Assembly: GCA_030524715.1 (NCBI GenBank)
Contig: JAUNGB010000055.1
Span: 1-36,755, forward strand
Direction of reading: 5' to 3'
Length of the DNA: 36,755 nucleotides
Origin: Eubacteriales bacterium
GTDB taxonomy: Bacteria > Bacillota > Clostridia > Lachnospirales > Lachnospiraceae
Shown one piece after another: positions 1 through 36,755 of the stretch. Position 1 is the stretch's first letter; every line of letters begins with the position of its first letter. The notes beneath the pieces were generated by a model. That model had not been told where the DNA came from. It saw nothing but the letters and a program-made list of their open reading frames with translations, and made no database searches. Position numbers and translations under genes: made by a program.

Positions 1-1
1 T

Positions 2-676
2 GCACTGAAAATTCTGGTGGTGGATGATGAAAGCCGCATGAGAAAACTGGTTAAGGATTTCCTGTCAAAAAAGAATTTCCAGGTGCTGGAGGCAGGCGAC
101 GGTGAAGAGGCAATGGATATCTTCTATAAAGAAAAGGAGATCGCATTGATCATTTTGGATGTAATGATGCCCAAAATGGACGGCTGGGAGGTTTGCCGTG
201 AGGTACGCAAGAATTCCAAGGTACCGATCATCATGCTGACCGCGCGGGGAGATGAGCGTGACGAGCTTTTAGGCTTTGAACTGGGAGTGGATGAATATAT
301 TTCCAAGCCCTTCAGCCCCAAGATCCTGGTTGCAAGGGTAGAAGCGATCCTGCGCCGGACCGGTCAGGATAAGACCGAGGATGTGATCAGCGCAGGGGGA
401 ATTGAAATTGACAAGGCGGCGCATCTTGCTACTGTGGACGGCAATCCCATGGAACTGAGCTTCAAGGAATTTGAACTGCTTACCTATTTCCTTGAGAACG
501 AAGGAATTGCCCTTTCCAGAGAAAAGATACTTAATTCCGTTTGGAACTATGATTATTTCGGAGACGCCCGGACGATCGATACTCATGTAAAGAAGCTGCG
601 AAGCAAAATGGGAGACAAGGGAGAGTATATTAAGACTGTCTGGGGCATGGGATATAAATTTGAAGTGGAAGGCTGA
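2..676 (+). CDS. OmpR-family response regulator (5' end outside window)
   Basis: This is a two-component response regulator: a phosphorylatable receiver domain followed by a winged-helix DNA-binding domain, acting in the cytoplasm as a transcription factor. The reading frame is open from base 2 (ALKILVVDDES), so the true start lies just left of the window and the GTG at 17 is not the start. The receiver shows the acidic pair in VVDDE, the phospho-acceptor Asp in LIILDVMMPK, the conserved Thr in IIMLTARG and the Lys in YISKPF. The C-terminal half is a Trans_reg_C winged helix, with DARTIDTHVKKLRSKMG as recognition region and the ending TVWGMGYKFE typical of the OmpR/PhoB family. The histidine kinase gene starts 6 bases after the stop, so the two form one operon. 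The stimulus cannot be told from sequence. Confidence 0.95.
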   Translation, partial: ALKILVVDDESRMRKLVKDFLSKKNFQVLEAGDGEEAMDIFYKEKEIALIILDVMMPKMDGWEVCREVRKNSKVPIIMLTARGDERDELLGFELGVDEYISKPFSPKILVARVEAILRRTGQDKTEDVISAGGIEIDKAAHLATVDGNPMELSFKEFELLTYFLENEGIALSREKILNSVWNYDYFGDARTIDTHVKKLRSKMGDKGEYIKTVWGMGYKFEVEG

Positions 677-682
677 GATTAA

Positions 683-2278
683 ATGAAGAGGGCAGGAACA
701 TTCCCCGGTCATACAGAAACAACAAAACAAAAGGGCAGCAGAAAGAAGAAGCCTCCCAAATTTCATTCCATAAGGAGCCAGATCGCTGTTCTCTTTATCG
801 GGATGCTTATGCTGGCGCTGGTGTCTATCACCGTGATCAACGGCCTTTTTCTGGAAACCTACTATATTTCCAAAAAGACGGATGTATTGCTGGAAGCCAT
901 GCATTCTCTGGAAACTCTGGACATTAATGTTTCGAACGGGGAATATGACGAAGACACGGAAGAGGATTCCATAGATATTCCTGATGAACTCCGTAAGGAA
1001 AGCTCGGAGAACAATCTGTCATGGATCATCATTAACGGAGATAACAGGAGACTTGCGTATGTAGGCGACAAAAACAGCATCCTGCACGAGCGTTTATTCG
1101 GTTATATTTATGATCTGGATCTCCAGAAGGCCAGAACCAAAACTATTGAGGAAAAGGAAGGCCGCTATATTATCCAGCAGGTAAACGACAAATTTGCAGG
1201 AATGGATTATGTGGAAATATGGGGACGTTTAGGAGAGGAAGCGGACGATATTTTCTTTTTGATACGGACGCCTCTTGAAAGCATCCGGGAAAGCGTGGAA
1301 ATTTCCAATAGCTTCTATTTCTTTGTAGGGATCAGCATCATTTTTATCAGCGGTTCTATTATCTGGATGATCACCAAGAGGATCGCGCGCCCGATCAGCG
1401 AACTTACGAAGCTTTCCGAAAGAATGAGCAATCTTGATTTTGACGCAAGATACCAGAGCAGGGCAGGAAATGAGATCGATGTCCTGGGCGATAATTTCAA
1501 CCGGATGTCCAAACAGCTTGAGCGGACGATCTCTGAACTGAAGTCTGCAAATAATAAACTTCAGCAGGATATTGAGGATAAGATCAAGATAGACAAGATG
1601 CGTAAGGAATTCCTGGACAATGTGTCCCATGAGCTGAAAACGCCCATCGCCTTGATACAGGGCTATGCGGAAGGTTTAAAGGAGAATATTTCCGAGGATC
1701 CGGAAAGCAGGGAATTTTACTGCGACGTTATCATGGACGAATCGGCTAAGATGAACAAGCTTGTGAAAAATCTTCTGACTCTGAATCAGCTTGAATCCGG
1801 CAAGGATGAGGTTGTAATGGAGAGGTTTGATATCGCGGAGCTTATCCGCGGCGTTCTTCAGTCCATGGATATCATGATCCAGCAGAAGGATGCAAAGGTG
1901 ATCTTTGAAGCGGAGAGTCCTGTTTACGTATGGGCGGATGAATTTAAGATCGAAGAGGTTGTCACCAATTATACCAGTAACGCCCTGAACCATCTCGCCG
2001 GGGAACGGCAGATCGAAATTAAGCTCATCGATGAGCAGGACAGGGTAAAGATTACTGTATTTAATACCGGAAAGCCAATTCCGGAGGAAGATATTCCGAA
2101 CCTGTGGAATAAATTTTATAAAGTGGATAAAGCAAGGACCAGAGAATACGGGGGAAGCGGTATCGGGCTTTCCATTGTAAAGGCTATTATCGAAAGCCTG
2201 AACCAGGAGTATGGCGTTCAGAATTATGATAATGGCGTGGAATTCTGGTTTACCCTGGACAGAAAATCGCAGATGTAG
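683..2278 (+). CDS. Sensor histidine kinase, HAMP/HisKA type
   Basis: This is the membrane-bound sensor kinase partner of the regulator just upstream. A basic N-terminus is followed by TM helix 1 at about residues 33-56, an extracytoplasmic sensor region of about 155 residues rich in acidic residues, TM helix 2 at about 212-233, a HAMP linker (ARPISELTKLSERM onward), a HisKA dimerisation domain with phospho-acceptor His316 in NVSHELKTP, and an HATPase_c domain with the N box (NYTSNALNH) and G box (GSGIGLSIVK). All catalytic motifs are intact, and its 531 residues are normal for the class. The start ATG sits 6 bases after the regulator stop with GGAAGG upstream. A Rho-independent terminator follows directly, so the operon ends here. 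The sensor region matches nothing I can name. Confidence 0.95.
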   Translation: MKRAGTFPGHTETTKQKGSRKKKPPKFHSIRSQIAVLFIGMLMLALVSITVINGLFLETYYISKKTDVLLEAMHSLETLDINVSNGEYDEDTEEDSIDIPDELRKESSENNLSWIIINGDNRRLAYVGDKNSILHERLFGYIYDLDLQKARTKTIEEKEGRYIIQQVNDKFAGMDYVEIWGRLGEEADDIFFLIRTPLESIRESVEISNSFYFFVGISIIFISGSIIWMITKRIARPISELTKLSERMSNLDFDARYQSRAGNEIDVLGDNFNRMSKQLERTISELKSANNKLQQDIEDKIKIDKMRKEFLDNVSHELKTPIALIQGYAEGLKENISEDPESREFYCDVIMDESAKMNKLVKNLLTLNQLESGKDEVVMERFDIAELIRGVLQSMDIMIQQKDAKVIFEAESPVYVWADEFKIEEVVTNYTSNALNHLAGERQIEIKLIDEQDRVKITVFNTGKPIPEEDIPNLWNKFYKVDKARTREYGGSGIGLSIVKAIIESLNQEYGVQNYDNGVEFWFTLDRKSQM

Positions 2279-2284
2279 CTCCTT

Positions 2285-2326
2285 AAAGGCGGCAGTCATT
2301 TCAGAAAAAGATGACTGCCGCTTTTG
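2285..2326 (+). terminator. Rho-independent terminator after the first two-component operon
   Basis: An inverted repeat, GGCAGTCAT (2291-2299) with ATGACTGCC (2311-2319), is extended by an outer AAAG/CTTT pairing and followed by a T-rich stretch. It begins 7 bases after the kinase stop and separates the first two-component operon from the second. Confidence 0.85.
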
Positions 2327-2369
2327 TCGGATTAATTTCCACCTGTACGGTTGCTGATTCAACAATAAC

Positions 2370-2394
2370 TTTCATTGCAATAAATTGCATGAAA
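2370..2394. repeat. Dyad upstream of second two-component operon
   Basis: TTTCATTGCAA and TTGCATGAAA form an inverted repeat (one extra T in the left arm) around a 4-base spacer TAAA. It lies about 40 bases upstream of the TTACAA direct repeats and has no T-tract, so it is more likely an operator or chance dyad than a terminator. Confidence 0.4.
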
Positions 2395-2432
2395 GCATGT
2401 TGCTGGATTGCAGCCGCACAGGTGTGAAAAAA

Positions 2433-2475
2433 TTACAAATCCGTTACAATTCCCATGAAAAGAATATGTTATACT
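2433..2475 (+). promoter_or_regulatory. Pho-box-like direct repeat plus extended -10 promoter
   Basis: TTACAA occurs at 2433-2438 and again at 2444-2449, an 11-bp period. The surrounding 11-mers agree at 9 of 11 positions. Twenty bases downstream is TGT-TATACT (2467-2475), an extended -10 element. There is no good -35 at 17 bp, which fits an activator-dependent promoter. Tandem 11-bp repeats are the usual binding architecture of OmpR/PhoB-type regulators, and the gene that follows encodes one, so autoregulation is inferred. The same repeat stands before the ABC operon at 4728. Confidence 0.65.
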
Positions 2476-2539
2476 GAACACGCGGTAGTATAAAGCTGAC
2501 ACTGCCGGGCAGGCACAAAGAGAAAAGGGAAGGATACAG

Positions 2540-3205
2540 ATGAACGAAAGAATTTTAGTGATAGAGGATGAAGCGGCGATCAATGATCTGATCTGCATGA
2601 ATCTGGAGGTGGCGGGGTATCAGGTAACTCCGTATCTGGACGGGGCGGAGGCAGAAGCGGGGCTTACGAGGGATCATGCCTACGACTGCGCGTTGGTAGA
2701 CATTATGCTTCCGGGAAAGGATGGCTTTGCCCTGTTCCCGGAGCTGAAAAATTACGGGATCCCTGTGATCTTTCTTACGGCGAAGGGAGATCTGCCAAGC
2801 AAAGTAAAAGGCCTTCGGGACGGGGCGGAGGATTATATTGTAAAGCCCTTTGAAATGCTGGAGCTTTTGATCCGGATGGAAAATGTCCTGAAACGTCACC
2901 GTACTTATCAGGAGGTAATCCATATCCGGGATGTGGAGATCGACCCTCAAAGCCGCACAGTAAAAAAGAACGGCAAAGAAGTCGCCCTGATGCCTATGGA
3001 ATATGACTGCCTGATGATGTTTGTCAGGCATAAAAACAAAGCTCTCACAAGAAGCCAGCTTTTAACGGCCCTTTGGGGCGTGGAATTTGAAGGGGAGACC
3101 AGAACTGTGGACGCCCATGTGGGGCGTATCCGTAAGAAGCTTGGATTTCAGGATGTGATAAAGACCATTCCGCGTATCGGATATCGTCTGGAGGTGGATG
3201 AGTGA
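2540..3205 (+). CDS. OmpR-family response regulator
   Basis: This second response regulator has 221 residues, the standard length for a receiver plus winged-helix protein. The receiver has the acidic cluster VIEDEAA near residues 8-14, phospho-acceptor Asp54 in CALVDIMLPG, Thr in IFLTAKGD and Lys in YIVKPFE. The output domain ends in TRTVDAHVGRIRKKLG and TIPRIGYRLE, as in OmpR/PhoB proteins. AAGGGAAGG lies just before the ATG. Its stop overlaps the GTG start of the kinase gene (GTGA), so the two are translationally coupled. The TTACAA tandem repeats upstream of this gene and of the downstream ABC operon are the likely targets. The ligand is unknown; Bce-like, VanR-like and PhoP-like roles all remain possible. 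Confidence 0.95.
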   Translation: MNERILVIEDEAAINDLICMNLEVAGYQVTPYLDGAEAEAGLTRDHAYDCALVDIMLPGKDGFALFPELKNYGIPVIFLTAKGDLPSKVKGLRDGAEDYIVKPFEMLELLIRMENVLKRHRTYQEVIHIRDVEIDPQSRTVKKNGKEVALMPMEYDCLMMFVRHKNKALTRSQLLTALWGVEFEGETRTVDAHVGRIRKKLGFQDVIKTIPRIGYRLEVDE

Positions 3206-4620
3206 AGCTGTTTACAAAAATTTTTGTCAGGGTGTTTGCAGGTGTACTTCTGCTGTCTGCGACCACTTTCGGCTATTTTTTATATGAATTTCAAAAACAG
3301 AGCCTGGAAGCGGTCAGACAGTACGAGTGTGTGGATTTTCAGCGGAATATCCGGGAATTTAACAGAACCTTTGAACAGCAGAATGCACATGGGGAAAAGA
3401 AAGAAATACAGAATCTGATCGCAGAAAATATTTTCCGCAGTCTGATAGGCAGCTATGGATGCCTCTTTCGGAACGGGGAGGAAATCGCCAATTATTCAGC
3501 GTATGAGTTTGACTATGGGGAACTCCAAAGACTTGCGGAAAACGATAACAGCGATAATTTCGGCGATTTCGGAGAACTTATCCTGCCCATCCAGACAGTG
3601 GGCGGAAGGAAGCTTCTGATTCTTTGCTCTGAAATGCAGTTTAATGAGAAAAGCGATGTTTATGAAATCCTTTATTATAAAGACGTCACGGACGTTTATG
3701 AAAGAAGCCGCAGCTTATTTATAAAGGGGATCGTATTCTGCGTTTTTATGCTGGCTCTTATCGGAGGCTTTCTGTTCCTGGGAATTTACAAAGCAATCCG
3801 CCCCCTTGTGGAATTAAAAGAGGCAGCCGCATCCATTGCAGGAGGGAATTATCATATCCGGGTAAGCGCAAAGGGAAAAGATGAGATCACGGAGCTTGCT
3901 GTGAGCTTCAACCAGATGGCGGAGCGTGTGGAAGAGCATGTGGAAAAGCTTTCCCGGACAAATGAATCCCAGCGTCGGCTTCTCGGAAGCCTTGCCCATG
4001 AGCTGAAAACTCCTATGACAGCTATTATCGGCTATGCGGATACGCTTCTGACCGTGCGTCTGAGCGACCGCAGAAGAGAGCAGGCCTTGCAGTATATCGG
4101 AAACGAGTGTCGCAGGCTGTCCGGCCTTTCGGCAAAAATGATGGAGCTGACCGGACTGTACGAAGGGGAGAAAACAATTACATTTTCAGAAATACGCGTA
4201 GCAGAGCTGTTTCAGCGTCTGAAAGGGCTGACTGCGTATCGCCTTAAGGAAAAAGAAATCACGCTGATCACAGAATGTACGCCGGAATCCCTGGTGAAGC
4301 GGGCGGAACCTGATCTGCTTATGAGCCTTTTGATGAATCTGGTAGATAATGGGTTTAAAGCTTCGGATAACGGTGCGAAAATTTATGTACGCGGCGATGA
4401 AAATGGAATTTATGTGGAGGATTCCGGAAAAGGTATCCCCAAAGAGGAACTAAGCCGTGTGACAGAGGCCTTCTATATGGTAGATAAATCTCGCTCAAGG
4501 AGCACGGGAAGCGCAGGCCTTGGGCTTGCCCTGTGCGAACAGATCGCAAAGCTTCATGGGGCACGGCTGATTATAGAGAGCGAAGAGGGAAAAGGAACCA
4601 GAGTGTCTGTTCTGTGGTAG
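3202..4620 (+). CDS. Sensor histidine kinase, HAMP/HisKA type
   Basis: This is the membrane sensor kinase partner of the regulator it overlaps by 4 bases. It starts at GTG 3202. TM helix 1 is at about residues 8-28, followed by an extracytoplasmic domain of about 140 residues, TM helix 2 at about 173-195, HAMP (AIRPLVELKEAAASI onward), HisKA with His266 in SLAHELKTPMTA, and HATPase_c with NLVDNGFKAS and GSAGLGLALCEQIA. All motifs needed for autophosphorylation are present. The last bases of the gene form the left arm of the operon terminator. The sensor domain has no recognisable PAS or Cache motif. Genomic linkage and the shared promoter repeat point to control of the lipoprotein/ABC operon that follows. 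Confidence 0.95.
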   Translation: MKLFTKIFVRVFAGVLLLSATTFGYFLYEFQKQSLEAVRQYECVDFQRNIREFNRTFEQQNAHGEKKEIQNLIAENIFRSLIGSYGCLFRNGEEIANYSAYEFDYGELQRLAENDNSDNFGDFGELILPIQTVGGRKLLILCSEMQFNEKSDVYEILYYKDVTDVYERSRSLFIKGIVFCVFMLALIGGFLFLGIYKAIRPLVELKEAAASIAGGNYHIRVSAKGKDEITELAVSFNQMAERVEEHVEKLSRTNESQRRLLGSLAHELKTPMTAIIGYADTLLTVRLSDRRREQALQYIGNECRRLSGLSAKMMELTGLYEGEKTITFSEIRVAELFQRLKGLTAYRLKEKEITLITECTPESLVKRAEPDLLMSLLMNLVDNGFKASDNGAKIYVRGDENGIYVEDSGKGIPKEELSRVTEAFYMVDKSRSRSTGSAGLGLALCEQIAKLHGARLIIESEEGKGTRVSVLW

Positions 4621-4641
4621 GGAAGGACTCTGGTTTTTTTG
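4596..4641 (+). terminator. Terminator whose left arm is inside the kinase gene
   Basis: AACCAGAGT (4596-4604) pairs perfectly with ACTCTGGTT (4627-4635) and a run of T follows. The left arm encodes the last residues of the kinase and the stop codon lies in the loop, so this is a compact Rho-independent terminator that separates the two-component operon from the ABC operon. Confidence 0.8.
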
Positions 4642-4727
4642 TATATTAGGAGAGTACTCCATATTGTTCTGAAATGCACAAAAAGCGCTTCGTGCAACGA
4701 TTTACTTATGACAGTCTGCGTCTGCCG

Positions 4728-4781
4728 TTACAACTTAATTACAATTTGGAGCGGATTTGGTGTGTTTTGTCGGAGTATGAT
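4728..4781 (+). promoter_or_regulatory. Second TTACAA direct repeat, likely promoter of the ABC operon
   Basis: TTACAA at 4728-4733 and 4739-4744 repeats the same hexamer with the same 11-bp period found before the regulator gene at 2433. Downstream, TATGAT at 4776-4781 is a candidate -10, 11 bases further from the repeats than in the first promoter; another TATGAT at 4803-4808 is an alternative. No clear -35 is visible. The shared site makes joint control by the 2540 regulator likely (inference). The exact start point is uncertain. Confidence 0.6.
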
Positions 4782-4882
4782 AGGAACGTAACAGCGAAAG
4801 CATATGATGAAGGAGTAAAAAGGTATTTGAAAAACACTCCATCTATGCGGTTAAAACATCTTAATTGTAACAGGAGAGAAAA

Positions 4883-6493
4883 ATGAGACGGAAAACAACG
4901 AGACAGAAAACAACGAGACAGAAAGCAATTGCAGGAATATGCGGATTATTATTTGCGTTGGGGACACTGGCAGGCTGTGCGGAGACGCCAGAAAGCACAC
5001 TGGTGAAGCAGAAAGGAAAGGCAAGCCTCAGCAATTATGAGGAAGGAGAGGCTCTGAACGGAGAAGAAACATCGGATGAAGAAACATCAGATGGGGAAAC
5101 ATCGGCTGAAAAAACATCAAATGAAGAAACATCGAAACTCAGGAACCTGCTGGGTGCGCCGGAAACCTATCATTCAGAAATAAAAGATGCCACAGGAAGG
5201 CTTAAGGTTTTTACAGACGCATCGGTAGAGATTCCGGACGCAACTCAGGTTTCGGCTATTTCCGTAAGTCAGCATCCGTTTACGCAGGAGGATATGAAAA
5301 CGATCGTGGATATTTTTTGTCCGGACGCAAAAATATACTCTTCAGACAGCTATCATACAATGACAAAAGGAGATTACAGAAAGCTGATCGAGGAACTGAA
5401 GGGATATGTGTCAGAAGGAAATCTGGATCCATACGATCAGGGGTATGACGATGACGGAAATCTGTTTTTTGATATTTATGAGACGATCGCTGAACTGGAA
5501 GAAGAATATCAAAAGGCTCCTGACGAGCGTACGCTTGTGGAGGTACCTGTGCAGTACGGTTTGTCCGCAGACGATGGCGGCGGTGAAAAAAAGATCATGG
5601 AGGACAGCTTTGCAGGCGTTGCCTGCCTGCCGGACGGAACCGATTATGATATCAGCATAAGCTCCCGCGGCGCAACGCCCATGAATGTATTTATCAGCAA
5701 AATCCCAGACGGAGCGAATAGAGAAGAAGGCTGCGTGTGGTCTGACTATAAAGATCTGAAGGCAAATTACGGGGACGTTCCGGAGGAAGAAGAGCTTAAG
5801 GAACTCATAGGGATTTCACTGGAAGAGGCAAAGCAAATTGCAGATGAAAAGGTGGAAAAGCTGAATCTGCCGTATATGGAAATGACAGACTGGGAATATG
5901 GAGTTTCCTGGTGGGAGGCCGCTCATTTTACCAGAGACGCCATAGATGAGGCGGGCTATACACTTCATTATACAAGAAAATTAAACGGGATTCCCATTAC
6001 CTATGATAAAGCCTTTGGAGGAGCTGTTACAAGCTCGGAAGAGGAAATCGGAGGTGAAACAGAAACCTGGGGAATCGAATTTCTGGATATCAATGTCACA
6101 AAGAACGGAATCAGTTCAGTAAAATTTATAGATCAGTATGATATCGGCGATGTAAAAACGAAGAACGTGAAGCTGATGTCCTTTCCTGAGATCATGGAAA
6201 TCTATGAAAAAATGATGATAGTCAAAAACGCGGATGTCTTCAATTACGCACAGAGCGTCACCTTCCGCATTGACCGTATCGTCTTTGGATATTGCAGGAT
6301 CTATGAGCCGTCCACGGACAGTACCACAGGGCTGCTGGTTCCGGTATGGGACTTCTTCGGAGAAGAGACTCCTGTTTATGATGATGAAAATAAATTTGAG
6401 GAAGGCTTTGTTGAGGGTATGACAGAATATAAGAGCTGTCTGACGGTGAATGCCATTGACGGCAGTATTATCAACCGGAATGTGGGGTATTAA
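4883..6493 (+). CDS. Putative lipoprotein with low-complexity stalk, first gene of ABC operon
   Basis: This is a 536-residue predicted surface lipoprotein. A basic n-region containing a duplicated TTRQK unit, a hydrophobic stretch and a lipobox ending LAGC (Cys at about residue 32) give lipid attachment to the outer face of the membrane. An acidic Ser/Thr linker follows at residues 61-85, made of five pentapeptides of the EETSD type, before a large globular domain. That domain has no motif I can name; it recalls large clostridial lipoproteins of unknown function such as the DUF6034 type, but I cannot confirm that. The start is supported by AGGAGAG 6 bases upstream. It heads an operon with two ABC permeases, an ATPase and an anchored secreted protein, so a substrate-binding, sensing or immunity role is possible (inference). 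Confidence 0.8.
   Translation: MRRKTTRQKTTRQKAIAGICGLLFALGTLAGCAETPESTLVKQKGKASLSNYEEGEALNGEETSDEETSDGETSAEKTSNEETSKLRNLLGAPETYHSEIKDATGRLKVFTDASVEIPDATQVSAISVSQHPFTQEDMKTIVDIFCPDAKIYSSDSYHTMTKGDYRKLIEELKGYVSEGNLDPYDQGYDDDGNLFFDIYETIAELEEEYQKAPDERTLVEVPVQYGLSADDGGGEKKIMEDSFAGVACLPDGTDYDISISSRGATPMNVFISKIPDGANREEGCVWSDYKDLKANYGDVPEEEELKELIGISLEEAKQIADEKVEKLNLPYMEMTDWEYGVSWWEAAHFTRDAIDEAGYTLHYTRKLNGIPITYDKAFGGAVTSSEEEIGGETETWGIEFLDINVTKNGISSVKFIDQYDIGDVKTKNVKLMSFPEIMEIYEKMMIVKNADVFNYAQSVTFRIDRIVFGYCRIYEPSTDSTTGLLVPVWDFFGEETPVYDDENKFEEGFVEGMTEYKSCLTVNAIDGSIINRNVGY
4892..4921 (+). repeat. 15-bp tandem duplication in signal peptide
   Basis: AAAACAACGAGACAG occurs twice in a row at 4892-4906 and 4907-4921, doubling the TTRQK unit in the positively charged n-region of the lipoprotein signal sequence. 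It stays in frame. Confidence 0.85.
5063..5137 (+). repeat. Five 15-bp repeats coding an acidic pentapeptide linker
   Basis: Five consecutive 15-base units of the form GAAGAAACATCGGAT encode EETSD, EETSD, GETSA, EKTSN and EETSK. The array is in frame and lies just after the lipobox, where it acts as a spacer between membrane anchor and folded domain. Copy number could vary between strains. Confidence 0.85.
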
Positions 6494-6512
6494 TGTATGG
6501 GAGGAACTTTAA

Positions 6513-7400
6513 ATGAGGCAGGTTTATGGAGTCGTGCGTTTCAACTTCATGGGATTTTTCAAAAATACAAAGGTTATCCTGACTTTTCTTCTGGTGTTCC
6601 TTTTATGCTACCTTTTAAGTGAAAGGGTTATGGCAGTGATAGAAGTCTATCAGACTCCGGTACAGGCAGCGGAGCCTTTCCTGTGGTCATTCGGAGATTC
6701 ATGGGCCATTCTGTTAAGCTCCCTTCTGCTGAGCTTTTTGTTCTCCGATCTGCCAAAGCTAAGCCCGCTGCTGACCTTCTATCTGGTGCGTATGACAAAG
6801 AAAAAATGGCTGCTTGGCCAACTGATTTATATCAGTATCGTAACGGCCATCTATACGGTGGTCATGTTTCTTTCCACCATTCTGCTCTGCATGAAATGGA
6901 GTTATATTGGAAATATCTGGAGCGAGACAGCCGCCATGCTGGGCTACTCCGGACTTTGGAAAAGCATGAACATTCCCTCAACCGTAAAAGCTATGGAAAA
7001 CATTACACCGTATGGCTGTATGCTGCAGGCCGCATTGCTGATATTCGGCTATACCCTTTCCCTGAGCCTTCTGATCCTGACGGGAAACCTGGCTTTTGGA
7101 AAAAACCGGGGGCTGCTTCTTGGGCTTCTCTACAGTCTGTACGGATTTCTCTTAAATCCCAAAGTATTGTGTATTGCTTTGGGGATGAAGGACTATGAAA
7201 TGCCCAGGGCCAACGTACTGGCAGGATGGCTCAGCCCCCTGAGCCATGCGGTCTACGCCAGACACAGCTTTGGATATGACATGCTTCCCACAGTGGGGCA
7301 GTCCTGTGCGGTATTCGGCATTCTGACGCTTTTTCTGTCCCTGGCCAGCCTCCGTGCCCTGAAGCAATATAACTTTACATTTCCGGGAGAAAAGACATGA
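6513..7400 (+). CDS. ABC-2-like transporter permease subunit
   Basis: This is a 295-residue integral membrane protein with about six hydrophobic helices: around residues 20-38 (KVILTFLLVFLLCYLL), 60-78, 104-126, 170-192 (AALLIFGYTLSLSLLILTG), 200-220 and a final one near 262-280. It lacks enzymatic motifs. The layout matches ABC-2-type permeases that pair with a separately encoded ATPase. GGGAGGAAC precedes the ATG. It overlaps the next permease by 4 bases (ATGA), and the ATPase follows, so the two permeases probably form a heterodimer with two copies of the ATPase. Export or lantibiotic-immunity-type function is possible; the substrate is unknown. Confidence 0.8.
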   Translation: MRQVYGVVRFNFMGFFKNTKVILTFLLVFLLCYLLSERVMAVIEVYQTPVQAAEPFLWSFGDSWAILLSSLLLSFLFSDLPKLSPLLTFYLVRMTKKKWLLGQLIYISIVTAIYTVVMFLSTILLCMKWSYIGNIWSETAAMLGYSGLWKSMNIPSTVKAMENITPYGCMLQAALLIFGYTLSLSLLILTGNLAFGKNRGLLLGLLYSLYGFLLNPKVLCIALGMKDYEMPRANVLAGWLSPLSHAVYARHSFGYDMLPTVGQSCAVFGILTLFLSLASLRALKQYNFTFPGEKT

Positions 7401-8125
7401 GCTGTGAAATAAAACGAATATTTGCCGGACGGAGCTTTTGGGCTGCCGTCTTGGCGGGAGTCCTTGCCATAGCGGCGGGTTTTCCTTATCCAAAGACAGA
7501 AACACTTTTAGCGGCGGGCAGCTTTCTGGAGCTGGAAACAAAGGCGCTGACCTCAAAAGCCGTCTGTTATCTTTTGCCGGTCACAGCGGTTCTGCCATGG
7601 TGCGATTCCTTTCTGGAGGAATGGAAGGGCGGTTTTTTAAAAGCCTGTCTCCCAAGATGCGGGCGCAGGGCATACATAGGAAGCAAGATATTTTCTGTAG
7701 CGTTATCAGGTGCATTCGCTCTTTTTACCGCAGTTCTTCTGACCGCTTTCGGATACTTTCTTGTATATATTCCAATGGAAAAACAAGGAACTATTCCATT
7801 TCAAAGCTATTCGGGGCTTCTGGAAACAGCGGTCCGCGCAGGACTGCTGTGCGGAAGCCTGAGCTCTCTGGGAGGTATCTGCGCGGCTGTTTCCGGTTCC
7901 ATATACATGGCATACGGCCTGCCGTTTGTAGCCTACTATTTCTGTATGCTGCTGCATGAACGCTATTTTGAAAGCGCCCTTTGGCTGTATCCCCCCGCGT
8001 GGCTGTCCGCGGACGCACAGTGGGGCATACGAAACCATGGATTATGGCTGTTTCTGCTTTTGCTTTTTGTTGTCACAATGGGAATTCACGGAGGTGTCTT
8101 ATATGAGCGTCTGCAGGAATTATAA
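7397..8125 (+). CDS. Second ABC-2-like permease subunit
   Basis: This is a 242-residue membrane protein with about six helices, including FWAAVLAGVLAIAAGF near the N-terminus, a helix near 95-118 (IFSVALSGAFALFTAVLLTAF) and the C-terminal LWLFLLLLFVVTMGIHGG. The start codon overlaps the stop of the upstream permease (ATGA), and the gene's end overlaps the ATPase start by 23 bases, which shows tight translational coupling. It is most simply the partner permease in a two-permease ABC transporter. No substrate-binding features are visible. Confidence 0.78.
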   Translation: MSCEIKRIFAGRSFWAAVLAGVLAIAAGFPYPKTETLLAAGSFLELETKALTSKAVCYLLPVTAVLPWCDSFLEEWKGGFLKACLPRCGRRAYIGSKIFSVALSGAFALFTAVLLTAFGYFLVYIPMEKQGTIPFQSYSGLLETAVRAGLLCGSLSSLGGICAAVSGSIYMAYGLPFVAYYFCMLLHERYFESALWLYPPAWLSADAQWGIRNHGLWLFLLLLFVVTMGIHGGVLYERLQEL

Positions 8126-8783
8126 TGATCACAGTCGGAACAACTGTGTGGAAATCGATCATGTAACCAAACGCTTCGGAGAGGAAGAAGTATTAAAAGA
8201 AGTGACTTTGACCTTAAAAACCGGTCAGGCCTATGGTATCACAGGAAATAACGGTTCCGGGAAAACCGTTCTCATGAAATGCATCTGCGGTTTTCTTCCG
8301 GTGACGGCCGGAAGCATCCGTGTATTTGGGAAAGAGATCGGGAAGGACTGCGATTTCCCCAAAAGCTTAGGGGTAATCATTGAGACTCCCGGATTTCTGC
8401 CTCATCTTACCGGAAGAAAAAACCTGGAAATCCTTGCAGATCTGAATCGCCGGATCACCAAAGCGGACATCCGTCTGGCTCTGCGGAAGGTTGGATTAGA
8501 CCCGGATATGAAAAAGCCTGTAAGCAAATATTCCCTTGGAATGCGTCAGCGCCTTGGAATCGCACAGGCCATTATGGAGGATCCTGATCTTCTTATTCTG
8601 GATGAACCGTTCAACGGACTTGACAGACACGGCGTAGAAGAAATCCGGAAGCTTCTTCTGGAACTGAAACAGGAGGGTAAGACTATCCTTCTTGCAAGCC
8701 ACAACGAAGAAGATATCCGTATTCTGTGCGACCGGGTATACCAGATGGATGGAGGAATCCTGAAAGAGAGGAAAGGGCAATGA
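8103..8783 (+). CDS. ABC transporter ATP-binding protein
   Basis: This is a 226-residue cytoplasmic ATPase that powers the two permeases upstream. Walker A is GNNGSGKT at residues 48-55, the signature YSLGMRQRLG is near 141-150, Walker B LLILDEPFNGLD is near 162-173, and the switch His is in LLASHNEED. The frame is open further upstream, but the ATG at 8103 is preceded by GGAGG at 8090-8094 and gives a normal N-terminus (EIDHVTKRFG at about 17-26), so I choose it. The signature is SLGMR rather than LSGGQ, as in BcrA/NatA/LanF-type export ATPases. The gene overlaps the next one by 4 bases (ATGA). Confidence 0.93.
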   Translation: MSVCRNYNDHSRNNCVEIDHVTKRFGEEEVLKEVTLTLKTGQAYGITGNNGSGKTVLMKCICGFLPVTAGSIRVFGKEIGKDCDFPKSLGVIIETPGFLPHLTGRKNLEILADLNRRITKADIRLALRKVGLDPDMKKPVSKYSLGMRQRLGIAQAIMEDPDLLILDEPFNGLDRHGVEEIRKLLLELKQEGKTILLASHNEEDIRILCDRVYQMDGGILKERKGQ

Positions 8784-10210
8784 ATACAAAGGGTAAAATA
8801 AATCTGGCGTCCGCTCTGCTGTTCCTGGCTATATTCTGCCGGAGCGTATCTGTAATTTCCGCGGCTCCTGCCGGCGCACCGGAAGAACAGCAATTATCCG
8901 GAAATTTTTCCGCTTCCTTATCAGAATTGTCGGATTCAGCTTCCGGCCCGTCAGACGGCGATGACACATCAGATGATGGCGGCACATCAGACGGCAATGG
9001 AACATCAGATGGCGATGACATAGAAGAATGGGAAGACGGGTGGGATTACGAAGCTGAAGATTTTGCTCCTGCCATAGGGCAAGAAGGTAATTTTTCGGTT
9101 TTTACGGATACGCCGTCTCAATTGCCGGATGACGATCCGGCAGCAGGCAATGATCCTGCAATAAATAATAATCCGGCAGCGGACAATGATCCGACAACGA
9201 ATAATGATCCTGCAGCAGACGGAACCTCAAACGATCCTGCCGGTATATCTCCCGCGAACACCTATCCCTCCGGGGGCGGCGCCTCTTCCGGCGGCGCCGT
9301 CCGGGAAGAAGTGCTCCGTAAGCCCAAACTGCTTCTGGAAAGCAGCAGTCTGTCCGAAAAAGAATTAACTCCGGGTTCATCCGAAAAGCTGGACGTCACT
9401 TTACGAAACAAAAGTCCCAGACAATCCATCTATAATCTGAAGATCAGTCTTTCCAATGCTTCAGGCGAGCTGCAGCTTACCCGCAATTCCTTCTATTACG
9501 AGAAGGTAAATCCCGGAGCCGGAATCTGCCTTTCCGAAAATATAAAAATAAGCGGCAGTGTTAAGTCTGTGTGCGTGCCTTTGGTATTCACCTTCTCATA
9601 TGAGGATTCAAAAGGAAACGAGATATCCGACACAGAAAACCTGAACCTGATGATCAGCCAACCTCTCCGCATGGAATTAGAGGCGGCTTCCGTTCCGGAG
9701 CTCCTATATGCCTCCGAAACAGTAGAAATTCCTGTGAAGGCTGTAAACCCGGGCCGGACACAGGCCTGCAATGTACGAATCACCCTTTCTGCGCCCGGTC
9801 TGTTCCCAAAGGAGGAAGCTTTTCTGGGAACCATAGAGGCCGGAACTGCCGGGGAAGGAACCCTGCGGGTTTACGTTGGGACGCGGACGATGGAAAGCAT
9901 CGGAAATGATCCGGGAACCGCTGATACTGAAAAATACGGCTCCATTACCGGAAAGTTCATTTTGCGGTATGAGGATGAATCCGGTACCTCCTATGAGACA
10001 GAAGCCGATTTCCAAAGCGAGATCAAAAAAGCACAGATACTTTCTCTTAAAGTGGAAGAGGAACAGCCGAATTCCTGGTGGATTTCCGTCCTTGCGGTCG
10101 TATTTCTGGCTCTGCTTGCGGTAATCGTTCTGCTGATCCGCCTTATCCGGAGAAAAAATATTCTGTTGGAAGAAGCCCGAAAAGAAAGGAACCCTCAAAA
10201 TGCTACATAA
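8780..10210 (+). CDS. Secreted, C-terminally membrane-anchored protein with CARDB-like domains
   Basis: This 476-residue protein has an N-terminal signal peptide (about 1-28, ending VISAAPAG), a long low-complexity acidic/Asn-Asp-Pro region (about 45-165, with repeated TSDG and NDPA units), and then about 230 residues of beta-rich sequence with two modules resembling CARDB/COG1361 adhesion-type domains (LDVTLRNKSPRQSIYNLKISLSN and VEIPVKAVNPGRTQ). A single TM helix at about 433-455 and a basic cytoplasmic tail follow. It should therefore sit outside the cell, tethered by its C-terminus. The start at 8780 overlaps the ATPase stop and has GAGGAAAGG upstream. Proteins of this design often accompany FtsX/MacB-type ABC systems, and the next gene encodes a MacB-like fragment. 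Confidence 0.8.
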   Translation: MNTKGKINLASALLFLAIFCRSVSVISAAPAGAPEEQQLSGNFSASLSELSDSASGPSDGDDTSDDGGTSDGNGTSDGDDIEEWEDGWDYEAEDFAPAIGQEGNFSVFTDTPSQLPDDDPAAGNDPAINNNPAADNDPTTNNDPAADGTSNDPAGISPANTYPSGGGASSGGAVREEVLRKPKLLLESSSLSEKELTPGSSEKLDVTLRNKSPRQSIYNLKISLSNASGELQLTRNSFYYEKVNPGAGICLSENIKISGSVKSVCVPLVFTFSYEDSKGNEISDTENLNLMISQPLRMELEAASVPELLYASETVEIPVKAVNPGRTQACNVRITLSAPGLFPKEEAFLGTIEAGTAGEGTLRVYVGTRTMESIGNDPGTADTEKYGSITGKFILRYEDESGTSYETEADFQSEIKKAQILSLKVEEEQPNSWWISVLAVVFLALLAVIVLLIRLIRRKNILLEEARKERNPQNAT

Positions 10211-10865
10211 CAGCAAAAAGCCCACCCTTAAACCTGTATATTACTTCCTGGCAGCGCTTGCTGTCCTTATCTTATATTTTACGGCATCCCTGATCAAAAG
10301 CGCATTTGCACAGAGACGGCTCTGTCAGGAAATCATTCCTTTATCAGGTATAGAATATAACGGGGATTTTCTGGACGAAGCCGCGAAGCTTCCCGGCTTT
10401 TGCTCTGTCTCCCCTGTACTTGATGTGCCTGTATCACTGAAAATGGGAGATTACACCATGGAATGTACACTCTGCGGAGTAAATTTGGACGAACTTCTTC
10501 TTACCGTTAAAGAATCCCGGGCCGTTCCTATGGGAACAGCCCCGGTCCTCCTGCCCGGTTCTGATTTCTTAGCTTCCATGGAAGACGCCGACGGGCATCT
10601 CCTTTCCCAAGCCGGGCAGGCAGCCGCTCTGGAAAACTATAGGAACCTACAGATAAACTACTCTTTGCCCGACGAAGAAGGCGAATGGTTCCCCTGCCTG
10701 ATTGCCGGAGTTTTGTCAGAGCCCTCTGACAAAATCTACATTCCTTACGCTCAGGCAGAAAAAATGCTGTCCCGGCCTGCATCTATAAGCAAGATCCTTC
10801 TCACCATCCGGGGAGAAGCCAACATGACTCAGGCAAAGAAATATTTGCGGTCTCCGTCCCGGTGA
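10200..10865 (+). CDS. MacB-like extracytoplasmic core protein lacking the FtsX domain
   Basis: This is a 221-residue protein with one N-terminal TM helix (about residues 13-32) followed by an extracytoplasmic domain whose pattern (APVLLPGSDFLASM, then IAGVLSEPSDKIYIPYAQAEKML and ISKILLTIRGE) resembles the MacB periplasmic core. In the family this domain is followed by a linker and three FtsX helices, about 180 residues more. Here the frame stops after the core, and no continuation is found in other frames before the opposite-strand gene. It is either a natural stand-alone core or a gene truncated by deletion. It overlaps the anchored protein by 11 bases and is the last gene of the operon. 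AAAGGA lies upstream of the ATG. Confidence 0.6.
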   Translation: MLHNSKKPTLKPVYYFLAALAVLILYFTASLIKSAFAQRRLCQEIIPLSGIEYNGDFLDEAAKLPGFCSVSPVLDVPVSLKMGDYTMECTLCGVNLDELLLTVKESRAVPMGTAPVLLPGSDFLASMEDADGHLLSQAGQAAALENYRNLQINYSLPDEEGEWFPCLIAGVLSEPSDKIYIPYAQAEKMLSRPASISKILLTIRGEANMTQAKKYLRSPSR

Positions 10866-10888
10866 CGTGCTCCTGCCGCTTAAGAGGT

Positions 10889-10923
10889 GAGGGACTTCTT
10901 GCTGATTAAAGTTAAAGTCCCTC
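10889..10923. repeat. Inverted repeat at the end of the ABC operon
   Basis: GAGGGACTT (10889-10897) and AAGTCCCTC (10915-10923) are perfect inverted arms around a 17-base AT-rich loop. There is no T-run on either side, so it is at best an imperfect terminator. It lies between two converging genes and next to the point where the MacB-like frame ends early. Confidence 0.5.
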
Positions 10924-10941
10924 ATAAGCTTATTGGTTAAT

Positions 10942-11370
10942 TTATTCGTTGATTACAACATAGCCATACTGATACAGAAAATCCGCAGGCGAAACCAATT
11001 CCGGGCTGGTCTGAGAATAAAAAACCAGCAGCTTATCTCCAACCTGAAGAGAATCGCCTTCCATCATCTTCACACGGTAAGCATAGTTCCCCGCAGCTCT
11101 GATGACTACTGAATTTTTTTCCAGAGTTTGCACTTTACCCATGACAGCGTTGATATCATTCTGCGCCTGTATATTCCATCGGGATTCATCGGTATCCAAA
11201 GAATAAATACTGACGTCACGTTTTTCATCGCAAAATACTAAATAAGATTGCGGTTCCTTATCCTTATTGGCTTTACCACTAAAAATAATGTAAAATGCGA
11301 TACAATTAGACACGAGCAGAATTAATAACAGACCTGCTACAATTATTTTTTTGATATTTCTTTTTTTCAC
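10942..11370 (-). CDS. Small membrane-anchored protein of unknown function
   Basis: This is a 142-residue protein with a basic N-terminus (KKRNIKK), one hydrophobic helix at about 8-31 (IIVAGLLLILLVSNCIAFYII) and a soluble extracytoplasmic domain of about 110 residues. The C-terminal half (VMGKVQTLEKNSVVIR, LQVGDKLLVFYS) looks like a small beta-barrel of the OB-fold or DUF3221/YobA sort, but this is only a resemblance. It starts at GTG (11370), with GGGAGGA at 11376-11382 as ribosome site. It stands alone, converging on the ABC operon and diverging from hisH. Confidence 0.7.
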   Translation of the reverse strand: MKKRNIKKIIVAGLLLILLVSNCIAFYIIFSGKANKDKEPQSYLVFCDEKRDVSIYSLDTDESRWNIQAQNDINAVMGKVQTLEKNSVVIRAAGNYAYRVKMMEGDSLQVGDKLLVFYSQTSPELVSPADFLYQYGYVVINE

Positions 11371-11403
11371 ACTTATCCTCCCTCATATCCAACCTTTGGC
11401 CGG

Positions 11404-11452
11404 AGTATATTTTTAAATTCATTATACACTATACGCAGAGTATATTTGTAAA
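11404..11452 (-). promoter_or_regulatory. Operator-like repeat pair around the -10 of the small membrane protein gene
   Basis: AGTATATTTTTAAA (11404-11417) and AGTATATTTGTAAA (11439-11452) agree at 13 of 14 bases with a period of 35 bp. Between them lies ATTATA (11421-11426), a perfect -10 TATAAT on the minus strand, and a 15-base dyad TATAC-GCAGA-GTATA (11430-11444). The best -35 (TTTACA) is 20 bases from the -10, too far for strong unaided activity. A regulator binding both repeats is plausible; the -10 itself is the firmest part. Confidence 0.5.
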
Positions 11453-11531
11453 GTAAACCTTCACAACAGAAACACCATGTACGGATGGGTATCGGCTTTC
11501 CTGAATCGTCTATTTTTTTCAATAAAATCCC

Positions 11532-11560
11532 TTCCCAACTCCCATTTTTTGCGTTATACT
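11532..11560 (+). promoter_or_regulatory. Possible hisH promoter
   Basis: TATACT at 11555-11560 is a good -10, and TTCCCA at 11532-11537 is a weak -35 at 17 bp. It would give a leader of about 85 bases before hisH. No T-box elements (no specifier stem or conserved TGG-containing bulge) were recognised in the leader. Confidence 0.4.
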
Positions 11561-11653
11561 TGTTAATAGTTTTTGAGCGCTGGAGATAATCAGCACTTTA
11601 TGGCTTCAGAAACTAAATATATGACATACAAAACAGACAGGAAGTGACTACTT

Positions 11654-12274
11654 ATGATAGCCATCATTGATTACGATGCCGGAAACATCAAGAGCGTAGA
11701 AAAAGCCCTTCAATATCTGGGCGAACAGACAACCGTTACCCGCGATGCCGAAACCCTCCTTCATGCCGACAAGGTCATCCTTCCCGGCGTAGGAAGCTTT
11801 GGGGAAGCCATGGACAATTTACATAAATACGGATTAGTTTCCGTAATACATGAAATAATAAAAAAAGACACCCCGTTTCTGGGAATCTGTCTTGGCCTGC
11901 AGCTTCTCTTTGAGAGCAGCGAGGAAAGCCCCGGCGTAGAAGGCTTAGGGGCCTTAAAAGGAAAAATCGTAAAGATCCCTCCGTCCCCTGGGCTTAAAAT
12001 TCCCCACATGGGCTGGAATTCCCTCCATCTCCAGAATGAAGGACGCCTGTTCAAAGGAATCCCTGAAGGGACGCACGTCTACTTTGTACATTCCTATTAC
12101 CTTCAGGCAGAAGACCCGGCGATCGTCAAGGCTGTAACCGACTACAGCACGACTATCCATGCCTCCGTAGAAAAGGGCAACGTATTCGCCTGCCAGTTCC
12201 ACCCGGAAAAAAGCAGCAGCTTTGGCCTTCAGATCTTGAAAAACTTTGCCTCATTAGAAAAGGAGGGCGCCTGA
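11654..12274 (+). CDS. hisH: Imidazole glycerol phosphate synthase, glutaminase subunit
   Basis: HisH hydrolyses glutamine and passes ammonia to HisF for the fifth step of histidine synthesis, which also releases AICAR to purine synthesis. The 206 residues match the family length. The class I glutamine amidotransferase triad is present: Cys79 in LGICLGLQ, His183 and Glu185 in QFHPEKSS. The oxyanion strand PGVGSFG is at 44-50. The ATG at 11654 begins the typical [10 protein letters not shown]. The ribosome site is modest (AGGAAG about 13 bases upstream). hisF starts one base after the stop. The other his genes are not in the window. Confidence 0.97.
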
Positions 12275-12275
12275 T

Positions 12276-13034
12276 ATGTTCACCAAACGAATCATCCCAT
12301 GCCTTGACGTAAACAAAGGCCGCGTTGTAAAAGGAGTAAACTTCGTAGACCTTAAAGATGCCGGAGACCCGGTAGAGATTGCAAAGGCCTACGACGCGGC
12401 AGGGGCCGACGAGCTTGTATTTCTTGATATTACAGCATCCTGCGAGGCACGTGATACCGTAGTGGAAATGGTACGCGCCGTAGCCGCCAACGTATTTATT
12501 CCCTTTACCGTAGGCGGAGGCATCCGTACGGTAGACGATTTCAAACGCCTTCTCCGGGAGGGCGCGGATAAGATTTCCGTAAATTCCGCAGCCATCGACC
12601 GTCCGGAGCTGATCTCCGAGGCTGCAAACAAATTCGGGAGCCAATGCGTAGTGGTGGCTATTGACGCTAAACGCCGGGAGGACGGCGGCTGGAACATTTA
12701 TAAACACGGCGGCCGCCTGGATACCGGGATCGACGCGGTGAAATGGGCCCGAAAAGCCGAAGCGCTCGGCGCAGGCGAGATCCTCCTTACCAGCATGGAC
12801 TGCGACGGTACAAAGGCAGGCTACGACCTTGAATTGACCCGTGCTGTTGCAGACGCCGTATCCATCCCGGTGATCGCCTCCGGCGGAGCCGGAACCCTGG
12901 AGCATTTTTATGACGCAATGACCGTAGGCGGAGCGGACGCTGCCCTTGCAGCGTCCCTGTTCCACTACAAAGAGCTGGAAATCTCCCAGGTAAAGGATTA
13001 CCTTGCCGGGAGAGGGATTTCCGTCCGCAGATAG
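12276..13034 (+). CDS. hisF: Imidazole glycerol phosphate synthase, cyclase subunit
   Basis: HisF is the (beta-alpha)8-barrel that uses ammonia from HisH and PRFAR to make imidazole glycerol phosphate and AICAR. Its 252 residues match the family. Catalytic Asp11 lies in [12 protein letters not shown], the second catalytic Asp in VVVAIDAKR (near residue 130), and the phosphate-binding loops are [11 protein letters not shown] and [21 protein letters not shown] precedes the start. It forms a two-gene unit with hisH; no clear terminator follows, only a weak GGGATTC/GAATCCC hairpin at 13075-13117. Confidence 0.98.
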
Positions 13035-13059
13035 CTGCGCTTTGTTGCTATACAGAAGA

Positions 13060-13078
13060 TATATCAGATGTGCAGGGA
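13060..13078. repeat. Dispersed 19-mer, copy 1
   Basis: TATATCAGATGTGCAGGGA here matches 18 of 19 bases of the sequence at 25962-25980. Both copies lie within about 30 bases downstream of a stop codon (hisF, ppk). Function unknown. Confidence 0.6.
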
Positions 13079-13172
13079 TTCGGCTTGAATTATGTCAGCA
13101 TAGCTGCCCTGAATCCCACACCAGGACTTGCGAACGAGTCTTGAATGAGAAGAAGAACACGAGGTGAACTAC

Positions 13173-13847
13173 ATGGCTCCTTTATCAGGAGAGTGGCTGG
13201 ACGCTTTAAAGGGAGAATTCCGCCAGCCATATTATGCAAAATTATATAAAACAATCATGGAAGAGTACCGCACAAGGAAAATCTTCCCTCCCGCAGACGA
13301 AATGTTTAATGCCTTTCATTTTACCCCGCTGGATGAGGTAAAGGTAGTAATACTGGGACAGGATCCCTACCATAATGACGGACAGGCCCATGGACTGTGC
13401 TTTTCCGTAAAAAAAGGCGTAGAGACGCCCCCGTCCCTGGTAAATATCTATCAGGAGCTGCATGACGACCTGGGCTGCTATATACCTAATAACGGCTGTC
13501 TGGAAAAATGGGCGCATCAGGGCGTGCTGCTTCTGAATACAGTCCTGACAGTCCGTGCCCATCAGGCAAATTCCCACAGAGGCATCGGATGGGAGCAGTT
13601 TACCGACGCGGCTATCCGCATTCTCAATGAGCAGGACCGTCCTATTGTATATTTGCTCTGGGGACGTCCGGCACAGATGAAACGCTCCATGCTGAACAAT
13701 CCGAAGCATCTGATACTGGAAGCCCCGCATCCCAGTCCGCTGTCTGCGTTCCGTGGATTTTTCGGATGCCGGCATTTCAGCAAAACGAACGAATTTCTGG
13801 AAGCCAACGGGCTTGCCCCCATTGACTGGCAGATTGAAAATATATAA
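13173..13847 (+). CDS. ung: Uracil-DNA glycosylase, family 1
   Basis: Ung removes uracil from DNA to start base-excision repair. The family motifs are all seen: GQDPYHNDGQAHGLCFSV (the catalytic Asp in GQDPYH; the usual GP/EP after YH is ND here), the LLLNTVLTVR strand, and the minor-groove loop HPSPLSAFRGFFGC with its catalytic His. An in-frame GTG at 13164 is possible, but GAGGTG at 13161-13166 is well placed for the ATG at 13173, giving 224 residues, the normal length. It is followed 6 bases later by the flippase gene and is probably co-transcribed with it. Confidence 0.96.
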   Translation: MAPLSGEWLDALKGEFRQPYYAKLYKTIMEEYRTRKIFPPADEMFNAFHFTPLDEVKVVILGQDPYHNDGQAHGLCFSVKKGVETPPSLVNIYQELHDDLGCYIPNNGCLEKWAHQGVLLLNTVLTVRAHQANSHRGIGWEQFTDAAIRILNEQDRPIVYLLWGRPAQMKRSMLNNPKHLILEAPHPSPLSAFRGFFGCRHFSKTNEFLEANGLAPIDWQIENI

Positions 13848-13853
13848 AGGATA

Positions 13854-15485
13854 ATGGTGAAAATGGGAAAGAAGAACGATAACACACTTGTAAAAAATGC
13901 CTCATTCCTGATGGTTGCGGCGCTGGTTTCCAAAATTATCGGAATGCTGTATAAAAGTCCTCTGTCAACGACGCTGGGGGCTGAAAGCTTTTCCATGTTC
14001 CAGTTTGCGCAGAATGCATATTTTATCCTTTTGATGATCGCCTCCTTCAGTATCCCCCAGGCAGTGTCGAAGGTGATGGCTGAGAAGCTTTCATTTAAAC
14101 GCTACCGGGATGCCCAGCGTGTTTTTTACTGCGCGCTTCTGTATGCGGTGATATCAGGAGGCGCGGTAGCGCTGTTCTGCGTATTCGGAACAGAGCTTCT
14201 TGTTCCGGATAATATGGCCAATGCACGTCTTGCGCTCCAGATGCTTGCCCCGACTATATTTTTGTCAGGCATCCTGGGCGTATTCCGCGGATATTTTCAG
14301 GCGTACCGTAACATGATGCCGACCTCGATCTCCCAGATCATTGAGCAGATTTTTGTGGCGGCTGTGGCGCTTATTATGTCTCATGTGATGATCAATCATT
14401 TCAGCGGACAGGGAAAAGATGTGGTTGAACGCTGGGGCGCGGCAGGAGCGACCCTGGGCACGGGAGCGGGAGTCCTTTCCGCGCTGCTGTTCATGCTGCT
14501 GGTGTATGCGCTAAACAGAAAAATAATCAAAAAGAAGATAAAACGGGACAGGGTTTCTCTTGACGAAAGCTACGGAAGCCTTATGAAAACCATTATCCTG
14601 ATCATCCTTCCCATTGTTTTAAGCTCGTTTATTTATAATGTAAACAGTTATATTAACAGCTACATGTATACAGGAATCATGGGCTTTCGGGGAGAAGACG
14701 CCTCAGTGCTGAAAACCTCTTATGCGGAGTACGGCTATTTTATGACGCTGATCAATATTCCGCTGACTCTGGCGAGCACTGCTCCGACCTCCATGATCCC
14801 GGAGGTTTCCGCCCATTATGCAAAACGGGATATCGCCATGGCCAATGAAAAGGTTACCCGAGCCACATGGATCAGTATGCTGATCTCCATTCCGGCAGCC
14901 ATAGGGCTGGCGGTTCTTTCAGGGCCGGTTACAAGGCTGATCTTTCCCGGAACCAACGGCGAGGCAGGGAACCTTATGATGCTTGGGGCGATCACTGTTA
15001 TTTTAAACGGAAATTCCAATATCTCCAACGGCGTGCTTCAGGGAATCGGCAAACCTAATATTCCCATGATCAATGCGGCGATCGCACTGGCGGCGGATAT
15101 TATTGTAATGGCTCTTCTGATGCTTTTTACGGATCTGGGGATTTACGGCGTCGTCGTTTCCATGATCGTCTATGCAGTCGTCATGTGCGTTCTGAACGAC
15201 CATGCCATGAAGAAATATATGCGGTATAAAAATCCATGGAAAAGCGTCTACCTTCCGCCATTGCTGGCGTCTGTCCCGATGGCCGTTGTGGCAGGGGGCG
15301 TATATTACGGATTATATTACCTGATCAAGTCAAATATTATCTGTCTGGTTGTCTCCATTGCGCTGGCGGTTATTGTATACGTTGTCGTATATCTGGCGAT
15401 AAGCAAGCCGGACCCGGAGGAATTATCGGGACTCCCGGGAGGCAGCCTGATTTACCGCTTCGGCAGAAAGCTGCGCCTGATCTGA
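13854..15485 (+). CDS. MOP-superfamily polysaccharide/lipid II-type flippase
   Basis: This is a 543-residue polytopic membrane protein with about 14 helices. It starts with the family pattern KNASFLMVAALVSKIIGMLYKSPL, followed by FSMFQFAQNAYFILLMIASFSIPQAVSKVMAEK. This is typical of the clostridial SpoVB/MurJ/Wzx-like proteins that flip undecaprenyl-linked saccharides or lipid II across the membrane. The C-terminal helices are near 445-515. Which substrate it moves (lipid II, polysaccharide, spore cortex precursor) cannot be decided here. The ATG at 13854 is 3 bases after AAAGG; ATG 13863 is an alternative. The gene sits directly behind ung. Confidence 0.88.
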   Translation: MVKMGKKNDNTLVKNASFLMVAALVSKIIGMLYKSPLSTTLGAESFSMFQFAQNAYFILLMIASFSIPQAVSKVMAEKLSFKRYRDAQRVFYCALLYAVISGGAVALFCVFGTELLVPDNMANARLALQMLAPTIFLSGILGVFRGYFQAYRNMMPTSISQIIEQIFVAAVALIMSHVMINHFSGQGKDVVERWGAAGATLGTGAGVLSALLFMLLVYALNRKIIKKKIKRDRVSLDESYGSLMKTIILIILPIVLSSFIYNVNSYINSYMYTGIMGFRGEDASVLKTSYAEYGYFMTLINIPLTLASTAPTSMIPEVSAHYAKRDIAMANEKVTRATWISMLISIPAAIGLAVLSGPVTRLIFPGTNGEAGNLMMLGAITVILNGNSNISNGVLQGIGKPNIPMINAAIALAADIIVMALLMLFTDLGIYGVVVSMIVYAVVMCVLNDHAMKKYMRYKNPWKSVYLPPLLASVPMAVVAGGVYYGLYYLIKSNIICLVVSIALAVIVYVVVYLAISKPDPEELSGLPGGSLIYRFGRKLRLI

Positions 15486-15511
15486 ACGCAGCCGCAGAGA
15501 GGCCTGTTTTT

Positions 15512-15551
15512 ATGAGTATGCGGCAAAGAAAAACGCGAATGTCTGTTTTAC
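15512..15551. repeat. Dispersed 40-base element, copy 1
   Basis: The 40 bases starting ATGAGTATGCGGCAAAG and ending CGAATGTCTGTTTTAC align without gaps to 19592-19631 with 28 of 40 identical, including the block GCGAATGTC. Both copies lie between genes. It may belong to a family of interspersed palindromic repeats. Confidence 0.45.
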
Positions 15552-15587
15552 TAAAATGTAAGAAGAAAATAAAAGGATGGAAAAACT

Positions 15588-16157
15588 ATGGTTAAAAAGA
15601 AGATGTCTATGGCGGAACTGAAAAAAGAATTAAAGCAGATGTCACAGGATCAAATGATAGATCTTGTGACCCGGCTGTATAAAAGCAGCAAAGAAGCGTG
15701 TGATCTTATCAATGGGGAATTTGCAGGAGATGCATATCTGGAGCAAATGCTGGAAGAAAGCAAAGCGAAGGTCAGAAAAGAATTTTTTCCAACCAGAGGA
15801 ATGGGACGTCTGTCTCTGTCCGCTGCAAAATCAGCGATCTCCGCATTTAAGAAAGTCTGCGGTAATCCGAAATATGTATTGGATCTCCAACTGTATTACG
15901 TGGAATGCGGAGTAGAGTTTACCAATACTTACGGAGATATCACCGAAGCTTTTTATGACAGTATGGACAGCATGTACAGCACGGTTGTGCGTACTCTGAA
16001 TAAGCTGGATGATATCCATCTGTTTGAATTATTCAAAGACAGGCTCATAGCTGTTATTGATGAAACAGGAGGATGCGGCTGGGGATTTAACGAAGGATTA
16101 TGCTTTAGTTACGGAAGCCTGAAATGGGTAGAGGAAGATGATGAATATCTCCTGTAA
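15588..16157 (+). CDS. DUF6155-like cytoplasmic protein
   Basis: This is a 189-residue soluble protein with no signal peptide or TM helix. The N-terminus (SMAELKKELKQMSQDQMIDLVTRLYKSSKE) and the C-terminal half resemble the DUF6155 family, whose function is unknown; this assignment is from memory of the N-terminal pattern and is moderate. The C-terminus is acidic (VEEDDEYLL) and includes a Gly-rich GGCGWGFNEG segment. The ATG at 15588 follows AAAAGGATGG. It is monocistronic and ends in a perfect bidirectional terminator shared with pyrI. Confidence 0.7.
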   Translation: MVKKKMSMAELKKELKQMSQDQMIDLVTRLYKSSKEACDLINGEFAGDAYLEQMLEESKAKVRKEFFPTRGMGRLSLSAAKSAISAFKKVCGNPKYVLDLQLYYVECGVEFTNTYGDITEAFYDSMDSMYSTVVRTLNKLDDIHLFELFKDRLIAVIDETGGCGWGFNEGLCFSYGSLKWVEEDDEYLL

Positions 16158-16159
16158 AT

Positions 16160-16191
16160 AAAAAGCAGGCGCCTGTAGGCGCCTGCTTTTT
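16160..16191. terminator. Perfect bidirectional terminator between converging genes
   Basis: A perfect 14-bp stem, AAAAAGCAGGCGCC (16160-16173) with GGCGCCTGCTTTTT (16178-16191), closes a TGTA tetraloop. A-runs and T-runs on the two arms let it work on both strands, ending the DUF6155-like gene on + and pyrI on -. Confidence 0.93.
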
Positions 16192-16245
16192 GTCTTTATT
16201 CCAGCATACAGCGAGATAAGCGGACAAGCCTGCGTATCCATCTGA

Positions 16246-16683
16246 CTATTTATTTCGTTTCCCGCGGTATTTTTCTTCGCAGTATTTGCAGCGGTAAATC
16301 TCTTTTTCGGGATCGGACAGAACAAAAACGTGATCCAGTCCCTGTTCGATGGATGTGATGCAGCGGGGATTCTTGCATTTGATCACATTTACAACCTGTT
16401 TCGGAAGCTTCAGTTCCTTCTTTTCCACGATCTTTTCATCCTTGATGATATTGACGGTAATATTATGGTCAATGAAGCCCAGAATATCCAGATCCAGATT
16501 TTCGATGGGGCATTCTACCTTAATGATATCCTTCTTGCCCATCTTATTGCTGCGGGCGTTTTTGATGATCGCCACAGTACAGTCCAGCTTGTCCAGCTTC
16601 AGGTCATGATAAATGGTCATGGCCTTGCCTGCCTTGATATGGTCTAAAACATAGCCCTCGCGAAGCGCTCCAACGTTTAACAT
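16246..16683 (-). CDS. pyrI: Aspartate carbamoyltransferase regulatory subunit
   Basis: PyrI binds CTP/ATP and carries allosteric control to the PyrB trimers in aspartate transcarbamoylase, the first committed step of pyrimidine synthesis. Its 145 residues are normal. The N-terminal allosteric domain starts [19 protein letters not shown], and the C-terminal zinc domain has its four ligands Cys103 and Cys108 (CKNPRC) and Cys132 and Cys135 (CKYC). The start overlaps the end of pyrB by 7 bases, so translation is coupled. Confidence 0.97.
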
Positions 16684-17600
16684 GTGACATCCACCTCCAG
16701 TAATGTAAGAATCAGCGCCATTCGTACGTAGACGCCGTACTGCGCCTGTTTAAAATAAGCGGCTCTCGGGTCGGAATCCACCTCCACGGCGATCTCATTG
16801 ACACGGGGCAGCGGATGCAGGATGTACATATCTTCCCTGGCAAGCTCCATTTTCTGCTTGTCAAGTATGTAGAAATCCTTCATGCGCACATAATCCTCTT
16901 CATTAAAGAAACGTTCCTTCTGGACGCGGGTCATGTACAGGATATCCAACTGCGGAAGGGCGTCCTCCAGACGTTCTACCTCTTCAAACTCCACATGGTT
17001 GCGGTTTAACACATCCTCGCGGATATAGCTTGGAATCCGCAGTTCTTCCGGGGAGATCAGGACAAATTTCACATTTTCATACCGTACCAGAGCTTCAATC
17101 AGGGAGTGGACCGTCCGTCCGAATTTCAGATCTCCGCACAGACCGATAGTAAGATTGCCTAAACGTCCCTTTAAAGAACGAATGGTGAGAAGGTCTGTTA
17201 AAGTCTGGGTGGGATGCTGGTGACCACCGTCACCGGCGTTGATAACAGGAATTGTGGATGCCATAGAAGCTACTAACGGAGCGCCCTCTTTAGGGTGGCG
17301 CATAGCACAGATATCTGCATAGCAGGATGTAACGCGAATCGTATCGGCAACGCTCTCGCCTTTGGCGGCGGAACTGGAATCAGCGGTGGAAAATCCTAAT
17401 ACTTTTCCTCCGAGGTTCATCATAGCCGCTTCAAAACTCAGGCGGGTACGTGTACTTGGCTCATAAAACAGGGTCGCAAGACGTTTGCCGTCACAGGCAT
17501 GGGCGTACTTCCCGGGGTTGTTCTCGATATCGTTAGCCAGATCCAGAAGTTTGTCAAGCTCTTCTACGGAAAAGTCCAACGGGCTCATTAAGTGTCTCAT
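16677..17600 (-). CDS. pyrB: Aspartate carbamoyltransferase catalytic subunit
   Basis: PyrB joins carbamoyl phosphate and L-aspartate to make N-carbamoyl-L-aspartate. Its 307 residues match the enterobacterial-type catalytic chain. Carbamoyl-phosphate binding is seen in [13 protein letters not shown] (S49-T-R-T-R53), with HPTQTLTD in the middle and HPLPRVNEI at the aspartate-binding loop. The ATG at 17600 has GGAGGT just upstream. With pyrI it forms a two-gene operon from a good promoter at 17728-17756 and a leader of about 120 bases. Confidence 0.98.
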
Positions 17601-17727
17601 GTCATACCTCCATTTTTTGGTATTAAGAAAATGCGGTTTTCACCATCTTTTGTAGAAAGGTCGCATCTGTAAAGAAGCCCTGCGGTTATCAGAGCGTGCT
17701 TCCCGTGCGAAATTTCTCTATCCATCA

Positions 17728-17756
17728 TCATATAATACATCCGACTTTTTTTCAAG
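17728..17756 (-). promoter_or_regulatory. pyrBI promoter
   Basis: On the minus strand TTGAAA (17756-17751), a 17-base spacer and TATGAT (17733-17728) form a near-consensus promoter. The -35 overlaps the last codons of the upstream minus-strand gene. The leader to pyrB is about 120 bases; weak hairpins exist there (for example ATGCG/CGCAT followed by T-rich sequence), but no PyrR-type motif was recognised. Confidence 0.7.
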
Positions 17757-18138
17757 AAGATTTCGTAAGTATTTTTTCAAAGATCAGTCCTGTCACAAAC
17801 CAGACCGGGGCATAGTCGAATCGGATGATTCCCTTAAAATGCAAAGGCGCACGGCTGTAATCCCAGGGGCACATATTAAAATATTTCAGGATCGATCCGC
17901 TGGAAAACTCCGCCGCAAAAATCCCCGCTGTATAGATGCAGCCCCGGAAAAAAACAGGGATGGAAGAGATTTTCTGATAGACCGGTTTGATGACCGCCGC
18001 GCATCCGTAAATCGGGAACATCAAAAGAGAGGTTTTTCCCATCATGGTAGGCTCGCCGGCCATGAGCGCGTGAAGCCCCGTCCAGAAGACCTCCAGACAC
18101 CAGCCAAGGGAGCCGCAAAGTAAAAAATTCCGTTTCAT
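17752..18138 (-). CDS. CmpB-like putative ABC transporter permease family membrane protein
   Basis: This is a 128-residue membrane protein with about four hydrophobic segments. The motif WDYSRAPLHFKGIIRFDYAPVWF near the C-terminus is the hallmark of the COG4905/PF06541 family (annotated putative ABC transporter permease, function not proven). The frame is open further upstream, but GGAGGAAAGG before the ATG at 18138 fixes the start. It sits alone between the divergent folC and the downstream pyrB; the pyrB promoter overlaps its 3' end. Confidence 0.82.
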   Translation of the reverse strand: MKRNFLLCGSLGWCLEVFWTGLHALMAGEPTMMGKTSLLMFPIYGCAAVIKPVYQKISSIPVFFRGCIYTAGIFAAEFSSGSILKYFNMCPWDYSRAPLHFKGIIRFDYAPVWFVTGLIFEKILTKSS

Positions 18139-18197
18139 AGATAGCCTTTCCTCCGTAAATTTAACATAAATTTTATCTAATTCTATTATTGCCGACC

Positions 18198-18226
18198 TTG
18201 AAAAAATCATGCGTCAATGATATGAT
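18198..18226 (+). promoter_or_regulatory. folC promoter
   Basis: TTGAAA (18198-18203), a 17-base spacer and TATGAT (18221-18226) are a near-consensus vegetative promoter about 50 bases upstream of folC. The hexamers and spacing are identical to those of the pyrBI promoter. Confidence 0.7.
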
Positions 18227-18276
18227 TATGCTAATCCGAAAAGAAATGAATCAAAAGACAGACAGGAGCAAAGAAA

Positions 18277-19560
18277 ATGGACTATCAGCAAAGCAGGGCA
18301 TATATCAAGGATGCAGAAAAATACGGAATCGTCCCGGGGCTTGCCAATATGCGGGAGCTTATGAAACGCCTGGGAAATCCCCAGGACAGCCTGCAGTTTG
18401 TCCATGTGGCGGGAACCAACGGCAAAGGTTCGGTAATTACTTATTTATATTCCGTATTATCCCGGGCGGGGTACCGGGTAGGACGATATATTTCCCCTAC
18501 CATTTATTCCTACCGGGAACGGATGGAGGCCGCAGGACAGACCATAACCCGCAGTGAGTTTGCCGGATATCTTACAAAAACAGCCGATGTGATCGCTGAA
18601 ATGACAAGAGAAGGTTTACCCCATCCCACCCCATTTGAAATCGAAACGGCGGTGGCATTTTTATTTTTTAAAGAGAAAAACTGCAGTCCCGTATTGTTAG
18701 AGGTGGGAATGGGAGGTTCTCTGGACGCCACCAACATTATCAAAAATACAAAGCTGGCGGTACTGGCGTCCATCAGTCTGGATCACCAGTCCTTCCTTGG
18801 AAATACGCTGGCGGAGATCGCGCAGAATAAGGCGGGGATCATTAAGCCCGGCTGCCAGGCGGTCACTGCCGCGCAAAGGCCGGAGGCAAAAGAGGTGATC
18901 GAAAGATGTTGTCAGGCATCCGGCGTTCCTTTGCGGGAGGCATCCCCGGCGGAAGCAGAGCTTCTGACTGAGGGCGTCCGGGGTCAGACCTTCCGCTATA
19001 AAAACGAAACCTACGAATTGTCCCTGGCTGGTGTTTATCAGATTGAAAACGCCGTTCTTGCCCTGGAAGCGCTGGATATTCTTTCAGAGTGCGGCTATCC
19101 CACAACCATACAGGAGCGTAAGGACGGACTCCGGGAAGCCCAATGGGGAGGAAGGTTTACCGTGATCCATGAGAAGCCGCTTCTTGTGGTGGACGGCGCC
19201 CATAATCCCGCTGCGGCAGATCAGTTGGCGACTTCCATCCGGCATTATTTCAAGGGACGCAGGCTCTATTATATTATGGGAATGTTCCGGGATAAGGATT
19301 ATCGGAGCGTCATCGCCAAAACAAGCCCTTATGCACAGAAGATCTTCACCATTGCCACCCCGGGGAATCCCCGTGCCCTGCCTGCAGAAGAACTGGCGGA
19401 GGCCGTCCGGGAATACCATGAGGATGTGACCGCAATGGATACCATAGAGGCAGCAGTGGATGAGGCTTTTCGGATAGCCGGGGAAGAGGATGTGATTCTG
19501 GCTTTCGGCTCCCTGTCTTTTATCGGAGAGCTTACCAGGATTGTGAAGGAAATGAAATAA
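18277..19560 (+). CDS. folC: Folylpolyglutamate synthase / dihydrofolate synthase
   Basis: FolC adds glutamate to dihydropteroate and to folates in an ATP-dependent Mur-ligase-like reaction. The P-loop is HVAGTNGKGS (about 43-52). Further signatures are ISPTIYSYRERM, the SISLDHQSFLGNTLAEIAQNKAGI segment and the C-terminal-domain start VDGAHNPAAADQL. The 427 residues match the family. The start follows AGGAGCAAAGAAA. The next gene, pheA, is 122 bases away, with a repeat element between. Confidence 0.96.
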   Translation: MDYQQSRAYIKDAEKYGIVPGLANMRELMKRLGNPQDSLQFVHVAGTNGKGSVITYLYSVLSRAGYRVGRYISPTIYSYRERMEAAGQTITRSEFAGYLTKTADVIAEMTREGLPHPTPFEIETAVAFLFFKEKNCSPVLLEVGMGGSLDATNIIKNTKLAVLASISLDHQSFLGNTLAEIAQNKAGIIKPGCQAVTAAQRPEAKEVIERCCQASGVPLREASPAEAELLTEGVRGQTFRYKNETYELSLAGVYQIENAVLALEALDILSECGYPTTIQERKDGLREAQWGGRFTVIHEKPLLVVDGAHNPAAADQLATSIRHYFKGRRLYYIMGMFRDKDYRSVIAKTSPYAQKIFTIATPGNPRALPAEELAEAVREYHEDVTAMDTIEAAVDEAFRIAGEEDVILAFGSLSFIGELTRIVKEMK

Positions 19561-19591
19561 AATATCCCCGAAGGAAAGGGTAAAGGCGTTC

Positions 19592-19631
19592 ATGAGCACA
19601 TTGCAAAGCGAAATGCGAATGTCCGCCTTAC
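19592..19631. repeat. Dispersed 40-base element, copy 2
   Basis: This is related (28 of 40) to 15512-15551. The local sequence can fold: AAGGCG and CGCCTT flank the element, with further pairing inside. No T-run follows, so it is not an ordinary terminator. Confidence 0.45.
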
Positions 19632-19682
19632 AAGCAGGAAATACGACAAAGGGGAAAGAAAAACAGATGAGAGGATAACAGG

Positions 19683-20843
19683 ATGATAGATTTACAGGAA
19701 TGCCGGAAAGAGATAGACGCCATCGATGATGAGATCATCCGGCTTTTTGAGAAAAGAATGAAGGTCAGTGAGGCTGTGGCGGAATATAAGATCAACACCG
19801 GAAAACAGGTTCTTGATCCGGAACGTGAGCAGGCGAAGATCACCGCGCTCCGTAAGAAGGCGCACGGGGAATTTAATACGTTGGGGGCGCAGGAGCTTTT
19901 CCAGCAGATCATGGCCATCAGCCGCAAGCGTCAGTACCAGCTTCTTACAAAGAACGGCATAGAGGAAGAACGTGATTACGAAATGGTGGACAGGCTTCCT
20001 CTTGAGAATGTGAACGTGGTCTTTCAGGGAGTGGAGGGCGCTTACGCTTATGCGGCAATGCGCGCCTATTTCGGAGAGAATATCAACAGCCACCACGTAA
20101 AAACCTGGCGCGACGCCATGGAAGAGGTATCCGGAGGCAGAGCGGACTATGCGGTGCTTCCTATCGAAAACTCCACGGCAGGCATTGTGGCGGATATTTA
20201 CGATCTGCTGACAGAATACGAATTATACATAGTCGGGGAGCAGCTCCTTCCGGTAGACCACGTGCTTCTGGGCGTGCCGGGGGCTTCCATGGAAGACGTC
20301 CGGGAGGTTTATTCCCATCCCCAGGGCCTTGCCCAGTGCAGTAAATTTCTGGAGGCACATCCTGAATGGAAGAGCATAAAAGTAGAAAATACCGCTTACG
20401 CCGCCCGTAAGGTACATGAGGATCAGGATAAGGCCAAAGCGGCGATCGCAAGCCGGGAAGCAGGACAGGTATTCGGATTATCCATACTCACAGAAAATAT
20501 CTGCAACAACGGACAAAACGTAACCAGGTTCATTATCGTAAGCAGCAGGCCGGTTTATGAGAAAGAATCCGGAAAAATCAGCATTTGCTTTGAACTGCCC
20601 CATGAGAGCGGAACATTATACAACATGCTTTCCCATATGATCTACAATGGGCTGAATATGACCAAGATCGAATCACGCCCCATTCCGGGAAAGACCTGGG
20701 AGTACCGCTTTTTTGTGGATTTTGAGGGAAATCTTGAGGACAGCGCGGTAAAGAACGCCATCCGGGGCCTGAAGGCAGAAGCCAACCGGATGCGGGTTCT
20801 GGGCAATTATAAAGCGATCAATACAGAGATACAGAGGGGGTAA
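19683..20843 (+). CDS. pheA: Bifunctional chorismate mutase / prephenate dehydratase
   Basis: PheA converts chorismate to prephenate and then phenylpyruvate for phenylalanine synthesis. Its 386 residues contain an AroQ-type mutase domain at about 1-85 (LQECRKEIDAIDDEIIRLFEKRM), a prephenate dehydratase domain at about 112-285 (GVEGAYAYAA, NSTAGIVADIYDLL and NVTRFIIVS with the catalytic Thr-Arg-Phe) and an ACT regulatory domain at about 298-375 with IESRPIP, the phenylalanine-binding motif. Feedback inhibition by phenylalanine is therefore expected. GAGGATAACAGG precedes the ATG. The DUF815 gene begins 4 bases after the stop. Confidence 0.97.
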   Translation: MIDLQECRKEIDAIDDEIIRLFEKRMKVSEAVAEYKINTGKQVLDPEREQAKITALRKKAHGEFNTLGAQELFQQIMAISRKRQYQLLTKNGIEEERDYEMVDRLPLENVNVVFQGVEGAYAYAAMRAYFGENINSHHVKTWRDAMEEVSGGRADYAVLPIENSTAGIVADIYDLLTEYELYIVGEQLLPVDHVLLGVPGASMEDVREVYSHPQGLAQCSKFLEAHPEWKSIKVENTAYAARKVHEDQDKAKAAIASREAGQVFGLSILTENICNNGQNVTRFIIVSSRPVYEKESGKISICFELPHESGTLYNMLSHMIYNGLNMTKIESRPIPGKTWEYRFFVDFEGNLEDSAVKNAIRGLKAEANRMRVLGNYKAINTEIQRG

Positions 20844-20847
20844 GACA

Positions 20848-22167
20848 ATGGCAAGGATTCAGGAATGTATACTTTACCGTGATTTTCAGCACGGGGAGCT
20901 TCTGGAGAAAATGACAGCCCTGATGAATGCATATGGGAACAGTCAGGAAGACCTGAGCGACAAAAAGACAGTTTTTTATGAGTGCGTAAACAGTTTGGTG
21001 GAGATGGCGGGCGACTATGGCTTTTCCGGCAATCTCTGGCATAACTACCTGACCTTTCTTCTGGTAAACCACGAGAACGCGTTCAGTACGGCCTGCGAAA
21101 TAAGGGGAGCCGTCAAAGGAAGCATCAATGAAATGGCGATGAATGATTTTGCTGTTTTTAAAGAATTATATGACTTTGACCTGGAGTGTCTGGACAGGGC
21201 TTTCCATACTACCTGCTGCAGGACGCTCTGCTCCTATGAAAATATCGACGATGGCAGCAAAATGTTCAACAAGCGTATCCGCGACCGTATCTGCAGCATG
21301 AGCAAAACCCTGGCGGCGGCAAAGACCACCGGGGAATTTATGGAGGATATGGTGCAGTTTTATAAGGATTTCGGCGTAGGCAAGCTGGGCCTTCACAAGG
21401 CGTTCCGTATCGACCACGACGAAAACGGGCAGACCATTATCGCGCCGATCACCAGGATCGCCCATGTGAAGCTGGAAGATCTGGTGGGCTATGAGATACC
21501 CAAGCAGAAGCTGATCGAAAACACAGAAGCCTTTGTCAGGGGCAGAAAGGCCAACAACTGCCTGCTGTTCGGGGATGCCGGAACAGGGAAATCCTCCAGC
21601 ATCAAGGGAATCCTGAACCGTTATTATGACGAGGGGCTTCGTATCATTGAGGTCTACAAGCATCAGTTCCAGGATCTGAATGATGTGATCGCACAGATCA
21701 AAAACAGAAATTATAAGTTTATTATCTATATGGACGATCTGTCCTTTGAGGAATTTGAGACAGAGTATAAATATCTGAAGGCTGTTATTGAAGGCGGCCT
21801 TGAGAAAAAGCCGGACAATATCCTGATCTATGCCACCAGCAACCGCAGGCATCTGGTGCGCGAGCGCGCAGGCGACAAGCTGGAGCTTATGGATGACGAC
21901 GACCTGCATTCCTCCGATACTGTACAGGAGAAGCTTTCTCTGGTTTACCGCTTTGGCGTCCGCATTTATTTCGGCGCGCCGGAGAAGCGGGAATTTGAAG
22001 AGATCGTGGAAACACTGGCAGAAAGAAACGGCATCGATATGCCCCGGAACAGCCTGCTTATGGAGGCAAATAAGTGGGAGCTTTCCCATGGCGGAAGAAC
22101 AGGAAGGACGGCGCAGCAATTTATTGATTATTTATTAGGAAAAGAAGGAGAGGGAACATGGCAGTAA
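20848..22167 (+). CDS. DUF815-type ATPase
   Basis: This is a 439-residue P-loop ATPase. The N-terminal 200 residues are helical and of unknown function. The ATPase domain has Walker A FGDAGTGKSSSIKG (about 238-251), Walker B FIIYMDDLSFEEFE, a sensor-like IYATSNRRHLVRE and arginine-rich C-terminal AAA features. This is the DUF815/COG2607 family. Its role is not established. It follows pheA by 4 bases and overlaps the Ppx/GppA gene by 10 bases, so it probably belongs functionally to the polyphosphate genes. GGGGG-containing sequence upstream of the ATG serves as ribosome site. Confidence 0.9.
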   Translation: MARIQECILYRDFQHGELLEKMTALMNAYGNSQEDLSDKKTVFYECVNSLVEMAGDYGFSGNLWHNYLTFLLVNHENAFSTACEIRGAVKGSINEMAMNDFAVFKELYDFDLECLDRAFHTTCCRTLCSYENIDDGSKMFNKRIRDRICSMSKTLAAAKTTGEFMEDMVQFYKDFGVGKLGLHKAFRIDHDENGQTIIAPITRIAHVKLEDLVGYEIPKQKLIENTEAFVRGRKANNCLLFGDAGTGKSSSIKGILNRYYDEGLRIIEVYKHQFQDLNDVIAQIKNRNYKFIIYMDDLSFEEFETEYKYLKAVIEGGLEKKPDNILIYATSNRRHLVRERAGDKLELMDDDDLHSSDTVQEKLSLVYRFGVRIYFGAPEKREFEEIVETLAERNGIDMPRNSLLMEANKWELSHGGRTGRTAQQFIDYLLGKEGEGTWQ

Positions 22168-23693
22168 CGACTTTTGCGGCAATTGATATCGGCTCCTATG
22201 AAGTCAGTATGAAGATCTTTGAACTTTCAAAGAAGATCGGCTTTCGTGAACTGAATTATGTAAGATACCGCCTGGAGCTTGGCAGAGGGGCATATTCTAA
22301 AGGCAGGCTTGATATGGATATGGTGGACGCGCTCTGCGGAATCCTGGTTGATTTTAAAAATATCATGAAGGAATACGGGGCGGAGGAATACCGTGCCTGC
22401 GCCACCAGCGCTTTTCGGGAACTGGATAACCCGATTATCATTGTGGAGCAGATCTTCCAGAGGACGGGAGTCCGGGTGGAAATCTTAAGCAATGCGGAGC
22501 AGCATTTCCTTGGATACAAATCCATCGCGGCCATTGAGGCAGGCTTTAAGAAAATGATCCAGAAGGGAACCGCGATCCTGGATGTGGGCGGAGGAAGCCT
22601 GCAGGTGTCCCTGTTTGATAAGGATACCTTGGTGACGACCCAGAGCCTTAAAATCGGAAGCCTGCGTATCCGAGAGCGGCTGAAGGAACTGGAAAAGGCC
22701 AATAATCATTACGATCAGTTGATCGAGGAGTTTATCCGCAACGACCTGACCGCCTTCCAGCGTCTTTATCTGAAAGACAGGGATATCAAAAATGTCATTC
22801 TCATGGGTGATTTCCTGACGGATACCCTGTTCCGGGAGGAAATGCAGGATCATATCATTACAAGAGAGGAATTCAGCAAACGCTACGAAAACTCTGTTTA
22901 TAAAACAGACGAGGTTCTGGCGGAAGAGATGGACATCGATCCGGAATATGCGTCCCTGATCGTCCCGACCATGGTCATCTGCAAAAATTTCCTGGATATT
23001 TTCAATGCGGAATCCCTGTGGGCGCCCGGCGTATCCCTGCTGGACGGTCTTGCCTATGATTTCGGGGAAAGAAAGAAATATATTAAGAGCGTACATAACT
23101 TCGAAAACGATATTCTTGTGGCGTCCAGAAATATTGCCAAGCGCTATTCCAGCGGCAAAAATCATATCCAGGGCACCACCAGGCTGGCCCTTACTATTTT
23201 TGACAGCATGAAAAAGGTCCACGGCATGGGCGCCAGAGAGCGTCTGCTTTTGCAGATCGCCGTCCAGCTCCATGACTGCGGCAAATATATCAGCATGGCG
23301 GATGTGGCGGAGTGCTCCTACCGGATCATCATGGCGACGGAGATCATCGGGCTTTCCACAGAGGAACGGCAGATCATTGCCAGCGCGGTGCGGTACAATA
23401 CGACGGAATTTGTTTATCAGGAGAAAAATGACGACGGCTCCGGCCTTGACAGAAACCGCTATCTGCTGGTGGCGAAGCTGACGGCGATCCTGCGTCTGGC
23501 CAATGCCATGGACAGGAGCCATTATCAGAAGGTAGAAGGCTTAAAGGCGGTGCTCAAAGACAGAGAACTGCAGCTTGTGATCGATTCCAGCAGGGACGTT
23601 TCCCTGGAACTTGGCCTTCTGAAGGATAAGGTCAAATTCTTTGAAGAGGTGTTCGGTATCCGGCTGGTTCTCAGAAGAAAGAGAAGACTGTAG
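22158..23693 (+). CDS. ppx: Exopolyphosphatase / guanosine pentaphosphate phosphatase family
   Basis: This is a 511-residue protein with an actin-like Ppx/GppA domain (about 1-300; FAAIDIGSYEVSMKIFEL, ATSAFRELDN, ILDVGGGSLQVSLF) and a C-terminal HD-type domain (LLLQIAVQLHDCGKYISMAD). The family removes terminal phosphate from polyphosphate or pppGpp, and sequence alone does not separate these. Being directly followed by ppk argues for polyphosphate turnover. GGAGAGGG precedes the ATG, and the gene overlaps the DUF815 gene by 10 bases. Confidence 0.92.
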   Translation: MAVTTFAAIDIGSYEVSMKIFELSKKIGFRELNYVRYRLELGRGAYSKGRLDMDMVDALCGILVDFKNIMKEYGAEEYRACATSAFRELDNPIIIVEQIFQRTGVRVEILSNAEQHFLGYKSIAAIEAGFKKMIQKGTAILDVGGGSLQVSLFDKDTLVTTQSLKIGSLRIRERLKELEKANNHYDQLIEEFIRNDLTAFQRLYLKDRDIKNVILMGDFLTDTLFREEMQDHIITREEFSKRYENSVYKTDEVLAEEMDIDPEYASLIVPTMVICKNFLDIFNAESLWAPGVSLLDGLAYDFGERKKYIKSVHNFENDILVASRNIAKRYSSGKNHIQGTTRLALTIFDSMKKVHGMGARERLLLQIAVQLHDCGKYISMADVAECSYRIIMATEIIGLSTEERQIIASAVRYNTTEFVYQEKNDDGSGLDRNRYLLVAKLTAILRLANAMDRSHYQKVEGLKAVLKDRELQLVIDSSRDVSLELGLLKDKVKFFEEVFGIRLVLRRKRRL

Positions 23694-23710
23694 GCGGAGC
23701 TGCACCGACA

Positions 23711-23783
23711 ATAAAAATGTCGCTGTTCACCCAGACAGTGCAGACGATAACATAAAAATCACTGTTTCCAGAGAGAACCGCAG
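23711..23783 (+). repeat. Imperfect direct repeat before ppk
   Basis: Two related units of about 33 bases, 23711-23743 and 23752-23783, both begin ATAAAAAT, continue with a CTGTT core and end in CAG. The first unit is flanked by a CGACA/TGTCG hairpin (23706-23722). It lies in the leader of ppk. Confidence 0.45.
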
Positions 23784-23793
23784 CATGCTGCGG
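23778..23793. repeat. Perfect 16-bp palindrome just upstream of ppk ribosome site
   Basis: CCGCAGCATGCTGCGG is a perfect palindrome that ends 3 bases before the AGGAGGT ribosome site (23797-23803) of ppk. It could act as an operator or influence translation initiation; it has no T-run. Confidence 0.6.
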
Positions 23794-23807
23794 CGTAGGA
23801 GGTAAAA

Positions 23808-25958
23808 ATGGAGTTAAAGAGTTTTGAAAAGCCGGAATATTACGTGAACCGGGAATTAAGCTGGCTGAAATTTGACGACAGAGTATTGAGCGAGGCAAGG
23901 GACAAGAGCCTTCCTTTGTTTGAGCGTTTAAAATTTTTAAGTATCACATCCTCAAACCTTGATGAATTTTATATGGTGCGTGTGGCGTCTCTGAAGGATC
24001 AGGTGCACGCCGGATACGAAAAACCGGATATTGCCGGGCTGACCCCAAAGGAACAGCTTAAGGCGATCAGTGAGCAGACCCATGAACTGGTGCGCGTCCA
24101 GTACAGTACCTATAACCGTTCCGTACTTCCGGCGCTGGAAAAGGCCGGGCTTCACATGATCGCGGAGCATGAGGAGCTTACCAAAGAACAGATGGAGTAT
24201 GTGGACCGTTATTTTGAGGATAATGTTTATCCGGTGCTGACCCCCATGGCAATGGATTCCTCCAGGCCGTTTCCGCTTATCCGGAACAAAACCTTGAATA
24301 TCGGCGCCCTGATTTCCAAAAAAGACAAGAAAAAGGGCAAGGAGGTTCTGGAATTTGCCACTGTCCAGGTTCCCTCCGTGCTTCCCCGTGTGATCGAGAT
24401 TCCGTCAGGAAAGGACGGGGTGAGAGCAGTGATCCTTCTGGAAGAGATCATTGAGAGGAACATCGGCAAGCTGTTTTTGAGCAACGACGTTGTCTGCGCA
24501 CATCCCTACCGTATTATGAGAAATGCCGATCTGAGCATTGATGAGGATGAGGCGGAGGATCTTCTGGTAGAGATCCAGAAGCAGTTAAAGAAACGCCAGT
24601 GGGGCGAGGTGATCCGTCTGGAAGCAGAGGAAAAGATGGATAAGCGCCTTCTGAAAATCCTCAAATCAGAGTTTGATATTAAAAATGAGGATATTTTCCT
24701 TATCAGCGGGCCTCTGGATCTGACCATGCTGATGAAGGTTTACGGCATGGAGGGCTTTGATCAGTACAAAACAAAGAAATATGTTCCCGCTCCTGTGCCG
24801 GAATTCCAGAACGACAAGGACGTTTTCCAGGTTATCCGGGAGGGAGACGTATTTCTGCATCATCCATACATGAGCTTTGATCCGGTGGTGAACTTTGTCC
24901 GTCAGGCTGCCAAGGATCCGGACGTTCTTGCGATCAAGCAGACCCTGTACCGTGTCAGTGGAAACTCCCCGATCATTGCGGCTCTGGCGCAGGCGGCGGA
25001 GAACGGCAAGCAGGTTTCAGTTCTGGTGGAGCTGAAGGCACGTTTTGACGAGGAACACAATATCGTCTGGGCGAAGATGCTGGAAAAAGCAGGCTGCCAC
25101 GTTATTTACGGCCTTGTAGGACTGAAGACCCACAGCAAGATCACTCTGGTTGTGAGAAGGGAAGAGACGGGAATCCGCCGCTATGTGCATCTGGCGACCG
25201 GCAACTACAATGATTCCACAGCCAAGCTGTATACAGACTGCGGCATATTCACCTGCGACGAACGCTATGGGGAGGATGCAACGGCAGTATTCAACATGCT
25301 TTCCGGTTATTCCGAACCGAAACGCTGGAATAAGCTCATTGTGGCTCCCATCTGGATGAAAAACCGTTTCCTGAAGCTGATCGAGCGGGAGGCGGAGAAT
25401 GCCAAAAAAGGAATTCCCGCTCACATTATGGGGAAGATGAACTCCCTGTGCGATCCGGTGATCATGTCCGCCCTTTATTACGCATCCTCCTGCGGAGTGA
25501 AAATCGAGCTTCTGGTGCGCGGTATCTGCTGCCTGAAGGTAGGGATCCCGGGCGTCAGCGAGAATATTCAGGTAAGATCCATTGTAGGCGATTTCCTGGA
25601 ACACAGCCGTATTTTCTACTTCTATAACGCAGGCCATGAGGAAATCTACATGGGCAGCGCGGACTGGATGCCGCGTAACCTTGACCGCCGTGTGGAGATC
25701 GTTTTCCCGGTAGAGGATGAAAAAATTAAGGAAGCGATAAAGCATGTCCTCGACCTGGAATTCCGTGACAATGTGAAAGCGCATTTGCTTCAGCCGGACG
25801 GAAGCTATGTCAAACCAGATAAAAGAGGCAAGGTCCTTGTAAATTCCCAGATGGAATTTTGCAGGGAGGCCCAGGAAATGTCCGTAAAGAAAAAAGAAAG
25901 CAAGGAGCATTCCAGAGTGTTCATTCCGGCAGAGCCGGCAGCGGATATTGAGGAATAA
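23808..25958 (+). CDS. ppk1: Polyphosphate kinase 1
   Basis: Ppk1 reversibly polymerises the gamma-phosphate of ATP into polyphosphate at the membrane. Its 716 residues match the family. The N-domain starts YYVNRELSWLKFDDRVLSEA, and the head has LDEFYMVRVASLKDQV. The two active-site histidines are His442 in GLKTHSKITLV and His461 in YVHLATGNYNDS, with the usual 19-residue spacing; His442 corresponds to the phosphorylated one. GSADWMPRNLDRRVE completes the second PLD-like half. It has an excellent AGGAGGT site. It follows ppx by 114 bases of repeat-rich leader. Confidence 0.98.
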   Translation: MELKSFEKPEYYVNRELSWLKFDDRVLSEARDKSLPLFERLKFLSITSSNLDEFYMVRVASLKDQVHAGYEKPDIAGLTPKEQLKAISEQTHELVRVQYSTYNRSVLPALEKAGLHMIAEHEELTKEQMEYVDRYFEDNVYPVLTPMAMDSSRPFPLIRNKTLNIGALISKKDKKKGKEVLEFATVQVPSVLPRVIEIPSGKDGVRAVILLEEIIERNIGKLFLSNDVVCAHPYRIMRNADLSIDEDEAEDLLVEIQKQLKKRQWGEVIRLEAEEKMDKRLLKILKSEFDIKNEDIFLISGPLDLTMLMKVYGMEGFDQYKTKKYVPAPVPEFQNDKDVFQVIREGDVFLHHPYMSFDPVVNFVRQAAKDPDVLAIKQTLYRVSGNSPIIAALAQAAENGKQVSVLVELKARFDEEHNIVWAKMLEKAGCHVIYGLVGLKTHSKITLVVRREETGIRRYVHLATGNYNDSTAKLYTDCGIFTCDERYGEDATAVFNMLSGYSEPKRWNKLIVAPIWMKNRFLKLIEREAENAKKGIPAHIMGKMNSLCDPVIMSALYYASSCGVKIELLVRGICCLKVGIPGVSENIQVRSIVGDFLEHSRIFYFYNAGHEEIYMGSADWMPRNLDRRVEIVFPVEDEKIKEAIKHVLDLEFRDNVKAHLLQPDGSYVKPDKRGKVLVNSQMEFCREAQEMSVKKKESKEHSRVFIPAEPAADIEE

Positions 25959-25961
25959 AAC

Positions 25962-25980
25962 TATATCAGATGTGCGGGGA
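25962..25980. repeat. Dispersed 19-mer, copy 2
   Basis: TATATCAGATGTGCGGGGA matches 18 of 19 bases of 13060-13078. Here its end overlaps the ribosome site of the 43-codon ORF. Confidence 0.6.
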
Positions 25981-25991
25981 GGTGATATTCC

Positions 25992-26123
25992 ATGAGTCAA
26001 AATCAAATTGATATTTTCGATAGCAAGCAAAAAGTTTTGTTCCTTTGTCGATTAACAAGCAAATCAATGAGGGAAATTTGCAAGAGGACTATTCGACAGG
26101 GTATATTTCAGCCATCTTATTAA
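25992..26123 (+). CDS. Short ORF, 43 residues, unknown
   Basis: The frame reads MSQNQIDIFDSKQKVL and ends TIRQGIFQPSY. It is led by GGGGAGGTGAT (25976-25986), which is almost fully complementary to the 16S rRNA 3' end, 5 bases before the ATG. This is the best ribosome site in the region and is what supports the call. The predicted peptide is basic and hydrophilic with no signal or TM segment. I do not recognise it. It could be a small protein, or the surviving 5' end of a decayed gene. It follows ppk by 33 bases and precedes a strong terminator. Confidence 0.5.
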   Translation: MSQNQIDIFDSKQKVLFLCRLTSKSMREICKRTIRQGIFQPSY

Positions 26124-26170
26124 ATATGGGGCGGCGTTCGTCAACTGACATATTTATATAGATTTGAAAG

Positions 26171-26231
26171 AAAACCACTCATGAAAGAATTACAGAGAAT
26201 TTTGCCCTGGATCTTTCATGAGTGGTTTTTT
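26171..26231 (+). terminator. Strong terminator closing the ppk region
   Basis: AAAACCACTCATGAAAG (26171-26187) pairs perfectly over 17 bp with CTTTCATGAGTGGTTTT (26213-26229), with further T on the right. The loop is 25 bases, longer than usual. It separates the polyphosphate genes from the fucose locus. Confidence 0.85.
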
Positions 26232-26317
26232 GTTAATACGTCTGAATCATGTGAAGGAATTTGCAAAATTACGTATCCTGTTGTCTGATTATTGCCAGAT
26301 ACAGGCAGTATTATCAC

Positions 26318-26346
26318 TTGAGAAAATGGAGCGTACATGGTAAAGT
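26318..26346 (+). promoter_or_regulatory. fkp promoter
   Basis: TTGAGA (26318-26323), a 17-base spacer and TAAAGT (26341-26346, overlapping a TATAAA) are a reasonable vegetative promoter. Transcription would start near 26353, leaving a leader of about 160 bases that contains a 23-codon ORF. Confidence 0.5.
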
Positions 26347-26381
26347 ATAAACGTAACATATGCAGGAAGGGAGTGAAGAAG

Positions 26382-26453
26382 ATGAATATAAATTATGGAG
26401 CAGTCAAAAAGCTGGTCTATCTGGCGGGAAGAAGCTGCTTCAGGCAAAACTGA
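26382..26453 (+). CDS. Possible 23-residue leader ORF before fkp
   Basis: ATG at 26382 is preceded by GGAAGGGAG and encodes MNINYGAVKKLVYLAGRSCF then RQN and stop. A shift of frame near 26430 would continue as KLLQAKLTENMVHQKDGIAN and four more residues, with a stop 5 bases before the fkp ATG. It may be a leader peptide, a decayed small gene with a frameshift, or chance. The ribosome site is the only solid evidence. Confidence 0.3.
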   Translation: MNINYGAVKKLVYLAGRSCFRQN

Positions 26454-26511
26454 CAGAAAATATGGTTCATCAGAAAGACGGAATTGCAAATAAAAGATTG
26501 AGGTAATAATT

Positions 26512-29500
26512 ATGCTACGTTCATTAATTTCTTTATTTCATGCCCAGATTTATGAGGATGCATGGGCTGATTATCAGCGTACGGTAAATACCGTGACCTT
26601 TGTCCGCTGGGATTATATTATTCTTACCGCTTCTAACGAGCAGCAGGCGGAAGGATTCCGCGCTCAGCTGAAGGAGCGCGAGAAGGCAGGAACGCTTCCG
26701 ATGGGAACACATTTTGCCGTGCTGCCGGATCCGGACGGAAAGCGTGTGGGCTCAGGAGGCGCCACCTTAAATGTCATCCGTTATATAGCGCAGCAGGAAG
26801 GAAAAGCGGATTTTTCCGGGCTGCGTATTTTAGTCATCCACTCTGGCGGCGACAGTAAGAGAGTACCCCAGTATTCGGCGCTTGGAAAGCTTTTTTCACC
26901 GGTTCCCCATGAACTGCCGGACGGACGCTCATCCACACTCTTTGATGAATTTATGATCGCAATGGCAAGCGTTCCGTCCCGCATTCAGGAAGGGATGGTG
27001 CTTCTGTCAGGAGATGTGCTGCTGCTGTTCAATCCTTTGCAGATCGATTATCCGGGAAACGGAGCTGCGGCAATCTCTTTCAAAGAAAAGGTGGAGACAG
27101 GCAAAAATCATGGCGTTTATCTTCGGGGCGCGGACGGCAACGTGGCAAAATGCCTTCAGAAGCAGTCTGTTGAGACACTGCGGGCAGCCGGCGCAGTCAA
27201 TGAGCAGGACTGCGTGGACATTGACACAGGAGCAGTGATCTTTTCCGCAAAAATGCTGTCGTCCCTGTACGGACTGGTGGCAGATGACGGCGTATTAAAT
27301 GAAGAAAAATATCAGGCTTTTGTCAACGACACCGTAAGGCTTTCTCTGTATGCGGATTTTCTGTATCCCCTGGGAGCGGACGCAACCCTGGAGGATTTCT
27401 ATAAAGAGAAGCCGGAGGGCAGCTTTTCCGACGCTCTGACAGAATGCCGCACGGCAGTGTGGAATGCCCTTCGTCCCTATCGGATGAAATTGCTGCGACT
27501 GGCGCCGGCAAAGTTTATTCATTTTGGAACAACGAAAGAAATCATGCATCTGATGTCAGATGAAATTGAGCAGTACAGATATCTGGGATGGAATAATTGC
27601 GTCAACAGCAGTATCAGTACGCCGGGAGCTTCCGGTTATAACAGCATATTGTCCAGCAGGGCGTCCTGCGGTGAAAATGTATATCTGGAAGTCAGCTATG
27701 TTCACAGCAAAGCCAGGGTTGGCAGCAACGTGCTGCTGTCCTATGTGGATATCCACGATGAAACGATTCCCGATGGGGTTGTTCTTCATGGACTTAAGCA
27801 GAAAGATGGCCGTTTTGTCGTCCGTATTTATGGAGTAAATGATAACCCGAAGGGGCTGCTTGAGAATGGATGCTCCTTTTTTGATACGACACTGGAAGAG
27901 TTTATGCTCAGAAATGGAATCAGTTGCGAAGAGCTTTGGCATGGTGAAGAGCATTACCTTTGGCTGGCAGAACTGTATCCGGCCTGCGATACGATTGTTG
28001 ACGGAATTGCCGCGGCATTGAACATTTATGCGATGGCCCATGGAGAAGGGGATGTGGAAGCGTGGAGAAAGGCCAGACGTAAGAGCCTTTGTTCCGGGTT
28101 TAATGAAGCGGATCCCAATGCTTTGATCGCGTGGGAAAAACGTATGCAGGAACTGGCAGCTATGGATAAGCTTGCCAAAAAGATCCGCGCAGGAGAACCG
28201 GTGTCAGAGTGCAGAAATACTCTGGAAAAAGGCAGTCTGTCAAAAATCCAGCGGGAATGGTTTGACCGCCGTATGCAGCAGGCAGATTTTAGCGAAAAGA
28301 TGCGCCTGCAGTATTACGTGGGACGGGCATTGGGAGGAAAGGAAGGCGAAAAGCTGATTGGAGACTGCTTCTGTACGATCCAGAACTCCGTTTTGTCCAG
28401 CAATGCAGACAGTATCCGCGAAAACCCTGACTGCCGGATTCTTATGGATCGGCATACTGTGCGGCTTCCCTTGCGTGTTAACTGGGGCGGCGGCTGGAGC
28501 GATACTCCGCCGTACTGCAATGAGCATGGCGGTACGGTTCTGAACGCGGCCCTGCTTCTGGATGGAAAGATGCCGGTTGAGGTGACGCTTCAAAAGCTGG
28601 AAGAGCATAAAATCGTCTTTGATTCCCGCGATATGGATACCCACGGAGAATTTGACACAATCGAACTTTTGCAGTCCGTGGGCAACCCCTATGATCCGTT
28701 TGTACTGCAGAAAGCAGCCCTGCTTGCCTGCGGAGTAATTCCGGCAGCGGGCGGCGATCTTGAAACAGTATTAAACCGTCTGGGAGGCGGTTTCCTGATG
28801 AAGACGGAGGTTACGGATGTGCCCAAAGGCAGCGGCCTGGGTACCAGCAGTATTCTGGCGGCCGCATGTGTAAAAGGCCTGTTTGAATTTATGGGAATCC
28901 AGCATACGGAGGACGATCTGTACAGTCACGTTTCCGTGATGGAGCAGATCATGAGCACCGGAGGCGGCTGGCAGGATCAGGTGGGAGGCCTGAGCAATGG
29001 TGTGAAATATATTACCACAATGCCGGGACTGAAGCAGGATATTAAGGTGCAGCATTTAAATATCCCGGAGGAAGCGTGGAACGAGCTTCGGGAAAGATTC
29101 GCCCTGATCTATACCGGGCAGCGCCGTCTTGCGAGAAATCTGCTCCGGGATGTGGTAGGCCGTTATATTGGCAATGAAAAAGATTCCCTGTATGCACTGA
29201 ATGAAATCCAGAGGATGGCGGCGCTGATGCGCTTTGAGCTTGAACGGGGGCATATCGATGATTTTGCAAAGCTGCTGGACCGCCATTGGGAACTTTCCAA
29301 GATGGTGGATGCAGGCAGTACCAATACATTGCTGGATCAGATCCTTGGCTCCATCGATGAGTTTATTGACGGCAGACTGGTTTGCGGCGCCGGCGGAGGC
29401 GGCTTCCTGCAGGTAATTCTCAAAAAAGGAGTGACAAAACAGCAGGTTCATCAGCGGCTGAAATCCGTATTCCAGGACAGCGATGTGGGCGTGTATAACT

Positions 29501-29514
29501 GTACGCTTATCTGA
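26512..29514 (+). CDS. fkp: Bifunctional L-fucokinase / fucose-1-phosphate guanylyltransferase
   Basis: FKP turns free L-fucose plus ATP and GTP into GDP-L-fucose, the salvage route feeding fucosylated surface glycans. The 1000 residues are near the family size (about 950). The N-terminal nucleotidyltransferase half has VLPDPDGKRVGSGGATLN (about 70-87), followed by a beta-helix region with repeated short turns (about 355-450). The C-terminal GHMP kinase has RVNWGGGWSDTPPYCNEHGG (about 654-673), the ATP loop PKGSGLGTSS (771-780) and GAGGGGFLQV (about 959-968). GAGG upstream supports the ATG. It converges on the AraC gene with only 4 bases between the two stops. Confidence 0.95.
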   Translation: MLRSLISLFHAQIYEDAWADYQRTVNTVTFVRWDYIILTASNEQQAEGFRAQLKEREKAGTLPMGTHFAVLPDPDGKRVGSGGATLNVIRYIAQQEGKADFSGLRILVIHSGGDSKRVPQYSALGKLFSPVPHELPDGRSSTLFDEFMIAMASVPSRIQEGMVLLSGDVLLLFNPLQIDYPGNGAAAISFKEKVETGKNHGVYLRGADGNVAKCLQKQSVETLRAAGAVNEQDCVDIDTGAVIFSAKMLSSLYGLVADDGVLNEEKYQAFVNDTVRLSLYADFLYPLGADATLEDFYKEKPEGSFSDALTECRTAVWNALRPYRMKLLRLAPAKFIHFGTTKEIMHLMSDEIEQYRYLGWNNCVNSSISTPGASGYNSILSSRASCGENVYLEVSYVHSKARVGSNVLLSYVDIHDETIPDGVVLHGLKQKDGRFVVRIYGVNDNPKGLLENGCSFFDTTLEEFMLRNGISCEELWHGEEHYLWLAELYPACDTIVDGIAAALNIYAMAHGEGDVEAWRKARRKSLCSGFNEADPNALIAWEKRMQELAAMDKLAKKIRAGEPVSECRNTLEKGSLSKIQREWFDRRMQQADFSEKMRLQYYVGRALGGKEGEKLIGDCFCTIQNSVLSSNADSIRENPDCRILMDRHTVRLPLRVNWGGGWSDTPPYCNEHGGTVLNAALLLDGKMPVEVTLQKLEEHKIVFDSRDMDTHGEFDTIELLQSVGNPYDPFVLQKAALLACGVIPAAGGDLETVLNRLGGGFLMKTEVTDVPKGSGLGTSSILAAACVKGLFEFMGIQHTEDDLYSHVSVMEQIMSTGGGWQDQVGGLSNGVKYITTMPGLKQDIKVQHLNIPEEAWNELRERFALIYTGQRRLARNLLRDVVGRYIGNEKDSLYALNEIQRMAALMRFELERGHIDDFAKLLDRHWELSKMVDAGSTNTLLDQILGSIDEFIDGRLVCGAGGGGFLQVILKKGVTKQQVHQRLKSVFQDSDVGVYNCTLI

Positions 29515-29518
29515 TACG

Positions 29519-30382
29519 TTACCACCGTTTCCGATACTCTCCCGGAGTAATGCCTTCTACTTTTTTAAAAACGCGGTTGAAATAACCGGGTTCGTGTACC
29601 CCGACTTCACGGCCGATCTCTTCGATGGTCAGTTCTGAAAAACGAAGGAGCCGTTTGGCATGGGTGATGCGGATGTGGTCAAGGTAGGAAAGAACAGTAG
29701 TGCCAAACTGTTCCTTGAATACTCTGGTTAAATAAAATTTGTTAATATAAAATTCCTCGGCCAGCCGGTCGAGAGTGATTCGTTCCTGATAATGTTCCTC
29801 CAGATATGTTTTTACATGCTGGAGGGACTGTTTCTTTAAGCCGGTTCGCATACTGGCTTCCGGAGACCAGCTTTCTTCCATGATCAGGGTAAGGAGGCTG
29901 GTTATTTTTTCGTTTATGTGCATGTCGCGGATATAATCTTCGGAGCCTGCGATTGAGAAAATTGTGTCAATTATGACGGAAAAAGAGTCAATATTGTCTG
30001 GTCTGAAGGCCGGACGTCCGCCGCGCTCCGTATATTTGTCGTAGATCCCGTTTATATTCGGGCCATAAAAATGCACCCATTTCAAACTCCAGAGGTCCTT
30101 TTCAGAGGAATGGTGGGAATATGGCTTCCGGCAGTCAATAAATATGCAGTCTCCCGTACGAAGGGAATACTCCTGCCCGGAATAAGCCAGTTTACCGGAA
30201 CCATCTGTGACAACAAAAAACAGAAAAGAGATGAGCCCTTCTCTTTTGCTGGTATGAGGCTTTATGGCCTGAAGCTCCCCGACCTCCTGCAAATACAGCA
30301 GGTTATTTTTGGCAAAGTTTGACGGGGTGTATATAATACGGCTGGAAACGACTGAGCTTTCCTGAAATAACGAATTCATCAT
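29519..30382 (-). CDS. AraC-family transcriptional regulator with cupin sensor domain
   Basis: This is a 287-residue regulator. The N-terminal 165 residues form an AraC-type cupin ligand domain (LRTGDCIFIDCRKPYSHHS). The C-terminus is a double helix-turn-helix (HVKTYLEEHYQERITLDRLA, then NKFYLTRVFKEQFG, and EIGREVGVHEPGYFNRVFKK ending in GITPGEYRKRW), typical of sugar-responsive activators. The frame is open further upstream, but GGAGG 8 bases before ATG 30382 decides the start. It lies between fkp and the divergent gmd operon, so a role in fucose or mannose nucleotide-sugar control is the simplest guess. The ligand is not known. Confidence 0.93.
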   Translation of the reverse strand: MMNSLFQESSVVSSRIIYTPSNFAKNNLLYLQEVGELQAIKPHTSKREGLISFLFFVVTDGSGKLAYSGQEYSLRTGDCIFIDCRKPYSHHSSEKDLWSLKWVHFYGPNINGIYDKYTERGGRPAFRPDNIDSFSVIIDTIFSIAGSEDYIRDMHINEKITSLLTLIMEESWSPEASMRTGLKKQSLQHVKTYLEEHYQERITLDRLAEEFYINKFYLTRVFKEQFGTTVLSYLDHIRITHAKRLLRFSELTIEEIGREVGVHEPGYFNRVFKKVEGITPGEYRKRW

Positions 30383-30433
30383 GTGGGTATCCTCCATACA
30401 TAGCATAAAGGAAATTGTAGCATAAAAGTCAAT

Positions 30434-30462
30434 ATAATACAAGAATTACCCAATATTGTGAA
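30434..30462 (-). promoter_or_regulatory. araC-type gene promoter
   Basis: On the minus strand TTCACA (30462-30457), 17 bases and TATTAT (30439-30434) form a good promoter. It abuts the gmd promoter directly, -35 to -35. Confidence 0.6.
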
Positions 30463-30491
30463 TTGAGCGCGGGCATGTTTTCCCGTAGAAT
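30463..30491 (+). promoter_or_regulatory. gmd-fcl-manC-manA promoter
   Basis: TTGAGC (30463-30468), 17 bases and TAGAAT (30486-30491) give a fair promoter. Its -35 begins at the base after the -35 of the divergent araC-type gene ends, so a regulator bound here would affect both. Confidence 0.6.
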
Positions 30492-30546
30492 GTATCCTGT
30501 CGGACAGAAGGCAATTATAATAAGATAAAAAGGAGTATTATATAGT

Positions 30547-31599
30547 ATGAGTAAAACTGCATTAATTACCGGGATCACCGGTCAGGACGGATCTTATCTT
30601 GCGGAGTTTCTTCTGGAAAAGGGATATGAAGTCCATGGGATTACCCGCCGGGCCTCTATTTCCAATACTGCCAGGATCGATCATCTGATCGCTGACGGAG
30701 CGGTCAGGCTGCATGACGGCGACCTGACAGATTCCTCATCGTTGATTCGTATCATAAATATGGTCCGGCCAGATGAAATTTATAATCTGGCCGCGCAAAG
30801 CCATGTACAGGTTTCCTTTGATGTGCCGGAGTATTCCGGAGATGTGGACGCTCTTGGGGTTCTGCGTATTCTTGAAGCTGTCCGCATCCTGGGGCTGACC
30901 AAAACCACCCGTGTCTATCAGGCTTCTACTTCTGAACTGTACGGCAAGGTGGAAGAGGTTCCCCAGAGAGAGACCACTCCCTTCCACCCGTACAGTCCCT
31001 ATGCGGTTGCCAAACAGTATGGCTTCTGGATCACAAAGGAGTACCGCGAGGCGTATGGGATGTTTGCGGTGAACGGTATTTTATTTAATCATGAATCGGA
31101 GCGCCGCGGTGAAAATTTTGTTACCCGTAAGATCACACTGGCGGCAGGGAGGATTGCGGAAGGCCTGCAGGATCATCTGGAGCTTGGAAACATGGATTCT
31201 CTCCGTGACTGGGGATACGCAAAGGATTACGTTGAGTGTATGTGGCTGATTATGCAGCAGGAAAAGCCGGAAGACTTTGTGATCGCCACGGGGGTACAGC
31301 ATACAGTCCGTGATTTCACAGAGAAGGCTTTTGCAGTCAACGGAATGACGATCCGCTGGGAAGGAACCGGCCTGGAGGAAAAGGGCTATGACGCAGAGAC
31401 AGGAAAGCTTCTGGTCTGCGTGAATCCGGAATGGTTCCGTCCCACAGATGTAGACAATCTGTGGGGCGACCCGACAAAGGCGAAGATGGTACTTGGCTGG
31501 AATCCGCAGAAGACTTCTTATGAGCAGCTGGTCGAGATTATGGCAAAGCATGACCGTGAGCTGGCAAAGCGGGAAAGAGCCGTAAAGAATGCAAAGTAG
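30547..31599 (+). CDS. gmd: GDP-mannose 4,6-dehydratase
   Basis: Gmd makes GDP-4-keto-6-deoxymannose from GDP-mannose, the first step of de novo GDP-L-fucose. It is an extended SDR enzyme of 350 residues. The NAD(P) motif [10 protein letters not shown] is at 9-18, the catalytic Tyr152-x3-Lys156 lies in [11 protein letters not shown], and [18 protein letters not shown] and [12 protein letters not shown] are family signatures (the usual HESPRRGETF reads [10 protein letters not shown]). AAAGGAG precedes the ATG. It is the first gene of a four-gene operon with fcl, manC and manA. Confidence 0.97.
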
Positions 31600-31646
31600 G
31601 AGCTATAAAGAATGCAAAGCAGAGCTATAAAAAATGCAAAGTGAGG
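31582..31646 (+). repeat. Three tandem 20-23-base units between gmd and fcl
   Basis: Copies at 31582-31604, 31605-31626 and 31627-31646 share TAAARAATGCAAAG. The first copy includes the last codons and stop of gmd and the third runs into the fcl ribosome site. The array looks like a recent slippage duplication and lengthens the gap between the two genes. Confidence 0.8.
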
Positions 31647-31663
31647 AAAAGAGGAAAACAATT

Positions 31664-32608
31664 ATGATGGAGAAAAATGCAAAAATTTACGTTGCAGGAC
31701 ACCGGGGGATGGTAGGATCTGCCATTGTCCGTGAACTGCAGCGTCAGGGATATACAAACATTGTTACACGTACGCATCAGGAACTGGACCTCTGCCGTCA
31801 GGCTGATGTAGAGAAGTTCTTTGCAGAGGAAAAACCGGAGTATGTGTTTCTTGCGGCTGCCAAGGTTGGAGGCATTATTGCCAATCAGGAGGCGCTGGCG
31901 GATTTTATGTGGTTTAATATGACCCTTGAAATGAATGTGATTCATTCCGCATGGCAGAACGGCTGCAAAAAGCTGGAATTTTTGGGTTCAAGCTGCATCT
32001 ATCCCCGTATGGCACCCCAGCCGATGCCGGAAAGCTGCCTGCTGACCGGAGAACTGGAGAAGACAAACGAGGCCTATGCGCTTGCGAAGATCAGCGGTTT
32101 GAAATACTGCGAATTTTTGAACCGGCAATATGGCACGGATTATATTTCCGTTATGCCGACCAACCTTTATGGCCCCAATGACAACTATCACCCGACTCAC
32201 AGCCATGTCCTGCCTGCACTGATCCGCCGTTTCCATGAAGCGAAGGAACAGAACCTGCCCTATGTGACCTGCTGGGGGGACGGTTCTCCTCTGCGTGAAT
32301 TTTTATATGTGGATGATCTTGCGAATCTCTGTGTATTCCTGATGAATCATTACACCGGCAATGAAACCGTGAATGCCGGTACCGGCAAAGAACTGACGAT
32401 CAGAGAGCTGACAGAGCTTGTGGCAAAGGTAATCGGCTATGAGGGGGAAATCCGCTGGGATACCTCCAAACCAAACGGAACACCGCGTAAGCTGCTGGAT
32501 GTAAGCAAGGCCACAAAGCTTGGCTGGACCTATAAGACGGAACTGGAAGACGGTATCCGGCTGTCTTATGAGGATTTTCTGAACAATCCCATGCGCGCCG
32601 AAAGATAA
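31664..32608 (+). CDS. fcl: GDP-L-fucose synthase
   Basis: Fcl (WcaG) is the epimerase-reductase that converts GDP-4-keto-6-deoxymannose to GDP-L-fucose with NADPH. It has 314 residues. The nucleotide motif is [11 protein letters not shown] (about 10-20), [15 protein letters not shown] holds the catalytic Ser and Cys, the Tyr/Lys pair is in [13 protein letters not shown], and [11 protein letters not shown] and [15 protein letters not shown] are family marks. The frame is open from 31634, but GAGG before ATG 31664 gives the usual N-terminus. It acts directly on the product of gmd. Confidence 0.97.
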
Positions 32609-32632
32609 AAAGGAAAATGAGAGGATGGCAAT

Positions 32633-33946
32633 ATGAACATTGTATTATTATCCGGCGGTTCCGGCAAGCGTCTGTGGCCGCTTTCCAACGATATTCGTTC
32701 CAAACAGTTTATCAAGATCTTCAAGGCAGAAGACGGCTCCTATGAGTCTATGGTACAGCGTGTCTATCATCAGATAAAAAAGGCGGATGCAAATGCGACG
32801 GTGACGATTGCTACGGGCAAAACCCAGGTTTCCGCTATCCACAATCAGCTTGGAGAGGAAGTGGGGATTTCCGTAGAACCCTGCCGCCGGGATACGTTTC
32901 CGGCAATCGCACTGGCCACAGCCTATCTGACTGATATAAAAGGAATCAATCCGGAGGAATCCGTGGTTGTCTGCCCGGTTGATCCCTATGTAGAGGATGA
33001 TTATTTTGATGCGCTGAAAGAACTGGCAGCCCAGGCGGACAAAGGGGAAGCCAACCTGGTTCTTATGGGAATAGAGCCCACGTATCCAAGCGAGAAGTAT
33101 GGGTATATTATTCCTGAGAGTTCCGGAAAAACAGCGCGGGTTTCTACCTTTAAGGAAAAACCGACGGCAGCGGCGGCGGAAGAATATATCCGTCAGGGGG
33201 CTTTGTGGAACGGCGGAGTATTTGCTTACAAACTGAAGTATGTTCTGGACAAAGCCCACGAATTGATAGATTTTACAGATTACCAGGACCTATATGCAAA
33301 GTATGACACCCTTACCAGAATTTCTTTTGATTATGCGGTTGTTGAGAAAGAGGATAAGATTCAGGTGATGCGCTTTGCAGGACAGTGGAAGGATCTGGGA
33401 ACCTGGAACACGCTGACAGAAGCCATGGTTGAAAATGCGGTCGGGGATGTGATGATGAATGAAACCTGCAAAAATGTCCATGTGGTGAACGAGCTGGATG
33501 TTCCGATTTTGGCTATGGGCCTGCATGACGTAGTGATTTCCGCGTCCCCGGAGGGGATTCTGGTATCTGATAAGGAGCAGAGCTCTTATATCAAGCCCTT
33601 CGTGGACAAAATAGACCAGCAGATCATGTTTGCTGAAAAATCCTGGGGAAGCTTCCGCGTGCTGGATGTGGAAGATGAAAGCCTGACGATTAAGGTTACG
33701 CTGAATGCAGGACACAGTATGAATTATCACAGCCATAAATACCGTGACGAGGTATGGGTGGTCACATCCGGTGAAGGACGGACCGTGGTAGACGGCATGG
33801 AACAGGAGGTTCGTGTCGGCGACGTAGTCACAATACAGGCGGGCTGCCGGCATACTATTATGGCAGAAACGGAGCTGAAGCTGATTGAAGTACAGCTTGG
33901 CAGGGAGATAAGCGTTCATGACAAACAGAAATTCCCGTTGGAATAA
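32633..33946 (+). CDS. manC: Mannose-1-phosphate guanylyltransferase with cupin domain
   Basis: ManC makes GDP-mannose from mannose-1-phosphate and GTP. The nucleotidyltransferase domain (about 1-335) begins with the signature LSGGSGKRLWPLSNDIRSKQ and has FKEKP and WNGGVFAY. A C-terminal cupin domain of about 100 residues (SWGSFRVLD to RHTIMAETELKLIEVQLG) is the type II mannose-6-phosphate isomerase module, which may add isomerase activity. It has 437 residues, slightly shorter than typical 460-480 residue proteins. It overlaps manA by 29 bases. Confidence 0.95.
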   Translation: MNIVLLSGGSGKRLWPLSNDIRSKQFIKIFKAEDGSYESMVQRVYHQIKKADANATVTIATGKTQVSAIHNQLGEEVGISVEPCRRDTFPAIALATAYLTDIKGINPEESVVVCPVDPYVEDDYFDALKELAAQADKGEANLVLMGIEPTYPSEKYGYIIPESSGKTARVSTFKEKPTAAAAEEYIRQGALWNGGVFAYKLKYVLDKAHELIDFTDYQDLYAKYDTLTRISFDYAVVEKEDKIQVMRFAGQWKDLGTWNTLTEAMVENAVGDVMMNETCKNVHVVNELDVPILAMGLHDVVISASPEGILVSDKEQSSYIKPFVDKIDQQIMFAEKSWGSFRVLDVEDESLTIKVTLNAGHSMNYHSHKYRDEVWVVTSGEGRTVVDGMEQEVRVGDVVTIQAGCRHTIMAETELKLIEVQLGREISVHDKQKFPLE

Positions 33947-34937
33947 CGAGGCTGCTTTAAACAATCCCTTCCTTTTAAAACCAGCCGGAAAGGATTATCT
34001 CTGGGGCGGCAGCAGATTAAACGACGATTTTTCAAAAAATATTGATATGAGTCCGCTGGCGGAAACGTGGGAGTGCTCTACCCATCCGGACGGCCCGAGT
34101 ATGGCTGCCAGCGGAGAATTTGAAGGGCAGCTGCTTTCTGATATTTTGCGGGCGCATCCGGAGTATCTTGGCACACACCCTAAAACAAAGGGAGAGCTTC
34201 CGATTCTCATCAAATTGATTGACGCGAAAAGGGATCTTTCGGTCCAGGTGCATCCCAGCGATGAATATGCCCGTAAACATGAGCACGGGCAGCTGGGCAA
34301 AACGGAGATGTGGTATGTTCTGGACGCGGCTAAGGGCGCAAAGCTGGTTTACGGCTTTCACCACGATACGGATAAAGAAAGTATACGCAAAAGCATTAAC
34401 AACGGTACCATCGAAAAATATCTCCAGAAGGTACCCATTCGGAAGGACGATCTGTTTTATATCGAAGCAGGGACAGTACATGCCATTGGAGCAGGGGCGT
34501 TAATTGCGGAGATCCAGGAAAGCTCCAATCTTACATACCGCATGTACGATTACGGCCGGGTTGATAAAAACGGCAAAAAACGGGAGCTGCACGTGGAGAA
34601 GGCCCTTGAAGTGGCCAATCTGAAAGCAAGCATCGAGCCCAGACAGCCTCTGCGCGTTTTAAAATACCGTCAGGGCTGCGCCTCTGAGCTGCTGTGCCGC
34701 TGTAAATATTTTGAAGTATACCGGATGCTTGTAAATACGGAACACTGCAGAAAGCTGGTAGGTTATCAGGCGGACAGCACCTCGTTCCGTGTACTGCTCT
34801 GTACGGATGGCTGCGGCGCGGCACACTTTGATAATCATATTTTTAGCTTCTTTAAGGGAGACTGCATTTTTGTGCCGGCAAATTCCGTAAAGCTCCGGAT
34901 ACACGGCATGGCGCAGTTCCTGGACGTCAGAGGATGA
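33918..34937 (+). CDS. manA: Class I mannose-6-phosphate isomerase
   Basis: ManA interconverts fructose-6-phosphate and mannose-6-phosphate, the entry to GDP-mannose. Its 339 residues fit the short bacterial type I enzymes. Zinc ligands are seen in VQVHPSDEYA (His), GKTEMWYVLD (Glu) and EAGTVHAIGAG (His). AGGGAG 9 bases upstream supports the ATG inside the end of manC, so translation is coupled. With manC, gmd and fcl it makes the path to GDP-fucose complete except for phosphomannomutase, which must be encoded elsewhere. Confidence 0.95.
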   Translation: MTNRNSRWNNEAALNNPFLLKPAGKDYLWGGSRLNDDFSKNIDMSPLAETWECSTHPDGPSMAASGEFEGQLLSDILRAHPEYLGTHPKTKGELPILIKLIDAKRDLSVQVHPSDEYARKHEHGQLGKTEMWYVLDAAKGAKLVYGFHHDTDKESIRKSINNGTIEKYLQKVPIRKDDLFYIEAGTVHAIGAGALIAEIQESSNLTYRMYDYGRVDKNGKKRELHVEKALEVANLKASIEPRQPLRVLKYRQGCASELLCRCKYFEVYRMLVNTEHCRKLVGYQADSTSFRVLLCTDGCGAAHFDNHIFSFFKGDCIFVPANSVKLRIHGMAQFLDVRG

Positions 34938-35439
34938 CGTCTGTATATCAGAATACCGTATTTTTCAGGTCAATATTCTGCAGGCGCAGGAAGTGTACCT
35001 GAAAATATTAGGAATCTAAGTTTTAAATAAAAACGTCGATTGCCAGGAGTCACAAACATAGAAAAGTGACTGCTGGCACTTTTTGTTCTAAAAAATTGCC
35101 TTCATAACTATCCTTTCTTTGCATTATCCGATATTGTGTTCATATGAGGCGGGGAGATTTTAAAATCCTGAAATAGAATTTACCGGAAATGGGAACTGGC
35201 AGCAGCTTTTAAAAGTGCAGCACAGCAGATCAATATTATTTACAGCGGGTCAATATTATTTTAGGATATGTACCTAATTTTATGCTGCGAGTTAAGGGCG
35301 ATAAAAGAAGAAAAAAAACTACAAAAGGCGATAAAGGACAACAAAAGCCGAAAAAAGGAAATGAAAGGAGTAAGCCGTTATATTTACTTTGGTACATAGT
35401 CCGGCCTGAAACTGTGCTGGTTAGTGGGAGGGAAAAATT
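34938..35439 (+). other. Repeat-rich 502-base gap between manA and the Spo0A-C-like gene
   Basis: There is no credible gene here. The gap holds a hairpin (TTTTCAGGT/ACCTGAAAA, about 34963-35007), the terminator at 35041, two direct repeats TCAATATTATTT (35230-35241 and 35250-35261, 20-bp period), two copies of GGCGATAAA near 35298 and 35328 in a purine-rich stretch, and GGGAGGG before the next ATG. It most likely contains the promoter and leader of the Spo0A-C-like gene, but I see no convincing -35/-10 pair. Confidence 0.6.
35041..35086 (+). terminator. Terminator after manA
   Basis: TGCCAGGAGTCAC (35041-35053) pairs with GTGACTGCTGGCA (35066-35078) with a single mismatch over 13 bp, followed by CTTTTTG and more T. 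It ends the gmd-fcl-manC-manA operon. Confidence 0.88.
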
Positions 35440-35886
35440 ATGATCAACGACGATTATTGGTTGGATGAAATATTACGAAGACTGGGAATAACAGAGGCGT
35501 ATAAGGGCTATGACCGTGTCAAAATGGCAGTCTGCCTGGCTCTTGAGGATGAAAAACGTCTGGTAACTTTTCGGGACAGCATTTATAAGTATATGGCTGA
35601 AGAGGAAAATGGCAATTGGAAAAGTGTGGAAAAGAATTTCCGCACGGTAGTAAAGAGAGCATGGACAATTAACCCCGAATTACTGCAGGAGCTGGCCGGG
35701 TACCGCATGTATTGGGCGCCGACAGTATCTGAGTTTATCAGTAATCTTGTGTCCTACCGAAAGAAACAGATTAAGAAAGCAGCTATGCAGGCGGAGCAGA
35801 ATAAGAAGATTGAGATCAAAAATGAACAGTCTGTACAGACTGTTCAAAAGGTTGGTTCACTGGCTGCTTCAGGGATTCAGAATTAA
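35440..35886 (+). CDS. Free-standing Spo0A C-terminal-domain-like DNA-binding protein
   Basis: This is a 148-residue cytoplasmic protein. Residues about 6-108 match the pattern of the Spo0A effector domain: LRRLGITEAYKGYDRVKMAV, WKSVEKNFRTVVKRAW and LAGYRMYWAPTVSEFISNL correspond to the IG-x-KGY, VER-xx-R-xx-W and GY-PT-SEFI blocks of Spo0A. There is no receiver domain, so it cannot be controlled by phosphorelay in the usual way. A basic, Gln/Lys-rich tail (110-148) follows. GGGAGGG precedes the ATG. The loaP gene is 273 bases downstream, so the pair probably regulates a polysaccharide cluster beyond the window. A sporulation role is unlikely (inference). Confidence 0.82.
   Translation: MINDDYWLDEILRRLGITEAYKGYDRVKMAVCLALEDEKRLVTFRDSIYKYMAEEENGNWKSVEKNFRTVVKRAWTINPELLQELAGYRMYWAPTVSEFISNLVSYRKKQIKKAAMQAEQNKKIEIKNEQSVQTVQKVGSLAASGIQN
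35823..35846. repeat. Perfect 24-bp palindrome inside the Spo0A-C-like gene
   Basis: The half-site TGAACAGTCTGT is followed with no spacer by its exact complement. It encodes residues 129-136 of the tail. Such a long, perfect, spacer-free palindrome is unusual inside a coding region. TGAACAG also occurs in the spacer of the candidate loaP promoter at 35996-36002. Confidence 0.75.
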
Positions 35887-35916
35887 GAAACTGCAATATT
35901 AAAGAAACTGCAATAT
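35885..35916 (+). repeat. 17-bp direct repeat after the Spo0A-C-like gene
   Basis: AAGAAACTGCAATAT occurs at 35885-35899 and 35902-35916, a 17-bp period. The first copy overlaps the stop codon. It may be a slippage duplication or a regulator site in the loaP upstream region. Confidence 0.7.
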
Positions 35917-35980
35917 CAGTAATTGGAGATACTGACAGGCATATGGAGTGTAAATAGTTTCGGGATTATCCCGCCTTCGC

Positions 35981-36039
35981 CCTGCATTCAAAGGCTGAAC
36001 AGATATAATCGTCGCATTGCCGCGTTACATTTGTTCAGC
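35981..36039 (+). promoter_or_regulatory. Possible loaP promoter within an inverted repeat
   Basis: TATAAT at 36004-36009 is a perfect -10, but the hexamer 17 bases upstream (CCTGCA, 35981-35986) is a poor -35. GCTGAACA (35994-36001), in the spacer, and TGTTCAGC (36032-36039), just downstream, are perfect inverted arms 30 bases apart. The layout suggests a regulated promoter. Transcription from it would give loaP a leader of about 145 bases. Confidence 0.45.
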
Positions 36040-36159
36040 GTATATATAAAAATATGGAAATCTGGGATTATGAAGCAATGCCGGAATGGCGGAGCCATGC
36101 CCTGACGCAGGTCTTTGCGTATGAAAGCGTATGAAATCATATAAACGGGAGGAAGAACT

Positions 36160-36723
36160 GTGTGGTATGTAATACAGGTGTTTACCGGTCAGGAAGAAAA
36201 AATGAAAGAGATATGTGAATATCAGATACCGGGGGATGTGCTTGAAAAATGCTTCATTCCATATTATGAAGAAATGAAAAAATATCTGGGAGAATGGCAC
36301 AAAGAAAAAAAGATCCTTTTTCCCGGATATCTTTTTGTTATAACAGAACAAATAACCGCACTGCATACAGAACTGAAAAAAATACAGGGCTTTACCAGAA
36401 TCCTGGGAGATCAGACATATTTGCTGCCACTTACTGACGGAGAGGTCGCTTTTATACAACGCTTCGGCGGAGAAGAGCATTTAGTTGAAATGTCCCAGGG
36501 GGTCATTGAGAATGATGAGATTACGATCATCGACGGCCCGCTGAAAGGCTTTGAAGGATGCATAAAAAGAATCGACAGACATAAAAGAAAAGCAGAAATC
36601 CAGATAGAGATGTTTGGACAGCTTGTGAATACGACAGTGGGGATTGAGATTATAAAAAGGACAGCGGTAAAAATGAATGAAGAGAATGAGGAACATAATG
36701 ATACTATAAATGAGCAAATTTGA
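36160..36723 (+). CDS. loaP: LoaP-type transcription antiterminator (NusG paralogue)
   Basis: LoaP proteins are specialised NusG paralogues that ride on RNA polymerase and prevent termination in long biosynthetic operons, often for polysaccharides or antibiotics. The 187 residues show an NGN domain at about 1-103 (MWYVIQVFTGQEEKMKEICE, KKILFPGYLFVI, FTRILGD) and a KOW domain at about 117-165 (ENDEITIIDGPLKGFEGCIK). The start is GTG at 36160, with GGGAGG at 36147-36152. It is much shorter in its linker than RfaH-type proteins, and the NGN sequence fits LoaP. The target operon should lie just to the right, outside the window. The acidic tail NEENEEHND is unusual but harmless. Confidence 0.88.
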   Translation: MWYVIQVFTGQEEKMKEICEYQIPGDVLEKCFIPYYEEMKKYLGEWHKEKKILFPGYLFVITEQITALHTELKKIQGFTRILGDQTYLLPLTDGEVAFIQRFGGEEHLVEMSQGVIENDEITIIDGPLKGFEGCIKRIDRHKRKAEIQIEMFGQLVNTTVGIEIIKRTAVKMNEENEEHNDTINEQI

Positions 36724-36755
36724 AATTTTACCAAAATTACTTAAAATTGCTTAAA

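Follow-up and report, generated by a model that had tools for sequence, protein, structure and literature searches.

The gene for the NusG-paralogue antiterminator LoaP described here is preceded by a structured leader RNA (35989..36101) that is conserved with covarying base pairs, co-occurs with LoaP across genomes and is related to RAGATH-28, an RNA family found beside NusG paralogues in phages. By analogy with known NusG paralogues, we consider it quite probable that LoaP loads onto RNA polymerase at this element, allowing read-through of loaP itself and of glycan genes, and that RAGATH-28 acts alike in phages. The window, that is, the whole stretch of 36,755 nucleotides that was analysed, is one entire contig (G000:C193) of a draft genome (5.28 Mb, 210 contigs, 5% contamination). 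All features are on the forward strand unless indicated otherwise.

The nucleotide-sugar genes proposed by an earlier, sequence-only reading of the window were recovered in profile searches. They consist of an fkp-like gene for L-fucokinase/fucose-1-phosphate guanylyltransferase (26512..29514; PF07959, E 9.8e-89; NF009948, 472 bits, below the cut-off of 721), gmd, encoding GDP-mannose 4,6-dehydratase (30547..31599; TIGR01472, 521.6 bits, cut-off 415), a GDP-L-fucose synthase-like gene, fcl (31634..32608; NF047922, 474.6 bits, below the cut-off of 500), a manC-like mannose-1-phosphate guanylyltransferase gene (32633..33946; TIGR01479, E 3.6e-56, below the cut-off) and manA, encoding a class I mannose-6-phosphate isomerase (33918..34937; TIGR00218, 153.1 bits, cut-off 116.2). 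A gene for an AraC regulator is listed on the opposite strand between the fkp-like gene and gmd. Between manA and the following gene, which encodes a standalone Spo0A effector domain (Spo0A-C), there are 502 nt containing a terminator-like hairpin (35041..35084; 12 bp with one mismatch, then a C and five T; −20.4 kcal/mol, z −4.2). The terminator scan, limited to loops of 3-8 nt, does not list this hairpin. The Spo0A-C gene probably forms its own unit behind this terminator.

As the same reading had proposed, the 187-aa product of loaP (36160..36723) is a NusG paralogue of the LoaP class. The profile NF033641 (antiterm_LoaP) scores 185.3 bits, best among the NusG families and above its cut-off of 125, compared with 74.8 bits for NusG and 55 bits for the UpxY family. 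The protein reads KK where its best PDB match, 8f5g, has an ER pair. GDP-fucose genes lie upstream of loaP in the window and glycan genes often adjoin loaP in its relatives; proximity of LoaP to polysaccharide genes is already known (PMC12691694; PMC13174815). The proposed role of LoaP as a surface-glycan antiterminator is favoured by the glycan neighbours of its relatives and by the conserved leader RNA, but the partnership with Spo0A-C that was part of the same proposal is not. The LoaP of Bacillus velezensis depends on an RNA hairpin in the leader and counteracts NusA (PMC12691694). UNCG hairpins (stem of at least 4 pairs) were not found near loaP in the window (34937-36160 and 36661-36755), and only two of 48 other LoaP loci have one with an uninterrupted stem of at least 5 pairs, 204 and 674 nt downstream. 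As the UNCG hairpin is missing here, the RNA recognised by this LoaP clade must differ. A LoaP scan of genome contigs yielded one locus, from a Lachnospiraceae metagenome-assembled genome (49% identity), whose leader is unreadable as the locus starts 55 nt before LoaP; on the strength of this relative we provisionally assign the genome of the window to the Lachnospiraceae.

The contig stops 32 nt past loaP, within the left end (36704..36755) of a MITE-like repeat that is about 275 bp long. Seven other contig ends of the same genome share the closing 52-57 nt of the window, which are also found, at 93% identity, in an internal copy on contig C32 (G000:C32:53008-53292); this copy is 275 nt long and has inverted ends CTATAAATGAGCAAATTT. 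Many contig ends in this assembly carry the repeat, and in the window its insertion site is the 3' end of loaP. From position 36704 onwards it supplies the final loaP codons; the LoaP domain is complete, with profile positions 1-165 ending at 36657. Six copies of the repeat are flanked by target duplications of 7-8 nt, but the window does not pair in this way and no right neighbour was identified through its target duplication. The sole unpaired right flank found, that of contig C112, starts with genes of the glycosyltransferase, O-antigen-ligase and acyltransferase types; it shares only 4 nt of the duplication with the window and, given this mismatch, C112 is no more than a candidate continuation after loaP. 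Left flanks C161 and C196 likewise lack a full duplication match. For three sugar-transferase contigs of the same genome (C116, C111 and C137), no link to loaP was found. The operon following loaP in the window is therefore one that we infer rather than read from the contig.

For comparison, 13 of the 64 genus genomes and 17 of the 150 genomes in a family sample have a LoaP over the cut-off, the genome of the window being counted in both. All listed matches at E up to 1e-28 (genus) and 1e-30 (family sample), 53 loci in total, were fetched with longer flanks. Three loci with a 'LoaP' score of about 100 bits (L079, L097 and L099) adjoin ribosomal-protein-like genes by eye and were consequently taken as housekeeping NusG and dropped. 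L035, a locus of the same genome as the window and below the LoaP cut-off, was likewise dropped from the locus counts. Of the resulting 50 other LoaP-class loci (L083-L134 minus two housekeeping NusG loci), 38 exceed the curated cut-off and 42 extend at least 1.5 kb to each side; the flanks have a median length of 7.8-7.9 kb.

Upstream of loaP, 8-mers are common to up to 20 of 26 loci (window included), versus a maximum of 4 in one shuffled set, and the best k-mer downstream is common to 7 of 26 loci only. These shared words mark an element that in the window lies in the gap separating loaP from the Spo0A-C gene. The covariance model R1, built on 21 sequences with the window copy itself among them, matches the window element with 73.6 bits (E 5.2e-14). 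Across the 21 copies the element is 103-157 nt long and consists of a 5' hairpin with loop UCGUCGCuUUGCCGCG, a CAUA linker, a short 3' hairpin and a tail AUGGCGAAGC. In the window, the 5' hairpin P1 (35994..36039) is a 15-nt inverted repeat, 87% complementary, with conserved loop UCGUCGCAUUGCCGCG and a fold z of −5.07. The 3' hairpin P2 (36061..36085) joins UCUG (36061-36064) with CGGA (36082-36085), and the tail GGCGGAGC (36088..36095) is predicted to form a pseudoknot with loop positions 36014-36021. Double changes occur at 8 of 9 P1 pairs across the 21 aligned copies, window included, at 2 of 4 P2 pairs and at 10 of the 21 pairs of the whole RNA. The covariation score is 0.380, versus 0.159 ± 0.016 after shuffling and no more than 0.144 with the pairing partners slid. 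For the pairing between loop GCUUUGCC and tail GGCGAAGC, 95.2% of cells are paired in the 21 sequences; no double changes are seen among them, positions being invariant or changed on one side, and in view of this lack of covariation the loop-tail pairing stays a prediction. As a whole, the window element folds little better than shuffles (z −1.68).

The element is characteristic of a subset of LoaP genes. Among the 25 loci scoring above 220 bits with our own HMM (window excluded), it is located upstream of loaP in 20 and downstream in one; for the other four, it is found elsewhere in genomes G228, G205 and G132, and not at all in G151. Below 220 bits, the strict pattern detects it in one of 23 loci; these strict-pattern counts and the UNCG counts given above take in 48 of the 50 loci, L110 and L129 falling under the score filter. 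Some of the divergent LoaP loci have weak R1 matches, as do L058 (E 0.0085), L047 (0.077), L061 (0.28) and L049 (0.86). The element is thus a feature of the clade that contains the LoaP of the window. Divergent elements downstream instead of upstream of loaP were observed in G227 (L092/L074; R1, 42.6 bits) and, as a weak match, at L058 in G069 (R1, 23.1 bits).

Whole genomes were scanned with R1, for which either the 60 or the 25 top candidates were scored in each genome. Among these best-scored candidates, the element is present in 13 of 13 genus genomes with LoaP over the cut-off and in one of the 51 others (Fisher 1e-12), and in the family sample in 11 of 17 genomes with LoaP and one of the 133 others (Fisher 1e-11), counts that are partly circular in that many of the same genomes supplied the loaP leaders behind R1. 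With the model genomes left out, it is present in 5 of 11 LoaP genomes versus 2 of 184 others (Fisher 4e-6). As the genomes are related, none of these Fisher values is independent; even with the model genomes removed, the count speaks for a link between LoaP and the element. In one of the two exceptions, G022, a broken LoaP ORF follows the element (L209, G022:C5), an apparent case of loaP decay with the element still present. In the other, from the family sample, the contig ends 9 nt past the element. Distal copies in LoaP genomes precede glycan genes in five of eight cases: a sugar transferase gene (G205), fkp (G001) and DegT aminotransferase genes (G180 and G132 by Pfam, a second one in G132 by eye). 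The three remaining copies, all in G228, have no recognisable glycan genes behind them.

The closest described RNA family is RAGATH-28 (RF03052), with which the window element shares the order of 5' hairpin, CAUA linker, 3' hairpin and tail AUGGCGAAGC, as well as a loop able to pair with the tail; on our reading of its consensus, the RAGATH-28 loop UUCGUC could pair with the tail GGCGAA. The families differ in the sequence of the P1 loop and in their setting, phage terminase operons for RAGATH-28 versus chromosomal loaP leaders here. In terms of score the similarity is below the gathering threshold of 45.3 bits: RF03052 matches the window element with 20.3 bits (E 0.95) and the element of one relative with 27.9 bits. 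In 392 genomes of the order, RF03052 exceeds gathering at one locus (L234); a second match, below the threshold at 29.8 bits (L235), is not accompanied by a LoaP-like ORF.

An RNA-pattern scan of viral contigs revealed 14 RAGATH-28-type loci and no element of the chromosomal pattern. In all 15 loci (the 14 pattern loci and L234), an ORF for a LoaP-like NusG protein on the same strand ends 6-263 nt upstream of the RNA. Thirteen of these proteins are distinct, with two identical pairs and a median identity of 33% over 105 pairs. RF03052 gathering is exceeded at 12 of 13 scanned sites, L247 being below; L242 and L249 were omitted from this site scan as duplicates. NCBIfam ranks LoaP first for all ten phage NusG proteins tested, one of them above the cut-off. 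Terminase genes are found downstream of the RNA in nine of 11 loci, eight of ten by Pfam (one slightly below the cut-off) plus L234 by PHROGs, a count that excludes L239, L240, L242 and L244. A reverse search by NusG protein returned 12 loci, ten of them on contigs already known; on the two new contigs, which are alike in their match, RAGATH-28 scores 52.7 bits, over gathering, 30 nt past the NusG match. R1, built on chromosomal leaders only, matches at the site in all 14 phage loci searched, though weakly (E 1.4e-4 to 0.42); 11 of these matches have E <0.1 and one (L243) is partial, and one off-site match has E 0.15. Since these phage relatives of the element also adjoin loaP-like genes, the element is probably the landing site of LoaP. 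We also think it likely that RAGATH-28 and the LoaP-leader element constitute one superfamily of RNAs that recruit LoaP-class NusG paralogues; protein and RNA together would be a portable antitermination module, common to late operons of phages and surface-glycan operons of bacteria, that would act in cis on loaP and in trans on distant operons. Separately, type II hammerhead ribozymes over the Rfam threshold were observed on two RAGATH-28 phage contigs, six in L246 and two in L241.

Upstream of the element, the 148-aa Spo0A-C protein (35440..35886) indeed matches PF08769 (74.4 bits, E 8.2e-21, residues 10-106), and no match to a receiver domain is found. It shares PF08769 with Spo0A but lacks the receiver and belongs to an orphan lineage. 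Its nearest solved structures are Spo0A chains 1fc3 and 1lq1 (E 5e-5 and 1.6e-4). The equivalog model for full-length Spo0A, TIGR02875, reaches 33 bits over the effector part only, short of its 200-bit cut-off. As there is no receiver, phosphorelay control is not expected, and the protein probably binds DNA independently of it. In a tree of 82 Spo0A-C domains the window protein is on a long orphan branch of unsure position, apart from both supported clades, the full-length and the htpG-type one. Peptide patterns retrieved no relatives from genome contigs or viral contigs. Several repeats surround the gene. Direct repeats with TCAATATT lie ahead of it (34966-34977, 35222-35261), where a 20-nt tandem contains two of the three copies, and a 15-nt repeat pair AAGAAACTGCAATAT directly follows it (35885-35916); these direct repeats are possible operators. 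In addition, a perfect 24-nt palindrome, TGAACAGTCTGTACAGACTGTTCA (35823-35846), within the 3' part of the gene resembles an intrinsic terminator on the minus strand.

Spo0A_C matches are present in 63 of the 64 genus genomes, at least two of them in 56 of the 64. Of 24 standalone loci, window included, 21 (L002, L005-L021, L023, L025 and L026; names by eye) have the same htpG-like gene upstream, with a small conserved gene and then a DegV-like gene usually next, and this receiver-less Spo0A relative is apparently a core gene of the genus. In another standalone subfamily (L172, L181, L184, L186, L187 and L191), the neighbours are, by eye, a response-regulator-like gene (Q0) and a conserved gene resembling those of membrane proteins (Q1). 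Further Spo0A_C genes adjoin, again by eye, a spore-coat/catalase-like gene (L171 and L177) or an rmlD-like gene (L183 and L185).

The sequence-only reading had proposed the Spo0A-C gene and loaP as a candidate control module, to be refuted by a lack of recurrence in other genomes. At the 50 other LoaP-class loci from the genus and family sample, no Spo0A_C is found in the flanks scanned (E up to 10). Conversely, LoaP was not detected near any of 94 other Spo0A_C loci (L002-L033, L135-L196), a few of which overlap and which include full-length Spo0A, many with flanks of 1.5 kb only. This pair search with LoaP models was confined to the genus and the family sample. Given the lack of recurrence at the 50 loci and the orphan branch of the protein, the adjacency is a local event on this evidence. 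It is reasonably likely that chance alone placed the Spo0A-C gene beside loaP, as a standalone paralogue that may once have been mobile. The same genome carries two further standalone Spo0A_C copies, sporadic copies occur in varied settings, some adjoining recombinase-like genes (by eye), and a related Spo0A_C family, phrog_24603, is present in phages. On the other hand, the ORF is intact and has kept a nearly full domain.

A functional pairing appears improbable by comparison. The two-layer switch formerly suggested, in which Spo0A-C at the promoter would set initiation and LoaP would set read-through, is consistent with the order of Spo0A-C gene, leader RNA and loaP on one strand and with the possible operator repeats at 35222-35261 and 35885-35916, but not with the absence of the pair at the 50 other loci, the orphan position of the protein or the lack of 0A boxes. 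With the canonical 0A box, which we take to be TGTCGAA, no exact match is found in 34937-36160, and two matches with one mismatch compare with 3.5 expected in plain shuffles. As a general module the switch is thus abandoned, there being no pairing at the 50 other loci and no 0A boxes; it is possible only as a local arrangement.

UpxY proteins of Bacteroides keep transcription of capsule operons from terminating within the leader ahead of upxY (PMC7819879). Together with the leader hairpin of B. velezensis LoaP, this suggests by analogy that LoaP proteins of the window's clade load at the element. On transcribing the element (35989-36101) in the loaP leader, RNA polymerase would pick up LoaP; the loaded polymerase would then pass terminators in loaP, creating positive feedback, and would likewise read through those in the surface-glycan genes frequently found next to loaP. 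In phages, the NusG paralogue encoded just before RAGATH-28 would similarly switch on the terminase (late) operon behind it. We infer binding, antitermination and feedback from these parallels; Spo0A-C might act locally at the promoter preceding the element, an unsupported possibility. That the element would instead be an independent regulatory RNA of the ligand or ribozyme type, standing before loaP by chance while LoaP uses another signal, is highly doubtful: its long sequence-invariant loop, the hammerhead ribozymes elsewhere on phage contigs L241 and L246 and the naming of RAGATH RNAs from a ribozyme search would fit, but the element tracks LoaP in two genome samples and RAGATH-28 follows NusG paralogue genes in phages.

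LoaP recruitment by the leader element would join several systems in which a nascent RNA counteracts termination. The EAR element of Bacillales eps operons is a nascent RNA that makes polymerase terminator-resistant; it differs from the leader element both in RNA and in partners, a NusG paralogue acting in the present case. We know of no such leader RNA for UpxY. The put RNA of HK022 likewise makes polymerase terminator-resistant as a nascent RNA, with a different RNA and partner in place of the NusG paralogue proposed here. The same applies to lambda nut/boxA-boxB, also a nascent antitermination RNA with other RNA and partners (PMC12691694). UpxY of Bacteroides is likewise a NusG paralogue linked to its own-gene leader and to capsule operons but belongs to another subfamily (PMC7819879). 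Closest is B. velezensis LoaP with its dfn and mln operons, which has in common the LoaP class, an RNA leader element and antitermination of long operons; it has a UNCG hairpin (PMC12691694), in contrast to the larger two-hairpin RNA with predicted loop-tail pairing seen here in the leader of loaP itself, near surface-glycan genes. Searches of the open-licence literature returned no function for RAGATH-28, nothing on the Spo0A C-terminal domain with capsular polysaccharide and nothing on antitermination by a phage NusG paralogue with terminase. No link of RAGATH-28 or of this leader to LoaP was found in the part of that literature covered, and priority for such a link is not settled.

If true, LoaP loading at the leader element would give a function to the orphan RNA family RAGATH-28 and would show how LoaP finds its operons in gut-type bacteria in which the known hairpin is not found. 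It would also provide a sequence handle for listing LoaP regulons, both glycan operons and phage late genes, and would suggest an antitermination module common to phages and their hosts.
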